DNA of 64,000 nt from contig NZ_JABEKT010000005.1 in assembly GCF_013283195.1 (NCBI RefSeq), forward strand, positions 298,684 to 362,683. The letters are read 5' to 3'. Origin of the DNA: Ensifer adhaerens (GTDB lineage Bacteria; Pseudomonadota; Alphaproteobacteria; Rhizobiales; Rhizobiaceae). The stretch's first letter is position 1. The number at the start of each line of letters is the position of its first letter. This document shows, piece by piece, positions 1 through 64,000 of this stretch. Under the pieces are notes generated by a model. The model searched no databases and was not told the DNA's origin. It saw only the letters and a program-made list of their open reading frames with translations. Both the position numbers and the translations under genes were made by a program.

Positions 1-2
1 AC

Positions 3-1445
<1,443 letters not shown>

Positions 1446-1617
1446 GGGGGCGCCCCAACAGGGGCGTTCGAAGATCTGACATTGCCGCGGCATGTTTGCT
1501 GAAATCGGAAACGGATTTGGGCGAAGGTGATGCGGCAGACTTCACGTGTTGCAGCGTCCTTCGCGCGTCATTTCTGGCGCGCGGCGCTGCAGGAAAAAGC
1601 CGAGGGGGCCCTGATCG

Positions 1618-3582
1618 ATGCCGAAAGCCGCACTGCCACCCCTCGGCGCCACGCTTACCCCTGATGGCACGCGCTTTGCCGTGTGGTCCCGCAACGCCGC
1701 GCGCATCGACCTCTGCCTGTTCGACAAGGCGGGCGAAGAGGCCTTGTGCCAACTGCCGATGGTGCGCGACGGCGACGTGCACAGCCTTGTGGTCGCCGAT
1801 GCGCCGAAGGGGACGCGCTACGGCTATCGCGCCGATGGCGTCTACTCGCCCGACCACGGCCTCTGGTTCGATCCGTCAAAGTTTTTGGTCGACCCCTACG
1901 CCATCGAACTCGACCGGCCGTTCCGGCACGATCCGAGGCTCACCATCTTCGGCGAGGACACAGCCGATCTCGTGCCAAAGGCAATCGTCACCGACATCAA
2001 GACCGCCAAGCCGAAGCCGCCAATCTTTAAAGCGGGCGGACTGATCTACGAGATCGCTGTCAAGCCTTTCACCGCGTTGCGTCAGGATATCCCCGAGGCC
2101 AAGCGCGGCACGGTCGCGGCACTCGCCGAGCCCGTGATCATCGAGCATCTGAAGCGGCTCGGTGTTTCCGCCGTCGAACTGATGCCGATCGTCGCCTGGA
2201 TCGACGAGCGCCACCTGCCACCGCTCGGGCTCAGCAATGGCTGGGGCTACAATCCGATCGTACCGATGGCGCTCGATCCGCGACTGGTGCCAGGTGGCGT
2301 GAAGGAACTGCGCCAGACCGTCGAAGCGCTGCGCAAGGCCGGCATCGGCGTCATCCTCGATCTGGTCTTCAACCATTCCGGCGAAAGCGATCGGCTCGGC
2401 ACCACCCTGTCGATGCGCGGGCTCGACAACCTCGCTTACTATCGCCACGTCACCGACAGGCCCGGCGACCTGATCAACGACACCGGCTGCGGCAACACGA
2501 TCGCCTGCGACCACCCTGTCGTCCAGACGCTGACCCTCGACAGCCTGCGCCACTTCGTGCTCGCCGCCGGCGTCGACGGCTTCCGCTTCGATCTCGCCTC
2601 GATTCTCGGCCGCGACATGGCAGGTTTTCACCGCGATGCCCCACTGTTCGAAGCCATTCATGCCGACCCAGTGCTTGCCGATCGCGTGCTGATCGCCGAG
2701 CCCTGGGATGTCGGCCCCGGCGGCTACCAGCTCGGCAATTTCCCCGCTCCGTTCCTCGAATGGAACGACCGGGCGCGTGACGATATCAGGCTCTACTGGC
2801 GCGGCGACCGGCATGTGATCGGCGCGCTTGCGACAGCCCTTGCGGGCTCGTCCGACACGTTCTCCCGCTGGGGCGACGCCGGCACCCGGACGGTCAACTT
2901 CATCGCCGCCCATGACGGCTTCACCCTTGCCGACATCGTTGCCTTCGCCGGCAAGCACAATGAAGCAAACGGCGAAGAGAACCGCGACGGCCACAACGAG
3001 AACCATTCCTGGAACAATGGCGCCGAGGGTGCGACGACCGATCCCGAGATTCTGACGGCGCGCCGGCACGATGTCATGGCCCTGCTCGGCACGCTGTTTG
3101 CCTCCCGCGGTACAATCATGCTGACCGCCGGCGACGAAGGCGGGCGCAGCCAGCGTGGCAACAACAATGCCTATTGCCAGGACAATGACATAACCTGGAT
3201 CAACTGGGACGCCATGGACGAGACGCTGGTCGCCCATACGGCAGCGCTTTCAGCGCTGAGGAGGCGCTTCGCCGTCCTCGGCGAGACGGCGTTCTTCACC
3301 GGCAAAGGCGATGTCGAATGGCTGCGCCTCGACGGCCAGCCGATGGCGGTGACGGATTGGGAGCACCCGGCAACGGACAACCTGATGATGGTGCTGGCCA
3401 CCCGGGACGGCAGGAAGAAGCAGTCGACGCGGCTCGCCGTCGTCGTCAATCGCAGCCACGCGCCGCACCCGATCCATCTGCCCGAAAGCCTCGACGGACA
3501 GTGGCAGGATGCGCTTTCCCACGAGCCCCCGCTCACTTTCGTCCCCCCTCGCTCCGTTTCCTTCTTCGTCGAAAATTTCTGA
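1618..3582 (+). CDS. glgX: Glycogen debranching enzyme GlgX
   Basis: GH13 isoamylase-type enzyme that hydrolyses alpha-1,6 branch points of phosphorylase-limited glycogen. It has 654 residues, the usual GlgX size. An N-terminal CBM48-like part (about residues 5-110) precedes the barrel. GH13 signatures visible are DLVFNHSGE, DGFRFD with nucleophile Asp325, IAEPWD with acid/base Glu361, and AAHDG with Asp433. The 172-bp gap after pgm has no obvious terminator, so co-transcription with pgm is likely. The ATG at 1618 gives the conserved start MPKAALPPLGAT; no in-frame upstream alternative looks better. Confidence 0.94.
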   Translation: MPKAALPPLGATLTPDGTRFAVWSRNAARIDLCLFDKAGEEALCQLPMVRDGDVHSLVVADAPKGTRYGYRADGVYSPDHGLWFDPSKFLVDPYAIELDRPFRHDPRLTIFGEDTADLVPKAIVTDIKTAKPKPPIFKAGGLIYEIAVKPFTALRQDIPEAKRGTVAALAEPVIIEHLKRLGVSAVELMPIVAWIDERHLPPLGLSNGWGYNPIVPMALDPRLVPGGVKELRQTVEALRKAGIGVILDLVFNHSGESDRLGTTLSMRGLDNLAYYRHVTDRPGDLINDTGCGNTIACDHPVVQTLTLDSLRHFVLAAGVDGFRFDLASILGRDMAGFHRDAPLFEAIHADPVLADRVLIAEPWDVGPGGYQLGNFPAPFLEWNDRARDDIRLYWRGDRHVIGALATALAGSSDTFSRWGDAGTRTVNFIAAHDGFTLADIVAFAGKHNEANGEENRDGHNENHSWNNGAEGATTDPEILTARRHDVMALLGTLFASRGTIMLTAGDEGGRSQRGNNNAYCQDNDITWINWDAMDETLVAHTAALSALRRRFAVLGETAFFTGKGDVEWLRLDGQPMAVTDWEHPATDNLMMVLATRDGRKKQSTRLAVVVNRSHAPHPIHLPESLDGQWQDALSHEPPLTFVPPRSVSFFVENF

Positions 3583-3658
3583 ACTATTCCGACCACTTGC
3601 TAGAACTCGCCCGACCGTCCTATAGAATCGTCCGGGGGGCCACTTTCAGGACAGCCAC

Positions 3659-4147
3659 ATGCTGAAGGATATTTCACTTGCCGAAATCAGACCGCTGGTC
3701 GGCACCGAGGTCGGTGTCTCCGACTGGATCACGGTCACGCAGGAAACGATCGACAAGTTCGCTGAAGCTACCGGCGACTATCAGTACATCCATGTCGATC
3801 CGGTGCGCGCCGCCGCCGAAACACCGTTCGGCGGCACCATCGCGCATGGCTTCCTGTCGCTGTCGCTGCTGTCGGCGATGAACTACAGCTGCCTGCCCAA
3901 GATCCGCGAACAGACGATGGGTATCAACTACGGCTTCGAGAAGGTGCGCTTCATCGCTCCGGTCAAAAGCGGTGCCCGCGTGCGCGGACACTTCACCATG
4001 GCCGACGCCCGCTTCCGTGGCGGCAGCATGCTGATGATCACCTATGATGTCAGCGTCGAGGTCGAGGGCGAGCGCAAGCCGGCATTGACCGCCACCTGGC
4101 AAACGATCATCCAGTTCGACCCCAAGGACCGCCCCGCCGATGCCTGA
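3659..4147 (+). CDS. MaoC/NodN-family (R)-hydratase-like protein
   Basis: Single hot-dog-fold protein of 162 residues. The (R)-specific enoyl-CoA hydratase signature A-x3-GDYQYIH is present at about residues 36-45 with the catalytic Asp and His, followed by the FGGTIAHGFLSLSL segment typical of MaoC and NodN. The family hydrates trans-2-enoyl-CoA to (R)-3-hydroxyacyl-CoA; the acyl substrate here is unknown. The gene overlaps the next one by 8 bases, so the two are translationally coupled. NodN itself is a nodulation protein, but nothing nearby is a nod gene, so a housekeeping acyl-CoA role is more likely. Confidence 0.88.
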   Translation: MLKDISLAEIRPLVGTEVGVSDWITVTQETIDKFAEATGDYQYIHVDPVRAAAETPFGGTIAHGFLSLSLLSAMNYSCLPKIREQTMGINYGFEKVRFIAPVKSGARVRGHFTMADARFRGGSMLMITYDVSVEVEGERKPALTATWQTIIQFDPKDRPADA

Positions 4148-5210
4148 GGCGAAGGCAACCGAGCAGGCCGTGCGCAACGCATTTCGCGACCAGGCGAAGT
4201 CCTGCGACGGGCTCGGCTCCCCGTTCACGGCGCGGCTCTGCCGCCTGATCGCCGATCGGCTCAAATCTGACACTCTGGTCGGTGCCCGTGTGCTCGGCTG
4301 GGAAGGCGACCCGACATCCGCGGGCGATTCCGTTGCGTTGCGGCTTTGCGGCGCCCTGCACGCACTCGTGCGCGCCGGCAGGGACGATCGGTTGCAGGCG
4401 AGTTATCCGCCGATCCCGGCAGACGACGAGACACTGTGGTCAGCAGTGGAGCATGCCATTCAGCGGGATGAGGCCTTCATTCTGGATCGGCTGCAGTCGG
4501 CGCCACAGACCAACGAAGTTCGCCGCTCGGGCGCACTGCTTGCCGGCTTCCTGACGCTTGCCCATATGTTCGGCAAGCCGCTGGTGCTGTCGGAACTCGG
4601 CGCCAGCGCCGGCCTCAACCTGCACTGGGACCGCTATCGCTATCGGCTGGGCGATACCGCCTGGGGCGATCCTGCAGCACGCGTCGTCATCGAACCACGC
4701 TGGACCGGCCCGAATCCACCGACAACAGCGATCGCTGTGACAGATCGCGCCGGCTGCGATCTCAATCCGCTCGACCCCACCTCGAAACAGGATCGCCTGC
4801 GCCTGCTCTCCTACATCTGGGCAGACCAGCAGGATCGTCTCGACCGCACCAGCTTTGCCTTCGAGACGGCGGCAGCTCGTCCTGAGCGCGTCGTGCGCGC
4901 CGATGCGATCGACTGGCTGAGACAGCGGCTGGCACGGAATTTTCCCGGCGCCGTCCATGTCGTCTATCACACGATTGCGTGGCAGTATTTTCCAAGGGCG
5001 TCGCAGGACGAAGGCGAAGCTCTGATTGCCGAAGCTGGCAGGAACGCAACAAAGGACGCGCCGCTTGCACGGCTGCAGATGGAAGCCGACGGGCAGACGC
5101 CCGGCGCTGCCCTCAGTCTGCAGGTCTGGCCAAGCGGCGAAAAGTATCTCATCGGCCGCGCCGACTTCCACGGGCGCTGGGTCGAGTGGACAGGATGGCC
5201 GCACGCATGA
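4140..5210 (+). CDS. DUF2332 family protein
   Basis: A 356-residue cytoplasmic protein with no signal peptide. It matches my memory of the DUF2332 family: a conserved middle segment LSELGASAGLNLHWDRYRY near residue 150-170, then VVYHTIAWQYFP near residue 280. The GASAGLNL motif resembles a Rossmann/methyltransferase-like glycine loop, but biochemical function is not established for the family. It starts inside the end of the MaoC gene (8-base overlap), and its TGA overlaps the ATG of the acetyltransferase gene, so the three genes form one translationally coupled unit. Confidence 0.8.
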   Translation: MPEAKATEQAVRNAFRDQAKSCDGLGSPFTARLCRLIADRLKSDTLVGARVLGWEGDPTSAGDSVALRLCGALHALVRAGRDDRLQASYPPIPADDETLWSAVEHAIQRDEAFILDRLQSAPQTNEVRRSGALLAGFLTLAHMFGKPLVLSELGASAGLNLHWDRYRYRLGDTAWGDPAARVVIEPRWTGPNPPTTAIAVTDRAGCDLNPLDPTSKQDRLRLLSYIWADQQDRLDRTSFAFETAAARPERVVRADAIDWLRQRLARNFPGAVHVVYHTIAWQYFPRASQDEGEALIAEAGRNATKDAPLARLQMEADGQTPGAALSLQVWPSGEKYLIGRADFHGRWVEWTGWPHA

Positions 5211-5740
5211 TCATCGAACCAGCCGACGGGCGCTTTGTCTCCGACTTTGAAGCGTGCGACTTCTCCTTCGAGGTGACAGCGGAAGCCGTCCCCCCCTTCG
5301 ATGGACCGGGTCTCAGCGGCACGATGCCGGTGGACGCCTATCGCAAGACCTATGATGCCGACCCGGTCGAACTCCTGGAGGCGGCGGCAGAAAGTGATGC
5401 CGCACTCTTCGTCGCTCGCGCCGAAGGCCGAATGCTCGGCTACATCGCATTGTCCATAGGCTGGAACGGCTACGCCGAGATCGACGATATCGCAGTCGAT
5501 GCCTCGGCGCGCCGTTCGGGCGTCGCCGTGGCGATGATGGATAAGGCCGTCAATTGGGCAAGAGAGCACAGCCTGGCGGGACTTCGCCTCGAAACCCAGT
5601 CCAATAATGTTACGGCCTGCCGTTTCTACGCGCGGTACGGTTTCGAATTGGCCGGTTACGATCGCTATCTCTATACGGCACTCAACCCCGGCACGCGCGA
5701 AGTTGCGCTCTACTGGTATCTTCGGTTCGACGCCGATTAG
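5207..5740 (+). CDS. GNAT acetyltransferase, streptothricin acetyltransferase-like
   Basis: A 177-residue GNAT-fold acetyltransferase. The acetyl-CoA loop region IDDIAVDASARRSGV is at about residues 93-107, followed by the segments LETQSNNVTACRFY and YGFELAGYDRYLY. Those two segments are very like streptothricin N-acetyltransferases (Sat/SatA), which acetylate the beta-lysine of streptothricin. In soil bacteria such proteins often are chromosomal and need not confer resistance. The ATG at 5207 overlaps the previous stop (ATGA), which decides the start over a longer in-frame extension to 4979. Substrate assignment is inference from motif similarity. Confidence 0.78.
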   Translation: MIIEPADGRFVSDFEACDFSFEVTAEAVPPFDGPGLSGTMPVDAYRKTYDADPVELLEAAAESDAALFVARAEGRMLGYIALSIGWNGYAEIDDIAVDASARRSGVAVAMMDKAVNWAREHSLAGLRLETQSNNVTACRFYARYGFELAGYDRYLYTALNPGTREVALYWYLRFDAD

Positions 5741-5800
5741 AAAGCAACCTGGCTCTGCCACCCCTGTTCCGATTGAAGAGACGAAGCTGCGAGAACCCGA

Positions 5801-6925
5801 TCAGAACGTGATCACGTGGCGGATGACCTTGCCTTGATCCAGCAGGTCGAAGGCTTCGTTGATCTCCTCGAGCGGACCGGTGCTCGACAGCAACCTGTCG
5901 ACCGGTAGCTTGCCCCGCCGATAAAGCCCGATGAAACGGGGAATATCGCGGCTCGGCACGCAGCTTCCCATGTAGCTGCCACGAAGCGTGCGTTCTTCGG
6001 CAACCAGGCTGACGGCCGGAATGGCGATCTGGCTCGAGGGATGCGCAAGGCCCGCCGACGCCGTCGCTCCGCCACGGCGGGTGATGCGATAGGCAAGCTC
6101 GAATGCCTTGACGGAACCGGCCGCCTCCAGCGCATGATCGACGCCGCCTGATGTCACCTCGCGGATCGCATCGGCCACGTCAGGATCGGTGGCGACGAAG
6201 GTGTCGGTCGCGCCAAGCGACCGTGCCAGCGCCAGCTTGTCCTCGCTAAGATCGATCGCCACCACCCGCTCCGCGCCTGACGCCACCGCTCCGAGCACTG
6301 CGGCAAGCCCGACGCCACCGAGGCCGACGACGGCAACCGACTGGCCAGCCTGGACGCGGCAGGTGTTGACGATTGCGCCGACGCCCGTCAGCACGGCGCA
6401 GCCGAAAAGTGCTGCTTCCACGAGCGGCAGATCCGCCTCGATCTTGACGGCCGAACGGCGTGACACCACCGCATAATCGGCAAAGCCGGAAACACCGAGA
6501 TGGTGGTGAACCGGAACGGTGTCGCAACGGATCCGGCGTTCTCCCGAAAGCAGCGTCCCCTTGCCGTTGGCCTCGGCCCCGGGAATGCACAGCGCCGGGC
6601 GACCTTCCGCGCAGGGCAGGCAATGGCCGCAACTCGGCATGAAGCTCATCACCACCCGATCACCGGGCTTGAGGTCGCTGACCGCGCTGCCGACGGCTTC
6701 AACTGTGCCTGCCGCCTCATGGCCGAGCGTCATCGGCAAGGGCCGCGGCCTGTCGCCGTTGATGACGGAAAGATCGGAATGGCAGAGACCGGCAGCGCCA
6801 ATGCGCACCAGCAGTTCATCCGGGCCTGGCGGATCAAGATCGACGGTCTCGATGGAAAGTGGCCGTGTCGTGGAATAGGGCCGTTCGACCGGCGTGTGCC
6901 GGAGCACCGCTGCACGTGTTTTCAA
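5801..6925 (-). CDS. Zinc-dependent alcohol dehydrogenase (MDR superfamily)
   Basis: A 374-residue medium-chain dehydrogenase. The catalytic zinc ligands are seen in GLCHSD (Cys48 region) and GHEAAG, and the structural zinc loop has the CGHCLPCAEGRPALC four-cysteine pattern near residues 100-115. The cofactor loop is VGLGGVGL. This is a class III-like/aryl alcohol dehydrogenase type using NAD and NADP-independent assignment is not possible here. The start is a TTG at 6925, backed by a GGGAGG five bases upstream and the family start MKTRAAVL; the nearest ATG is out of frame. It lies 120 bp downstream of soxG on the same strand. Confidence 0.88.
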   Translation of the reverse strand: MKTRAAVLRHTPVERPYSTTRPLSIETVDLDPPGPDELLVRIGAAGLCHSDLSVINGDRPRPLPMTLGHEAAGTVEAVGSAVSDLKPGDRVVMSFMPSCGHCLPCAEGRPALCIPGAEANGKGTLLSGERRIRCDTVPVHHHLGVSGFADYAVVSRRSAVKIEADLPLVEAALFGCAVLTGVGAIVNTCRVQAGQSVAVVGLGGVGLAAVLGAVASGAERVVAIDLSEDKLALARSLGATDTFVATDPDVADAIREVTSGGVDHALEAAGSVKAFELAYRITRRGGATASAGLAHPSSQIAIPAVSLVAEERTLRGSYMGSCVPSRDIPRFIGLYRRGKLPVDRLLSSTGPLEEINEAFDLLDQGKVIRHVITF

Positions 6926-6954
6926 ACCATCCTCCCGCTTGCAAACGGGGGCAG

Positions 6955-6984
6955 CTTAGCCGCCGGAGGTTTCCGGCGGCAAGG
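6955..6984 (-). terminator. Hairpin after sarcosine oxidase operon (possible terminator)
   Basis: GCCGCCGGA and TCCGGCGGC form a 9-bp stem with a 4-base loop (6959-6980) downstream of soxG. There is no clear U-tract, so it may be a weak terminator or processing hairpin rather than a complete stop. Confidence 0.4.
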
Positions 6985-7045
6985 TCACATTGCAGGCCTG
7001 GCGATCATCGTTGCGGATCGACAGGCAGGCAGGAAGTCGTCGAAG

Positions 7046-7597
7046 CTAATGGCCGGCGTCCGCAGCCCCTTCGGACAGCATGCCGAAGACGTAAGGCGAA
7101 AAAGACCGCCAGCATTCGACGCGGAAGGTATCCTCGGCGATGCGCAGCAGCACGATTTCGACCTTGCCGAAAATGGTGCGCGAGCAGGCACCGACCGGGA
7201 AGATCGCCAGCGACAGGTCCTGCGGGCAGCCGCTGTTGATGGCCACTTCCGCACCCGGACCGCTGACGACGACTGCGACGTTGCGATGGGAGACGTCGAC
7301 GGCCGAATGCAGCGCGCCGCTCTTGGCGGCCGCAGCCATCAGGTCGGCTTCGCCCTCGTCGATGACAAGCCATTCGTCCGGTCCGAGCCAGAGCGCATGG
7401 CGCTTGCCTTTCGAAGCCGAGGTCTTCGCTCGCGTCGGCAGGGTGACGCCGAGGGCGGCCGAGAGGCCGGGCAGCGCATCGGCGCCAGCCCTTAGCGACA
7501 GGCGCGAAGCGGCGGGTGCCGGCGTCAGGACCACCTCGGAAAAACCGCCGCGGGCAGTAAGAGCGCTCTTGCGGGTTGCAGTTGCCAGATCAGCCAT
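7046..7597 (-). CDS. soxG: Sarcosine oxidase gamma subunit
   Basis: Small subunit (183 residues) of the heterotetrameric sarcosine oxidase that oxidatively demethylates sarcosine to glycine with transfer of the methyl group to tetrahydrofolate. It has the SoxG-typical central WLGPDEWLV motif and a C-terminal RSFSPYVFGML. I chose the ATG at 7597 (MADLATATRKSAL), which overlaps the end of soxA by 8 bases; a longer form to 7621 would run further into soxA. It is the last gene of soxB-soxD-soxA-soxG. Confidence 0.92.
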   Translation of the reverse strand: MADLATATRKSALTARGGFSEVVLTPAPAASRLSLRAGADALPGLSAALGVTLPTRAKTSASKGKRHALWLGPDEWLVIDEGEADLMAAAAKSGALHSAVDVSHRNVAVVVSGPGAEVAINSGCPQDLSLAIFPVGACSRTIFGKVEIVLLRIAEDTFRVECWRSFSPYVFGMLSEGAADAGH

Positions 7598-10583
7598 GGA
7601 GGCGACCCCCTTCCTTGTCAAAGAACACCATGTCGCTCACCTCGACGGCAATCGTCCTGTCGGCCATCGGCACGTAGAGCGTCTGGCCGAGGCGCGCGCG
7701 ACCGCCGGCAACGACGGCAAGCGCGATCGAGCGACCGCAATTTTCCGACCAGTAGGACGACGTCACGTGGCCCAGCATCGTCATCGGCTTCGGCTGGTTC
7801 GGATCGGCGACGATCTGCGCGCCCTCCTCCAGCACCACGTTCGGATCCTTTGTCAGGAGCCCGACGAGCTGCTTGCGACCGTCCTTGACCAGATCCGGCC
7901 GCTTGAGGCCGCGAATGCCGACGAAATCGGCCTTCTTCTTCGAGACCGCCCAGGACAGGGCGGCATCATCCGGCGTCAGCGTTCCGTCGGTGTCCTGGCC
8001 GACGATGATGTAGCCCTTCTCCGCGCGCAACACGTGCATGGTCTCGGTGCCGTAGGCGCAGGCGCCCATCGGCTCGGCCCGCTCCCAGATCGCTTCCCAG
8101 ACCGCCTGACCATAATCGGCCGGCACGTTGACTTCGAAGCCGAGCTCGCCGGTAAACGACATGCGGAACAGCCGGGTCGGCACGCCGCAGATCTTGCCTT
8201 CGGCCACGCTCATATGCGGGAAGGCCTCGTTGGAAAGATCGATACCCTCGACCAGCGGAGCGATGATCTCGCGTGCCTTCGGCCCCTGCACGGCGATGAC
8301 GGCCCATTGTTCCGTCGTCGAGGTCAGCCAGACCTTCAGGTGCGGGAACTCGGTCTGCAGGTAGTCTTCCATGTGGTTCATCACCCGCGGCGCGCCGCCG
8401 GTGGTCGTCGTCACGTGGAAGCGATCCTCGGCAAGCCTGCCGACCACGCCGTCGTCATAGACGAAGCCGTCGTCGCGCAGCATGATGCCGTAACGGCAGC
8501 GGCCAGGCTTCAGCGTGTCCCAGGCATTGGTGTACATCAGGTTGAGGAACTGAGCCGCATCCGGGCCGACAACCTCGATCTTGCCGAGCGTCGAGGCGTC
8601 GAACAGGCCGGCAACCTCGCGCACGGTCTTGCACTCGCGCGCGACCGCCTCATGCATGCCCTCGCCTGCCCTCGGGTAGAACCAGGCACGTTTCCAGTTG
8701 CCGACATCCTCGAACGCGGCGCCATGCGCCTCTTCCCAGGCATGAACCGGTGTCTTGCGGGCAGGATCGAACAGGCTGCCGCGCGAATGGTTGACGATCG
8801 CGCCGAAGGTGACCGGCGTGTACGGCTGGCGGAAGGTCGTCAGGCCCACCTGCGGAATATCCTTGCCGAGCGCTTCTGCGGCAATGGCAAGGCCATGCAT
8901 GTTGGACAGCTTGCCCTGGTCCGACGCCATGCCGTTGGTGGTGAAGCGCTTGATATGCTCGATCGAATGCATGCCTTCGCGCACCGCAAGCCGGATGTCC
9001 TTGGCGCAGACATCGTGCTGGAAGTCGATGAAGGCCTTGACGCTGGTGTCAGGCCCGGCGCCTTCGGCAGCGCCGATCATGCCGCCGGTCCAGCTGAAGG
9101 CATTGTCGCCGTGCAGCGTTACCTGAGCGCCACCTTCGGCACCGGCCGCGCGCGCGGTCAGTTCGCCGGCGGCCAGCGCCTCGTCGATCGTTGCCTGCAG
9201 ATCATCGGTGCCGTTGCAGGCCCCGATCGACAGGCAATCCTGCAGATAGGTCCCCGGCAGGAAGCGCTGCGTGGCCGCGTCGAATTTCACCTTGCCGCGT
9301 GACTGCGAGAACAGGTGCACCGACGGTGTCCAGCCGGACGAGACCAGCAGCGCGTCGACGGCAATCTTGCGCGCCGATCCGCCGCCGTTGCGGGCAACGC
9401 TGATCGACGATACGCGCAGCTTGCCACCGGAATTGACGACGGAGTGTCCGGTCAGCACCTCGATGCCGAGGCGGCGGGCTTCCGCCAGCACCGCTTCGCC
9501 CGGGTTTTCACGGCAGTCGACGATGGCGGGAACGGCAACGCCGGCGCGCTTGAGGTCGAACGCCGCCTCATAGGCGGAATCATGTGCCGTGTAGACGCCA
9601 ACCTTGGAACCGACAGCAACGCCGTAATGGTTGAGATAGGTGCGGCCGGCCGAAGCGAGCATGATGCCCGGACGGTCGTTGTTGGCAAACACCATGTGGC
9701 GCTCGATCGAGCCGTTGGCGAGGATCACCTTCTTGGCGCGCACCTGCCATAGCCGCTCGCGCGGCAAGGCCTTGTCGAGCGCCGGCAGGTGGTCCGTCAC
9801 CCTTTCGACGAGGCCGACGAAGTTGTGGTTGTAATAGCCGAAGCCGGTGGTGCGGGTGAGCACCGTGACGTTGTCCATTGCGGCAAGCGTCTTTACCGTC
9901 GACTGCGCCCAGTCCCAGCCGTCCTTGCCGTCGATCGTCGTGCCGCTTTCATAGCGCAGCGCGCCGCCGACTTCCGGCTGCTCGTCGCAAAGGATCACCT
10001 TGGCGCCAGCCTTGGCGGCGGCAAGCGCTGCCGAAAGGCCGGCGACGCCGGCACCGATCACCAGCACGTCGCAATGCGCATAGCGGCTGGCATAGTGATC
10101 GGGATCCGCTTCCGTCGGCGCGACGCCGAGACCGGCTGCGCGGCGGATGAAGGGTTCGTAGATCGCGTGCCACGCAGCCTTCGGCCACATGAAGGTCTTG
10201 TAGTAGAAACCGGCGGCAAAGAACGGCGACAGGAGGTCGTTGAAGCCGCCGACGTCGAAGGCGAGCGACGGCCAACGGTTCTGCGATTCGACCTTCATGC
10301 CGTCGAAGACTTCCTGCACGGTCGCGCGCACGTTCGGCTGGCGGCGAGCCGCATCGCGCGAGACGTCGAGCAACGCATTCGGCTCTTCGGCGCCGGCGGA
10401 AAGAATGCCACGCGGACGATGATACTTGAACGAGCGGCCGACGAGATGAATGCCGTTGGCAAGCAAAGCGGAAGCGACGGTGTCGCCTTCAAGTGCTGTC
10501 AGCGTGCGTCCGTCGAAGGTGAAGCGGGCGGTGCGCGCCGGCGTCAGACGGCCGGAACCTGCAATACGATTGGCGCCGCTCAT
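7590..10583 (-). CDS. soxA: Sarcosine oxidase alpha subunit
   Basis: 997-residue alpha subunit, the usual length. Domains in order: N-terminal ferredoxin/ubiquitin-like domain (about 1-100), a NAD-binding FAD/NAD Rossmann domain with VIGAGVAGLSAALAAAKAG near residue 175, and a C-terminal GcvT-like tetrahydrofolate-binding domain (about 600-990) with segments such as GIMLRDDGFVYDDGV. It supplies the NAD site and the folate-binding site of the tetramer. The start at 10583 overlaps the soxD stop by 4 bases, and the 3' end overlaps soxG, consistent with translational coupling. Confidence 0.96.
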   Translation of the reverse strand: MSGANRIAGSGRLTPARTARFTFDGRTLTALEGDTVASALLANGIHLVGRSFKYHRPRGILSAGAEEPNALLDVSRDAARRQPNVRATVQEVFDGMKVESQNRWPSLAFDVGGFNDLLSPFFAAGFYYKTFMWPKAAWHAIYEPFIRRAAGLGVAPTEADPDHYASRYAHCDVLVIGAGVAGLSAALAAAKAGAKVILCDEQPEVGGALRYESGTTIDGKDGWDWAQSTVKTLAAMDNVTVLTRTTGFGYYNHNFVGLVERVTDHLPALDKALPRERLWQVRAKKVILANGSIERHMVFANNDRPGIMLASAGRTYLNHYGVAVGSKVGVYTAHDSAYEAAFDLKRAGVAVPAIVDCRENPGEAVLAEARRLGIEVLTGHSVVNSGGKLRVSSISVARNGGGSARKIAVDALLVSSGWTPSVHLFSQSRGKVKFDAATQRFLPGTYLQDCLSIGACNGTDDLQATIDEALAAGELTARAAGAEGGAQVTLHGDNAFSWTGGMIGAAEGAGPDTSVKAFIDFQHDVCAKDIRLAVREGMHSIEHIKRFTTNGMASDQGKLSNMHGLAIAAEALGKDIPQVGLTTFRQPYTPVTFGAIVNHSRGSLFDPARKTPVHAWEEAHGAAFEDVGNWKRAWFYPRAGEGMHEAVARECKTVREVAGLFDASTLGKIEVVGPDAAQFLNLMYTNAWDTLKPGRCRYGIMLRDDGFVYDDGVVGRLAEDRFHVTTTTGGAPRVMNHMEDYLQTEFPHLKVWLTSTTEQWAVIAVQGPKAREIIAPLVEGIDLSNEAFPHMSVAEGKICGVPTRLFRMSFTGELGFEVNVPADYGQAVWEAIWERAEPMGACAYGTETMHVLRAEKGYIIVGQDTDGTLTPDDAALSWAVSKKKADFVGIRGLKRPDLVKDGRKQLVGLLTKDPNVVLEEGAQIVADPNQPKPMTMLGHVTSSYWSENCGRSIALAVVAGGRARLGQTLYVPMADRTIAVEVSDMVFFDKEGGRLHG

Positions 10584-10900
10584 CGTGCCGCTCCCTTGTC
10601 CTGTTCGCCCTTGAGAATGGCGGCCACATCGGGCTTGGGTTCGCCCGCCTTGTAGGTGGTGTAGAACCGGTCACTCACCGTGTCGCGCGCGGCATTGAAA
10701 AACCGGCCGCAGCCATGGATATGGCGCCAGCGTTCGAAGATCAGGCCCTTGGGGTTCTGACGGAGGAAGAAGAATTCCTCGAACTCCTCATCGCTGATCT
10801 CGGCGATGTTGGTCGGACGGACGATATGGGCGTCACCGGCATTGCGGAATTCGAGCTCGGAACGCTCTTCCTCGCAATAGGGGCAATAGATCAGAAGCAT
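10580..10900 (-). CDS. soxD: Sarcosine oxidase delta subunit
   Basis: 106-residue zinc-binding delta subunit. The start ATG at 10900 gives MLLIYCPYCEEERSELEF, the standard SoxD start with its CxxC pair; a second part of the zinc site is in RHIHGCGRFFN (about residues 59-69). It sits 17 bases after the soxB stop and overlaps soxA by 4 bases. A much longer open frame exists upstream but belongs to soxB read in another frame. Confidence 0.95.
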   Translation of the reverse strand: MLLIYCPYCEEERSELEFRNAGDAHIVRPTNIAEISDEEFEEFFFLRQNPKGLIFERWRHIHGCGRFFNAARDTVSDRFYTTYKAGEPKPDVAAILKGEQDKGAAR

Positions 10901-10917
10901 CTCGAAATCCTTGGCAA

Positions 10918-12171
10918 TCAGTGCGCAACGGCGGCAGCGGCCGCCTCGTCGATCAGTCGGCCGGTGCGGAAACGGTCGAGCGTCAGCCCGGCGGCCAGCC
11001 GATGCGGTTCGCCCCTCGCAATGAGGTGCGCAAACAGGTTGGCCGAGCCCGGCGTCGCCTTGAAGCCGCCCGTACCCCAGCCGGCATTGAGGAACAGCCC
11101 TGGAACCGGCGTGATGCCCTGGATCGGCGAGCGGTCCTGCGTCACGTCGACGATACCGCCCCACTGCCGCATCATCTTGACACGCCGGAACATCGGGAAG
11201 AGCTCGCAGATCGCATCCAGCGTGTGGGTGATGATCTGCAGGCCGCCCGTCTGGGAGTAGGAATTGTACTGGTCGGTGCCGGCGCCGATGACGAGTTCGC
11301 CCTTGTCGGACTGCGAGATATAGGCATGCACCGAGTTCGACATGACGACACAGGGAAACATCGGTTTCAGAGGTTCGGAAACCAGCGCCTGCAGCGGCTG
11401 GCTCTGCAGCGGCACGCGCACGTCGGCCATTTCCATCAGCACCGACGAGTGCCCTGCGGCAGAAACGCCGATCTTCTTGGCGCCGATGAAGCCGCGATTG
11501 GTATCGACGCCGGTCACTTTGCCGGTCTCGTCGCGGCGGATGCCGGTCACTTCGCAATTCTGGATGATGTGCACGCCGCGGTCGGACGCGCCGCGGGCAT
11601 AACCCCAGGCAACCGCATCGTGTCGCGCCGTGCCGCCGCGCCGCTGCAGCGCCGCACCGTTGATCGGATAGCGGGCGTTCTTGGCGATATCGAGCGGCGG
11701 GCAGTAGGCCTTGGCCTGTTCCGGCGTCAGCCACTCATTGTCGATGCCGTAGAGACGGTTGGCATTGATATGGCGCTTGAACGACTGCTGATCGTGGATG
11801 TTGTGCGAAAGCATCATGACGCCGCGCGGCGAATACATGACGTTGTAGTTGAGGTCCTGCGACAGGTTTTCCCAGAGCTTCAGCGAATGCTCGTAGATGT
11901 CCATGCTCTCTTCATAGAGATAGTTGGACCGGATGATCGTGGTGTTGCGGCCGGTGTTGCCGCCACCGATCCAACCCTTTTCGAGCACCGCGACATTGGT
12001 GATGCCGTGCTCCTTGGCAAGATAGTATGCAGCGCCCAGCCCGTGGCCGCCGCCGCCAATGATGATCACATCATAGTCCTTGCGGGGCTCGGGCGAAGCC
12101 CATTGCGGACCCCATCCCTTGTGGCCGCGCAAAGCCTCGCGCGCCACGGCAAAAACAGAATATTTGCGCAT
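10918..12171 (-). CDS. soxB: Sarcosine oxidase beta subunit
   Basis: 417-residue flavoprotein subunit carrying the sarcosine-oxidising site (FAD and covalently bound FMN at the interface with alpha, known from the family). The dinucleotide-binding loop IIIGGGGHGLGAAYYL is at about residues 34-49. The GGNTGRN segment that follows is characteristic of SoxB. The ATG at 12171 gives the conserved start MRKYSVFAVAREALRGHKGW; the open frame continues upstream to 12342 without family similarity. First gene of soxBDAG. Confidence 0.95.
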   Translation of the reverse strand: MRKYSVFAVAREALRGHKGWGPQWASPEPRKDYDVIIIGGGGHGLGAAYYLAKEHGITNVAVLEKGWIGGGNTGRNTTIIRSNYLYEESMDIYEHSLKLWENLSQDLNYNVMYSPRGVMMLSHNIHDQQSFKRHINANRLYGIDNEWLTPEQAKAYCPPLDIAKNARYPINGAALQRRGGTARHDAVAWGYARGASDRGVHIIQNCEVTGIRRDETGKVTGVDTNRGFIGAKKIGVSAAGHSSVLMEMADVRVPLQSQPLQALVSEPLKPMFPCVVMSNSVHAYISQSDKGELVIGAGTDQYNSYSQTGGLQIITHTLDAICELFPMFRRVKMMRQWGGIVDVTQDRSPIQGITPVPGLFLNAGWGTGGFKATPGSANLFAHLIARGEPHRLAAGLTLDRFRTGRLIDEAAAAAVAH

Positions 12172-12508
12172 CCGCCTGTTACTCCATGAACCCCGGTGAT
12201 CATTCTCGTTGGCGTTAGAAATCGCAAATCCGACGCCCGCGCAACGTTTCTTTTGCGACGCAAACGGGCGGACTTGCGCGGAGTTGCGACATCGCCGCAA
12301 TCCGTCGATTGCCGCACGATGATACACATAGCGGCCCACCATTGCGGATTTTTCAGCACAGCCTCATGTCCTCGCTGGACTTTCCGCTGATGATCTGGTA
12401 TCCGCACCTTCAATCGTCGAGCTTTCGGCTCAGCGAACGTAGCTTTTTTTGCCTCCGACACCTGACGTGAGGCAACAACTCGAAACAACCAAAGGAACGG
12501 GATTTCAC
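12172..12508. other. Divergent intergenic region soxB / rpsU
   Basis: 337 bp separating the divergently transcribed sox operon and rpsU. I see no conserved gene and no clear riboswitch fold; both promoters must lie here. The G+C is slightly lower near 12430-12470. Confidence 0.5.
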
Positions 12509-12721
12509 GTGCAGGTACTTGTCCGCGATAACAATGTTGACCAGGCGCTCCGCGCTCTCAAGAAGAAGATGCAGCGCGAAGGCATTTTCCGCGAAATGAA
12601 GATGCGTGATTTCTACGAAAAGCCGTCCCAGAAGCGCGCCCGCGAAAAGGCTGAAGCCGTTCGCCGCGTCCGCAAGCTGGCGCGCAAGCGTGCACAGCGC
12701 GAAGGCGTCGTGGCCCGTTAA
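12509..12721 (+). CDS. rpsU: 30S ribosomal protein S21
   Basis: 70-residue basic protein of the small ribosomal subunit, with the S21 start [20 protein letters not shown] and the later [15 protein letters not shown] tail. The start is a GTG at 12509 preceded by a GGAAC ribosome-binding site; the upstream in-frame extension (from 12449) has no family similarity. It is encoded alone and followed by a strong terminator. Confidence 0.95.
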
Positions 12722-12757
12722 TTTGTCGATTTTTCGACACTTATCGATCTAAGTCGT

Positions 12758-12791
12758 GGCGGGGGCGAAATATCGCCGCCGCCTTTCTTTT
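12758..12791 (+). terminator. Rho-independent terminator of rpsU
   Basis: An 11-bp GC-rich stem with one mismatch (12758-12768 with 12773-12783), a 4-base loop and a following TTTCTTTT tract, 37 bases after the rpsU stop. Confidence 0.75.
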
Positions 12792-13000
12792 GGTATGGAC
12801 ATCTTTTCCGTCGTCGGGCTAGCGTGACAATCGCAACCGGCAACGGTGGCCGGTCGCGGTGTTTAGCGCCGGACGGTTTGCCGCAGGCCCTCGTAGCCTC
12901 GGCTGTGGGGCCCCGCGAAATTCGCCGGCCTCCTTGAACGGGAAGCCGATGGCTTTCGGACCTAGTCGCATTGAGGGATCGACCTTTGACACTTGCTGCC

Positions 13001-13870
13001 ATGACTGCGGACGTCGCCGGTTTTACCACCCAAGAGGCGCGCCGCCGCCACCAGCGCAAGCCGAAGCTTGCCGCCATGTTCCTGCTCGGATCAGCTCTGC
13101 TTCTTTCGGGATGCACGACCGACGGACCGGAATCGATGGCCAAGGTCGAGCGTGAACAGGGCTCGCAAGGAAACATCGCATCGCTGTCGAGCGTGATCGC
13201 CTCCAACCCGAGCGACCCCGAGGGTTATAACGTCCGTGGCTCCGCCTACGGCCGCGCCGGCGAATACCGCCGCGCCCTTGCCGATTTCGACCAGGCGATC
13301 CAGCTCAACGCGCGCTTTTACCAGGCCTATGCCAACCGCGCGCTCGTTCACCGCAACATGGGCAACACCCAGGCAGCCCTTGCCGACTACAACATGGCGC
13401 TGCAACTCAACGCCAACTACGATGTCGCCTATATCGGCCGCGGCAATCTCTATCGCCAGGCAGGCCAGCTCGATTCCGCCTTCAACGATTTCAACAAGGC
13501 GATCCAGCTCGACACCACCGACCCGCGCGCCTACCACAATCGCGGCCTGATCTATCAGGCGCGCAACCAGCACGGCCAGGCCATCGAAGACTTCTCGACG
13601 GCGATCTCGCTGTCGCCGAGCTCGCCGGAGCCCTATAACGGCCGCGGCATCTCCTACGTCGCCCAGGGCGACGACGACAATGCGTTCTCCGACTTCAACA
13701 CCGCCATCACGCTCGACGGCAAGATTGCCGAATCCTGGGCGAACCAGGCGCTGGTCTACGAGCGCAAGGGCGACAAGACCAAGGCCGCAAAGTCCTACTC
13801 GCATGCCCTGCAGCTCGATCCGAAATACGAGCCGGCGCGTGCAGGCCTTGCCCGCGTAAAAGCCACGTAA
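13001..13870 (+). CDS. TPR-repeat lipoprotein
   Basis: 289 residues from the ATG at 13001 (a TTG 30 bases upstream is an alternative). A basic N-terminus leads into a hydrophobic segment AMFLLGSALLLSGC, with a lipobox LLSGC and lipidation Cys at about residue 36. The rest is about six tetratricopeptide repeats with the W/N-x-RG-x2-Y pattern (YNVRGSAYGRAG, YANRALVHRNMG, YIGRGNLYRQAG, YHNRGLIYQARN, YNGRGISYVAQG, WANQALVYERKG). NlpI-like envelope scaffold proteins have this layout. Exact partner is unknown. Confidence 0.85.
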   Translation: MTADVAGFTTQEARRRHQRKPKLAAMFLLGSALLLSGCTTDGPESMAKVEREQGSQGNIASLSSVIASNPSDPEGYNVRGSAYGRAGEYRRALADFDQAIQLNARFYQAYANRALVHRNMGNTQAALADYNMALQLNANYDVAYIGRGNLYRQAGQLDSAFNDFNKAIQLDTTDPRAYHNRGLIYQARNQHGQAIEDFSTAISLSPSSPEPYNGRGISYVAQGDDDNAFSDFNTAITLDGKIAESWANQALVYERKGDKTKAAKSYSHALQLDPKYEPARAGLARVKAT

Positions 13871-13897
13871 GACGCAAGCACCCCTCTTCCGTTTCAA

Positions 13898-13929
13898 CGC
13901 CCGCGACCCGTTCGCGGGCGTTTTCGTTT
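13898..13929 (+). terminator. Rho-independent terminator
   Basis: Perfect 9-bp stem CGCCCGCGA / TCGCGGGCG with a 5-base loop followed by TTTTCGTTT, 28 bases after the TPR lipoprotein gene. Confidence 0.85.
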
Positions 13930-14019
13930 GTCCGCAGCGGCAATCGAGCCTGCGGTGGCGGGCGGAACCTTCCCGGCCACCATCCGTTTGCTCAGGGAAT
14001 GAAAAACGGAGACTGAGCC

Positions 14020-14496
14020 ATGATCAAGAAGACCTTCATCGCGACACTGGCCCTGGCAGCCCTTTGCGCCGGGCCGTCCGCAGCGCAGAATTATGTCGCA
14101 CTTGGCCGCCTCGTCTGCGGTTCGGACGGAGGTACAGGCATGATCCTTACCTCGACAAAGAACCTGCTTTGCACCTTCAAACCGGCCAATGGCGCGCCGG
14201 CGGCGAGCTATGCCGGCACCATTCGCAAGATCGGCATCGACATCGGCAAGACGGGCAAGAGCACCATGGTCTGGGATGTCCTGGCCAAGACCGGCACGCC
14301 GGTGAGCGAATACGCACTTGCCGGCGAATACTACGGTATCGGCGCCGATGCGAGCGTTGCCGTTGGCGGCGGCGCCAAGGTCATCGGCGGCGGCACCAAC
14401 AAGGCCTTCATGCTGCAACCTGTCAATGTGCAGGTCCAGGAAGGACTGAACATTGCAATCGGTGTCGACGAGTTGACGCTTGCGCCTGCGAGCTGA
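14020..14496 (+). CDS. DUF992 secreted protein
   Basis: 158 residues with a clean signal peptide (MIKKTFIATLALAALCAGPSA, cleavage near ASA-Q). The mature part starts by a short Cys-containing strand (GRLVCGSDGGTGMI) and contains the second Cys in TKNLLCTF, the pattern of the DUF992 family common in Rhizobiales. Function is not known; location is probably periplasmic. It is monocistronic between two terminators. Confidence 0.85.
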   Translation: MIKKTFIATLALAALCAGPSAAQNYVALGRLVCGSDGGTGMILTSTKNLLCTFKPANGAPAASYAGTIRKIGIDIGKTGKSTMVWDVLAKTGTPVSEYALAGEYYGIGADASVAVGGGAKVIGGGTNKAFMLQPVNVQVQEGLNIAIGVDELTLAPAS

Positions 14497-14672
14497 CAAG
14501 GCGCACAGGAGGCGCACAGGAAATGTCGACGAGATGATCCTCGCCGGCAGGCGTCGAGCTGCCGGTAAGGCCGATCCCTCCCCTATAGCGCCGCACGTCA
14601 ATATGACGCGAAAGGCTCTGTGGAATTTGGGACCTGCATGCCTGCTTTGCCGGCGGTTCGACGCAACAGACG

Positions 14673-14700
14673 AAAACGCCCGCCATATGGCGGGCGTTTT
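14673..14700. terminator. Bidirectional terminator
   Basis: Perfect palindrome AAAACGCCCGCCA/TGGCGGGCGTTTT centred at 14686-14687. It has a U-tract on both strands and sits between the convergent DUF992 gene and pntB, so it can end both transcripts. Confidence 0.88.
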
Positions 14701-14726
14701 CTATTCCAACGTTCAGTGACGGCCGA

Positions 14727-16127
14727 TCAGGCGTGCAGCGCCTTGACGATGTCTTCCGTCACCTTCTTGGCGTCGCCGAGCAGCATCATGGTGCCATCCT
14801 TGTAGAACAGCGTGTTGTCGATGCCGGCATAGCCGGATCCGAGCGAGCGCTTGACGAACAGGCAGGTCTTGGCCTTGTCGACGTCGAGGATCGGCATGCC
14901 GTAGATCGGCGACGATGGGTCGTCACGCGCCGCCGGGTTGGTGACGTCGTTGGCGCCGATGACATAGGCGACATCCGCCTGGGCGAATTCCGAGTTGATG
15001 TCTTCAAGCTCGAACACTTCGTCATAGGGAACGTTGGCTTCTGCGAGCAGCACGTTCATGTGACCTGGCATACGGCCGGCGACCGGATGGATCGCGTATT
15101 TCACATCGACGCCTGCGGCCTTCAGCTGGTCGCCGAGTTCGCGCAGCGCATGCTGCGCCTGGGCAACGGCCATGCCATAGCCCGGGACAATGATCACCTT
15201 GGAGGCATTGGCCATCAGGAAGGCCGCATCGTCAGCGGCCCCCTGCTTGACGGTGCGCTGGACGCCGTCGTCGACGGCAGCTGTCGCCGTCTCGCCGCCA
15301 AAGCCACCGAGAATGACCGAGATGAACGAGCGGTTCATGCCCTTGCACATGATGTAGGACAGGATCGCACCGGATGAGCCGACGAGCGCGCCGGTGATGA
15401 TCAGCGCCAGGTTGCCGAGCGTGAAGCCGATGCCGGCCGCTGCCCAACCGGAATAGGAGTTGAGCATCGAGACGACCACCGGCATGTCGGCGCCGCCGAT
15501 CGGGACGATGATCAGGACACCAAGCGCCAGCGACAGGAGAACGATCAGCCAGAACACCGTCGTGCTCTGGGTGAAGACCAGCATGATCACCAGCACGACA
15601 AGCGCGATCGCCAGGCCGGCGTTGACGAAGTGACGGCCGGTGAGCAGGATCGGCTTGCCGGACATGCGTCCGTCGAGCTTGAGGAAGGCGATGATCGAAC
15701 CGGTAAAGGTGATCGCGCCGATGGCAACGCCGAGCGACATTTCGACCAGCGCCTGGGCGTGAATGTCGCCGACGGTGCCGATGCCGAAGCTTTCGGGCGC
15801 GTACATCGCCGCGGCCGCGACCATGACTGCTGCGAGACCCACGAGCGAGTGGAAGGCGGCAACAAGCTGCGGCATCGACGTCATGGCAATGCGCCGCGCG
15901 ATCACAGCACCAGCGCCGCCACCAATCGCAAGGCCGAGCACGATCAGCAGGAAACCGCCGAAGGTGGGCTTTGCCAGAAGCAGCGTGGTGACGATGGCAA
16001 TGCCCATGCCGACCATGCCGTAGGTGTTGCCCTTGCGGCTGGTAGCCGGGTGCGACAGACCGCGCAGTGCCATGATGAAAAGCACGCCGGAGACGAGATA
16101 GAGGAAGGCTGCGAAATTAGCGTTCAT
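14727..16127 (-). CDS. pntB: NAD(P) transhydrogenase subunit beta
   Basis: 466-residue membrane subunit of the proton-translocating transhydrogenase, which uses the proton gradient to reduce NADP+ with NADH. The N-terminal two thirds is a set of about nine membrane segments (domain II); the C-terminal part is the soluble NADP-binding domain III with VIIVPGYGMAVAQAQH and the later VAYVIGANDVTNPAA segment. It is the last gene of pntAA-pntAB-pntB, nine bases after pntAB. Confidence 0.96.
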   Translation of the reverse strand: MNANFAAFLYLVSGVLFIMALRGLSHPATSRKGNTYGMVGMGIAIVTTLLLAKPTFGGFLLIVLGLAIGGGAGAVIARRIAMTSMPQLVAAFHSLVGLAAVMVAAAAMYAPESFGIGTVGDIHAQALVEMSLGVAIGAITFTGSIIAFLKLDGRMSGKPILLTGRHFVNAGLAIALVVLVIMLVFTQSTTVFWLIVLLSLALGVLIIVPIGGADMPVVVSMLNSYSGWAAAGIGFTLGNLALIITGALVGSSGAILSYIMCKGMNRSFISVILGGFGGETATAAVDDGVQRTVKQGAADDAAFLMANASKVIIVPGYGMAVAQAQHALRELGDQLKAAGVDVKYAIHPVAGRMPGHMNVLLAEANVPYDEVFELEDINSEFAQADVAYVIGANDVTNPAARDDPSSPIYGMPILDVDKAKTCLFVKRSLGSGYAGIDNTLFYKDGTMMLLGDAKKVTEDIVKALHA

Positions 16128-16136
16128 CGGCCGGCC

Positions 16137-16556
16137 TCACTTGTCTTTTTTCTTGTACATGGCGAGCATGCGCTGGGTGACCAGGAAGCCGCCAAAGATG
16201 TTCACCGAGGCGAGCACGAGCGCGATGAAACCGAAACCGGTCGCAAGCCCCGAGGCCGAGATGCCGACGGCGAGCAGTGCGCCGACGACGATGACCGAGG
16301 AGATCGCGTTGGTGACCGCCATCAACGGCGTGTGCAGAGCCGGTGTCACCGACCAGACGACGTAATAGCCGACGAAGATCGACAGGACGAAGATCGCCAG
16401 ACGGAAGACGAACGGATCGATCGCGCCGCCGGTGGCACCGTGCGCGAGCGCGCCGGCCGCTTCCGCGGTATCGGGCAGGTTCAGCGCCGCCTGCTGGACG
16501 GCAGCCACCGCCTTGTCGAGCGCATCGAGCGCTTTTTCCAATGCTTCGTTGGCCAT
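16137..16556 (-). CDS. pntAB: NAD(P) transhydrogenase subunit alpha part 2
   Basis: 139-residue membrane protein carrying the domain II helices that in enteric bacteria are fused to PntA. Three to four hydrophobic segments occupy residues 45-130. The ATG at 16556 overlaps the stop of the upstream gene by one base (TGATG), which fixes the start. The alpha subunit split into two genes is typical of Alphaproteobacteria. Confidence 0.93.
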
Positions 16557-17704
16557 CAAAGATCCCCCTTCTTCTTCGGCTCGAAATTCGCATTGACGAT
16601 GGCGCCGCCATGGGTAAGCGCCGTCGCCTTGACGAGCTCGTCCTCCATGTTGAGCGCCAGCGCCTTGGTTTCCTTGGAGACCATGGTCTCGAGGAAGGTC
16701 ACGAGGTTCTTGGCGTAGAGACCGGACGCCGATGCGGCGATCCGACCGGGCACGTTGAGATGGCCGACGACCTTGACGCCTTCGACATCGGCAACCTTGC
16801 CGGCCTCGGCACCCTCGACGTTGCCGCCGCGCTCGACGGCGAGGTCGACCGCAACCGAACCGGGCTTCATGCTTTTAAGCATCTCGCGTGTGACGAGGCG
16901 AGGTGCCGGCCGACCCGGGATCAGCGCCGTGGTGATGACGATGTCCTGCTTGGCGATGTGCTCGGCAACAAGGGCTGCCTGTTTCGCCTGATACTCTTTC
17001 GACATTTCCTTGGCGTAGCCACCGGCGGTTTCGGCCGCCTTGAATTCCTCGTCCTCGACGGCGATGAACTTGGCGCCAAGCGAGGCCACCTGTTCCTTGG
17101 CGGCGGGACGCACGTCGGTCGCCGAAACCACGGCGCCTAGACGGCGGGCGGTCGCGATCGCCTGCAGGCCGGCAACGCCGGCGCCCATGACGAAGACCTT
17201 GGCCGCCGGAACCGTGCCGGCTGCCGTCATCATCATCGGTAGCGCCCGGTCATATTCGTAGGCCGCGTCGATCACCGCCTGGTATCCGGCAAGGTTTGCC
17301 TGGCTCGACAGCACGTCCATCGACTGTGCGCGGGTGATGCGCGGCATCAGTTCCATCGCAAAGGCGGAAAGGCCGGCCTTGGCCATTTCGGCGACCGCAT
17401 CCTCGTTGCCATAGGGATCCATGATGGCGATGACGATGGCGCCGGATTTGTAGCCGGCGATTTCGGCGCTGTTCGGCCGGCGCACCCTGAGGACGACATC
17501 AGCCGTCTTCGCATCGGCGATTTTGCCGATCCGGGCACCAACCTTCTCATATTCCGCATCCGGGACGCGCGACAAAAACCCGGCGCCGGCCTCGACAACC
17601 ACGTCGAATCCGAGCCCCTTCAGTTTCTTCACGCTATCCGGAGATGCCGCAACGCGACCCTCGTTCGGATCCGTTTCCTTGGCAACAAAGACAATTTCGC
17701 TCAC
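16556..17704 (-). CDS. pntAA: NAD(P) transhydrogenase subunit alpha part 1
   Basis: 382-residue soluble NAD-binding domain I, related to alanine dehydrogenase. It contains [19 protein letters not shown] (Rossmann loop near residue 175) and the [17 protein letters not shown] segment conserved in PntA. The start is a GTG at 17704, preceded by a strong GGAGGGGA, giving the family start [18 protein letters not shown]. First gene of the transhydrogenase operon. Confidence 0.95.
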
Positions 17705-18044
17705 AAGTCCCCTCCCTGGCCGCAAACGAGCCAAGGCTGGAATGCGGGCATCCTGTCCGACTGCAAGGCGGCCGCTCGTGCGAGCAGGCGCCCTCCCATG
17801 TGCAAAGCACACATTCCCCTGGAGACAGGCCAGGCCTGCCCTCCACTCCCCTCACGCGGTGAGGATAAAGCGCCACGCGTTCTCGTAAACGAACACGTCA
17901 AGGCGCTGCAAACATTCATGAGCCTTGAGCAAGGCAATCGACGCTCCCAGTCGATGCCGTGCGGCTTCAATCCGGACATCCGGACCGGCAGCCAAGGGCG
18001 GGCCTCCCCGGCCCGTCCGTGGCAAGTCTTGTCAGAAAAGCCGA
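17705..18044. other. Intergenic region between cox subunit IV gene and pntAA
   Basis: 340 bp without a supported gene. The small ORFs are unlike any family I know. The pntAA promoter should lie here; I see no clear operator. Confidence 0.5.
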
Positions 18045-18269
18045 TTAACGAAGGAAGAAGAAACCGGCGACGTTGAGAAGGATGAACAGCACCAGCGCGC
18101 TGAAGAAGCCCATGGCGGTGAAGAAACCTGCCGCCATGGCGATCAGCAGAGCGACGCAGAACATCGTGCCGTATTTCGTTGCACTGAGGAAGAAGTTGTA
18201 GGTCTTCTCGTGTTCCGCATAATCCATTGGAGCGCCCATTTCGACGGGTCCAGAATGATGCTTAGCCAT
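18045..18269 (-). CDS. aa3-type cytochrome c oxidase subunit IV
   Basis: 74-residue single-span membrane protein. A short hydrophilic N-terminus (MDYAEHEKTYNFFLSATK) is followed by two adjoining hydrophobic stretches at about residues 34-73. This is the pattern of the small bacterial aa3-oxidase subunit IV (CoxIV_2/PF07835). It stabilises the terminal oxidase in the inner membrane. It is adjacent to the transhydrogenase operon, an arrangement common in rhizobia, but separated by 340 bp. Confidence 0.88.
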   Translation of the reverse strand: MAKHHSGPVEMGAPMDYAEHEKTYNFFLSATKYGTMFCVALLIAMAAGFFTAMGFFSALVLFILLNVAGFFFLR

Positions 18270-18517
18270 CGTACAATTCTCCCAGAATGCCGCGGCGCGA
18301 CCCTTGGCCCTCGCCGCCCTTCAACCTTGATCCGCAAACGACTTCTACGGAAAAACGCGCAGACGTCCATTAGCTGCCCATACACAATGCCGGGGCCACG
18401 CGCAACGAAAACCCGTCGCTGTGCCCAGTCACCTGGGGCGATATGCCGCGTGCGTCTCGAAAGCGCGTCACGCGCCCGAGAAATGGCAAATTGCCCCGCG
18501 CTTTTAGACGACGGGCG

Positions 18518-19291
18518 CTACCGGAACACGGATGTGCGGTAGGACCGGCCGGACCCGTTCTGCGCGATGCGCGCCGTCGGCAGGATCGTCAGCGGCGCGA
18601 ACGGCACCTCCTGGCGGTCCGCGAACATCAGGCGACGCTCGAACGGCTCGGAATCGAAGATCGGGTAGCGGTCGAGGATCGAGGGCCGCTGTCCCCGCAC
18701 TTGCGCGACCAATAGCGCGCCATCGGCGTTATAGACGCCGAGGTTCTCGCGCTTGGCCACAACCGTCTCGGAAGCGAAGATGCGCTTGTAGAATGCCGCA
18801 TGCCTTGGCCGGCAAGCGGTCAGGCATCGATCGGCGCTGAAGTATTCGCACGCCATCGCCACTGGGCGCAGCGTCAGGTAGGGAAGCGCCCGCATCTCGT
18901 CGCCGGTGACGTCAGGATCGACCGCCAGCCGGCCGGGATCGACCAGCACCATGCCGGCATCGAGAAACACATCGATTTCGGGCGCGAAGATCAGTCCCGA
19001 GGTGCTGGCCCTGTGCTGCGGCGTGACGTGATGGACACGCACCGTACTGACAAGATTCTCGTCGAGATAGATACCGAAGACATAGGCATGGCTGTCGAAA
19101 TCGAGATCGTCGATCAGGGTCGAACCCGTCAGCTCCATCAGGTTGACGGCCTTGTAGGCCTTGTAGCGAAGCCGGGCGATATCCTCCATGTCCTCGCCTG
19201 TCTCGACCCGCCGATATTCGACGCGATCGAGAAGAAGCATCAGCTTCTCAGAAAAACTCCCAGGCTCCGCCCGGTGAAGACCTTCACCCAT
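18518..19291 (-). CDS. FeeM-type N-acyl amino acid synthase candidate
   Basis: 257-residue cytoplasmic protein with the GNAT/autoinducer-synthase-like fold seen in FeeM and LuxI relatives: ARLRYKAYKAVNLM near the N-terminus (residues 40-52), then VSTVRVHHVT and the aromatic and arginine-rich middle. FeeM-family enzymes join a fatty acyl chain to an amino acid (e.g. tyrosine). No acyl carrier gene is adjacent. An ATG at 19240 (MLLLDRVEYRR) is an alternative start and would leave more room to the CtrA boxes upstream. Three perfect TTAA-N7-TTAAC boxes precede the gene. Substrate is unknown. Confidence 0.72.
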   Translation of the reverse strand: MGEGLHRAEPGSFSEKLMLLLDRVEYRRVETGEDMEDIARLRYKAYKAVNLMELTGSTLIDDLDFDSHAYVFGIYLDENLVSTVRVHHVTPQHRASTSGLIFAPEIDVFLDAGMVLVDPGRLAVDPDVTGDEMRALPYLTLRPVAMACEYFSADRCLTACRPRHAAFYKRIFASETVVAKRENLGVYNADGALLVAQVRGQRPSILDRYPIFDSEPFERRLMFADRQEVPFAPLTILPTARIAQNGSGRSYRTSVFR

Positions 19292-19307
19292 TTCCCGCCC
19301 CTCATAG

Positions 19308-19323
19308 TTAACAAATCGTTAAC
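19308..19323 (-). promoter_or_regulatory. CtrA box 1 (TTAA-N7-TTAAC)
   Basis: Exact match to the CtrA full-site consensus on the plus strand: TTAA at 19308-19311, seven bases, TTAAC at 19319-19323. It lies 17-32 bases upstream of the FeeM-like ATG at 19291. Confidence 0.75.
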
Positions 19324-19371
19324 CTATTGACGGGCAGCCAGGCAGCAACAACAAAATGGCACAACTTGCCT

Positions 19372-19387
19372 TTAACTTATTGTTAAC
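19372..19387 (-). promoter_or_regulatory. CtrA box 2 (TTAA-N7-TTAAC)
   Basis: Exact match: TTAA at 19372-19375, seven bases, TTAAC at 19383-19387, about 81-96 bases upstream of the FeeM-like gene. Confidence 0.75.
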
Positions 19388-19388
19388 C

Positions 19389-19404
19389 TTAATATTTCGT
19401 TAAC
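19389..19404 (-). promoter_or_regulatory. CtrA box 3 (TTAA-N7-TTAAC)
   Basis: Exact match: TTAA at 19389-19392, seven bases, TTAAC at 19400-19404. It directly abuts box 2, giving a tandem pair on one face of the promoter region of the FeeM-like gene. Confidence 0.75.
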
Positions 19405-19519
19405 TTTTGTGGTTAATTGAACGTCGCAATGGTGGCTGCGTGACGCTGCGCAGGCGGCGGCTCAAGGCCTGGAACGAGAGAGGGGGAAAAGGACAGGACG
19501 AAAGCGCTCAGCGCGCCTG

Positions 19520-21829
19520 TCAGGCGATACGCTTGCTCGTCGGCGCGGCGACCGGTTTCTGGACACCATTCGTGCAGAATGCCTCGATGGCGGAGGCGGG
19601 CATGGGTGCTGCGAACAGAAAACCCTGTATCAGATCGGCGCATTGGTAGTCGTTTATCAGCTGCAGCTGATCCGCCGTCTCGACGCCTTCGACGACGATC
19701 TTCAGGCCCAGAGCACGACCAAGGTTGGCCGTGCCGCGCAGAAGCTTGAAGCGGCGCGAATCCTCACGAATGTTGCGCACGAACGACCGATCGATCTTGA
19801 TGATGTTGACCGGCAGCACGTCGAGATAGCTGAGGCTGGAGTAGCCGGTGCCGAAATCGTCGATGGCGATGGTTATGCCGCTGTCGCGCAGCTCGCCGAG
19901 AATGGCCTGCACTTTCGCCGGCTCATCCATCAGGCAGCTTTCCGTGACCTCAAGATGCAGACGCGAGGCATCGAGGCCGGTCGCCTGAAGCGCGTCTGCC
20001 ACCACGGTGACGATGTCATTGCTGCGCAGATCGAGCACGGAAAGGTTGACCGAAACGGAAACGTGGCTCGGCCAGCTCATGCAGTCTCGGCAAGCCTGCT
20101 CCAGCGCAAAGCGCGTGATCTCCGTGACGAGGCCCAGCTCCTCGGCAAGCTGGATGAAGACGTTCGGCGGCACGGGCCCGCGCTCGGGATGTGTCCAGCG
20201 CGCCAAAGCCTCGCAGCATTCGAGGCGTGCGCCGTTCGGCGTGAACATCGGCTGGTAGGAAAGTGTCAACGCACCGGCATTGATGGCGTCGCGCAGATCG
20301 CTCTTCAGCTTCTGCCGGTCGAGATAACGCGCATCCATCTCGTCTTCGAATACGGTGCAACCACCCTTGTTGCGCGCCTTGGCTTCCGACAGCGCCAGGT
20401 CGGCCTTGATCTGCAGCTCTTCCAGCCGAAAGGCACTACTCGGCACCAGAACGACGCCGGCGCTCATCGTCATGTTGAAGGTGAAGCCACCAGCCAGATA
20501 GGCGCCGCGCAATCCGGCATGGACCGCCCGCATTTCATCTTCGAGATCCGGCGAATGCATCCTGTTGGGGAAGAAGACAACGAACTCGTCGCCCATCAGT
20601 CGGGCGGCGATCGCCGTATTGCCAACCAATGTCTTCAACCGCGCGGCAATCGCCTGCAGCAACCGGTCGCCGACGATGTGGCCGCGCATATCGTTGACAT
20701 GCTTGAACTCGGCGACGTCAAGCACCATCAGGCCGACGTCGACGTCGCCCTTTCCTTCGAGCGCCACGGCGCTGTGGGCAAGTTCGGCAAAGTAGTCGCG
20801 GCTCGGCAGACCGGTCAGCGTGTCGAAGCGAACCATCTGAAGGATCTGCCTGTCGGCCTGCACGCGCGCGGTCACATCCTCGAAAATCAGCACGACCTCG
20901 CCGTTTTCGTGCCGGCCTGCCGAAAACTCGAGAAACAGGTCATTGGTGACCGGCACCAAGACCTGGGTCTTCTTGCCCTTGATCAGCAGGTCGAGCTGCC
21001 GCGAGATCGCGCGCGTCTCTTCGACGCTGAGCGACATGCGGCGCACACCGCGACGCACCACGTCGTCCAGCAACCGATCCCTGAGGTCTGCCTTGTCGCC
21101 GAGCATCAGCAACGCACAGGCACGTTCGTTGGCAACGACGATCCGGTTGTCGCGGTCGAGCATCAGCAGCCCGTGCGTCATGTTGTTGAGCGCGGCATCG
21201 AACTGGCCGGCAATCGTGGCGATCTCGCGGGCGGCCAGCACGTTTTCGTAGAGAAACGCACGCACGTTGTTGGCCATCATCCAGGTCGAGAAGATGAAGG
21301 GCAGGATCAGAACCGCGAGGATCATCATGAAGGGATCCTGCAGCGTGATCAGCCCGATCACGATCGGCAGGCAGGCGGACGAGGACAGAAGCAGCACCGC
21401 GCGTTCGGAACCGTAGTTTCGCCCGACGAGCGAGATCATCGAGGCGAGCGTGACCGAGATGCAGGCGAGCTCCGAGAAGGAATCCTGGCTGACGGCAATC
21501 GCGTAGCCGCAGGCAATGCCGCAGGTGAGCGTCACGCCGACACCGCCGAGAATGTAGCGGTTCTCCCATTTCCGAACCGTCGCCCGGTCGGCGTTGGAGA
21601 AATCCTGCCGATCGAAGCGCGCCATGTCGAGGTTGCGCAAGACCCAGAGCACGACGATGGCTGCAGTGCAGACGAGATAGAGCGGATCGGAGGTCTTGAG
21701 ATAGACGAGCGCGAAAGTCACGACATGCGACAGCATGCCGATCAACAGAGTCCTGCGATGTTCGTAGAGCGAGCTCACAGACGATAGATAGACATCCGTC
21801 GGTAGAGCGCCCCGTTCATTGCGCGTCAT
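19520..21829 (-). CDS. Membrane GGDEF-EAL c-di-GMP protein
   Basis: 769 residues: about six membrane segments (residues 30-190), a PAS-like sensor region (about 205-320), a GGDEF domain (about 335-490) and a C-terminal EAL domain (about 510-750). The GGDEF signature reads R-L-M-G-D-E-F with Met412 in place of the first Gly, so cyclase activity is uncertain. The EAL motif is intact at 540-542, and DDFGTGYSSLSYL and the KIDRSF loop are present, so phosphodiesterase activity is likely. It controls c-di-GMP levels, usually motility or exopolysaccharide in rhizobia. It is divergent from the next gene. Confidence 0.93.
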   Translation of the reverse strand: MTRNERGALPTDVYLSSVSSLYEHRRTLLIGMLSHVVTFALVYLKTSDPLYLVCTAAIVVLWVLRNLDMARFDRQDFSNADRATVRKWENRYILGGVGVTLTCGIACGYAIAVSQDSFSELACISVTLASMISLVGRNYGSERAVLLLSSSACLPIVIGLITLQDPFMMILAVLILPFIFSTWMMANNVRAFLYENVLAAREIATIAGQFDAALNNMTHGLLMLDRDNRIVVANERACALLMLGDKADLRDRLLDDVVRRGVRRMSLSVEETRAISRQLDLLIKGKKTQVLVPVTNDLFLEFSAGRHENGEVVLIFEDVTARVQADRQILQMVRFDTLTGLPSRDYFAELAHSAVALEGKGDVDVGLMVLDVAEFKHVNDMRGHIVGDRLLQAIAARLKTLVGNTAIAARLMGDEFVVFFPNRMHSPDLEDEMRAVHAGLRGAYLAGGFTFNMTMSAGVVLVPSSAFRLEELQIKADLALSEAKARNKGGCTVFEDEMDARYLDRQKLKSDLRDAINAGALTLSYQPMFTPNGARLECCEALARWTHPERGPVPPNVFIQLAEELGLVTEITRFALEQACRDCMSWPSHVSVSVNLSVLDLRSNDIVTVVADALQATGLDASRLHLEVTESCLMDEPAKVQAILGELRDSGITIAIDDFGTGYSSLSYLDVLPVNIIKIDRSFVRNIREDSRRFKLLRGTANLGRALGLKIVVEGVETADQLQLINDYQCADLIQGFLFAAPMPASAIEAFCTNGVQKPVAAPTSKRIA

Positions 21830-22245
21830 GAACCCATAGCTCCGGTTTTCCGGATTTTTAGAGACGATGGTTTAACGAAAGATTTCGTGAAGACACCGGC
21901 TCGGCGCCTTGTATTGCAACATTTTAACAGCGCCCAGCGAGAGTTTTTCCAGAACTCAACCTAGTATTGCGAAAACCAACAAATGATAGATGAGTCCACA
22001 ACCATGCATAGACAAAACCGCGTTATACTTTCTGACATTGTATTTAAGGCAATTCTGCTTGGCAAACATCATATCCACCGATTCACTCCGGATGTGGTTA
22101 CCCAAAGCTGAAGAAAAGATATCGATTCCTGCTGGCTGACCGCGGGCCAGGCACCGGCTCACGTCACCACCAGATCATGCACCTTCCCAGTTGACTTTCG
22201 GCCATATCTGGCGGCAAGGCTTTGATTAGCGAGATACGGAGCCTG
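21830..22245. other. Divergent intergenic region
   Basis: 416 bp between the GGDEF-EAL start and the glutamine-amidotransferase start. It is AT-richer than average at 21870-22080. A 68-codon minus-strand ORF (21956-22162) is present but shows no family features. I see no clear operator here. Confidence 0.5.
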
Positions 22246-23007
22246 ATGATGTCGAAACCTGTCGTTGCCATCCCCTGCGATTTCCGCGAATTCGACGGCA
22301 ATGTCTGGCATGTCGTTGCCAATCAATATGTGCGCGCCGCCGTTGAAGGCGCCGGCGTCATGCCCTTCCTCATTCCGGCGCTCGAGACCGGCAACGATAT
22401 CGACGGGATCCTCGATCGTGTCGACGGCGTCCTGGCAAGCGGCGCCCGCTCCAACGTTCATCCCTCGCTCTATGGCCGCGAGGCAAAGGACACCGACGGC
22501 CCCTTCGATCCCGGCCGCGATGCCACGAGCCTGCCCTTGATCCGTCGCGCGCTCGAGCGCGGCGTACCGCTGTTTGCCATCTGCCGCGGCATCCAGGAGC
22601 TCAACGTCGCGCTTGGCGGCACGCTTGCAACGGAAATCCAGGAGCAGCCCGGTGTTTGGGACCACCGCAAGCCCGACGTCTCCGAGCTGGATGTCGCCTA
22701 CGGCATCCGCCAGGACGTGGTCGTCAAGGAAGGCAGCTGTCTTGCGCCCGTGCTGGGTGCCGGCCGCGTGCGCGTCAATTCCCTGCATCGCCAGGCCATC
22801 GGCGCCACGGCGCCGCGTCTGGCCGTCGAGGCCGTTGCCGATGACGGCACGATCGAGGCGGTCTCGGTGATTGGCGCCAAGGCCTTCGCCGTCGGGGTAC
22901 AATGGCACCCGGAATACTGGGTGCGCACGGACGCGCCGTCGGCGAGCCTGTTCAGAGCTTTCGGCGATGCGGTACGCGCCTATGCCGCAAGACGCATGGC
23001 GGCCTGA
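22246..23007 (+). CDS. Gamma-glutamyl-gamma-aminobutyrate hydrolase family (class I glutamine amidotransferase-like)
   Basis: 253 residues. It contains FAICRGIQELNVALGG with the nucleophile Cys of the GATase fold at about residue 113, and AVGVQWHPEYW with the catalytic His and Glu at about residues 218-223, the PuuD/peptidase C26 pattern. Such enzymes remove glutamate from gamma-glutamyl-GABA in putrescine degradation. Start by ATG at 22246 or 22249, with GGAG seven bases before the second. No other Puu genes are adjacent, so substrate is inference. Confidence 0.85.
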   Translation: MMSKPVVAIPCDFREFDGNVWHVVANQYVRAAVEGAGVMPFLIPALETGNDIDGILDRVDGVLASGARSNVHPSLYGREAKDTDGPFDPGRDATSLPLIRRALERGVPLFAICRGIQELNVALGGTLATEIQEQPGVWDHRKPDVSELDVAYGIRQDVVVKEGSCLAPVLGAGRVRVNSLHRQAIGATAPRLAVEAVADDGTIEAVSVIGAKAFAVGVQWHPEYWVRTDAPSASLFRAFGDAVRAYAARRMAA

Positions 23008-23033
23008 CGGCACGCGAAAGCACGCTCAACGGC

Positions 23034-24002
23034 CTAACGGGCACGTCGCTCGAAAGGCGTTTCCGGCACCGGCGTCAATGGCTTTCCGGTCGAAAACCAG
23101 GCCTTGAGGTTGTCGACCACCAGATCCGCCATGGCGTTGCGGGTGACGACCGAAGCCGATGCCACATGCGGCAACAGCGAAACATTCGGCAGCGCCAGCA
23201 GCGCATCCGGCACATGCGGTTCGTTGTCGAAAACGTCTAGCCCCGCCCCGGCGATCACACCTTTCTCTAGAGCTTCGATCAGCGCTGCCTCGTCCACGGT
23301 CGAGCCGCGCCCGACATTGATCAGAACACCATTCTTTCCGAGGGCCGAAAGCACTTCGGCATTCACCGTCTTTCGCGTCGCCTCGGTGCCGGGAACGATG
23401 ACGACAAGCGTATCGACGACCTGAGAAAGGCCTACGAGTGTCGGGTGATAGGCGTAGCCAAGGCCCTCGCGCTGTGTGCGCGTATGGTAGGCGACCGTCA
23501 CACCGAAGGCTTCGAGCCGCTTGGCAATCGCAAGTCCGATGCGCCCGAGGCCGTAGAGCCCGACCGTGCGGCCGCGCAGCGACAAGGGCGACAGCGGGAA
23601 TGCACCTTCCCGCACCCAGCGCCCCTGACGCAGCCATTCTTCCGCCTGCGGCAGAAGGCGCAGCGTGTTGATTAGCAGGCCGACAGCGGTGTCGGCGACC
23701 TCTTCGCTGAGCACATCTGGCGTGTTGGTAACGGCAATGCCCTTGGCGGCAGCGTGTTTTACGTCGACCCCGTCATAACCGACGCCGAAATTGGCGACGA
23801 TTTCGAGCCCGGGCAGCGCATCCATCAGGCCGGCAGGAACGCGCCCGGAAACGGCGATGCCCTTGATATCGGCCAGCTCGGCCGTGACGAGACCGGCATC
23901 CGGACGCTCCAGCCGCACGACGTCAAACATCTCGGGCAGCCGCTGCAGCACCCGCTCGTTGATTTTTCCGGGCACGAGGATGCGGGGAAGGCTCGCGGAC
24001 AT
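23034..24002 (-). CDS. D-2-hydroxyacid dehydrogenase
   Basis: 322-residue NAD(P)-dependent dehydrogenase of the GhrB/hydroxypyruvate reductase type. The cofactor loop VGLYGLGRIGLAIAKRLEAFG is near residue 150. The Arg of the substrate site is in INVGRGSTVDE, and the catalytic His is in LLPHVASAS near residue 285. The ATG at 24002 gives MSASLPRILVPGK; an upstream extension has no similarity. It is 26 bases downstream of a LacI regulator gene on the same strand, suggesting co-transcription. Confidence 0.88.
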   Translation of the reverse strand: MSASLPRILVPGKINERVLQRLPEMFDVVRLERPDAGLVTAELADIKGIAVSGRVPAGLMDALPGLEIVANFGVGYDGVDVKHAAAKGIAVTNTPDVLSEEVADTAVGLLINTLRLLPQAEEWLRQGRWVREGAFPLSPLSLRGRTVGLYGLGRIGLAIAKRLEAFGVTVAYHTRTQREGLGYAYHPTLVGLSQVVDTLVVIVPGTEATRKTVNAEVLSALGKNGVLINVGRGSTVDEAALIEALEKGVIAGAGLDVFDNEPHVPDALLALPNVSLLPHVASASVVTRNAMADLVVDNLKAWFSTGKPLTPVPETPFERRAR

Positions 24003-24028
24003 GGGCACTCCTGGTCTTTGGGATTTCT

Positions 24029-25051
24029 TCAGGCGGGGACGCGCAACGGGCCGGTCGACTGGCGGATACGCATTTCCGGCTTGATCAGGTGGATGCCGTC
24101 CGGCTCGTGGCTGCCGGACAACTTGTCGAGAAGGGCGCGGGCCGCGCTGCGGCCGACATCGGCCTGGCCGTTCCACACGGTTGTCAGCGCCGGCGTTGCG
24201 ATCGACGCCTCCTCAAGATCGTCATAGCCGGTGACGGAGATATCGACGCCGGGAACAAGCCCCGCACGCGCGATGCCGTTCATCATGCCGATCGCCACCA
24301 GATCGTTCCAGCAAACGACCGCGGTCGGCTTCTGCGGTAGCGACAGGAGATGCACGGCCGCTTCGAAGCCGCCCTGCTTGGAGCGGGGCCCGGGAATGCG
24401 CAGCTCCGGATCAACCTCGATATTGGCTTTGCGCAGCGCATTGACGTAGCCCTGATAGCGGTCGCGACCGGTCGAGGTCTGGTCGGTGCCGCCGACCATG
24501 GCGATGCAGCGGTGCCCAAGGCCGATCAGATGGTTGGTCGCCAGCGAAATGCCATAGGCGTCGTCACCGCGGAAGATCGGAACATCCAGCCCCTCGATCG
24601 AGCGGGCGATCAGGATCGCCGGCATGCCATTGTCCTCGGCAAGCTGGATATCCTCCGGCGGGGTGCCGATGGCCGGCGACATGATGACGCCGTCGCCGCC
24701 GAGCTGCAGCAGCGTCTCGATGAAATCGCGCTGCTTGTCGACGGAGTCGTAATGGTTGGAAAGGATGAAGGTCTGCTTGTCGCGGTCGAGCTCCGCTTCG
24801 ATCGCCTTCAGGATCTCCCCGTAGAACGGGTTCATGATGTCGTGCACCACCACGCCGATAATGCCGGAGCGCGAGGTCCTGAGGCTGGCGGCGCGGCGGT
24901 TGTAGATATAGCCGAGCGCGCGGGCCTGCTCCTTGATCTTGTCGCGTGTGAGGGTCGCCACCAGGGGACTGTCACGCAATGCCAGAGATACCGTTGCCGT
25001 CGAAAGACCGAGTGTTTCCGCGATCGTCGAAAGCTTGACCTTTTGCGCCAC
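24029..25051 (-). CDS. LacI-family transcriptional regulator
   Basis: 340 residues: an N-terminal helix-turn-helix (VKLSTIAETLGLSTATVSLALRDSPLVA reads as two helices, residues 5-32), the linker with RRAASLRTSRSG, then a periplasmic-binding-protein-like effector domain. It is the first gene before the hydroxyacid dehydrogenase. A 17-bp perfect palindrome 48 bases upstream of the ATG is the likely autoregulatory operator. Effector not predictable. Confidence 0.9.
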   Translation of the reverse strand: MAQKVKLSTIAETLGLSTATVSLALRDSPLVATLTRDKIKEQARALGYIYNRRAASLRTSRSGIIGVVVHDIMNPFYGEILKAIEAELDRDKQTFILSNHYDSVDKQRDFIETLLQLGGDGVIMSPAIGTPPEDIQLAEDNGMPAILIARSIEGLDVPIFRGDDAYGISLATNHLIGLGHRCIAMVGGTDQTSTGRDRYQGYVNALRKANIEVDPELRIPGPRSKQGGFEAAVHLLSLPQKPTAVVCWNDLVAIGMMNGIARAGLVPGVDISVTGYDDLEEASIATPALTTVWNGQADVGRSAARALLDKLSGSHEPDGIHLIKPEMRIRQSTGPLRVPA

Positions 25052-25098
25052 GATGCCCCCTGCTTAAGCCTAGTTGCCTACCCTCAAATTTAAATCCT

Positions 25099-25115
25099 AT
25101 TTAAACTGTTTAAAT
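25099..25115. promoter_or_regulatory. 17-bp palindrome, likely LacI-family operator
   Basis: ATTTAAAC T GTTTAAAT is a perfect inverted repeat. A second AT-rich palindrome ATTTAAAT lies at 25088-25095. The pair is between the start of the LacI-family gene and the MarR gene end and fits an operator. Confidence 0.55.
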
Positions 25116-25144
25116 CGCCGCCGCAATACGCCGTGAAACGAGGC

Positions 25145-25642
25145 TCAGTCGGCGGCCCGCGCGGCCTGCAGATTGCTGTCGACGGCCCGCAAAAGCTTCA
25201 TCAACGTGCGCACCTGCTTGTCTGTCAGCCCCCGTGTCGCGAGGTTTTCGGAATGCTGGCCGGCCTCGGCAATCGTCTGCAGCCGGTTGCGCCCGGGCTC
25301 GGTGAGGTAGACCTTGGTCAGCCGTGCGTCGTCGTCGTCAGCCCGGCGCTCGAGAAAGCCCTGTGCCTCCATGCGGCCGATGGTGCGCGTCATCGTCGGC
25401 GCCTTGACGCCGAGCTTGGCCGCAAGCCCGCCTGCCGTCAGCCCGTCCGTTTCGGCAAGCGCCAGCATGACACCGTCCTGGCCGGCATAAAGGCCGCTTT
25501 CGAGCAGGTTGCGCGACAGGACGGTACGCATGGAACGTGCCGCCTGGACAAGGATCGAGGCGAGATCATGCGGTTCGGCGAGAAGCTCGTCCTTCTTCTT
25601 GCCGTTCTTGCTCTTCTTTTCGGCCTTGTTCTTCTTGCCCAT
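25145..25642 (-). CDS. MarR-family transcriptional regulator
   Basis: 165 residues. A very basic N-terminus (MGKKNKAEKKSKNGKKK) precedes the MarR winged helix; the wing region ERRADDDDARLTKVYLTEPGRN carries the DxRxxxV-type signature. The ATG at 25642 has GAGGTCC upstream. It is divergent from the creatininase-family gene, which is a plausible target. Ligand is unknown. Confidence 0.88.
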   Translation of the reverse strand: MGKKNKAEKKSKNGKKKDELLAEPHDLASILVQAARSMRTVLSRNLLESGLYAGQDGVMLALAETDGLTAGGLAAKLGVKAPTMTRTIGRMEAQGFLERRADDDDARLTKVYLTEPGRNRLQTIAEAGQHSENLATRGLTDKQVRTLMKLLRAVDSNLQAARAAD

Positions 25643-25755
25643 TGGACCTCCTGCCGAATCCCGTCTCTGACATTTATAGCAATACAGCTTGCGATTACGA
25701 ACTGTATGACTCAAATAACATTTCTACGACAATTGACGTGAAGGATCGAAGAGAA

Positions 25756-26547
25756 ATGTCGATGCCCAAGGCCCGATGGCAGGACAACTCGACCGCTCTT
25801 CCGCAACGGGCTCGCCGCGACTGGATCGCCGTTCTGCCGCTCGGCGCCCATGAGCAGCATGGCCCGCACCTGCCCTTCGACACGGACACGCTGATTGCCG
25901 ACGGGATCGTCGAACGCTCAATCGCCGCCCTGCCCGATACCCTGCCCGCGACCTTCCTGCCGACAGAACCGGTCGGCTATTCGATCGAGCATATGGATGT
26001 CGCCGGCAGCCGGTCGCTCGGTTACGACGAGGCCGTGCGGCGCTGGCTCGGCATTGCCGAAAACCTGCACACTCTCGGCATCCGCAAGTTCGTGATGCTG
26101 AACGCCCATGGCGGCAATTCGCCCCTGATGACCATCGTTGCGACCGAGGCACGGGTGCGTTTCGACATGCTGGCGGTCGCGACCAGCTGGACCCGCTTCG
26201 GCCAACCCGACGGCTGGATCGCCCCCGAGGACAAGGCCATCGACATTCACGGCGGCGATATCGAGACCTCGGTGATGCTGGCGCTGCACCCGGAAAAAGT
26301 GACGATGGAAAAGGCCCGTGCCTTCCCCTCGCGCCAGAGCGACTACACCGAACGCTTCAGGCATTTGCGCGCCTACGGCCCGCATGCCTTCGGCTGGAAG
26401 ATGTCGGACCTCAACCGCGAGGGCGTCGCCGGCAACGCATCCGCCGCCTCTGCCGCGCGCGGCGAGCAATTGCTGGCCCACGCGGTCAACGGCGTAGTCG
26501 AGCTTTTGACCGATGTCGCCGACTTCGACATGACCGACCTCGCTTGA
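25756..26547 (+). CDS. Creatininase family amidohydrolase
   Basis: 263 residues with the family metal-binding motifs: PLGAHEQHGPHLPFDTD (residues 27-43), LNAHGGN (about 116) and DIHGGDIETS (about 168-177). The binuclear metal site is therefore complete. The family contains creatinine amidohydrolases and enzymes of cofactor peptide cleavage (MftE) and riboflavin pathway ArfB. Which of these applies cannot be said; no pathway partners adjoin. It is divergent from a MarR regulator. ATG 25756 or 25762. Confidence 0.85.
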   Translation: MSMPKARWQDNSTALPQRARRDWIAVLPLGAHEQHGPHLPFDTDTLIADGIVERSIAALPDTLPATFLPTEPVGYSIEHMDVAGSRSLGYDEAVRRWLGIAENLHTLGIRKFVMLNAHGGNSPLMTIVATEARVRFDMLAVATSWTRFGQPDGWIAPEDKAIDIHGGDIETSVMLALHPEKVTMEKARAFPSRQSDYTERFRHLRAYGPHAFGWKMSDLNREGVAGNASAASAARGEQLLAHAVNGVVELLTDVADFDMTDLA

Positions 26548-26602
26548 GCAGAGCGGTCGCCGGCATCGGCAAACACTTTGTTTGTGCTTTTGCGTTATCA
26601 GC

Positions 26603-28045
26603 ATGGACAGCAGCAAACGACGACAGGCGGCGCAAAGCCGAAACCCCATGGCGAAGATCATCGCGCTCGGCGCCTATTTCTATCAGGCCCTGATCGCCTT
26701 CGGCCTGTTGATCATCGTCGCCCATTGGTTGGCGCCGGTCGACTATGCCGCCTATTCGCTCTTCATCTCGCTCAGCCAGTTTGGCGCCATCGCTGCCTTC
26801 GAATGGGTGCGCTATTCCTGCATGCGGTTTTACCCCGGCCAGACGGCGGAAAGCGAAGCGGCTGAGCGGCGAACGATCGTCGCCGAGGCCGCAGCCTGCG
26901 CGCTTTTCTGCCTTGTCGCTGCGGCCGTGTCGCTCGCCTTCGGCGTCACCCCGCTGGTCGCGCTGGTCGGCGGTCTTGTCGCCATTGCCCAAGGCGGCAG
27001 CGACCTGCACCTGACCATGCTGCGCTTCCGCCAGGATTTTCGCGCCTTCTCAGTGCTGCAGGGCTCTCGCGCCACAATCCTGGCTGCCGGAACATTGCTC
27101 GGCGCCGTCATATCGCCAACCTTCCTGTCCACGGTCACGGGCCTGCTTGCCGGCTACGCGCTCTACGCGCTGCTCGCGGCACTGCTGTCGCGCAGGTCCG
27201 GCCGACGGCCGACCACCCCGCTCGACATGGGCCGCGTGAAAAAGCACCTCGTCTATGGCAGCGTTTCGGCGGGCGCCGCCACCGCCTCGATGTTTGCGCC
27301 GCTTGCGCTGAAGGCGATCTTCACCTCGGTCCTGGGCCCAAGCGGTGCAGCCGGTGCGCTGCTCGCACTTGACCTTTTGCAGCGCCCCTTCGTGCTGATC
27401 GTCTCCGCCCTGCAGGCGATCCAGTATCCCGAGATCGTCGCCGCGCACGACAAGGCCGGGGAAACCCCGGCGCTTCGCCACCAGCTCGGGCAATACTATG
27501 CGCTTCTGACGAGTTTCGCGCTGATGATGGCGGCCGGCATCTTTGCTGTGCTCACGCCGGCGACGTGGTTGGTGATCACCCCCGACCTGCAAGCCGGCTT
27601 CCTCGCGACGGCCCCGTTCGTCATCCTGCTTTCGCTCGTTCGCGTCCTGACCCAGATCATGCTGCCGACACCGCTGCACCTGAAGCAGCGCCTGACCGCG
27701 ATCTTCGCACTGGCCGCCCTCGACTGCGCGCTTCTCAATCTGGGCGCCCTTGCCAGCGGCTTTCTGCTGGCGCCGACCGACGCCACCATGATGGCCGGCA
27801 GCGCACTCGGCGCACTCATCGCAGCGTTGATCGGCCTGCGGCTGATGGCGGCCTTGCCCTTCGATTTCATCTGGCCGCCGGTCTTGCTCGGCTCCGCGGG
27901 CCTCGGCGTCACCATTGTCGCCTTCGTCCTGTCGCACCAGTCGGCCTACCTCGCCACCACAGCCGGGATCATCGTCGGCGGAGCCTGCTGCCTGCTGGCG
28001 CTCGATCGGCTACGGATTGGCATGCGCGCTGCAAACGCCGCTTGA
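26603..28045 (+). CDS. Polysaccharide flippase-like membrane protein
   Basis: 480 residues with about 12-14 hydrophobic segments, the Wzx/MATE-like (MOP) pattern of lipopolysaccharide and exopolysaccharide flippases. It includes an early aromatic segment ALGAYFYQALIAFGLLI and a FEWVRYSCMRFYPG loop. It is followed 87 bases later by a family 2 glycosyltransferase on the same strand. A role in export of a polysaccharide is inference from architecture and neighbours. Start could also be the ATG at 26648. Confidence 0.78.
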   Translation: MDSSKRRQAAQSRNPMAKIIALGAYFYQALIAFGLLIIVAHWLAPVDYAAYSLFISLSQFGAIAAFEWVRYSCMRFYPGQTAESEAAERRTIVAEAAACALFCLVAAAVSLAFGVTPLVALVGGLVAIAQGGSDLHLTMLRFRQDFRAFSVLQGSRATILAAGTLLGAVISPTFLSTVTGLLAGYALYALLAALLSRRSGRRPTTPLDMGRVKKHLVYGSVSAGAATASMFAPLALKAIFTSVLGPSGAAGALLALDLLQRPFVLIVSALQAIQYPEIVAAHDKAGETPALRHQLGQYYALLTSFALMMAAGIFAVLTPATWLVITPDLQAGFLATAPFVILLSLVRVLTQIMLPTPLHLKQRLTAIFALAALDCALLNLGALASGFLLAPTDATMMAGSALGALIAALIGLRLMAALPFDFIWPPVLLGSAGLGVTIVAFVLSHQSAYLATTAGIIVGGACCLLALDRLRIGMRAANAA

Positions 28046-28132
28046 ACTCAGGCGTGAAACGACCCGGGCGCGATAAGGAAAACTGAACCTCTTTCGGTTT
28101 AGATCAGAGCAAAGCAAGAGGCGACGAACACC

Positions 28133-29011
28133 ATGAAGATCATTGTCGGAATAGCCACGGCGGGTCGCCGCGAGGTGCTATCCGAAACGCTTCTGCATCT
28201 GACCCGGCAGGGTCGCAGACCGGACGCCATCTTCGTCTGCCCGTCTTCGCGCGAGGACGTAGATGAAACGCTCGCCGCCGCGCTCCCTGTCCCGGTGACG
28301 ATCGTCGCAGGTGAGCGTGGGCTGACCAAACAGCGAAACGCCATTCTGTCGGCGATCGGCGCCGGCGATATGCTCGTCTTTTTTGACGACGACTTTCTGC
28401 CGCATGCAGATTTCCTCGCCAATGCCGAGACGCTTTTCCTCAAGGAACCGGATATCGTCGTTGCGACGGGACTGGTGCTGGCGGATGGCATCCATGGTCC
28501 GGGCATCCCGGTCAAGGAGGGGCTGGAGATCCTCGCTCGCGACCAGGCCGAAAGCGGCCCGGCCACGATCGAGCCCGTCTACAACGCCTATGGTTGCAAC
28601 ATGGTGTTCCGTTTGTCGGCGATAGAGGCGGACGGCACCCGTTTCGACGAGCGGCTGCCGCTCTATGGCTGGCAGGAGGATGTCGACTTCTGCCGCCGTC
28701 TCGCGCGCCACGGCCGCATCGTTCGAAGCGGCAAGTTGCGTGGCGTGCACCTCGGCAACAAGCGCGGTCGGACCTCGGGCCTGCGCTTCGGCTACTCCCA
28801 GGTGGCCAACCCGCTCTACCTCTTCCGAAAGGGGAGTGTCGGCCTGAGATGGACCCTCCATCTCATGGGCAGCAATGTCGCAGCCAACACGATCGGCAGC
28901 CTGAAGCCTCAATCCCTTGTCGACCGGCGGGGTCGGCTCAAGGGAAATCTCATTGCCTTCGCCGATCTCCTGCGCGGCAAGCTCGACCCCTTGCGCATGC
29001 TTGAACTCTGA
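28133..29011 (+). CDS. Family 2 glycosyltransferase
   Basis: 292 residues of GT-A fold. The N-terminal MKIIVGIATAGRRE segment, the metal-binding FFDDDF motif (about residues 83-88) and WQEDVDFCRRL (about 184) acceptor/base region are all present. It is soluble with no clear membrane anchor. It probably acts in exopolysaccharide or lipopolysaccharide assembly together with the flippase upstream. Sugar donor is unknown. Confidence 0.87.
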   Translation: MKIIVGIATAGRREVLSETLLHLTRQGRRPDAIFVCPSSREDVDETLAAALPVPVTIVAGERGLTKQRNAILSAIGAGDMLVFFDDDFLPHADFLANAETLFLKEPDIVVATGLVLADGIHGPGIPVKEGLEILARDQAESGPATIEPVYNAYGCNMVFRLSAIEADGTRFDERLPLYGWQEDVDFCRRLARHGRIVRSGKLRGVHLGNKRGRTSGLRFGYSQVANPLYLFRKGSVGLRWTLHLMGSNVAANTIGSLKPQSLVDRRGRLKGNLIAFADLLRGKLDPLRMLEL

Positions 29012-29043
29012 TTGCGCGTTCTATCTCCCGCCAGGCAAGCGGG

Positions 29044-30135
29044 TCAGCATCTTCCTGCGGCCAGCAGATTGAGCAGAGCGACCGCACTTCCGTTCCATGA
29101 AAACCGCTCGGCATTGTCGTGCCCGGCGCGCGCAAGCCGCTCCCGAAGGCCGCCGTCGGCGGATATCGTCCGCATCGCCTCGACCAGCGTTTCCGGCTTC
29201 GTCGGATCGAAGTAGAGCGCCGCCTCGCCGCAGGCTTCCCGGACCGGCGGGATGTCGGAGGCCAGCACCGGGCACCCTTGCGTCATCGCCTCGAGCGGCG
29301 GAATGCCGAAGCCTTCATAGAGGCTGGGAAACAGGAAGGCGGTTGCCTGGCGCTGCAACCCGACGATCTCGGCGTCCGTCAGTCGCCCCGCGAAGATCAG
29401 GTTGCCGCGCGAAGTCGGGGCGATATCGCGAAAAACGCTTGGATCGGTGCCGCCGACCACCACCAGTTTGCCGCCGGTCGCGCCAAGAGCCTCGAAGGCA
29501 CGCACCGCAAACTCGACGTTCTTGTTGGGCTTCAGGGTGCCTACGAGAAGGAAGAATGGGGTATCGGCAAGTCCCAGCTTCGCAACGATTTCCCGGTCCG
29601 GCTCAAGGTCGGAAAAGTGATCGGTGGCGTTGTAGATCACGTCGATGCCGTCAGCGGGAACCCGAAAGACATCCGCCAGCTCGCCGCGTGAAAAATAGGA
29701 AACCGTGCCGATCTTCGCGCGGCGTGTCAGGACGTAGCCGAGTGCCCCATGGAAGAGCCGATAGCCGCGCCCGAACGAAGCCGGGTGGCGAAAGAGCGTG
29801 ACGTCGTGGATCACCACCACCTGGTCGGAATGCAGCACCGGCCCGCTGCCGCCAAGCCCAACCAGCGTGTCGCGCCGCGCCCGCCAATAGAGCGGCCCCT
29901 GCTCCCAGAGGTGGCCGGGGCCTGAGCCGAAGCGCTCGATCGAAATCGCCGACAGCGGCAGATCATCCGGCGCCGACGCCGGCGCCAGCAACCGCCAGCG
30001 CGCATCCTTCAATGTCGCCGGCACGTCGCCAGCCGCGATACGGGTATCGAGCGCGCGGGTGATCTCACGGGCAAAGCGCTGCACGCCGGTGAGCGGCTGC
30101 ATCAGGAACCGGCCGTTGATGGAAATCGTCTTCAC
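29044..30135 (-). CDS. Family 4 (GT1 type) glycosyltransferase
   Basis: 363 residues of GT-B fold. C-terminal donor-site pattern: GTLKPNKNVEFAVRAF, FAGRLTDAEIV, and the EX7E-like YEGFGIPPLEAMTQGCPVLAS segment near residue 300. It is convergent with the family 2 transferase, separated by 32 bases, so not in the same transcript. A role in cell-surface polysaccharide synthesis is likely; the acceptor is unknown. Confidence 0.88.
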   Translation of the reverse strand: MKTISINGRFLMQPLTGVQRFAREITRALDTRIAAGDVPATLKDARWRLLAPASAPDDLPLSAISIERFGSGPGHLWEQGPLYWRARRDTLVGLGGSGPVLHSDQVVVIHDVTLFRHPASFGRGYRLFHGALGYVLTRRAKIGTVSYFSRGELADVFRVPADGIDVIYNATDHFSDLEPDREIVAKLGLADTPFFLLVGTLKPNKNVEFAVRAFEALGATGGKLVVVGGTDPSVFRDIAPTSRGNLIFAGRLTDAEIVGLQRQATAFLFPSLYEGFGIPPLEAMTQGCPVLASDIPPVREACGEAALYFDPTKPETLVEAMRTISADGGLRERLARAGHDNAERFSWNGSAVALLNLLAAGRC

Positions 30136-30333
30136 GCACGCGCCCTTTCGATAGGACGCGGACTCTCCCTGATTTTGATGAAAGGAGCGTTATCGCTGCC
30201 CGGTTCGCCCGCCTTGGTGGCATCAAATGGGCGGCCAAAATGGGCTTGGCCATTTGCGCATCGCCGCCGCATCTCCTATATGAAACGCGACATGGATGCC
30301 CGCTCCCCGCATCCCGAGATCCCAGAGGTTCCC

Positions 30334-31437
30334 ATGACCGAAACATCCCCGCAGAAGCCGATTCCCGTCACCGTGCTCACCGGATATCTCGGCGCCGGCA
30401 AGACGACGCTGTTGAACCGCATCCTCAGCGAGAACCACGGACGCAAATACGCCGTCATCGTCAACGAATTCGGCGAAATCGGCATCGACAACGACCTGAT
30501 CGTGGAATCCGACGAGGAAATCTACGAGATGAACAACGGCTGCGTCTGCTGCACCGTGCGCGGCGACCTGATCCGCGTGGTGGAAGGCCTGATGCGCCGC
30601 CCCGGCCGCTTCGATGCGATCATCGTCGAGACCACCGGCCTTGCCGACCCGGTCCCGGTCGCCCAGACCTTTTTCATGGACGACGACGTGCGCGCCAAGA
30701 CCGAGCTTGATGCCGTCGTCGCCCTGGTCGATGCCAAGCACCTGCCGCTCCGGTTGAAGGATAGCCGCGAGGCAGAAGACCAGATCGCCTTTGCCGACGT
30801 CGTGCTTTTGAACAAGACCGATCTCGTCAGCCCCGAGGAACTCGAGCGGATCGAGGCGACGGTTCGCGTCATCAATCCGTCTGCCCGCATCTACAGGACG
30901 CAGCGCTCCGACATCGACCTCACCAAGGTTCTCGACCAGGGCGCGTTCAACCTCGAGAGGGCGCTGGAAAACGACCCGCACTTCCTCGACCAGGACGATC
31001 ACGAACACGATCACACCTGCGGTCCGGATTGCGGCCATGATCACCACCACCATGATCATGACCATCATCATCACGACCATGATCATCATGATCACGATCA
31101 TCACCACCATGATCACGCTCCGTCGCCGATCCATGATGTGACCGTGCAGTCGATCTCGCTGCGCGGCGGCGAGATGAACCCGGACCGGTTCTTCCCCTGG
31201 ATCCAGAAGATCACCCAGACGGATGGCCCGAACATCCTGCGGCTGAAGGGCATCATCGCCTTTGCCGGCGACGCCGAGCGCTATGTCGTTCAGGGCGTGC
31301 ACATGATCATCGAGGGCGATCATCAGCGTGCGTGGAAGGACGGCGAGAAGCGCGAAAGCCGGCTGGTCTTCATCGGCCGCGACCTTGACCGCGAAAAGCT
31401 GGAGCGCACATTCAAGGCCTGCGAAGCGTCAGCCTGA
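30334..31437 (+). CDS. COG0523 (CobW/P47K) GTPase with His-rich tail
   Basis: 367 residues of the G3E GTPase family. Walker A is GYLGAGKTTL (about residue 18), the metal-binding NGCVCC (about 69-74, a CxCC motif) is present, the Walker B region VETTGLADP is at about 98 and NKTD at about 163. A stretch of about 40 residues (from about 225) is almost entirely His and Asp, with CGPDCGHDHHHH at its start, a high-capacity metal-binding tail. The CobW C-terminal domain follows. Zinc metallochaperone use is typical. Paired with the WD40 gene that follows at 166 bp. Start chosen for AGAGG upstream of MTETSPQKP. Confidence 0.9.
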   Translation: MTETSPQKPIPVTVLTGYLGAGKTTLLNRILSENHGRKYAVIVNEFGEIGIDNDLIVESDEEIYEMNNGCVCCTVRGDLIRVVEGLMRRPGRFDAIIVETTGLADPVPVAQTFFMDDDVRAKTELDAVVALVDAKHLPLRLKDSREAEDQIAFADVVLLNKTDLVSPEELERIEATVRVINPSARIYRTQRSDIDLTKVLDQGAFNLERALENDPHFLDQDDHEHDHTCGPDCGHDHHHHDHDHHHHDHDHHDHDHHHHDHAPSPIHDVTVQSISLRGGEMNPDRFFPWIQKITQTDGPNILRLKGIIAFAGDAERYVVQGVHMIIEGDHQRAWKDGEKRESRLVFIGRDLDREKLERTFKACEASA

Positions 31438-31513
31438 TATCGGAGAAGCCGCGATCCGCGCCTCCAAATAGGGCAGACGTGGCGCGTTCTTCTGCGCGCG
31501 CGGCGCCCTAGAG

Positions 31514-31552
31514 CCGGATGATTTCAGGTCAAATCGAGCCGAGATCATCCGG
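31514..31552. repeat. Short palindromic intergenic element
   Basis: CCGGATGAT (31514-31522) and ATCATCCGG (31544-31552) form a 9-bp arm hairpin with a 21-base loop, in the gap between the GTPase and the WD40 gene. The pattern looks like common rhizobial short intergenic repeats. Confidence 0.5.
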
Positions 31553-31603
31553 TCTAACATCAAATAGGCAGAGCATGCCGAACCAGGGGACCATGACAAT
31601 CTG

Positions 31604-32593
31604 ATGCCGACAGTCGCTCCGCTCGATCTTGAAGGTCACGTCGTTGGCGTGGCCTTTCTCAAGGGAATACCTTTCTTTGCCGAAGCCACCGGCGCAATCC
31701 ACCGTCTCGACCTTGGCCACAAGACGACGGAAGTCCATGAGGGCCTGCTGTCGCTGGTTGTCGACGAGGCGAACGAGACGCTTCTGACCGGCGGCGAGGA
31801 CGGCAAGGTGATGCGCACGGCCGCCGACGGCACGACGACGCTGGTTGCCGAAGCACCGCGCAAGTGGATCGCTCAAGTCGCCGCCGGGCCTCAAGGCGCG
31901 GTCGGCTATGCCTATGGCAAGACCACCCATGTGCGGCTCGCCGACGGTACCACCAAGGAATTTGCCGAGGACCGCACGGTGGAGGGTCTCGCCTTCGCCC
32001 CGAAGGGCCTGCGCGTTGCCGCCGCCCGCTACAACGGCGTGTCGATGCACTGGGTCGGCACCTCCGGCCAGCCGATCGACCTCGACTGGAAGGGCGCCCA
32101 TACCGGCGTCACCTTCTCTCCCGACGGCCGGTTCCTCGTCACCACCATGCAGGAAAATGCCCTGCATGGCTGGAAGCTCGACGCCAAGCCAGGCGCCGAG
32201 GCGCGCCACATGCGCATGACCGGATACCCCGCCAAGGTGAAGTCGCTCTCCTGGTCCGCCAAGGGCAAGTGGCTCGCCTCCTCGGGCGCGCCGGCCGCCA
32301 TCGTCTGGCCCTTCCAGGGCAAGGACGGGCCGATGGGCAAGGCGCCGCTTGAACTCGGCACCCGCGCCGACATCATGGTGACGTCCGTTGCCTGTCATCC
32401 GACCGAAGACATCGTCGCCATCGGCTATCAGGACGGCATGATTCTCGCGGCCCGTTTTGCCGACAGCAAGGAAGTGCTGCTGCGCCGCCCCGGCAAGGGT
32501 GCGGTCACGGCCATGGCCTGGAGCAAGGACGGGCGCCAGCTCGTGTTCGGGTCGGCCGAGGGCGACTGCGGCGTCGTCGATATCGCCGGGTAG
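31604..32593 (+). CDS. WD40-repeat protein linked to COG0523 GTPase
   Basis: 329 residues with repeated beta-propeller blades, e.g. VAFLKGIPFFAEA, LLTGGEDGKVMRT, VTFSPDGRFLVTTM and MAWSKDGRQLVFGSAEG. The last few blades are the clearest WD40 pattern. There is no signal peptide, so it is likely cytoplasmic. It sits directly downstream of the His-rich GTPase on the same strand; the two occur together in many rhizobia and are linked to zinc limitation by knowledge of COG0523 genes. Partner or client is unknown. Confidence 0.85.
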   Translation: MPTVAPLDLEGHVVGVAFLKGIPFFAEATGAIHRLDLGHKTTEVHEGLLSLVVDEANETLLTGGEDGKVMRTAADGTTTLVAEAPRKWIAQVAAGPQGAVGYAYGKTTHVRLADGTTKEFAEDRTVEGLAFAPKGLRVAAARYNGVSMHWVGTSGQPIDLDWKGAHTGVTFSPDGRFLVTTMQENALHGWKLDAKPGAEARHMRMTGYPAKVKSLSWSAKGKWLASSGAPAAIVWPFQGKDGPMGKAPLELGTRADIMVTSVACHPTEDIVAIGYQDGMILAARFADSKEVLLRRPGKGAVTAMAWSKDGRQLVFGSAEGDCGVVDIAG

Positions 32594-32639
32594 CATTCAC
32601 TCGACGCTCATCGAAGGCGTCAGCGCAACTGTGCCTCTC

Positions 32640-32800
32640 CTCGGGTTTAACCCGAGGACGAGCCCTCTCCGGGCAAGCGGGGCGAGGGGACGTGGCATAT
32701 GCTCCGTCAAAGTGTGCCGCGAAATTGCCGGGCGACACCGCCCCGCAAGTCCCTTCTCCCCGCAGGCGGGGAGAAGGTGGCGGTAGCCGGATGAGGGGCT
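32640..32800. repeat. RIME-like palindromic intergenic element, copy 1
   Basis: A run of GC-rich inverted repeats, including CCTTCTCCCCGCAGGCGGGGAGAAGG (arms near 32752-32777) and the flanking TTAACCCGAGGA palindrome. The same modules recur near 49.2 and 57.5 kb. It lies after the WD40 gene. Confidence 0.6.
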
Positions 32801-32849
32801 GATGCGGCCACGACCTGCAAGTTCAACAACCGGCAGCGACCTCCAAAAA

Positions 32850-34037
32850 TCAAATCTTCACCAACGCCGCTGTCACGTACATGAAGCCAACGCCGGCAGC
32901 GAGGCCACCCATCACCGGCGGCGTCAGGAAGACCTCGGTCCGCTTTCCGCTCTGGCGCATCAGATAGGCGCCAACCTCGACGATGACCTGCAAGATTGCG
33001 CCCGCCCCGATCGCCAATGCCAGCGCCGACCATTGCGCCGACGTCGCCAGGCTGCCGAGCCACATGCCCAGCACCGCCGGCCCGCCGGCGAGCAATATCA
33101 AGCCGACGAAAGCCCACAGGGACGGTCGCTGCTTCAGGATCGGCGCTGCGATGCCGATGCCTTCAGTCACGTTATGCAGGGCGAAGCCGGCCACCAGAAA
33201 GGTGCCTAGACCCGCCGATCCGGCGGCAAAGGCGGCCCCGATCGCCAGCCCCTCGCCAAGATTGTGCAATCCGATTCCGAGCGCAATGTAAGTGGCAAGC
33301 GCCAGCCCCGTCGGCACCCCGCCGCGTCGGCCGATCGCCATCAACACGAGGAAGCTGCCGACGCCCGCAAGTACCACCATGACTGGCCCCTGGAAAATGG
33401 CTGCAGCCTCAGACGCCAGCTCCAGGGCTTCGGCGCTTGCGTCGACCAGCAGGAAGGCGAGCAGGCCGATCGTCAAGGACAACAGAAACGCCATTCCCGA
33501 TGCGCCGACGCCGCGCAGCACGGGATAGAACATCAGGCCGACGGCAACAGGCACGATGCCGACGATGATGCCGACGAGTGCCTGCAGCCGCAATTGACCC
33601 GCCGTCGCCTGCGGCGTCGGCACCGCGACAGCGATGTCGTGGGTGAAGGTGGCGCCGGTATTGGTCAACACTTTCAGCGCATGCGCCTCGCCGAGCATCC
33701 ATGGGAAGGGTAAGTTCAGCCAGGCTGTCTTGCCGCGGGGGATCGGACCCGGCGGATCCTGGGTGAACTGCCAGTAGGCGTCGTCCACTTGGACCTGCGC
33801 CACCGTCATCGGTTCCGATCCCCCCGCACGAACCAGCAGGCGCAGGCCGCTGTCATCGAGCACGGTTCGCTCGAAGGTCAGGTTTTCGACCGGCGGCGCC
33901 CCGTTGCGAAAGCCCGACAGCGGATCGGTCGACAGTATCCAGGCAACGGCAATACCAAAGGCGATGAGCGGCAGCGCCAACCACACCAGGTTGGTTTTTG
34001 CCGCGCGGATCGCGGCTCTCGGCAAGGTCTCGTTCAT
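32850..34037 (-). CDS. ZIP/GufA-type metal transporter with periplasmic domain
   Basis: 395 residues. The ATG at 34037 overlaps the TGA of the oxidase gene upstream. One N-terminal membrane segment (residues 18-36) is followed by an about 110-residue periplasmic beta-rich stretch that I do not recognise (about 37-145), then about 8 membrane segments. The two ZIP metal motifs are visible: HNLGEG (H258) and HNVTEG (H288), in GufA-like positions. It is thus a ZIP-family metal transporter with an added extracytoplasmic domain, coupled to a multicopper oxidase. Confidence 0.82.
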   Translation of the reverse strand: MNETLPRAAIRAAKTNLVWLALPLIAFGIAVAWILSTDPLSGFRNGAPPVENLTFERTVLDDSGLRLLVRAGGSEPMTVAQVQVDDAYWQFTQDPPGPIPRGKTAWLNLPFPWMLGEAHALKVLTNTGATFTHDIAVAVPTPQATAGQLRLQALVGIIVGIVPVAVGLMFYPVLRGVGASGMAFLLSLTIGLLAFLLVDASAEALELASEAAAIFQGPVMVVLAGVGSFLVLMAIGRRGGVPTGLALATYIALGIGLHNLGEGLAIGAAFAAGSAGLGTFLVAGFALHNVTEGIGIAAPILKQRPSLWAFVGLILLAGGPAVLGMWLGSLATSAQWSALALAIGAGAILQVIVEVGAYLMRQSGKRTEVFLTPPVMGGLAAGVGFMYVTAALVKI

Positions 34038-35167
34038 GCCAGCGCCTCCACGACATCGAACATGCCAACCCACCCCAACTCGGTAAACTCGGTCTGGTGC
34101 GGATGGAACATGTAGAGGCCGGGTTCGTGCTCGGCGAAGGTGAACTCCAGAATGCCGCGCTGCGCCTGGCATTGGGTGATGAGATCGACGGTTTTCAGCG
34201 TCGGCGTCAGCGTCGTCCCCTGGTCGTAGTAGTCGAAGAAGTTGGCGTGCAGGTGGAACGAGTTGATCGGATCGAACTCGATGACATTGACGAGATAGAT
34301 GCGCACCGGCTTGCCCTTCACGATCCGGATCGGCCGCTTCATGAAGGCGTGGGCGACGGTGTTGACCGCATAGAATTCGTTCTCGGCATCGAAGTTGGTG
34401 TCGAAGGCGTTCATCACCATCACCAGTTCCTGCCAGCCGGCATTCTCCGCCGTGCCGAGGAGCCGCGAACGGGCGACGTCCACGTGGTCCGGGTGGCGCT
34501 CGGGATCCGGGTCGATGACGAAAGCGCCGTACATGCCCTTGTGGATGTGGCGGCGCAGCGGCATCGCATGGCAATGGTAGAGATGGCAGCCGAAGGGCTT
34601 GGCATCGAATTCGTAGACGAACTCGTCGCCGGGATCGACCATGCCCGCGCCAGGCACGCCGTCCATTCGCGCTGCGTGAATGCCGTGAAAATGGATCGAA
34701 TGCGGATGCGAAGCGTAATTGCGGAAGACGATGCGCAGGCGCTCGCCCTCCTTGGCCCGAAGCGCCGGCCCGGGCACGCGGCCGTTATAGGTCCAGGCCG
34801 GAAAGGTGATGCCGGGCGCGATCTCGATATCGCGATCCTGCGCGGTCATCTCGAAGGTCCTGAGCGTTCGCCCGTCCGGCAGCACCGAGACGGTGCCGGT
34901 GTCCCAGTCGGTCAGCATGTCCGTCGGATCGAAGCCGTTGACGCTGCTGTCGACGTCGCCGACCGTCATCATGGCGCCGTGTCCCATTGCCGGCACGGGT
35001 GCCGCCATATCCCCCGAAGTCTGCGCCGCCATCTGGTGGCCGCCGCCATGGGTCGCCTGCTGCGCCAAGGCGGCGCCGGCGCAGATCGCCGTGCCACCGG
35101 CCGCCGCCAGCCCGCCCATCAGAAGGCTGCGCCGCCCGAGCAGGTCCTGTTTCACCGGATTGTCCAT
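34034..35167 (-). CDS. Two-domain multicopper oxidase, Tat-exported
   Basis: 377 residues beginning MDNPVKQDLLGRRSLLMG: a twin-arginine signal (R12 R13) with a hydrophobic stretch. Start chosen at 35167, since the ATG at 35176 is too close to the GAGGG. Domain 1 has HSIHFHG and HLYHCHAMPLRRHIHKGM, which combine a HCH trinuclear motif with type 1 copper ligands C199, His and Met. Domain 2 has NSFHLHANF and MFHPHQTEF but no Cys, so no type 1 site. Four HxH motifs fit a trinuclear site formed between subunits. It likely oxidises a metal or organic substrate in the periplasm. Confidence 0.85.
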   Translation of the reverse strand: MDNPVKQDLLGRRSLLMGGLAAAGGTAICAGAALAQQATHGGGHQMAAQTSGDMAAPVPAMGHGAMMTVGDVDSSVNGFDPTDMLTDWDTGTVSVLPDGRTLRTFEMTAQDRDIEIAPGITFPAWTYNGRVPGPALRAKEGERLRIVFRNYASHPHSIHFHGIHAARMDGVPGAGMVDPGDEFVYEFDAKPFGCHLYHCHAMPLRRHIHKGMYGAFVIDPDPERHPDHVDVARSRLLGTAENAGWQELVMVMNAFDTNFDAENEFYAVNTVAHAFMKRPIRIVKGKPVRIYLVNVIEFDPINSFHLHANFFDYYDQGTTLTPTLKTVDLITQCQAQRGILEFTFAEHEPGLYMFHPHQTEFTELGWVGMFDVVEALA

Positions 35168-35286
35168 GAATGTCATCCCTCGCCCGATACAGCGCCACGT
35201 GTCCGCTCCGATTTGCAGAGGCGATGCCACAAAGCCCGAATTGACCGGCCCACCCAATTGCGAACCGTTCGCAACTACATTGATAA

Positions 35287-35307
35287 TGCAAATGCAACTC
35301 ATTCGCA
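35287..35307. promoter_or_regulatory. Inverted repeat TGCAAAT-N7-ATTCGCA upstream of oxidase gene
   Basis: The 7-base arms match with one substitution. The AT-rich, TGC-flanked pattern is reminiscent of Fur/Mur-family metal boxes in Alphaproteobacteria. It is 120 bp upstream of the oxidase start. Regulator is not identified. Confidence 0.35.
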
Positions 35308-35388
35308 ATTGATGAAGGCGCGGGCGGGGACGATTAGCGGACTGGCGCCCGCAAGGTATCGTTGAAGGATGAGATGTGAGGACCGTTA

Positions 35389-35417
35389 CATCCCCGAAGC
35401 GTTCGGCTTCGGGGATG
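35389..35417. repeat. Perfect 12-bp-arm hairpin
   Basis: CATCCCCGAAGC, loop GTTCG, GCTTCGGGGATG. It is in the gap between the divergent oxidase and the glyoxalase-related gene. No U-tract follows on either strand, so it may be a repeat or a processing/terminator element. Confidence 0.55.
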
Positions 35418-35486
35418 TTGGCTGAACGGCGAATGCCAGGCAGGTGGCAGCGACAATGGTCGCGTCGCAACCACAGCAACCGCGGC

Positions 35487-35933
35487 TCACCATTCCAGCT
35501 CCAATTGCGGCCGGCCGTTCGACGTCTTCTCGATCGTGCGCCCGGTCTCGTCAACCGTCGCGGTCACCCGCTGGCGAAAGGCAGAGAAGCTCTCGAAAGT
35601 GACGACATCGACGGGTTCGTCGAACTTCATCGTCAAACGGTAGCGCCCGGGCTGTGCCGTCAGCGCCTGCACCGAGAGGATCTCGCCTTCAAAGGGTTGG
35701 CCGAGATAAAGGCCTTTCACCCGCGAACCGAGCATCCACGGATTGAACGGCGGTCGGTTGCCGACGGCGGCGTGAAGAGTGTTCCAATCGCGATAACCGT
35801 ATTGGGCAGCGATCAGTTCAAGGGAACGCGAGTGGCTGATTTCCTCGCCTTCGCTGGATAGCCGTGATCGCAGGCGTTTGGCCTGGTCCTTGAGGGCATC
35901 GAGCGATGGCAACGTGTTTGATCCGCGCATCAT
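35487..35933 (-). CDS. Glyoxalase superfamily-related protein (PF20066-like)
   Basis: 148 residues. The N-terminal helical part with KDQAKRLRSRL and the AAQYGYRDWNTLHAAVG segment (about residues 38-54) is the conserved block of a glyoxalase-related family often found in rhizobia. A beta-rich C-terminal part follows. The ATG at 35933 has GGAGA seven bases upstream. No known substrate. Confidence 0.72.
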   Translation of the reverse strand: MMRGSNTLPSLDALKDQAKRLRSRLSSEGEEISHSRSLELIAAQYGYRDWNTLHAAVGNRPPFNPWMLGSRVKGLYLGQPFEGEILSVQALTAQPGRYRLTMKFDEPVDVVTFESFSAFRQRVTATVDETGRTIEKTSNGRPQLELEW

Positions 35934-36194
35934 GACAGGGTCTCCTGCTGCGGCATGCATTTTCAAGAGATGGGAGCCCGCATTGCCACCGGTTCGCATG
36001 CCGTTTCGGCTGACCGTGTCTGATAAGGAAGGCTTCACCAAAGCATGACGCTCGCGGACGGCAGGGGCCCTCACCCTGCCCCCTCCATAGGGGAAGCGCC
36101 CCAGGCTGTCAAATGCCGCCCCGCCTCATGTTGCACGGGAACTCAAGGTATGGGACGACTTGCCGGAAATGCAATGCAACGCCGGGAGGATCTC

Positions 36195-36824
36195 ATGAGT
36201 GAAATCACCATTCTCGCATTTGCCTTTGTCGCTTTCATCGGTATCGCCACGCCCGGTCCGACGGTCCTGCTCGCCTTGACCAACGGTTCGCGCTACGGCA
36301 TCAAGCGTGCGCTTGCGGGCATGGTCGGCGCCGTGCTCTCGGATTTCGTGTTGATCGGCGCGGTGGCGCTGGGTCTCGGCGCCCTGCTCGCGGCCTCCGA
36401 ATTCTGGTTTACCGTCGTCAAATGGCTCGGCGCCGCCTATCTGGCGTTCCTCGGTGTGATGCTGTTACGGTCGAAGGGAACGATTGACGTCGCTGGCAAA
36501 CACGACGGTGCCGACGTCACCACCACCGCCATCTTTCTGAAGAGCTTCCTGGTCGCCGTCACCAACCCGAAGGGCTATCTGTTCTTCTCGGCCTTCCTGC
36601 CGCAGTTCGTCGATCTCGGTTTGCCACAAGCACCGCAATATGCCGTGCTCGCCGTGGTCTTCGCCGCAGTCGATTTCGCTGTCATGCTCGGCTACGCCCT
36701 CATCGGCTCCCAGGCGGCTCGCTTTCTGAAGCACTCCGGAGCCGTCTGGCTCGAACGGATCTGCGGTGGAGCCTTGCTCGCCCTTGCCGGCTCGCTTGCC
36801 GTCTATCGCCGCGCCGCCAACTGA
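36195..36824 (+). CDS. LysE/RhtB-family exporter
   Basis: 209 residues with six membrane segments. The N-terminal GIATPGPTVLLALTNGSRYG is the RhtB/LysE signature and FLVAVTNPKGYLFFSAFLPQFVD the second conserved block. It exports amino acids or related small molecules across the inner membrane. ATG 36195 with GGGAGGA upstream. The next gene starts one base after its stop. Confidence 0.9.
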   Translation: MSEITILAFAFVAFIGIATPGPTVLLALTNGSRYGIKRALAGMVGAVLSDFVLIGAVALGLGALLAASEFWFTVVKWLGAAYLAFLGVMLLRSKGTIDVAGKHDGADVTTTAIFLKSFLVAVTNPKGYLFFSAFLPQFVDLGLPQAPQYAVLAVVFAAVDFAVMLGYALIGSQAARFLKHSGAVWLERICGGALLALAGSLAVYRRAAN

Positions 36825-36825
36825 C

Positions 36826-37398
36826 ATGCTGTTCCGCAAGGCCATCCTCGACCAGATTGCCGAAGGCGCGGTGACCCTGGCCTTCAGGCGCTGGACGAAG
36901 CCGACTGTCAAGGCTGGCGGCAGTCTGCGCACAGCATCCGGCGTGCTGTCGATCGACGCGGTCGACGTCACCGGCACCGAAGACATCAGCGTTGAGGACG
37001 CGCACCGCGCCGGGTTTACGACACGCGAGGCACTGCTTGCAGAGCTTGACGTCCGCCCCGACGGCACCCTCTACCGCATTGCCTTCCATCGGGCGGGCGA
37101 TGATCCACGCCTGTCCTTGCGCGACGAAGCGACGCTTGCAAAAGTCGACCGGGCGGCGATCGCCGACAGGCTCGCCCGCTTCGACGAAACGGCCGACCAG
37201 TCATGGACCGAGCCGACGCTCCGCCTGATCGCTTCGCGTGATGGCATCACCGCCGCCGAGATCGCCGAATGGGTCGGCGTGGATAAACTCAAAATCAAGG
37301 TGCGCATCCGCAAGCTGAAGGAGCTGGGTCTGACGGAGAGCCTGACGGTCGGCTACCGGCTGTCACCCCGCGGCCGGTCCTTCCTTGACGAGACCTGA
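36826..37398 (+). CDS. ASCH-like plus winged-helix protein
   Basis: 190 residues. The N-terminal half (LFRKAILDQIAEGAVTLAFRRWTKP, residues 1-25, then GVLSIDAVDVT) resembles an ASCH domain, a PUA-like RNA- or nucleic-acid-binding fold. The C-terminal part from about residue 125 (LRLIASRDGITAAEIAEWVGVDKLKIKVRIRKLKELGL) reads like a winged helix. It starts one base after the LysE stop, so it is in the same transcript. Function unknown; both domain calls are pattern-based. Confidence 0.6.
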   Translation: MLFRKAILDQIAEGAVTLAFRRWTKPTVKAGGSLRTASGVLSIDAVDVTGTEDISVEDAHRAGFTTREALLAELDVRPDGTLYRIAFHRAGDDPRLSLRDEATLAKVDRAAIADRLARFDETADQSWTEPTLRLIASRDGITAAEIAEWVGVDKLKIKVRIRKLKELGLTESLTVGYRLSPRGRSFLDET

Positions 37399-37427
37399 GC
37401 GATGCCGAGCAAGACCATGGAGACGAT

Positions 37428-37852
37428 ATGATCGGATACACGATGGTCGGCACGACCGATCTCAAGCGAGCCGAAAGGTTCTACGATCCGCTGATGGCAC
37501 TGATCGGCCAGGAGCGCTGCTGGTGCGACGAGCAGGTGGCATCCTGGGGACGCAGAGATGATGACCTCGCCCCGCGCTTCTTCACCGGTTATCCCTTCGA
37601 CGGCAACGCAGCCGGCGTCGGCAATGGTGCGATGACTGCGTTCCTCGCACCATTGCCGAGATCATCGACCGGCTGTTTGCAACGGCGATGGAACAGGGCG
37701 GAAGTGTCGAGGGCGAGCCGGGCTTTCGCCCGCAATATGGCGACGGCTTCTACGCCGCCTATGTGCGCGACCCCGATGGAAACAAGCTTGCCTTTGTCTG
37801 CTACGACGCAGGCGCACCTGCCGCACGGACGCAATCGAAGCGACAGCCTTAA
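37428..37852 (+). pseudogene. VOC-family (glyoxalase-like) gene, frameshifted
   Basis: The first half reads MIGYTMVGTTDLKRAERFYDP and ends with VGNGAMTAFL near 37646, typical of small VOC proteins. After about 37646 the conserved second half continues in another frame (RTIAEIIDRLF, then GEPGFRPQYGDGFYAAYVRDPDG and NKLAFVC), ending at the TAA at 37850-37852. Joining the two needs one shift by a number of bases equal to one mod 3. The two halves together make a full-length protein of about 140 residues. A real frameshift mutation and a sequencing error both remain possible. Confidence 0.75.
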
Positions 37853-38475
37853 CGGCGCGTCGTCCAAGCGAACCAGATCGCGACCGCGGCCAGCAACAAC
37901 GCCAACCCACGCCGCACCATACGCTCGCGCGATGGTGAGTTGAGCACCGGCTCGAGCGTACTCGCCAGCAACACGATCGTCATATGCACTACGGTGGCGA
38001 CCCCGACATAGATCGTCGAGAGCGTTAGGTTCTGCGCCAGCAGCGGTCGATCGGGGACGATGAAGCTCGGCAACACCGTGACGAAGAAAAGCGCAGCCTT
38101 GGGATTGAGGAGATTGGTGAACAGGCCGCGGCGGAAATAGAAGGCCGGCGTCTTGCCGGTCGGCTCCGCCGAAGCCGTTCCGTCACGCCACGCGTCGTAG
38201 GCGAGATAAAGCAGAAAGCCGACGCCCGCCCATCGCAACACACCATAGAGCGCATCCGAGCGGGCGACGAACTCGGCGACGCCAAAGGAGGCAGCCGCTC
38301 CGACAATAGCAAGGCCCAGCGCGATGCCGGCAACGGTCGCCATGCCGGGCTTGCGCCCTTCAGACGCGGAGACCACCGCGAGATAGGCCATGTTCGGCCC
38401 CGGCGTCAGCTCGATGATGAAGCAGGTCAGCGTGAAGGGAATGAGAGCCGCAGCCCCGAGCGACAGCAAATCCAT
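37849..38475 (-). CDS. LysE/RhtB-family exporter
   Basis: 208 residues with six membrane segments, LTPGPNMAYLAVVSASEG near residue 20-40 and LFTNLLNPKAALFFVTVLPSF at about 120. It is an amino-acid exporter family member like the gene at 36195 but not closely similar. It is convergent with the VOC gene and overlaps its end by 4 bases. Start by ATG 38475. Confidence 0.88.
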   Translation of the reverse strand: MDLLSLGAAALIPFTLTCFIIELTPGPNMAYLAVVSASEGRKPGMATVAGIALGLAIVGAAASFGVAEFVARSDALYGVLRWAGVGFLLYLAYDAWRDGTASAEPTGKTPAFYFRRGLFTNLLNPKAALFFVTVLPSFIVPDRPLLAQNLTLSTIYVGVATVVHMTIVLLASTLEPVLNSPSRERMVRRGLALLLAAVAIWFAWTTRR

Positions 38476-38630
38476 GCGAGAGCGTTCACTCCGATGCGCC
38501 AAGATCCAAGCCTGCGAGAGGAGAGGAGGCACGGCGCCGTGTCAAGCGGCAGCATGGGTCTGTAGTGCCGACACCGGCTGGCGATACACTGCTCCCCCAT
38601 CCCTCGCATGAGACAGATGAGGGAGCAGCG

Positions 38631-38661
38631 AAAAATCCGCCTCCGCAGGGTTGGAGGCGGA
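38631..38661 (-). terminator. Rho-independent terminator of acetyltransferase gene
   Basis: On the minus strand, TCCGCCTCC pairs with GGAGGCGGA (9-bp stem), followed by TTTTT at 38635-38631, just 3' of the GNAT gene ending at 38668. Confidence 0.82.
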
Positions 38662-38667
38662 AAGGCG

Positions 38668-39258
38668 TCAGGCGGCGCGCTTGACCCGCGGCAGCGCCAG
38701 CTTGCGGCCGCTGGCGACGATCAGGCCAGCAGCACCCTCTAGCCAGCCATCGCGGAGATCAAGCGCCAGGAAGCGGCTGCGCTCGAACGGGCCGGGCATG
38801 ACCAGATGTTGTGCGCCGGCTGCGAAAAAGCCGAAACGCTCGTAATAGGCGGCGTCACCGACGAGCAGGATCGCGCCGTGGCCGCGGCTCTTTGCCTCTT
38901 CGATCGCCGCCCGCATCAGCATGCCGCCGATGCCCTTGCCCTCATGGGCCGGATCGACCGCCAGCGGGCCGAGCAAAAGCGCCGGAATGCTGTGGCCTTC
39001 ACGGTTGACGCCTGCCTCGACATTCCACAACCGAACGGTCGCGATGACGTGGCCATCGAGATCGCGGGCGACGAAGGCGAGGCCTTCGGCCGGCACGCGG
39101 CCGTTGCGCAGCTTTTCCGACGACTTGCGGCGCCGTTCCGGGCCCATTGCCCGGTCGAGCAGGTTTTCGCGGGCAACGACGTCACCCGGGTTTTCGCTAT
39201 CGATCACGAATGTGGACGGCGCGAAAAACGCGCGCAGGGCATCAACAACAGCGGCCAT
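38668..39258 (-). CDS. GNAT N-acetyltransferase
   Basis: 196 residues. Acetyl-CoA loop region LLGPLAVDPAHEGKGIGGMLMRAA at about residues 95-118 gives the GNAT Q/RxxGxG/A-type motif as GKGIGG. YERFGFFAAG follows. It is the YhbS-type family. Substrate is unknown. Confidence 0.87.
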   Translation of the reverse strand: MAAVVDALRAFFAPSTFVIDSENPGDVVARENLLDRAMGPERRRKSSEKLRNGRVPAEGLAFVARDLDGHVIATVRLWNVEAGVNREGHSIPALLLGPLAVDPAHEGKGIGGMLMRAAIEEAKSRGHGAILLVGDAAYYERFGFFAAGAQHLVMPGPFERSRFLALDLRDGWLEGAAGLIVASGRKLALPRVKRAA

Positions 39259-39346
39259 CCGGGCCTCCCGTCATCAAAACCGCTTCAGGCGGCATCTGGA
39301 AGAAATTGTGAAATGGCGCTCCCGCCCGAAGACGGGAGCAGCCGGA

Positions 39347-40480
39347 TCAGATCACGTAGGACTTCAACGGCTCGAAACCGTTGAAGGCGACGGCCGAGTA
39401 GGTCGTCGTGTAGGCGCCGGTGCCTTCGATCAGAACCTCGTCGCCGATCGAGAGCGTGATCGGCAGCGGATACATGTTCTTCTCGTAGAGCACGTCGGCC
39501 GAATCGCAGGTCGGGCCGGCCAGCACGCAAGGCTCCATCTCGTCGCCGTCACGCGCCGTGCGGATCGGGTAGCGGATCGCCTCGTCCATGGTTTCGGCGA
39601 GACCGCCGAACTTGCCGATGTCGAGGAACACCCAGCGGTGAGCGTCGTTATCCGACTTCTTCGAGACGAGAACGACTTCCGCCTTGATCACGCCGGCATT
39701 GCCCACCATGCCGCGGCCCGGCTCGATGATCGTTTCCGGGATGTGGTTGCCGAAATGCTTCTTCAGTGCGCCGAAGATCGCCTGGCCATAGGCTTCAGCG
39801 GTCGGCACGTCCTTGAGGTACTTCGTCGGGAAGCCACCGCCCATGTTGACCATCTTGAGCTCGATGCCCTGCTTGGCCAGTTGCACGAAGACGCGCTTGG
39901 CATCCGAGAGAGCTGCATCCCAAGCGTCGAGCTTCGTCATCTGCGAACCGACATGGAACGAAACGCCGTAGGATACGAGGCCATGCTGATGGGCGTAGAC
40001 GAGCACGTCGACGGCCATCTGCGGGACGCAACCGAACTTGCGCGAAAGCGGCCATTCGGCGCCTTCGCCATCGGTGAGCACGCGGCAGAACACGCGGGCG
40101 CCGGGGGCTGCGCGGGCAACCTTCTCGACTTCCTCATGGCTGTCGACAGCAAAGAGCGACACACCGAGAGCGTGGGCGCGGGCAATGTCGCGCTCCTTCT
40201 TGATGGTGTTGCCGTAGGAGACGCGGCTCGCGGTCGCACCGGCGTCGAGCGCCATTTCGATTTCGGCGACGGACGCGCAATCGAAGGAGGAGCCCATGCC
40301 GGCGAGCAGGCGCAGGATTTCCGGCGCCGGGTTTGCCTTGACCGCATAGTAGATCGAGCTGTCCGGCATCGCGTGGCGGAAAGCCTTGAAATTGTTGCGC
40401 ACGACGTCGAGATCGACAACGAGGCACGGGCCTTCGGGTCGTCGGGTGTTGATGAAGTCGATGATGCGAGCCGTGGTCAT
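39347..40480 (-). CDS. odc: Ornithine/lysine decarboxylase (fold type III PLP)
   Basis: 377-residue PLP enzyme of the eukaryotic-type ODC/LysA fold. The PLP lysine is in YYAVKANP (about residue 48-55); the HVGSQ motif, GGGFP and the phosphate-binding EPGRGMVG follow. The second-domain Cys is in GPTCDSADVLY. It makes putrescine (and possibly cadaverine). The ATG at 40480 gives MTTARIIDFINTRRP; a longer upstream frame is not conserved. It is preceded by a long structured leader. In rhizobia the orthologue is called Odc2. Confidence 0.92.
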   Translation of the reverse strand: MTTARIIDFINTRRPEGPCLVVDLDVVRNNFKAFRHAMPDSSIYYAVKANPAPEILRLLAGMGSSFDCASVAEIEMALDAGATASRVSYGNTIKKERDIARAHALGVSLFAVDSHEEVEKVARAAPGARVFCRVLTDGEGAEWPLSRKFGCVPQMAVDVLVYAHQHGLVSYGVSFHVGSQMTKLDAWDAALSDAKRVFVQLAKQGIELKMVNMGGGFPTKYLKDVPTAEAYGQAIFGALKKHFGNHIPETIIEPGRGMVGNAGVIKAEVVLVSKKSDNDAHRWVFLDIGKFGGLAETMDEAIRYPIRTARDGDEMEPCVLAGPTCDSADVLYEKNMYPLPITLSIGDEVLIEGTGAYTTTYSAVAFNGFEPLKSYVI

Positions 40481-40489
40481 GGCCTTATT

Positions 40490-40930
40490 CCCCTGATCCA
40501 AAATGCTCCGCTTGCGCGGAGGACAAAGGGCATACGCGCGAATGCTCTGGAACCAGCCGGTGGAGACCCCGGAACCAAGCATGCGCTCGATGCGCGAACG
40601 GTGAACCGAAGCCCGCCTAGGCTTCAATTCGGCTTTGTCTGCCATGGATTGGAGGGGATAACCCAACCGCACTTCCGGCAATGAAGGTGTGCCTCTTCAG
40701 TAACCCCGGCTGTTGGAGAGCCGGCAGACACCAGAAAGGCCCGCACCGTCGTTGCTTCAAGATGTCCTCGCATTTCCCGGTTGGCCGGAATAGCGACTGG
40801 AGGGGTTAGTTCCAGGTACCTTACCGATACCCTCACCTAATCGAGGGTCGGCGGACACCCACAGGCACGTGCGACTTTGGGCAAGGGCGTAGGTAAGAAA
40901 AAACCTTGTCGTAATCAAGAGTTTTTTCAT
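40490..40930 (-). ncRNA. speF leader: speF-like leader of decarboxylase gene (candidate)
   Basis: A region of about 440 bases between the decarboxylase ATG and the next upstream ORF is free of an obvious gene but full of hairpins (e.g. a 6-bp stem CTCCGC/GCGGAG with a TTGC loop at about 40507-40522). Alphaproteobacterial ODC genes carry a known speF leader RNA (Corbino et al. 2005). Position and gene context match; the consensus structure could not be checked here. Confidence 0.45.
40757..40930 (-). CDS. Possible leader peptide upstream of decarboxylase
   Basis: 57-codon open frame starting ATGAAAAAACTC at 40930 within the leader region. It begins MKKLLITTRFFLTYALAQ. It has no strong ribosome-binding site and no family similarity. 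It may be a regulatory uORF or a chance ORF; low confidence. Confidence 0.2.
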   Translation of the reverse strand: MKKLLITTRFFLTYALAQSRTCLWVSADPRLGEGIGKVPGTNPSSRYSGQPGNARTS

Positions 40931-40960
40931 CACCGCTGTTGAATTTTTTTCGAGACCGGT

Positions 40961-40990
40961 AACACTCACAGTGTTCACGTTTACTGAACA
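40961..40990. promoter_or_regulatory. Two overlapping perfect palindromes
   Basis: AACACT-CAC-AGTGTT at 40961-40975 and TGTTCA-N7-TGAACA at 40972-40990. The latter includes a T-N11-A LysR box. It lies between the decarboxylase leader and the LysR gene at 41184 and could be an operator for either. Confidence 0.45.
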
Positions 40991-41183
40991 ATCGAAGCTG
41001 ACGTCATGACCGTTGCAAGCGATTGAAAGAACTGGATTTATTTCGACGCCTCGCCTATCCGATCATCGAAATCCGGACAGCGGACGAAATCGGCCACAAA
41101 GACAGCTGCCGAACAAAGAAACGTGAAAGAAGCCATCGCGGCGAATCGAATCCCGCGACCAGGAAGACGAGGGAAGACCTGCC

Positions 41184-42077
41184 ATGGACACGCTCACCCG
41201 CATCCGCGCCTTCATCGATGTCGTGGACGCCGAAGGATTTTCGGCCGCGGCCAGGCGCGTCGGCCGGTCGAAGGCGCTGCTCTCAAAATACGTGCGTGAA
41301 CTCGAGGACGAACTCGGCGCGCTTCTGCTCAATCGCACCACACGGCAATTCTCGCTGACGGAAGCCGGCCATACCTACTATCGCACGGCGTCGGAAATCC
41401 TGAAGGAGATCGACAATCTCGCCGATCTCGTGCGCGCCAACAATTCCGACCTTAAGGGCCGGCTCAGGATCACCGCGCCACGCACCTTCGTCGACGCCGA
41501 GATCGGCCAGTCGCTCATCGATTTCGGCAAGCAGCATCCGGAGCTGTCGCTGGAAATCATTTCAGACGACCGATTCGTCGACCTCGTCGAAGAAGGCTTC
41601 GATGTTGCCATCCGCATCACCCGGCTCGAAGATTCGACGCTGATCGCCCGCAAGCTCGACGATTTCCAGGTGCTGATCTGTGCCGCCCCGGATTTCCTCG
41701 AGAAGATTGGGCCGATCGCCCATCCGACCGACCTTTCCAAAGTCCCCTGCATTCTCGATACCAATGGCAGGTCCTATTCGAACTGGCGTTTCGTCGAGCC
41801 GGATGGCTCCTCCTTCACCGTGCCCGTCAGCGGCCCGATCGAGGTCAACAGTCCGCTTGCCTCCGTACGCGCCGCCGTCTCCGGCATCGGCGTGGCGCTG
41901 GTTCCCGACTTCATCGCCCGCCCCAAGGTCGCCACTGGCGAGCTTGTCACGCTCTTTGACGATTTCCTGCCGCGCGACCGCGGCATCTACGCGATCTATC
42001 CGCATCGCCGCTACCTGCCGGCCAAGGTGCGCACGCTGGTCGACTACCTCCACACCTGGTTCCGCAAGCCGCGTTGA
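41184..42077 (+). CDS. LysR-family transcriptional regulator
   Basis: 297 residues: N-terminal winged helix (TRIRAFIDVVDAEGFSAAARR, residues 4-24, then RSKALLSKYVRELEDELG) and a LysR substrate-binding domain. The KALLSKYVRELE recognition helix differs from the usual SQPA pattern and is typical of the CrgA/AaeR-like subgroup that regulates aromatic or stress genes. The closest downstream genes on the same strand are DUF1007 and NicO, so a metal link is possible but not proven. Confidence 0.9.
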   Translation: MDTLTRIRAFIDVVDAEGFSAAARRVGRSKALLSKYVRELEDELGALLLNRTTRQFSLTEAGHTYYRTASEILKEIDNLADLVRANNSDLKGRLRITAPRTFVDAEIGQSLIDFGKQHPELSLEIISDDRFVDLVEEGFDVAIRITRLEDSTLIARKLDDFQVLICAAPDFLEKIGPIAHPTDLSKVPCILDTNGRSYSNWRFVEPDGSSFTVPVSGPIEVNSPLASVRAAVSGIGVALVPDFIARPKVATGELVTLFDDFLPRDRGIYAIYPHRRYLPAKVRTLVDYLHTWFRKPR

Positions 42078-42183
42078 GGCGGCAAGGTCCCAAATCCGTC
42101 CCATTTCCAGTACATTGCGGGACCGAATCGGAGGCGCCAACACGCCTCCGACCAGAAGGCCCGACCAGAAGGATTGCCGTTTC

Positions 42184-42828
42184 ATGAGAATTAAGCGCCT
42201 CGTCATGGCCGGCCTCGCCACCCTGCTTGCGCCGACCCTGGTCTCAGCTCACCCGCACATCTTCGCCGAGGCGCGGCTCGAAGTGGCCTCCGACGACAAG
42301 GGTGAAGTGAGCGAGCTCAGGAACGTCTGGCGTTTCGACGAGCTGTTTTCCGCCAGTGTCGTGCTGGATTTCGACAAGAACTCGAACGCGACGCTCGACC
42401 CGGACGAGCTGGCGGAAGTCGGCCAGACAGTGCTGGAATCGCTGGCAGAGTACAACTATTACACAACAGCGCTCGAAAACGGCAAATCCATCAAGGTCAG
42501 CAAGCCCGAGCACATCACCGTCGATTACAAGGACGGCCAGTTGCTGATGATCTTCGCGGTCAAGCCGGCCGAGCCGATGCCGCTCAAGGGCAAGCTCTCC
42601 TTCGGCGTCTACGACCCGACCATGTATACGGCCATGGACTTCCCGACCGACGACGACCTGACCGTGGTCGGCGACAAGATCTCAGCCTGCGAGCACAAGG
42701 TGGTCCGCCCTGATCCTGACGAAGTCCTCGCTGAAAACAAGGATACGTTGACCGATGCCTTCTGGAGCGATCCGACCGGCACCGACATGTCGAAGCTCTT
42801 TGCAACCCGGATCGAGATCACATGCTGA
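42184..42828 (+). CDS. DUF1007 periplasmic protein
   Basis: 214 residues with a signal peptide (MRIKRLVMAGLATLLAPTLVSA-HPHIF). The HPHIFAEA start of the mature protein is the family hallmark and contains possible metal-binding histidines. DUF1007 proteins usually precede nickel/cobalt transporters of the NicO family, as here (7-base overlap with the next gene). It may deliver or sense metal in the periplasm; function unproven. Confidence 0.88.
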   Translation: MRIKRLVMAGLATLLAPTLVSAHPHIFAEARLEVASDDKGEVSELRNVWRFDELFSASVVLDFDKNSNATLDPDELAEVGQTVLESLAEYNYYTTALENGKSIKVSKPEHITVDYKDGQLLMIFAVKPAEPMPLKGKLSFGVYDPTMYTAMDFPTDDDLTVVGDKISACEHKVVRPDPDEVLAENKDTLTDAFWSDPTGTDMSKLFATRIEITC

Positions 42829-43880
42829 ACACCCGCAGGATCGGCGGCCTGATTGTCGCCACGCTCGTGCTAACCGCCCTCACGACCGGCCTTGCAGCGG
42901 CGCAGTCGCCGCTCGGCATCGGCACGGCCGAACCATCCTTCCAGACCACCGGCTTCCTCGGCGGTTTCTTCGCCTGGGTAAACGCCGAGCAGCAAGGGTT
43001 CTATCGCACACTCACCGGCGCGCTGAAGGGCATGCGCGATAACCCCTGGCAGCTCTGGTCGCTGATCGGCCTTTCCTTCGCCTATGGCGTCTTCCATGCC
43101 GCCGGCCCCGGCCACGGCAAGGCGGTCATCTCCTCCTACATGATCGCCAACGAGACCGAGCTGAAACGCGGCGTACTGCTCTCCTTCATGTCGTCGATCC
43201 TGCAGGGTGTCGTCGCCATCCTGCTCGTCGGCGCCGTCTATCTGGTTCTGCGCGGATCCTCGATCAGCATGACCGACGCCACGCGCTCCCTGGAAATCGC
43301 CAGCTACGCGCTGATCGCCGCCTTCGGCGGCTGGCTCCTGTTTCGCAAGCTGCGCTCGATGATGCGCCCGTCGGCTCTGATGGCAACGGCGGGCGGCGGC
43401 CATGTTCATCTCGAGCACGGTCATCACCATGATCATCACGATCATGCTCACCATCGCCACGATCATGGGCATGATCACGGCCACAGCCATGGCGTCGGCG
43501 AGGTCTGCTCGAGCTGCGGCCATGCGCATGCGCCTGATCCGTCGATGCTGAAGGGCGATCGCTTCGCCGTGAGCGAGGCCTGGTCGGCGATCGTCGCCGT
43601 CGGCCTTAGGCCATGCTCAGGCGCACTGATCGTCCTGTCCTTCGCGCTTCTCAACGGCCTTTATCTCGGCGGCATCCTGTCGGTCTTCGCCATGTCGATC
43701 GGCACGGCGATCACCGTGTCGATCCTGGCGACGCTGGCTGTCACGGCAAAGGGTTTTGCCGTGCGCTACGCATCAAGCGCCGCATCGGCCGCCCGCATCT
43801 CGAACGGTATCGAGATATCAGGAGCCCTGCTCGTGATTATCTTGGGATTGGTCCTGCTGGGCGCCGCGCTGCAGAGCTGA
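42822..43880 (+). CDS. NicO-family nickel/cobalt exporter
   Basis: 352 residues, signal-like N-terminus and about six to seven membrane segments. A cytoplasmic loop at about residues 190-235 is His/Asp-rich (GHHHDHHDHAHHRHDHGHDH pattern), as in RcnA. The conserved HAAGPGHGKAVI (about 90-101) and GLRPCSGALIVL motifs of NicO are both present. It exports Ni2+ and/or Co2+. Translationally coupled to DUF1007 by a 7-base overlap ATGCTGA. Confidence 0.93.
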   Translation: MLNTRRIGGLIVATLVLTALTTGLAAAQSPLGIGTAEPSFQTTGFLGGFFAWVNAEQQGFYRTLTGALKGMRDNPWQLWSLIGLSFAYGVFHAAGPGHGKAVISSYMIANETELKRGVLLSFMSSILQGVVAILLVGAVYLVLRGSSISMTDATRSLEIASYALIAAFGGWLLFRKLRSMMRPSALMATAGGGHVHLEHGHHHDHHDHAHHRHDHGHDHGHSHGVGEVCSSCGHAHAPDPSMLKGDRFAVSEAWSAIVAVGLRPCSGALIVLSFALLNGLYLGGILSVFAMSIGTAITVSILATLAVTAKGFAVRYASSAASAARISNGIEISGALLVIILGLVLLGAALQS

Positions 43881-43917
43881 CACTCTTACGGCGTCCCGCG
43901 TTGGATTAAAGCACTTC

Positions 43918-44010
43918 CAGGAAAAGTGCGGCGCGGTTTTCCGTAAGGAAATGCGCAAAAACAGAGACATAGAGCGTTTCTGTGTTTCCGTCTAAATCGG
44001 AAACGCTCTA
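43918..44010. repeat. Dispersed intergenic element, copy 1
   Basis: The 43-base part 43918-43960 (CAGGAAAAGTGC... to GCGCAAAA) is closely similar to 62349-62390. It is followed by an inverted repeat AGAGCGTTTC ... GAAACGCTCT at 43971-44009. It occupies the 127-bp gap between the NicO gene and the next gene. Confidence 0.6.
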
Positions 44011-44250
44011 GAGGCCGCGCTTGCGCTGATGGCGCGCGCGCAGCCAGAAAATCAGGAAGAAGCCGAGAACGAAGACGACGCCGAAGGCGCCGGCCAGCCA
44101 CACCGAGATATCGCCGAGCCTCAGCATTATCGACGGCAGCACGAAAAAGCCGATGCCGACGACGGCCAGAATGACTGCCGCGGCGATCGCCGGCGACTTT
44201 TCCTTGGGGGCCTGGTTTTCTCTGGTCTTCTCGGGCGCGTTCACGCTCAC
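44008..44250 (-). CDS. Small two-span membrane protein
   Basis: 80 residues with a charged N-terminus (residues 1-20) and two hydrophobic segments (AAVILAVVGIGFFVLPSIML and AGAFGVVFVLGFFLIFWL), ending in basic residues RARHQRKRG. No family recognised. It starts with a GTG overlapping the stop of the upstream acetyltransferase (GTGA), so it is translationally coupled. Confidence 0.65.
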   Translation of the reverse strand: MSVNAPEKTRENQAPKEKSPAIAAAVILAVVGIGFFVLPSIMLRLGDISVWLAGAFGVVFVLGFFLIFWLRARHQRKRGL

Positions 44251-44936
44251 TCCTTTGGCGCGAGGTCCGCGCGAATATCTTCCAGTCGCCGCTTCTGACG
44301 ACCATCGGCATCGAAATTATCAGGCGACAGCCAGTTTTCGAATGCGGCATTGAGCAGCGGCCATTCGCTGTCGATCATCGAGTACCAGGCCGTATCGCGG
44401 TTGCCGCCCTTGGATATCATATGTTGGCGGAAAATGCCTTCGAAACTGAAGCCGAGGCGCAGTGCGGTCGTCCGGCTTGGTTGGTTCTCGCTGTTGCATT
44501 TCCACTCGTAGCGGCGATAGCCGAGATCCTCGAAGATGTGCTTGGCCATGAGGTAATGCACCTCGGTCGACAGTGGCGAGCGGGCCATCGCCGCGCCATG
44601 CGCAACGGACCCGACCTCGACGACGCCGTTTGCCGGATCGGCGCGCATGTAGTTCGCCATGCCGACGACCTTGCCGTTCGCCTTGTCACGAAACACTTCC
44701 GTGACCCAACCGCCCTTTTCCTGGGCGGTGGTCAGCCAGGTGTCGAAATCGTCGATGCCGCCGAAATCGGCCTGCGCGAAATACTTGAGCAGCGGATTGA
44801 TGCCCATACCGCCGAGCCCGTCCCACAGGTCCTGCCTGTGCGTCGCACGGTCATAGGGCTCAAGCCTGACGTATCGACCTTCGATCGCTACCGCCTTCGG
44901 CGCCGGACATCCCTTCCAGTTGCTCAGATCACGCAT
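44247..44936 (-). CDS. RimJ/RimL-type GNAT acetyltransferase
   Basis: 229 residues. RLEPYDRATHRQDLW near residue 25 and the YRRYEWKCNSENQPSRTTALRLGF segment (about 140-165) identify the RimJ/RimL ribosomal-protein-type acetyltransferase family. The family acetylates N-termini or other small targets; target unknown here. ATG 44936 with GGAGAGG upstream; the track-length alternative TTG at 44960 is less likely. Confidence 0.85.
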   Translation of the reverse strand: MRDLSNWKGCPAPKAVAIEGRYVRLEPYDRATHRQDLWDGLGGMGINPLLKYFAQADFGGIDDFDTWLTTAQEKGGWVTEVFRDKANGKVVGMANYMRADPANGVVEVGSVAHGAAMARSPLSTEVHYLMAKHIFEDLGYRRYEWKCNSENQPSRTTALRLGFSFEGIFRQHMISKGGNRDTAWYSMIDSEWPLLNAAFENWLSPDNFDADGRQKRRLEDIRADLAPKE

Positions 44937-45081
44937 CGGCCACCTCTCCTGCTGCAGCAATTCAAAGCGCTATAGCGACCTTTGCGCGTCCGGTAAGACG
45001 CGCGTCGCTATCGTCTTCGGCATAGGGCAGAGAAGCGGCCGACACAAATTCAAACTGGTGATCAATCCATGAGCGAAATGA

Positions 45082-45789
45082 TCAGGCCGGTACCTTGGCC
45101 GATGACACCGTCGCCTCGATATGGTCGACGAGCGCATCGGGAAGGCCGAGGCGACCGGCGAGCAGATCGAGATAGCCCCGCTCGGCGCGGCTTTCCGGTT
45201 CGATCGTCAGGCGCGAAGCGGTATAGACCTCAACGCGCTCTTCTTCGGTCTTCGCAGCGCTGACGATGGCGTCGATATCAACAGGATTGGCAAGCTCGCC
45301 CTCGAGGAACGCCGATGCATCCGCCGACAGGCCGGACACCGACAGCTTGTCCATGATGTGGCGGCGCTCGACCTCGTCGATATGGCCGTCCGCGCGCGAG
45401 GCGGCGATCATGGCGCGTACGAGAACAAGCGCGAAATCGTGGCTGATTTTTTCCGGCTCTGCGGCAAATCCGGAATCGGTCGGCGGCGGCAAGAGTTCAG
45501 GCTGCCTCTGGGCGGCCGGATCGGTGACCGGAGCATTGCCGGACTGGTAGTTCTTGTAGGCCTGGTAGCCGAGGCCGGCGATGGCAGCGAGCCCGCCGAG
45601 CACGGCCGCATTGCCGGTCAGCTGCCGGCCAGACTTGGTTCCGAGCAGGACGGCGGCGATGGCACCGGTTGCCAGCGGGTTGTCCTTGGCGAGTTGCGTT
45701 ACCTGGCCGGCGCGGTCACGCACCGATCCACCGGCTCCCGGCACCTGCGATCCCAGAAACTGGTCCAGCAATTTCTTCGCGTCGAACAT
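45082..45789 (-). CDS. DUF533 (YebE-like) TerB-fold membrane protein
   Basis: 235 residues. MFDAKKLLDQFLGSQ start, a glycine/alanine-rich hydrophobic segment (TGAIAAVLLGTKSG to GGLAAIAGLGYQAYKNYQ, residues 43-83), a proline/charged linker, then a TerB-like helical domain (residues 115-235, SRADGHIDEVERRHIMDKL). It is likely inner-membrane anchored. DUF533 role is unknown. Confidence 0.87.
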   Translation of the reverse strand: MFDAKKLLDQFLGSQVPGAGGSVRDRAGQVTQLAKDNPLATGAIAAVLLGTKSGRQLTGNAAVLGGLAAIAGLGYQAYKNYQSGNAPVTDPAAQRQPELLPPPTDSGFAAEPEKISHDFALVLVRAMIAASRADGHIDEVERRHIMDKLSVSGLSADASAFLEGELANPVDIDAIVSAAKTEEERVEVYTASRLTIEPESRAERGYLDLLAGRLGLPDALVDHIEATVSSAKVPA

Positions 45790-45919
45790 GGGGTCTCGCT
45801 CCTTGTCGGTTCCAGGCGGTTGAAACAACGTGCGAAACTGGGCGCCGCCTGCACCCGTCCCGTCAAATCGATTGAGACATAGGAACGTTGCAGTGAAAAT
45901 ACAAATTCGCGTTGCACAC

Positions 45920-45950
45920 GAAAAAGGCCGAGCGCTTGGCTCGGCCTTAA
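45920..45950 (-). terminator. Rho-independent terminator of eda
   Basis: On the minus strand AAGGCCGAGC and GCTCGGCCTT form a 10-bp stem (45924-45933 with 45939-45948) followed by TTTTTC, 26 bases after the eda stop. Confidence 0.88.
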
Positions 45951-45975
45951 AACTCTTCAGGCGATGGAACGGGTC

Positions 45976-46614
45976 TCAGCCCTTGAGCGCAAAGGCTTCG
46001 GCAGCAAGCTTGGTGATGCCGGCCCAGTCGCCCTTGGCGACCAGATCCTTCGGCGCCACCCACGAACCGCCGACGCAGATGACATTCGGCAGCGACAGGT
46101 AGTCGCGCGCGTTCGACAGCGAAATGCCGCCGGTCGGGCAGAAGAAGGTGCCGGCAAACGGCGACGACAGCGACTTGAGATAGGCGGCACCGCCGGCCTG
46201 TTCGGCCGGGAAGAACTTCATGACCTCATAGCCCTCTTCGCGCAGGCCCATGACTTCGCTGGCGGTCGCAGCGCCCGGCAACAGCGGGGCGTCGTGGTCC
46301 CTGGCAACGTCGATCAGCTCCTGCGTCGTGCCGGGGCTGACGATGAACTGCGAACCCGCTTCGATCGCCGCTTCGAACTGGGCAGCATTGAGGATGGTAC
46401 CGGCGCCGGCCACCGCACCCTCGACCTCGTTGGCAACGGCGCTGATCGCCTCAAGGGCTGCCGGCGTGCGCAAGGTGATCTCGATCGCTCTCAGCCCACC
46501 TGCGACAAGTGCGCGCGCCAGCGGCACGGCGGTCGCCACGTCGTCGATCACCAGAACCGGCACGACCGGCTGAAGTTTGAGGATGGAAAGAAGCTTGTCG
46601 GTTTTCACGCTCAT
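45976..46614 (-). CDS. eda: 2-dehydro-3-deoxy-phosphogluconate aldolase
   Basis: 212 residues of the class I KDPG aldolase fold. The catalytic Glu is in [15 protein letters not shown] (about residue 43), and the Schiff-base Lys in [10 protein letters not shown] (about residue 132). It cleaves KDPG to pyruvate and glyceraldehyde-3-phosphate in the Entner-Doudoroff pathway, the main hexose route in rhizobia. Here it stands alone. ATG 46614 gives [12 protein letters not shown]. Confidence 0.93.
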
Positions 46615-46815
46615 GCAGATCGTCCTTTTAAAACGATTGAATATGCGTCCCCGCATACTCCGCCTGCCGCCGCTTGTCGAGACCGAAGGAAGAGCGCGGC
46701 CACCGATCGCATATGAGTAAATAATAAAATAACTTCGACAACAAAGAGATACTTGAGCCTTTCCCGTAAAACGATAGTTTGATGACCATCGACCCTCTCG
46801 AAATGCGGGATACCC

Positions 46816-47289
46816 ATGGCGAAGGAGATAGAGCGCAAGTTCCTGGTGGCCTCCGACGGATGGCGGGAGCAAGCGGACAAGGGCACGCAGCTCAGGCAAG
46901 CCTATGTCGTGACCATGGACGACCGCTCCGTGCGTGTTCGGATCCACGGCAACAAATGGGCACGGCTGACGATCAAGATCGGCAAGTCGGCGCTGGTGCG
47001 TAACGAATACGAGTATGACGTGTCGATGGACGACGCGCAGGAGATGCTGACACAGGCGGTCGGCGTCGTCATCGAAAAGCGGCGCTTCCGCGTGCCGCAC
47101 AAGGGCTTCACCTGGGAGGTCGACGTCTACGAAGGCGCGCTGAAAGGGCTGGTCGTTGCCGAGGTCGAGATGAAGCGGGAAACGGATCTGCCGGCACTTC
47201 CCGAATGGCTCGGCCGTGAGATCACCGGGGACCGCCGCTATTCCAACCAGTCGCTTGCCACTGACGGACTCGTGGAAGAACAGGCATGA
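46816..47289 (+). CDS. CYTH-domain triphosphate tunnel protein
   Basis: 157 residues. The EIERKFLV start (residues 3-10) is the CYTH signature and the Lys/Arg/Glu rows of the tunnel are present (VRVRIHGNKWARLTIKIG, VEKRRFRVPH). The tunnel-fold family hydrolyses inorganic triphosphate or acts in adenylate cyclase. It is coupled (ATGA overlap) to the following CHAD gene; a role in polyphosphate metabolism is the usual inference. Confidence 0.9.
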   Translation: MAKEIERKFLVASDGWREQADKGTQLRQAYVVTMDDRSVRVRIHGNKWARLTIKIGKSALVRNEYEYDVSMDDAQEMLTQAVGVVIEKRRFRVPHKGFTWEVDVYEGALKGLVVAEVEMKRETDLPALPEWLGREITGDRRYSNQSLATDGLVEEQA

Positions 47290-48194
47290 GCTACGCCTTC
47301 CGACCGACACGGGATTTCACCGACGATTTCAAGCGGGTGGGTGCCGAACAATTCGAGCAGGCGGTCGAACTCCTTCGGCTTCGCCCTGATGGTGTGCACG
47401 AGGCGATCCACGGCGCCCGCAAATGTTTCAAACGCATACGCGCGCTCTACCGGCTCGTTGCCGCCGACGCACCGCTGTTTCAAAGGCAGGAGAATGCCCG
47501 CATCCGCGACATGGCGCGCAATCTCTCCACCGTCCGGGACGCAGCCGCACTCGTCGAAAATGCCCGCTATCTGCATGAAGGTGCCCGCAATGACGACGAA
47601 GAGAAGGCGCTCGACCACGTCTGTTCGCGACTGCTCGAGCGGCGCGACCGGATTGCAGCCAGCGAAACCGATCTCGACGACAGGATCGCGGCCACCATCG
47701 TCAATTGCGAGCAGGCGATGGCAGCGCTCGCCCATGTCACCTTCGACGACCGTCGCGGTAAGACGGCGGACCGGCTGGCGAAGGGCTGGCGCCGCACGCT
47801 GAAGCGCGCAGCCCGCGCTCGCGAAGCGTGTGGGGCCAGCACCGAGGCGGCCGCCTTCCACGAGTTGCGCAAGCGGGCGCAGGATTACCGCATGCACCTG
47901 GCCCTGATGCGTGACGCGTGGCCCTCGGCGATGGAGGCAAAACGCCTGGATGCAAAGGCGCTGGTCGATGTCCTCGGCCACCTCAACGACCTCGACGTCA
48001 TGACCTCCGTCGTCAACGAGAATCCGTGTCTCGCCGGCAACAGCCAGGATCAGGCCTATCTGATCTCCGCCGTCATCGCGCGGCAGGAGACCCTGCGCTT
48101 GGAAGCGCTCGACCGCGCAAGAAACGTCTTCCTCGACGCGCCTGATGACGAGAGCCGGACCGTCCGGCTGCTCTGGCTTGAGGCCAGCCGCTAG
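47286..48194 (+). CDS. CHAD-domain protein
   Basis: 302 residues, all helical. Conserved histidine signatures [21 protein letters not shown] (residues 34-54) and [19 protein letters not shown] (about 190-210) define CHAD, an acidic-polyphosphate-binding helical domain. It is translationally coupled with CYTH. CHAD proteins bind polyphosphate and can be granule-associated; the polyP partner here is an inference. Confidence 0.9.
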
Positions 48195-48271
48195 TCCCGA
48201 GCCGCGACAGATGGCCCTGCGCGGGAGGTCCGGATTGCACTTGCCGCGCGAAAGCTGTATTTGCACGGCCC

Positions 48272-49216
48272 ATGACCGACATTTCAACGACCCCGCGCCC
48301 GGAGACGCATGGCCAGTTCATGGTCGCAGCGCTCTATCATTTCGTCGCCTTCCCGCGCTTCGCCGAATTCCGCGAGCCGCTGCAAGCCGTCTGCGACGAG
48401 AACGGCGTCAAGGGAACCCTGCTTCTCGCCCATGAAGGCATCAACGGCACGATCGCCGGCACCGATGCCGGCATCACGGCGGTGTTGTCCTATCTGCGCT
48501 CCCAGCCCGAATTCACGGGCCTGGAATACAAGGAAAGCCGTGCCTCGGCGATGCCGTTCCTGCGCATGAAGGTGCGGCTGAAGAAGGAAATCGTCACCAT
48601 GGGCGTCGACAACATCGACCCCAACAAGATCGTCGGCACCTATGTCGACGCGAAGGACTGGAATGCGCTGATCTCCGATCCGGAAACGATCGTCATCGAC
48701 ACGCGCAACGATTACGAGACAGCGATCGGCATCTTCAAGGGTGCCGTCGACCCGCAGACCAAGACTTTCCGCGAGTTCCCCGACTGGGTGCGCAACAACA
48801 CCGGCCTGCACAACAAGCCGAAGATCGCCATGTATTGCACCGGCGGCATCCGCTGCGAGAAGGCCACGGCCTTCATGAAGGAACAGGGCTTCGACGAAGT
48901 CTTCCATCTCAAGGGCGGCATCCTGAAGTATCTCGAAGAGGTGCCGCAGGAAGAAAGCCTCTGGGAAGGCGCCTGCTTCGTCTTCGACGACCGCGTGTCG
49001 GTCACGCACGGGCTGGAAGAGGGCGAGCACACGCTCTGCCACGCCTGCCGCCAGCCACTGACCCCTGCCGACCTCGCCTCGCCGCATCACGAGGACGGTG
49101 TATCCTGCATTCATTGTCATGAAGTGCGCACCGACGAGGACCGCGAGCGGTATCGCCAACGGCAGCGCCAGATCTCACTTGCGAAAAAACGCGGCGAAAA
49201 ACACCTCGGAAGCTGA
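48272..49216 (+). CDS. trhO: tRNA uridine hydroxylase TrhO (rhodanese-type)
   Basis: 314 residues. An N-terminal UPF0176 domain ([11 protein letters not shown]) is followed by a rhodanese domain with catalytic Cys in [11 protein letters not shown] (about residue 186) and a C-terminal zinc-like cluster CHACRQPL and CIHCHEVR. TrhO/YceA hydroxylates U34 in tRNA for cmo5U synthesis. The Cys pattern and length are normal. Confidence 0.92.
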
Positions 49217-49225
49217 TCTTTTCGC

Positions 49226-49440
49226 AGAAAATGCCCCTCATCCGCCTGCCGGCACCTTCTCCCCGCAGGCGGGGCGAAGGGATTTGTGCCGCACCGCCCC
49301 AACTCCAAAGAGCCCCCGTCCACATCCAGCTCACCACGTCCGGCAAGCCCGCGGGCCAGTCCACGTTCCCTCGCCCCGCTTGCGGGGATAGGGTTAGGGT
49401 GCGGGGCAAATCTCGGCGCCGCTTCTCTAGCCCGGCAGCG
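49226..49440. repeat. RIME-like palindromic intergenic element, copy 2
   Basis: CCCCTCATCCGCCTGCCGGCACC and CTTCTCCCCGCAGGCGGGG modules (here in fragments) at 49230-49280, then CTCGCCCCGCTTGCGGGGATAGGGTTAGGG at about 49370-49400. It spans the gap between trhO and the GFA gene. Same modules as copies 1 and 3. Confidence 0.65.
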
Positions 49441-49825
49441 CCTCACATTCCTCAAGCACCATCGCCGCGCGATCCCATTCGGGCCGGCTGCGAGTAAAGA
49501 TTGCTTCCGTCGGTGTGAATTCAGAGGGATCGTCGAGCGTGCCGGCATAGATTGACCAGCGGTAATCATCAGGCGGGCCGGAGCCGAAGAGCTGGCTGCC
49601 GCAGGTCTCGCAGAAGTAACGGATCGTCAGATTGCCGTTTTCGGCACGCTTCTCGTAAGCACGACACGTGCCCGATATCGCCACGTCCGAGCGATCGAAG
49701 ATCATGTAGCAGCAGTGACCGGTACCGGTGACCCGCTGGCAATCGCGGCAGTGGCAAAACCCGGAATAGGACGGCGCACGCCTGGTCTCATACCGGATCG
49801 CACCGCAGAGACATCCACCTTTCAT
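49427..49825 (-). CDS. GFA family (glutathione-dependent formaldehyde-activating-like)
   Basis: 132 residues with the zinc Cys pattern: GGCLCGAIRY, FCHCRDCQR (CxCxxC), and YFCETCGSQLFG. The family includes Gfa and centromere V-like zinc proteins. Formaldehyde activation is not proven; many members act on unknown substrates. ATG 49825. Confidence 0.88.
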   Translation of the reverse strand: MKGGCLCGAIRYETRRAPSYSGFCHCRDCQRVTGTGHCCYMIFDRSDVAISGTCRAYEKRAENGNLTIRYFCETCGSQLFGSGPPDDYRWSIYAGTLDDPSEFTPTEAIFTRSRPEWDRAAMVLEECEALPG

Positions 49826-49877
49826 GCCTGCCTCCTCCCGAGATTGCAGCAAACATAGCGCGCAGCGACCCGCATTC

Positions 49878-49913
49878 AAAAGAAAACCGCGCGCCGGGAT
49901 GCGGCGCGCGGTT
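49878..49913 (-). terminator. Rho-independent terminator of metQ
   Basis: On the minus strand a 12-bp stem (AACCGCGCGCCG / CGGCGCGCGGTT) is followed by TTCTTTTG. It lies between the metQ stop (49940) and the GFA start. Confidence 0.88.
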
Positions 49914-49939
49914 CGATGTTCGGTTTTGCGCGCCAGAAA

Positions 49940-50716
49940 TTACCAGCTCGGGATCAGCGCGCCCTTGAAGGTGTCGTTGATGAAGGTCCGGACGGATTCG
50001 TCGTGGTAGGCTTCAACCAGAGTCTTCACCCAAGGCGCGTCCTTGTCGGCAGTGCGCACGGCAATGACGTTGGCATAGGGCGACTTTTCGCCTTCGATGG
50101 CGATGGCGTCTTCCTTCGGGTGAAGGTCGGCCTCGAGCGCGTAGTTGGTGTTGATCACGGCCGCGTCGACGTCGGCGAGCGAGCGCGGCAGCTGGGCTGC
50201 GTCCAGTTCGGCAAACGTGATGTTCTTCGGGTTTTCCGTGATGTCGGACGGGGTCACCTTCAGGCCGACTTCCGGCTTGACCTTGATCAGGCCCTTGGAA
50301 GCGAGCACGAGCAGCGCGCGGCCACCGTTGGTCGGGTCGTTCGGGATACCGATCGTCGCGCCGTCCTTCAGCTCGTCGAGGCTCTTCACCTTGCTCGAAT
50401 AGACACCCATCGGCGTGGTGATGGTGGTGCCGACGCTGACGATGTCGAAGCCACGATCGGCGATCTGGTTGTCGAGGTAAGGCTGGTGCTGGAACGAGTT
50501 GGCGTTGAGGTCGCCATCGGCAAGCGCCTGGTTCGGGACGACGTAGTCGGAGAATTCGAGGATCTCGATGTCGAGGCCCTTGGGTGCCGCGACTTCCTTC
50601 ACCTTTTCCATGATCTGGGCATGTTCGCCCGGAGTGACGCCGACCTTGATGGTTTCGGCGAACGCCGCACCGGCGGAAAGCGCTGCGATTGCCGCAGCAA
50701 TGATGAGCTTCTTCAT
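49940..50716 (-). CDS. metQ: Methionine ABC transporter substrate-binding protein
   Basis: 258 residues. A clear signal peptide MKKLIIAAAIAALSAGAAFA (no lipobox Cys) is followed by KVGVTPGEHAQIMEKVKEVA, the NlpA/MetQ start. It captures methionine in the periplasm for MetNI. 38 bases downstream of metI; last gene of metN-metI-metQ. Confidence 0.93.
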   Translation of the reverse strand: MKKLIIAAAIAALSAGAAFAETIKVGVTPGEHAQIMEKVKEVAAPKGLDIEILEFSDYVVPNQALADGDLNANSFQHQPYLDNQIADRGFDIVSVGTTITTPMGVYSSKVKSLDELKDGATIGIPNDPTNGGRALLVLASKGLIKVKPEVGLKVTPSDITENPKNITFAELDAAQLPRSLADVDAAVINTNYALEADLHPKEDAIAIEGEKSPYANVIAVRTADKDAPWVKTLVEAYHDESVRTFINDTFKGALIPSW

Positions 50717-50754
50717 GGGTATCTCCTTGTTAGTGATGTGAATGTCCTGGGAAA

Positions 50755-51420
50755 TCAGTTCTTGCGGCTGCGCCTGTCGAAACGGCGCGCCAACCCGTCG
50801 CCGGCGCTTTGCACCAGCTGCACCAGCACGATCAGCACGATGACGACGACGAGCATCACGTCGGGCATGAAACGCTGGTAACCGTAGCGGATGCCGAGGT
50901 CGCCGAGCCCACCGCCCCCGACAGCACCAACCATGGCGGAGTAGCCGATGAGGCTGACGGCAGTCATGGTCAGCGCCATCGTCAGCGCCGGCCGCGCTTC
51001 GGCGAGCAGCACCTTGAAGACGATCTGCATCGGCGTCGCGCCCATGGCGCGGGCCGCCTCGATCAGCCCCTTGTCGATCTCCCGGATCGCCGCCTCGACG
51101 AGGCGCGCAACGAAGGGAATTGTGGCGATCGTCAGCGGCACGATCGCCGCCTTGGTGCCGATCGACGTGCCGGTGAGGAGCCGCGTGAAAGGAATGATGG
51201 CGACGACGAGGATGATGAACGGCGTCGAGCGCGCGGCATTGACGATCAGCCCGACGATGCGGTTGGTCATCGGCGCCGGGAAAAGCTCGCCCTTGCCGCT
51301 GGTTGCGAGGAAGATGCCGATCGGCCCGCCGATCAACGAGCCGATCAGGCCGGCAGCCGCCACCATGTAGAGCGTGTCGAGCGTGGCGCCCCAGATCTTC
51401 AGCAGGATATCAGGCGACAT
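50755..51420 (-). CDS. metI: Methionine ABC transporter permease
   Basis: 221 residues with five membrane segments and a BPD_transp_1 EAA-type loop ([25 protein letters not shown]). Start ATG 51420, overlapping the metN stop by 11 bases. An in-frame upstream extension to 51576 is metN-overlapping and not conserved. Confidence 0.92.
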
Positions 51421-52492
51421 AGCCGAGCACCTCCGTAACCAGACCGTTTTCGGTGAAGAAGCGTTCGGCGCGGCCTGCGGTTTCCGCATCGGCACCATAG
51501 GCGACGACCAGCGAGCCGTAGGGCCGGCCGCCGATCTCGTCGATCGTGCCGGCAATGATGTTGACCTCGGCGCCAACCGACTTGATCAGCTGCGAAATCA
51601 GCGGTCGCTCTGCCGCCGCCCCGAAGAAGGTCAGGCGCACGACGGCGCGGTCACCGGCAGCCGCCTGCGGCTTCAGCGCCCGCGATACGGCGTCAGGCAG
51701 CTTCGAGCCTGGCAGGCCTGAAAGCATCGCCCGCGTCGTCTCGTGCTTCGGATGGGTGAAGACATCGAAGGTGTGGCCGCGTTCGACGATGCGGCCGTGA
51801 TCGATGACGGCAACGTCGGAGGTGACGGCCTTCACCACTTCCATCTCGTGGGTGATGAGCAGCACCGTCAAGCCGAGATCGGCATTGATGCGCTTCAGGA
51901 GTTCGAGGATCGACTGCGTCGTCTCGGGATCGAGCGCCGATGTCGCTTCGTCCGAAAGCAGCAGCTTCGGCTCGGTCGCGAGCGCCCGGGCGATGCCGAT
52001 CCGCTGCTTCTGGCCGCCGGACAGCTCGGCCGGGTAGCGTGCATGCTTGTCCGCCAGCCCGACGAGATCAAGCAGCGGCCGCACGCGCTTCTCGATGGCG
52101 GGCTTGGCCATGCCGGCGATTTCGAGCGGCAGTGCCACATTGCCGAACACGGTGCGCGACGAGAGAAGGTTGAAATGCTGGAAGATCATGCCGACAGAGC
52201 GCCTGAGCTCGCGAAGGCCCGCCTCATCGAGGCCGCCGACATCGACGCCATCGACCAGCACCTTGCCGCCCGTCGGCTTTTCCAGGCCGTTGACGAGGCG
52301 GATCAGCGTCGACTTGCCGGCGCCGGAGCGGCCGATGATGCCAGTGATCGAGCCGCGGCCGACCGAAAGCGAGACGTTGTCGAGTGCGGTAAAGCCGTCG
52401 CTCTTGCCGGAGGCTGGGAAATGCTTCGATACGCCGTCGAAGATGACGGCCGCATCGCCCGGCGCCGGGACTGTATAGGCGGAAACGCTCAT
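51410..52492 (-). CDS. metN: Methionine ABC transporter ATP-binding protein
   Basis: 360 residues. Walker [11 protein letters not shown] (about residue 55), signature [15 protein letters not shown] (about 162) and Walker [18 protein letters not shown]-terminal NIL regulatory domain (about 280-360, [19 protein letters not shown]) is present, which binds methionine for feedback inhibition. First gene of metNIQ. Confidence 0.95.
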
Positions 52493-52605
52493 CGTTCGGA
52501 TACCCCCGAAAGAGGCGTTATCGTTATGGACGGGTACATAGGTGCTCTCGGATGCTCGAAACTCAAGATCCCGGGCTCATGGCGCGGGATGGAAGGCGCG
52601 TCTTG

Positions 52606-52713
52606 TCAGGCCGACATTCGACAACGCATTCGCAACAGGGAGCACTTCTCTAGCATTAGCCAACCGGTGAGTTCAATGTCGTTGCCGCAGGAAGGACATG
52701 CGACATAATCCAC
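52606..52713 (-). CDS. Possible small zinc-ribbon protein
   Basis: 35-codon frame starting GTG at 52713 (or TTG at 52728). It contains ACPSCGNDIELTGW and later KCSLLRMRC, a CxxC ... C-x5-C pattern. No ribosome-binding site is clear and no homologue is known to me. Low confidence; may be a shadow ORF. Confidence 0.25.
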   Translation of the reverse strand: MDYVACPSCGNDIELTGWLMLEKCSLLRMRCRMSA

Positions 52714-52823
52714 GGCGCTTATGGACAATTGAGATTGGTGTTTACAGGTATGTTTTTCCGCCTTGCACGGCGTTTGCGGAAAAAACCGCTCTTTCGTGGA
52801 CGGATCTCCCCGTGGACGGGCGG

Positions 52824-52850
52824 GCATCGGCCCGACAAGCGGGCCGATGC
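52824..52850 (-). terminator. 11-bp perfect hairpin 3' of TerC gene
   Basis: GCATCGGCCCG / CGGGCCGATGC with a 5-base loop ACAAG. It is 20 bases beyond the TerC stop on the minus strand but lacks a U-tract, so termination is uncertain. Confidence 0.45.
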
Positions 52851-52870
52851 AGGCGATGTGTCGTGGGCGG

Positions 52871-53503
52871 TCAGACACCGATGGCGTGGGCAACCGGCTC
52901 CAGATGCGGCCAGACTTCGAGCGAGCCGCGATAGATCATGTTGAGCGCCACATAAAGGATGATGGCGAGACCGACATAGGCGATCCAGTGATAGCGGTTG
53001 AGCAGCCGGGCGATGAAACTGGCGGCGATGCCCATCAGCGCGATCGACAGGATGAGACCGAAGACGAGGATCGTCGGATGCTCGCGCGCAGCACCGGCAA
53101 CTGCCAGCACGTTGTCGAGCGACATCGACACGTCGGCAATGACGATCTGGATGGCGGCCTGAAGGAAGGTCTTTCGCGGCGCCGAATTGGCGCCCTCGCC
53201 TTCGAAATCCTCCGCTCCGCCGGCGCGGATCTCACGCCACATCTTCCAGCAGACCCAGAGAAGCAGGAGCCCGCCGGCCAACAGCAGTCCGATGATGTCG
53301 AGAAGCTGCACGGTAACGCTGGCAAGCGCGATACGCAGCACCGTGGCAGCCAGAATACCGACCAGGATCGCCTTGCGGCGCTGCTCGGCCGGCAGGCCGG
53401 CGGCCGCAAGGCCGATGACGACAGCGTTGTCGCCGGCCAGAACCAGGTCGATGACGATGACCTGCAGAAGCGCCAGCAGCCCGGCAGAGGTGAAGATTTC
53501 CAT
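52871..53503 (-). CDS. TerC-family membrane protein (YjbE-like)
   Basis: 210 residues with about seven membrane segments. IDLVLAGDNAVVIGLA (about residue 18-33) and IADVSMSLDNVLAVAGAA (about 125-142) are the two TerC Asp-Asn motifs that bind metal. The family exports manganese or assists metal loading of secreted proteins. ATG 53503. No yybP-ykoY riboswitch was recognised upstream. Confidence 0.9.
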   Translation of the reverse strand: MEIFTSAGLLALLQVIVIDLVLAGDNAVVIGLAAAGLPAEQRRKAILVGILAATVLRIALASVTVQLLDIIGLLLAGGLLLLWVCWKMWREIRAGGAEDFEGEGANSAPRKTFLQAAIQIVIADVSMSLDNVLAVAGAAREHPTILVFGLILSIALMGIAASFIARLLNRYHWIAYVGLAIILYVALNMIYRGSLEVWPHLEPVAHAIGV

Positions 53504-53742
53504 GAACGATGGTCCCCCAGGCGTGCCCCGCACGCCTATTCGCTATCGCTAACGCATAGAACAACGGCAGTTGGCGGATCAAGGGGCTGAGGCGCATAGC
53601 TTCGGACTACGCACCGGAATGATGGCCTCACGCAGTCGTTGATGGTTTCACGCCGTGAAGGGAATACCGCGCCACCACGGTTTACTGGCCGCCGTTCTCT
53701 GCTACGAACACGCCAAGACAGACAAGAAGGACAGGAATTCGG

Positions 53743-54633
53743 ATGCGCATCGTTTTGACCGGAAGTTCGGGACGCGTCGGCCGGGCAATCTACAATGCGC
53801 TGGCGCCTCACCATGACGTGGTCGGCATCGATCGTGCCCCTTTCGCGACCACTGACATTACCGGCGACTTTGTCGATGGCGTCCTGCTCGAGCGCGCCAT
53901 GCAAGGCGCCGATGCCGTCATTCACACGGCAGCACTGCATGCGCCGCACGTCGAGACGATCCCCGACGCGGAGTTCGAGCGGGTCAATGTGATGGGCACT
54001 CATCTGGTCATTGCCGCAGCGCAAGCCGCCGGCGTCGGCCGCATCGTCTTCACCAGCACGACGGCGCTTTACGGCCATGCGGTCAAGGCGAATGCCTGCG
54101 CCTGGATCACCGAGGAAACGGCGCCGCAACCGCACACGATCTACCACCACACCAAGCTTGCTGCCGAAGCATTGCTTGAAAATGCCGCCGACCGGGGGCT
54201 GCACGTCCGCGTCCTGCGCATGTCCAGGTGTTTTCCGGAACAGGCCGACCGCATGGCCGCCTATCGGCTGCACCGCGGCATCGACGTCCGCGATGTGGCC
54301 GACGCCCATGCAGCCGCGCTCGACAATGACGGCCCCGCCTTCCAGCGCTTCATCATTTCGGGCGAGCCGGCCTTCCTACCGACGGATTGCCGGCATCTGG
54401 CGGGCGATGCGGATGCCGTTCTGCGCGAGCGGGCAAGCAAGTTTTCCCAGGCCTTTGCCGAACGCGGCTGGCCGCTGCCCACCGCGATCGACCGGATCTA
54501 CGACCCGAGTGCCGCCATCGGCGCGCTCGAATGGAAGCCGCGTTTCGGCTTCAAGGAAGTGCTCGCCCAGCTCGATCGCGGTAGCCTCGAAGTGCTGCCG
54601 GTGCGCAAGGCGGTTTCGCGACGCCTCGATTAA
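53743..54633 (+). CDS. NAD-dependent epimerase/dehydratase (SDR)
   Basis: 296 residues, extended SDR fold. Rossmann motif TGSSGRVGRAIYNAL (residues 5-19) and catalytic-type segment Y(107-ish)-x3-K seen as TIYHHTKLAAEALLE. It has NAD(P) binding; nucleotide-sugar or other substrate cannot be told. It stands alone, convergent to the GH1 beta-glucosidase gene that follows. Confidence 0.87.
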   Translation: MRIVLTGSSGRVGRAIYNALAPHHDVVGIDRAPFATTDITGDFVDGVLLERAMQGADAVIHTAALHAPHVETIPDAEFERVNVMGTHLVIAAAQAAGVGRIVFTSTTALYGHAVKANACAWITEETAPQPHTIYHHTKLAAEALLENAADRGLHVRVLRMSRCFPEQADRMAAYRLHRGIDVRDVADAHAAALDNDGPAFQRFIISGEPAFLPTDCRHLAGDADAVLRERASKFSQAFAERGWPLPTAIDRIYDPSAAIGALEWKPRFGFKEVLAQLDRGSLEVLPVRKAVSRRLD

Positions 54634-54677
54634 TAGGGGGCCTTGCGCGCTTCGTAGGGCGCGCAAGGCCCTGATCC

Positions 54678-56045
54678 CTAGATGTGATTGCCGCCGGGAA
54701 ATTCCTCGGCCAGTGTCTTGTACCAGTGACCGCTCTTCTTGATCGTGCGCACCTGCGTTTCGTAGTCCACATGCACGATGCCGAAGCGCATCCTGTAGCC
54801 TTCGGCCCACTCGAAATTGTCCATCAGGCTCCAGGCGAAGTAACCGCGCATAGGATAACCCTTGGCGATCAGGTCTGCCGTCACCGACAGGTGCTCGGCG
54901 ATGTAGTCGAGCCGCGGCTGGTCATCGACCGCACCGTCTTCCACGCCCATGTTGTAGCAGGCGCCATTCTCGGTGATGTAGCAATCGGGTAGGTCGTAGC
55001 GGGCGTTGAGCGTCTCGACCAATTGGCCGAGCGCCGGCGCATAGACCTCCCAGCCGATGTCGGTCTTCACGTCGCTGACCGGCTTGGCATTGACCGTCGC
55101 AGGGTACTCGACGCCTGGCGTCGGATCGTCGCTGACCCGCATCGGCGTGTAGTAGTTGAGGCCCCACCAGTCGAGCGGGCGCGAGATCGTCGCCATATCG
55201 CCGTCTTCGATCTCGGGCATGCGGTCCCCGAGCGCGCTCAGGAAGCTCTCGGGATACGCACCTTTGAAGATAGGCCCGAAGAACACGCCGTTGTGGAAAT
55301 CGAAGGCACGCTCGGCAGCTGCCTTGTCGGCATCGCTATCGCTGCCGGGATAGACCGAATGGGCATTGATGACGATGCCGGCCGGCAGGTTCGGCCGCTC
55401 CGAGCGGATGGCATCGACACCCAGGCCATGGGCCAGATTGGTGAAATGCAGCGCGTGCAGGGCGGCATCCATGTTGCGCTCGCCCGGCGCGTGGATACCG
55501 TAGAGATGGCTGAGCCAGACGGAGCACCAGGGCTCGTTGAAGGTCGCGACCGCATCGAGCCGGTCGCCGAGACGGGCAATGACGGTCTTGGCGTAGCGCT
55601 GGAAGGCATAGGCCGTGCTGCGCGCCGTCCAGCCGCCGTCGCCCATCAGCGCCAGAGGCAGGTCCCAGTGATAGAGCGTGGCGAAGGCCTTGATGTTGCG
55701 CGCCTTCAGACCGTCGACGAGACGATCGTAGAAGTCGAGACCCTTCTCGTTGATCGGACCGACGCCCTCCGGAATGATGCGCGGCCAGGCGATCGAAAAC
55801 CGGTAGGCCTCGACGCCGAGGCTCTTGATCAGATCGAGATCCTCATCCAGCCTGTTGTAGTGATCGCAGGCGATGTCGCCGTTGTGCCGGCCGAAGACCC
55901 GGCCCGGCATGTTGGAGAAGGCATCCCAGATCGATGGCTTGCGCCCGTCCATCTTGGTGGCGCCCTCGATCTGGAAGGAGGCGGTCGCCACCCCGAACAC
56001 GAAATCGCCCGGGAAACGCCGGGCAAGGGTCTTTGCTTCGATCAT
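54678..56045 (-). CDS. bglA: GH1 beta-glucosidase
   Basis: 455 residues of the GH1 (alpha/beta)8 barrel. Acid/base Glu171 in TFNEPW and nucleophile Glu359 in YITENG are present. N-terminal RFPGDFVFGVATASFQIEGA is the family start. It hydrolyses beta-glucosides (cellobiose or aryl-glucosides) in the cytoplasm; no signal peptide. Nearby sugar genes support a plant-glucoside catabolic role. Confidence 0.94.
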   Translation of the reverse strand: MIEAKTLARRFPGDFVFGVATASFQIEGATKMDGRKPSIWDAFSNMPGRVFGRHNGDIACDHYNRLDEDLDLIKSLGVEAYRFSIAWPRIIPEGVGPINEKGLDFYDRLVDGLKARNIKAFATLYHWDLPLALMGDGGWTARSTAYAFQRYAKTVIARLGDRLDAVATFNEPWCSVWLSHLYGIHAPGERNMDAALHALHFTNLAHGLGVDAIRSERPNLPAGIVINAHSVYPGSDSDADKAAAERAFDFHNGVFFGPIFKGAYPESFLSALGDRMPEIEDGDMATISRPLDWWGLNYYTPMRVSDDPTPGVEYPATVNAKPVSDVKTDIGWEVYAPALGQLVETLNARYDLPDCYITENGACYNMGVEDGAVDDQPRLDYIAEHLSVTADLIAKGYPMRGYFAWSLMDNFEWAEGYRMRFGIVHVDYETQVRTIKKSGHWYKTLAEEFPGGNHI

Positions 56046-56209
56046 CAGCCTGTCTCGTCCTTTGCAGCGGCCCGCATCCGGCGGGCGGCCGCTTTCCTTC
56101 GTGTATTTTCATTTTTCTTGCGGGTCGGCCTAAAGCGAGCCCGGCAAAAGTCAACTCACGAGAAAGGGCGGGGCATCCCCCGCACTTGCCCTGTCGGCAA
56201 GCTTTCCGG

Positions 56210-57391
56210 TTACAGCTTTACCCACGCCCCGTTTCGTTTTGACGACTGGACGCAGGCGTCGACGAAGGCCATGCCCTTCATGCCGTCGTCGATGGTCGGA
56301 TAGGTGACGGCGGGGTCGATGGCCTCACCCTTGCGCTTGGCGAAGATCGCCCGCGCCGCCTCGCTGTAGATGTTGGCAAAACCCTCGAGATAACCTTCGG
56401 GATGGCCTGAGGGCACGCGGCTGACGCGGGCAGCAGCAGCGCCAGAGCCCGCACCCGCACGTGTGATCAGCCGCTTCGGCTCGCCGAACGGCGTGTACCA
56501 GAGATAGTTCGGATCCTTCTGCGTCCATTCCAGTCCGCCCTTGGTGCCGTAAACCCTGACCATCAGCCCGTTCTCATGGCCCGGCGCCACCTGGCTGCAC
56601 CACAAGAGCCCCTTGGCCCGTTCGCCGTCCTTGGCCTTGAAGCGCATCATCACATGGGCGTTGTCGTCGAGTTGGCGGCCCGGCACGAAACTGTCGAGGT
56701 CGGCGGCGAGTTCCTCGAGCTCCAGCCCGGAGACGAAGGCGCCGAGATTATAGGCATGCGTGCCGATGTCGCCGGTCGAGCCGCCGGCGCCCGAGCGGGC
56801 CGGATCCGTGCGCCAGGCCGCCTGCTTCTGGCCCGACTGCTCGATATTCTCCGTCAGCCAGTCCTGCGGATATTCCATCTGCACCAGCCTGACGGCGCCG
56901 ATGTCGCCGTTTTGAACCATCTCGCGCGCCTGGCGCACCATCGGATAGCCGGTGTAGTTGTGGGTGAGCACGAACAGCGCATCGCTGTCGTCGGCCGCCT
57001 TCTTCAGCTTCTTCGCATCCGACAGCGTCGAGGTCAGCGGCTTGTCGCAGATCACATGGATGCCACGCTTCAAAAACTCCTTGGCCGCTTCATAGTGCAC
57101 GTGGTTGGGGGTGACGATCGCCACCGCCTCGATGCCGTCCTTCAGTTTGGCCTCGCGGATCGCCATCTGCTTGAAATCGGAATAGACCCGCGACGGATCA
57201 AGCCCGAGTTCGCGGCCGGAGCTTTCGGCTCTGTCCGGTGTCGACGACAGGGCGCCGGCCACCAGCTCGTAGTGATCGTCGAGCCTCGCTGCGATGCGGT
57301 GCACCGCGCCGATGAAGGCGCCCGAACCGCCGCCGACCATGCCGAGCCGGATCCGCCGCTCGCGCTTCTCGCTCGTTCCCTCGATTGCCAT
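56210..57391 (-). CDS. Gfo/Idh/MocA family oxidoreductase
   Basis: 393 residues. An N-terminal Rossmann domain (LGMVGGGSGAFIGAVHRIAAR, residues 15-35) and the C-terminal alpha/beta domain with the catalytic Lys in VICDKPLTSTLSDAKK (about residue 114). The family acts on myo-inositol, glucose or other sugars. It is adjacent to a sugar phosphate isomerase and a beta-glucosidase; substrate is inferred only as a sugar or polyol. Confidence 0.9.
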   Translation of the reverse strand: MAIEGTSEKRERRIRLGMVGGGSGAFIGAVHRIAARLDDHYELVAGALSSTPDRAESSGRELGLDPSRVYSDFKQMAIREAKLKDGIEAVAIVTPNHVHYEAAKEFLKRGIHVICDKPLTSTLSDAKKLKKAADDSDALFVLTHNYTGYPMVRQAREMVQNGDIGAVRLVQMEYPQDWLTENIEQSGQKQAAWRTDPARSGAGGSTGDIGTHAYNLGAFVSGLELEELAADLDSFVPGRQLDDNAHVMMRFKAKDGERAKGLLWCSQVAPGHENGLMVRVYGTKGGLEWTQKDPNYLWYTPFGEPKRLITRAGAGSGAAAARVSRVPSGHPEGYLEGFANIYSEAARAIFAKRKGEAIDPAVTYPTIDDGMKGMAFVDACVQSSKRNGAWVKL

Positions 57392-57449
57392 CGTCCTGTC
57401 TCCTCGTGTCTGTCCATCTTGTTGTTGTGGGGCCGCCCATATTGGGGAC

Positions 57450-57605
57450 GTAGCCCCTCATCCGCCTGCCGGCACCTTCTCCCCGCAGGCGGGGAGAAAG
57501 GACTTGTCGCACCGCTTGTGCTTCCCCCAAGTCTTCCCATTCTCGGCCGCATCCGTTTGCCACGTCCCCTCTCCCCGCCTGCGGGGAGAGGGCTAGGGTG
57601 AAGGG
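57450..57605. repeat. RIME-like palindromic intergenic element, copy 3
   Basis: The clearest copy. CCCCTCATCCGCCTGCCGGC at 57451-57470, CTTCTCCCCGCAGGCGGGGAG (arms) and CCCCTCTCCCCGCCTGCGGGGAGAGGGC at about 57566-57592. It fills the gap between the oxidoreductase and the isomerase genes. Confidence 0.75.
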
Positions 57606-57688
57606 CAGCCGCTTGCGCCATGGCAGCGGTTCAATCAGAGATCGCGGCTACAGCAAAGGCAAGCTCCGGGTCCGCCCGCGGCTACGCC

Positions 57689-58741
57689 TCAAATCCCCAG
57701 CAGCCGCCGGTTGGCCGCCTCGTCGGTGCCACCGTCGGCAAAGTCGTCGAAGGCCTTGTCGGTGACCCGGATGATATGGTGCTTGACGAACTCGGCCCCC
57801 TCGCGCGCGCCGTCTTCCGGATGCTTCAGGCAGCACTCCCATTCCACCACCGCCCAGCCGGCAAAATCATTGGCCGCCATCTTGGAAAACACCGCGCCGA
57901 AATCGACCTGGCCGTCGCCGAGCGAGCGGAAGCGGCCGGCCCGGTTGACCCAGCCCTGGTAGCCGCCATAGACGCCCTGCCGACCCGTCGGGTTGAACTC
58001 GGCATCCTTGACGTGGAACATCCGGATGCGATCCTTGTAGATGTCGATGTTGTCGAGATAGTCGAGGCATTGCAGCACATAGTGCGAGGGGTCGTAGAGC
58101 ATGTTGGCGCGGGCATGGTTGCCGGTGCGCTCGAGAAACATCTCATAGGTGACGCCATCGTGCAGGTCCTCGCCCGGATGGATCTCGTAGCAGATATCAA
58201 CGCCGCAGTCCTCGGCATGGTCGAGGATTGGCCTCCAGCGTTTCGCCAGTTCGTCGAAGGCGGTCTCGACCAGGCCGGCCGGCCGCTGCGGCCAGGGATA
58301 GACGAACGGCCAGGCGAGCGCGCCTGAAAAGCTCGCCATCGCATCAAGCCCCAGGTTCTTCGAGGCCGTCAGCGCCAGCTTCACCTGCTCGACCGCCCAC
58401 TCTTGCCGGGCCTTCGGATTGCCGCGCACTTCCGGCACGGCAAAGCCGTCGAACACCTCGTCATAGGCCGGATGGGTGGCGACCAGCTGGCCCTGCAGAT
58501 GGGTCGACAGCTCGGTGATCTCGACACCGTTGTCGCGGGCAATGCCCAAAAGCTCGTCGCAATAGGCCTTTGACGTCGCCGCCTTCTTCAAATCGATCAG
58601 CCGCGCATCCCATGTCGGCACCTGCACACCCTTGTAGCCGCAATCGGCAGCCCATTTCACAATCGACGCAAACGAGTTGAACGGTGCGACATCGCCCGCA
58701 AACTGCGCCAGAAACAGGCCGGGGCCCTTGATCGTTTTCAT
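57689..58741 (-). CDS. Sugar phosphate isomerase/epimerase (AP endonuclease 2 family)
   Basis: 350 residues of the TIM-barrel xylose-isomerase-like fold. Metal-site segments include CYEIHPGEDLHDG (about 190), YDPSHYVLQCLDY and MFHVKDAEFNPTG. The ATG at 58741 has GGAGG at a normal distance; the ATG at 58750 directly abuts the GGAGG and is unlikely. It pairs with the Gfo/Idh/MocA gene downstream (gap holds a RIME-like element), as in inositol or sugar catabolic pairs. Confidence 0.9.
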   Translation of the reverse strand: MKTIKGPGLFLAQFAGDVAPFNSFASIVKWAADCGYKGVQVPTWDARLIDLKKAATSKAYCDELLGIARDNGVEITELSTHLQGQLVATHPAYDEVFDGFAVPEVRGNPKARQEWAVEQVKLALTASKNLGLDAMASFSGALAWPFVYPWPQRPAGLVETAFDELAKRWRPILDHAEDCGVDICYEIHPGEDLHDGVTYEMFLERTGNHARANMLYDPSHYVLQCLDYLDNIDIYKDRIRMFHVKDAEFNPTGRQGVYGGYQGWVNRAGRFRSLGDGQVDFGAVFSKMAANDFAGWAVVEWECCLKHPEDGAREGAEFVKHHIIRVTDKAFDDFADGGTDEAANRRLLGI

Positions 58742-58962
58742 CCCAAACATCCTCCTGATGCTATGGCTGCCGGCAAGGCCGGCCTGTTAGGCCAACGACA
58801 GGAAGAAGCGGAATTGGATTTCATTTTCGCTTCTACTGAAGAACCTGAAACGTTGCAGGCGCAGAAACTAGCAGATTTTTTGCATGGAGCAACCGGCCGA
58901 AGGACAGTTTTCGCAGATCAGCTCGAGGCATCCCTGGAGCCCGCAGACGAGCATTCAGGGCA

Positions 58963-58992
58963 GAAAAAGGGGCGAAGGTTTCCCTCCGCCCC
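58963..58992 (-). terminator. Rho-independent terminator of xylA
   Basis: On the minus strand GGGGCGGAGG ... CCTTCGCCCC forms a stem with a short loop and TTTTT (58968-58964) follows, 30 bases after the xylA stop. Confidence 0.82.
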
Positions 58993-59021
58993 GTGTTCAC
59001 AAAAGGTATGCGACTGCCGCA

Positions 59022-60332
59022 TCAAACGTAGCGGTTGACGACGTTCTCCAGCAGTTCCTGCTTGCCGGATTTCGGCTGCGGGTTGAGGTCGGACTTCAGC
59101 ACCCAGGCTTCGATCTCTTCCAGCGAGAAACCGCCGTCGAGCATCTTCTTCGCCTCAGGCACCTGCCAGCCGGCGTAGCGCTGATCGAGCGGCGCGGACA
59201 ATGCCTTGTCTTCGATCATCTGGGCGGCCGCCTTGAGGCCGCGAGCGCAGCAGTCCATGCCACCGATGTGGCCGATCAAGAGGTCTTCCGGATCGAGTGA
59301 CTGGCGACGCAGCTTCGCGTCGAAGTTGGTGCCGCCGGACTTGAAGCCGCCACCGGCCAGGACCTGGTAATAGGCGAGCGCCATTTCCGGCACGTTGTTG
59401 GGGAACTGGTCGGTATCCCAGCCCGACTGGTAGTCGTTGCGGTTCATGTCGATCGAACCGAAGATCCCGAGCGCATTGGCAAGCGCCAGCTCGTGCTCGA
59501 AGGAATGACCGGCAAGGATCGCATGGCCCTGTTCAATGTTGACCTGCACTTCCTTTTCCAGGCCGTATTTCTTCAGGAAGCCGTAGACGGTGGCGACGTC
59601 GTAGTCGTACTGGTGCTTGGTCGGCTCTTGCGGCTTCGGCTCGATCAGGATCGCGCCCTTGAAGCCGACCTTGTGCTTGTATTCGACCACGAGGTTGACG
59701 AAGCGGCCAAGCTGGTCGAGCTCGCGAGACAGGTCGGTGTTAAGCAGCGTCTCATAGCCCTCGCGCCCACCCCAAAGCACGTAGTTCTCGCCGCCGAGGC
59801 GGTGGGTGGCGTCAAGGCAAGTCTTGACTGTCGCGGCCCCAAAGGCAAACACGTCCGGATCCGGATTGGTGGCGGCACCCGACATGTAGCGACGGTTTGA
59901 GAAGAGATTGGCCGTGCCCCAGAGCAGCTTGACGCCGGTATCCGCCTGCTTCTTTTCGAAGTAGTCGACGATCTCGTTGAGGTTCCTGGTGTTCTCGACG
60001 AAGTTGCGCCCTTCCGGCCGCACGTCGGCGTCGTGGAAGCAGTAGTAGGGAACACCGAGCAACTGGAAAAATTCGAAGGCGACATCCGCCTTCAGCTTGG
60101 CCGCGTCCATCGTGTCCTTGAACCACGGGCGCTCAAACGTTTGTCCGCCGAATGGGTCGCCGCCCGGCCAGACGAAGGTGTGCCAGTAGGCGACCGCGAA
60201 GCGCAGGTGGTCTTCCATGCGCTTGCCGAAGACGACCTCGTCCTTGTTGTAGTGGCGGAAGGCGAGCGGGTTGCGGCTCTCCGGTCCCTCATACTTGATC
60301 TTGGCGATATCGCCGAAAAATCCCGTGCTCAC
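59022..60332 (-). CDS. xylA: Xylose isomerase
   Basis: 436 residues, full length. Xylose isomerase signatures include HDADVRPEG (catalytic His region about residue 101), [14 protein letters not shown] and [17 protein letters not shown] (metal Glu), and the later [14 protein letters not shown] with NRND. It converts D-xylose to D-xylulose. It is 500+ bases from xylB with a small gene between on the opposite strand, so they are separate transcripts. Confidence 0.96.
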
Positions 60333-60468
60333 GGTGTAGCTCCTCTCAAAGATGGTGTGCCGGCGTCGCAGTTGCGAAACGTCCGGCCATTACGTGGAAG
60401 GTAATTGGTTTCATTCCCTCGGCGGGCGATAGCTTGGGCATCGAAACGCCAAACGAAGGAACATTCAG

Positions 60469-60828
60469 ATGAACGACTTCAACCAGATCGCCGAAGCCTA
60501 TATCGCCGCCTGGAACGCCGAGGCCGGAAGCCGCAACGCACTGATCGAAAAGGCCTTTACCGCCGACGTCGCCTACCGCGACCCGATCATGCAGGGTGAC
60601 GGGCACGAGGGCATCGGCGGCCTGATCGCCGGCGTCAAGGGCCAGTTCCCCGGCTTCGTCTTCACGCTCAAGGGCACGCCCGACGGCTTTGCCGACACGA
60701 TCCGCTTCTCCTGGGCGCTCGGCCCCGAAGGTGTCGATTCCGTGATCGAAGGCACCGATGTCGGCCTGATCGAGAACGGCCGGCTGAAGCAGGTCACCGG
60801 CTTCATCGATAAGGTACCGGCGCAGTAA
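60469..60828 (+). CDS. SnoaL/NTF2-like protein
   Basis: 119 residues of the NTF2/SnoaL fold. FNQIAEAYIAAWNAEAG start and YRDPIMQGDGHEGI are typical of the nuclear-transport-factor-2-like hydroxylase/isomerase family. Function not known. It is alone between xylA and xylB, transcribed against both. Confidence 0.85.
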   Translation: MNDFNQIAEAYIAAWNAEAGSRNALIEKAFTADVAYRDPIMQGDGHEGIGGLIAGVKGQFPGFVFTLKGTPDGFADTIRFSWALGPEGVDSVIEGTDVGLIENGRLKQVTGFIDKVPAQ

Positions 60829-60869
60829 GTGCGCTGGGTCGGCAACAACCATGGAAGGGCGCGGCGCGG

Positions 60870-62324
60870 TCACGTCGTCGCGCCCTTGATGGCGGGATAA
60901 AGGCGCCGGTAGCGCTGATAGGCCGCCTCATAGGCAGGCACCAGGTCGGCGTCGGGCGCGATCGTTTCCGCTGTTTTCGGCGCGGTGCAGGTCGCAACCG
61001 GATCGGCACCGGTTGCCGCGATCAGCCCCAGGCGCGCGGCACCGAAGGCGGCACCGAAATCGCCATCGGCGGGCAAATCGACCGGAAGGTCGAGCGCAGT
61101 CGCGATCGACTTCAGCCAGTAGCGCGAGCGCGAGCCGCCGCCGATCGCCGTCACCCGCGAAAGCGTCGTCCCGGCGGCACGCAGGGCTTCGAGGCTGTCG
61201 CGAATGGCGAAAGAAACCCCTTCCATCACCGCCTGCGTCAGCACCACCCGGCTGCTCTCGTGGCCGAGCCCGGCAAAGGCGCCGCGGATGGCGGCATCGT
61301 TGTGCGGCGTGCGCTCGCCGGAAAGATACGGAAGAAAGGTCACGCCGCTTGGCGCCTTCAACGTCTCGCCGAGCTCGGCGCTGAGGTCGGCCGCGCTGCG
61401 ACCGGCAACCCCCGAATACCAGTTGAGCGCATCGGTCGCCGACAGGATGACGCCCATCTGATGCCAGGTGTTCGGCAGCGCATGGCAAAAGGCATGAACG
61501 GCGCTCGCGGGGTTCGGCAGGTAGCTGGCATTGGCGGCAAACAGCACGCCCGACGTGCCGAGCGAAACGAAGGCGTGGCCCTCACCCACAGTTCCCATGC
61601 CACAAGCGGACGCCGCATTGTCGCCGGCGCCACCGGCAACCACGACATCGCCGGAAATTCCCCAACGTGCGGCAAGTTCAGACCGCAGCTTTCCGGCCGC
61701 GTCGGTCCCTTCGACGAGATCCGGCATCTGCCGTTCTTCCATGCCGGTGGCTGCAAGCAGGCTTTCGGACCACCGACGCTTGCCGGTGTCGAGCCACGAG
61801 GTCCCGGCAGAATCAGACATTTCAGAGATATGCTCGCCGGTCAGCCACAGGCGCAGATAGTCCTTCGGCAGAAGCACTCGGCGCACCCTGGCGAAAATCT
61901 CAGGCTCGTTTTCGCGCACCCAGACGAGTTTGGGCGCTGTAAATCCCGGGAAGACGATGTTGCCGGTGATGGCGCGGAACTGCGGGTCGGCGTCGAGTGC
62001 GGCCGCCTCGCGAAAACTGCGAGTGTCGTTCCACAGGATGCAGGGGCGCAGCACCTTGTCGTCGGTATCGAGCAGCGTCGCGCCATGCATCTGGCCGGAA
62101 AGGCCGATGCCGCGCACGGCCGTAAGAGCTGCCGGGTGCGCCGCCTTCAGGCCGGCGATTGCCTCCTCGGTGGCGCGCACCCATTCGGCCGGATCCTGCT
62201 CCGACCAGCCGGGATGCGGCCGGGAGACGTCGAGCGCGCCGGAAGCCGAGCCGACAATGCGCTGATTGTCGTCCATCAGCATCGCCTTGACGCCCGACGT
62301 GCCGAGATCCAGTCCGAGATACAT
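60870..62324 (-). CDS. xylB: Xylulokinase
   Basis: 484 residues of the FGGY carbohydrate kinase family. N-terminal MYLGLDLGTSGVKAML is the phosphate-binding motif, and GQMHGATLLD is diagnostic for xylulokinases. It phosphorylates D-xylulose. ATG 62324 with GGAGG five bases upstream. It is just 75 bases downstream of the LacI regulator, probably in one transcript. Confidence 0.95.
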   Translation of the reverse strand: MYLGLDLGTSGVKAMLMDDNQRIVGSASGALDVSRPHPGWSEQDPAEWVRATEEAIAGLKAAHPAALTAVRGIGLSGQMHGATLLDTDDKVLRPCILWNDTRSFREAAALDADPQFRAITGNIVFPGFTAPKLVWVRENEPEIFARVRRVLLPKDYLRLWLTGEHISEMSDSAGTSWLDTGKRRWSESLLAATGMEERQMPDLVEGTDAAGKLRSELAARWGISGDVVVAGGAGDNAASACGMGTVGEGHAFVSLGTSGVLFAANASYLPNPASAVHAFCHALPNTWHQMGVILSATDALNWYSGVAGRSAADLSAELGETLKAPSGVTFLPYLSGERTPHNDAAIRGAFAGLGHESSRVVLTQAVMEGVSFAIRDSLEALRAAGTTLSRVTAIGGGSRSRYWLKSIATALDLPVDLPADGDFGAAFGAARLGLIAATGADPVATCTAPKTAETIAPDADLVPAYEAAYQRYRRLYPAIKGATT

Positions 62325-62348
62325 GTAGGCCTCCATTGAGAGCAACCA

Positions 62349-62390
62349 CAGGAAAAGCGCGCAACGATTTTCCGTCAGGAATTGTGTAAA
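62349..62390. repeat. Dispersed intergenic element, copy 2
   Basis: 42 bases very similar to 43918-43960: CAGGAAAAGCGCGCAACGAT here against CAGGAAAAGTGCGGCGCGGT there, then TTTCCGT and AGGAA. It is in the gap between the LacI gene and xylB. The flanking hairpin of copy 1 is missing. Confidence 0.6.
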
Positions 62391-62399
62391 TTCAAAATA

Positions 62400-63437
62400 T
62401 TACGCCGGCTCGACCGGCAGGTTGTCTTTCAGGAAGATGTCGATGCGGATGCGCTCCTGCGCCTCGATCATCGACAGCCCATCGGCGCGCGCCTTCAGCA
62501 CGCGAATGGCGCTCCTCACCTCATGACCCGCATCCTGGTTGAGCAGCGCATCGATCGTGCCCGAGATCAGGGCGGCACGGCTGTAGGGCGTCAGCTCGTG
62601 GGCTATTGCGCAGATTTCGGACTGCCGGCCGGCCTTTTCGAGCGCCGCGATCAGGCCGCGATTGCCAGCGCCGAGGCTGTAGATGCCCGCAAGGTCCGCA
62701 TGCGCGGCCAGCAGATCCTGAACCAGCGTCTCGACCTCGGTCGGATCGTCGTGCCCCTCGACCACGGGCAACAGATGCCGCGTGTCCGCCCCTTCGCTGA
62801 CGGCGGCACTGAAGCCTTCAAGTCGATCCCGGTGGTCTCTGACCAGCATCGAGCCGGCAACGATGGCGACCGGCCCGTCGCGACCACCCAGGAAACGCCG
62901 CATCAGACTGCCGGCTGTGCGCCCGGCTGCAATGTTGTCGACACCGGCGAAATGGTCGCGCTCCGACCCGGTCAGATCGGAGACGAGCGTGACGACGGCA
63001 ATGCCGTCTTCGCGAAGCCGCCCGACGGCCGCCACCACTTCCGGCGCTTCAACCGCAACGACGGCAACGCCGGCCGGCTCACGGCTGCACGCTTCGTCGA
63101 GCGCATCGGCCAGCGCCGTCGCATCGAAGGCGGGAACGGAGAGGATGGAAATATCGGTGCGCTCGACGGCAGAGCGCGCCCTTGCCGCCTCGACCTCGGC
63201 CTCAAGGCCGCGCATGAAGGCGTTCTCGCCCTCGGGCAGGATGAAGATCAGCGGATAGCTGCGGCCCTTGGCAAGGTTGGCCGCCGCCACGTCCCTGACA
63301 TAACCGAGCGTCGCGATGGCGCGCTCGACCTTGTCACGCGTGACCGACCTGACTCCCGGGCGATTGTTCAAAACCCGGTCGACGGTCGCAAGGCTGACGC
63401 CTGCTTCTGCAGCAATGTCGTGAACTGTAGGGCGCAT
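62400..63437 (-). CDS. LacI-family regulator, probable xylose regulator
   Basis: 345 residues. HTH region TVHDIAAEAGVSLATVDRVLNN (about residues 4-25) and hinge VTRDKVERAIATLGYVRD, then a periplasmic-binding-like effector domain. Start at 63437 (or 63440), with GGGAGG upstream at a better distance to 63437. It precedes xylB and xylA, and a palindrome upstream of it is the probable autoregulatory operator. Target assignment by neighbour. Confidence 0.9.
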   Translation of the reverse strand: MRPTVHDIAAEAGVSLATVDRVLNNRPGVRSVTRDKVERAIATLGYVRDVAAANLAKGRSYPLIFILPEGENAFMRGLEAEVEAARARSAVERTDISILSVPAFDATALADALDEACSREPAGVAVVAVEAPEVVAAVGRLREDGIAVVTLVSDLTGSERDHFAGVDNIAAGRTAGSLMRRFLGGRDGPVAIVAGSMLVRDHRDRLEGFSAAVSEGADTRHLLPVVEGHDDPTEVETLVQDLLAAHADLAGIYSLGAGNRGLIAALEKAGRQSEICAIAHELTPYSRAALISGTIDALLNQDAGHEVRSAIRVLKARADGLSMIEAQERIRIDIFLKDNLPVEPA

Positions 63438-63467
63438 CATTTCCTCCCGCAAACTGCCTTAGAGGAA

Positions 63468-63491
63468 TTTTTGATGTACGTAAATCAAAAA
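63468..63491. promoter_or_regulatory. 24-bp near-perfect palindrome, probable LacI operator
   Basis: TTTTTGAT (63468-63475) and ATCAAAAA (63484-63491) flank a TACGTA core; only one pair mismatches. It is about 30 bases upstream of the LacI-family ATG. Confidence 0.6.
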
Positions 63492-63525
63492 TGCGAGCGA
63501 GACGGACGAACGCTGATTTCGCTGG

Positions 63526-64000
63526 CTAAAACCGCTTGCTGAACACCTGGGTGAAGGCGACCTCGCCGTGACCTTTGCCGGCTTCGCCAAGCGCCACGTC
63601 CATGAAGCCGTCGGTCACGCGCACGAGCGCGAAACCGCCCATATATGCAGCCTTGGGCTTGAAGAGGTCGAGACCTTCGCGGCGATAGATCATCGCCGTT
63701 TCGTGCTGGTGGCCGTGAAACACGCCGACGACGTTGTGGCCCCTGATGGCGTCCACGAGCGCCTGACGCTGCTCGGTACTCCACCAATGTGGCGGACCGT
63801 CACCCTGATCGTCGAAGGTCTTGGCGGCGGCATCCCAGACTTCGGTCGAGAAAGCGTCCCAGCCATAGTGCTGGAACAGGATCACCGGCCGGCCGTCGGC
63901 CGCATAGGTTTCCAGATCCTGCTTCAGCCAGGGAAGCGCATCGACGGCGCCCTTGCTGACATCGCCGCCGAAGCGCTGGAGCTGGACGAGATGCAGCCCG
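63526..64000 (-). CDS. Metallophosphoesterase, 5'-truncated by window edge
   Basis: 158 visible C-terminal residues. The frame is open to the window end, so the start is outside. Reads GLHLVQLQRFGGD, then PVILFQHYGWDAFSTEVW and VVGVFHGHQHETAM (GHQH is the metal motif of calcineurin-like phosphoesterases). It ends in a beta-rich segment AYMGGFALVRVTDGFMDVAL. Substrate unknown. Confidence 0.75.
   Translation of the reverse strand, partial: GLHLVQLQRFGGDVSKGAVDALPWLKQDLETYAADGRPVILFQHYGWDAFSTEVWDAAAKTFDDQGDGPPHWWSTEQRQALVDAIRGHNVVGVFHGHQHETAMIYRREGLDLFKPKAAYMGGFALVRVTDGFMDVALGEAGKGHGEVAFTQVFSKRF

Follow-up and report, generated by a model that had tools for sequence, protein, structure and literature searches.

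The FeeM-like gene and its neighbors

We analyzed a 64,000-base stretch of the Ensifer adhaerens genome (the window), in which a FeeM-family acyltransferase gene lies between two genes carried on its own strand. FeeM enzymes are the kind that join fatty acids to amino acids. The genes are as follows, the name of the downstream open reading frame (ORF) being presumptive.

19520-21829, minus strand: PAS-GGDEF-EAL protein gene, upstream neighbor, same strand as the FeeM-like gene
18518-19291, minus strand: FeeM-family acyltransferase gene, 257 amino acids
18045-18269, minus strand: small ORF, presumably CoxIV-like, downstream neighbor

The product matched the Pfam FeeM profile (PF21926) with 137 bits against a curated cut-off of 27, its predicted structure has the FeeM fold, and its identity to FeeM (2g0b) is 17%. 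The profile match and the fold of the model bear out the FeeM-like assignment first made from the DNA. FeeM was the only family found in the Pfam scan at E values up to 0.001; the autoinducer-synthase family was not matched, and on this Pfam result we rejected membership among the LuxI acyl-homoserine lactone synthases. No NCBIfam family matched the product at E values up to 1, and a sequence search of solved structures returned no FeeM or LuxI chain. The probable reaction of this acyltransferase is the attachment of an acyl chain to an amino acid or a comparable amine, yielding a membrane lipid or a signal. The original prediction had allowed that the gene might start at 19240. We rejected that start in favor of 19291, because translation from 19240 (M18) would drop residue F13, which is invariant in 24 aligned orthologues.

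Scanning named genome contigs with the orthologue alignment showed orthologues of 98 to 99% protein identity in Ensifer oleiphilus, E. adhaerens SD006, Ensifer sp. LC163, Sinorhizobium sp. A49, and one "Rhizobiales bacterium." E. adhaerens and S. fredii are both among the carriers of the gene. The gene order GGDEF-EAL, FeeM-like, CoxIV-like ORF was kept in all 80 named loci (L079 to L158), a constancy hinting that c-di-GMP turnover and the FeeM product may be linked.

Three CtrA boxes upstream of the FeeM-like gene

The gap between the PAS-GGDEF-EAL gene and the FeeM-like gene is 228 bp long and holds three exact matches to the CtrA box TTAA-N7-TTAAC, each lying where the original prediction had placed it.

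19308-19323, both strands (minus-strand match 19307-19322): proximal CtrA box, TTAA-N7-TTAAC, 16 to 31 bases before the ATG
19372-19387, plus strand: middle CtrA box, exact TTAA-N7-TTAAC
19389-19404, plus strand: distal CtrA box, exact TTAA-N7-TTAAC
19372-19403, no strand: array of the middle and distal boxes, TTAA-N7-TTAA-N2-TTAA-N7-TTAA

These places are the only matches on either strand of the window, where dinucleotide shuffles of the whole window gave an expectation of 0.03. Local shuffles gave a mean of 0.004 places for the gap itself (19292-19519, 51% GC) and 0.014 for its AT-rich part (19300-19425, 37% GC); of the 20,000 shuffles made from each stretch, none reached two places. The claim that three boxes would be improbable by chance even in AT-rich DNA therefore held in both the whole-window and the local shuffles.

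CtrA and its motif across the genome

CtrA is the cell-cycle master regulator, and accounts of its regulons usually center on flagella, pili, division, and DNA methylation. The genome searched (7.07 Mb in 20 contigs) encodes CtrA, with 83% identity over 225 of 227 residues to the Caulobacter protein, and it contains one FeeM-family match. The motif TTAA-N7-TTAAC occurs 35 times counted strand-wise, versus 16 times for a reversed control. These matches fall at 24 distinct places, three of which form the FeeM promoter while the others stand at least about 1.1 kb apart. With three exact boxes in 97 bp, the FeeM promoter is the densest box cluster of the genome. Among the matches listed for three relatives (G001 to G003), it was again the sole site with at least two places within 200 bp.

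We scanned 11 proteins adjoining 11 of the 21 motif places outside the FeeM promoter. They were FtsK, FtsE, RpoD, flagellin, a FliN-domain protein, an OmpR-type response regulator that we take to be Rem, a GGDEF protein, an outer-membrane barrel, a cadherin-like protein, a LigT-type protein, and a kinase that resembles PdhS in part but scores far under the curated cut-off. In Sinorhizobium meliloti, as described in excerpts of PMC3616915, CtrA motifs lie upstream of rpoD, ftsE, ftsK, and flaA. This agreement between the two sets of neighbors argues that the motif acts as a CtrA motif here. Another exact box of this genome lies about 100 bp before an ORF that we named GNAT-like by eye (L045:897-1403).

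Conservation of the boxes

All 16 genomes of the genus that were searched had a match to the FeeM-like gene. Every one of the 16 had the proximal and middle boxes as TTAA-N7-TTAA, and 4 of them had the distal box. Absence of the boxes upstream of orthologues, which the original prediction had named as its refutation, was therefore not observed, although the distal box was kept in a minority only. An alignment of 21 Ensifer/Sinorhizobium rows (the window plus 20 named loci) showed no change in either TTAA half of the proximal box or of the middle box, whereas only two of the seven spacer columns were invariant in each box and mean conservation over the remainder of the aligned 175 bp was 64%. 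The distal box (TTAA-N7-TTAA) was found in 14 of these rows, and the middle-distal array was exact in 14 of 21. Gene copies that appear broken in frame were seen in two genomes, G006 (L016 and L017) and G220 (L177 and L178).

Beyond the genus, too, most orthologues had a box, in the family as well as in the order. An exact box lay within 350 bp upstream in 60 of 80 named Rhizobiaceae loci (reversed control, 0 of 80), and 25 of the 80 had at least two exact places; allowing one mismatch, the count rose to 73 (control, 20). Across the same 80 loci, exact matches numbered 126 strand-wise in the 28 kb upstream versus 0 in the remaining 762 kb. Another 27 family loci (L018 to L044), a set that overlaps the 80 so that the counts are not additive, gave an exact box in 20 (control, 0) and a box within one mismatch in 22 (control, 11). 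For 100 more distant family homologues (33 to 48% identity), these numbers were 25 (control, 3) and 85 (control, 15); the 12 distant homologues of at least 44% identity had 2 exact boxes, as against 2 for the control. Thus 20 of the 80 named and 75 of the 100 distant loci had no exact box, and 7 and 15, respectively, had none within one mismatch. Boxes were examined at all but 12 of the 142 match places of the family search. Orthologues from other families of the order (n = 20, among 199 genomes) carried an exact box in 14 cases and a box within one mismatch in all 20, with none for the control in either test. A search of 289 genomes drawn from the class with the orthologue alignment found no match except the gene's own genome, and at that sensitivity the gene group looks confined to the order.

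The array of two boxes had a narrower distribution. Within two mismatches, it was found in 21 of 60 other named loci (shuffles, 0.0008), in 29 of 100 distant family loci (shuffles, 0), and in none of 20 loci outside the family, a pattern that identifies it, by sequence comparison, as a feature of the family rather than of the order. Some loci that failed the N7 test, such as L131, have TTAA-N6-TTAA instead. The S. meliloti ctrA promoter has one site with 6-nucleotide spacing, and spacings other than 7 are cited as giving low affinity (both from excerpts of PMC3616915).

Gene loss as a natural control

The FeeM-like gene is dispensable, since it was absent from 13 of 33 Sinorhizobium genomes (present in 20) and from 60 of 199 family genomes. 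The 80 named loci with the gene include none from S. meliloti or S. medicae, which would fit a loss. We examined 12 of the 13 Sinorhizobium genomes without the gene, leaving out G240 (70% complete), by locating pntA and reading about 5 kb upstream of it. In five, the GGDEF-EAL gene adjoined the CoxIV-like gene, FeeM was missing, and the stretch read had no box within one mismatch; the spacing of the two genes was about 215 bp in one of these (L325), as compared with about 1.25 kb in the window. GGDEF-EAL and FeeM were both missing from the other seven (L313 to L319), which had no exact box, the one-mismatch matches all lying more than 3 kb off, past the next genes. Gene-bearing Sinorhizobium genomes read in the same way had exact boxes directly before the gene in two of two cases. 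Because the boxes were absent from the 12 genomes without the gene and present in both genomes with it, boxes and gene come and go together.

Promoter geometry and a proposed model for CtrA control

The gap contains two further conserved elements.

19352-19357, minus strand: candidate -10 element ATTTTG, inferred, 13 bases past the middle box
19324-19330, minus strand: TCAATAG, adjoining the proximal box

In the 21 rows, five of the six ATTTTG columns were at least 95% conserved or nearly so, and all seven TCAATAG columns were at least 95% conserved. The 228-bp gap has no GANTC; it has one GCGAC, at -136, absent from the aligned row of the nearest relative (L079). GCGAC is the SciP half-motif described in PMC4287350, excerpts of which also place activating full CtrA boxes of Caulobacter about 40 bases before the transcription start. 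If ATTTTG is the -10 element, the middle box begins some 40 bases ahead of the start of transcription, like those boxes, and by this analogy is likely activating. A further observation concerns the minus-strand sequence TTTGTTAACTAT at 19304-19315, which overlaps the proximal box and differs by one mismatch from Motif 2 of S. meliloti, TTTGTTAACCAT, for which excerpts of PMC3616915 record that no regulator was found.

Together, these results support the earlier reading of CtrA control over the FeeM-like gene at the level of sequence. We consider it probable that the 228-bp gap is a CtrA-controlled promoter and that CtrA in the Rhizobiales regulates the FeeM-like gene directly, as a conserved part of its regulon. 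Since the boxes form a cluster and are kept across the order, production of the FeeM-like enzyme probably follows the cell cycle. In the model that we propose, phosphorylated CtrA would bind the paired distal and middle boxes, the middle box would lie over the -35 region with the conserved ATTTTG as the -10 element, and high CtrA would activate transcription. The proximal box would lie in the leader, directly before the ribosome-binding site, where high CtrA occupancy would damp the gene, and activation followed by damping could yield a short pulse of expression of an acyltransferase predicted to have the FeeM/LuxI fold.

The arrangement could also be read with CtrA binding mainly as a repressor, in which case the proximal box would cover the start region, TCAATAG would be the -10 element, and expression would come with low CtrA levels. 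Few elements are as conserved as the proximal box, the adjoining TCAATAG is conserved as well, and Caulobacter half-sites over the -10 element accompany repression (excerpts of PMC4287350). However, no -35 element was seen by eye at the usual distance from TCAATAG, and the middle box is equally conserved and sits where activating full boxes lie, so we regard a mainly repressive role as unlikely. Less probable still is that another regulator, for example, the reader of Motif 2 or MucR, reads part of the element, chiefly the proximal box. The resemblance of TTTGTTAACTAT to Motif 2, which is present within one mismatch in 34 of 80 named loci, would fit such a regulator, and MucR peaks often hold CtrA motifs (excerpts of PMC4287350); yet all 21 rows keep both TTAA halves unchanged at N7 spacing, a constraint that Motif 2 by itself would not impose, and Motif 2 is absent from the middle and distal boxes.

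It is very improbable that the boxes act on something besides the FeeM gene, for instance a transcript entering the GGDEF-EAL gene, or that they arose by chance in AT-rich DNA. TTAA is self-complementary, leaving box orientation not firm, and 19300-19425 is only 37% GC. Against this, the five Sinorhizobium loci that keep GGDEF-EAL without a box within one mismatch led us to reject that the boxes belong to that gene, the seven loci without both genes are also without boxes, and a chance AT-rich origin is ruled out by the shuffles and the reversed-pattern controls.

Building on direct CtrA control of the FeeM-like gene, we suggest tentatively, and with somewhat more doubt than belief, that a LuxI/FeeM-type acyl-amino-acid lipid or signal is made once per cell cycle in the Rhizobiales, an old order-wide CtrA branch that would tie a chemical output to division and that was lost in some Sinorhizobium. 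Perhaps the neighboring c-di-GMP enzyme acts jointly.

Significance and relation to known systems

If CtrA does control this gene, acyl-amino-acid chemistry joins the outputs of the alphaproteobacterial cell cycle, and a widespread uncharacterized FeeM-family enzyme gains a testable role and a time of action. Were the product a diffusible signal, cell-cycle state could reach neighbors or the plant host. In the open-access literature, we found no paper joining CtrA with an N-acyl amino acid, AHL-synthase, or GNAT term, and none joining FeeM with the Rhizobiales. The main text of PMC4433202 and that of PMC2877005 have no word beginning with "acyl," though the locus may be listed without comment in a supplementary table. 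By these searches, a FeeM-type target of CtrA is apparently undescribed.

One of the closest known systems is FeeM (2g0b), an N-acyl amino acid synthase from soil DNA. The product here is 17% identical to it and, unlike it, is encoded on a chromosome between GGDEF-EAL and CoxIV-like genes. The LuxI-type synthases LasI (1ro5), RpaI (6wn0), and BjaI (5w8c) differ in that Pfam, at E values up to 0.001, gives FeeM alone for this product. The promoter has TTAA-N7-TTAAC boxes like the CtrA regulon promoters of Caulobacter and S. meliloti, but differs in its three exact boxes within 97 bp and in a FeeM-type target for which we found no published report.
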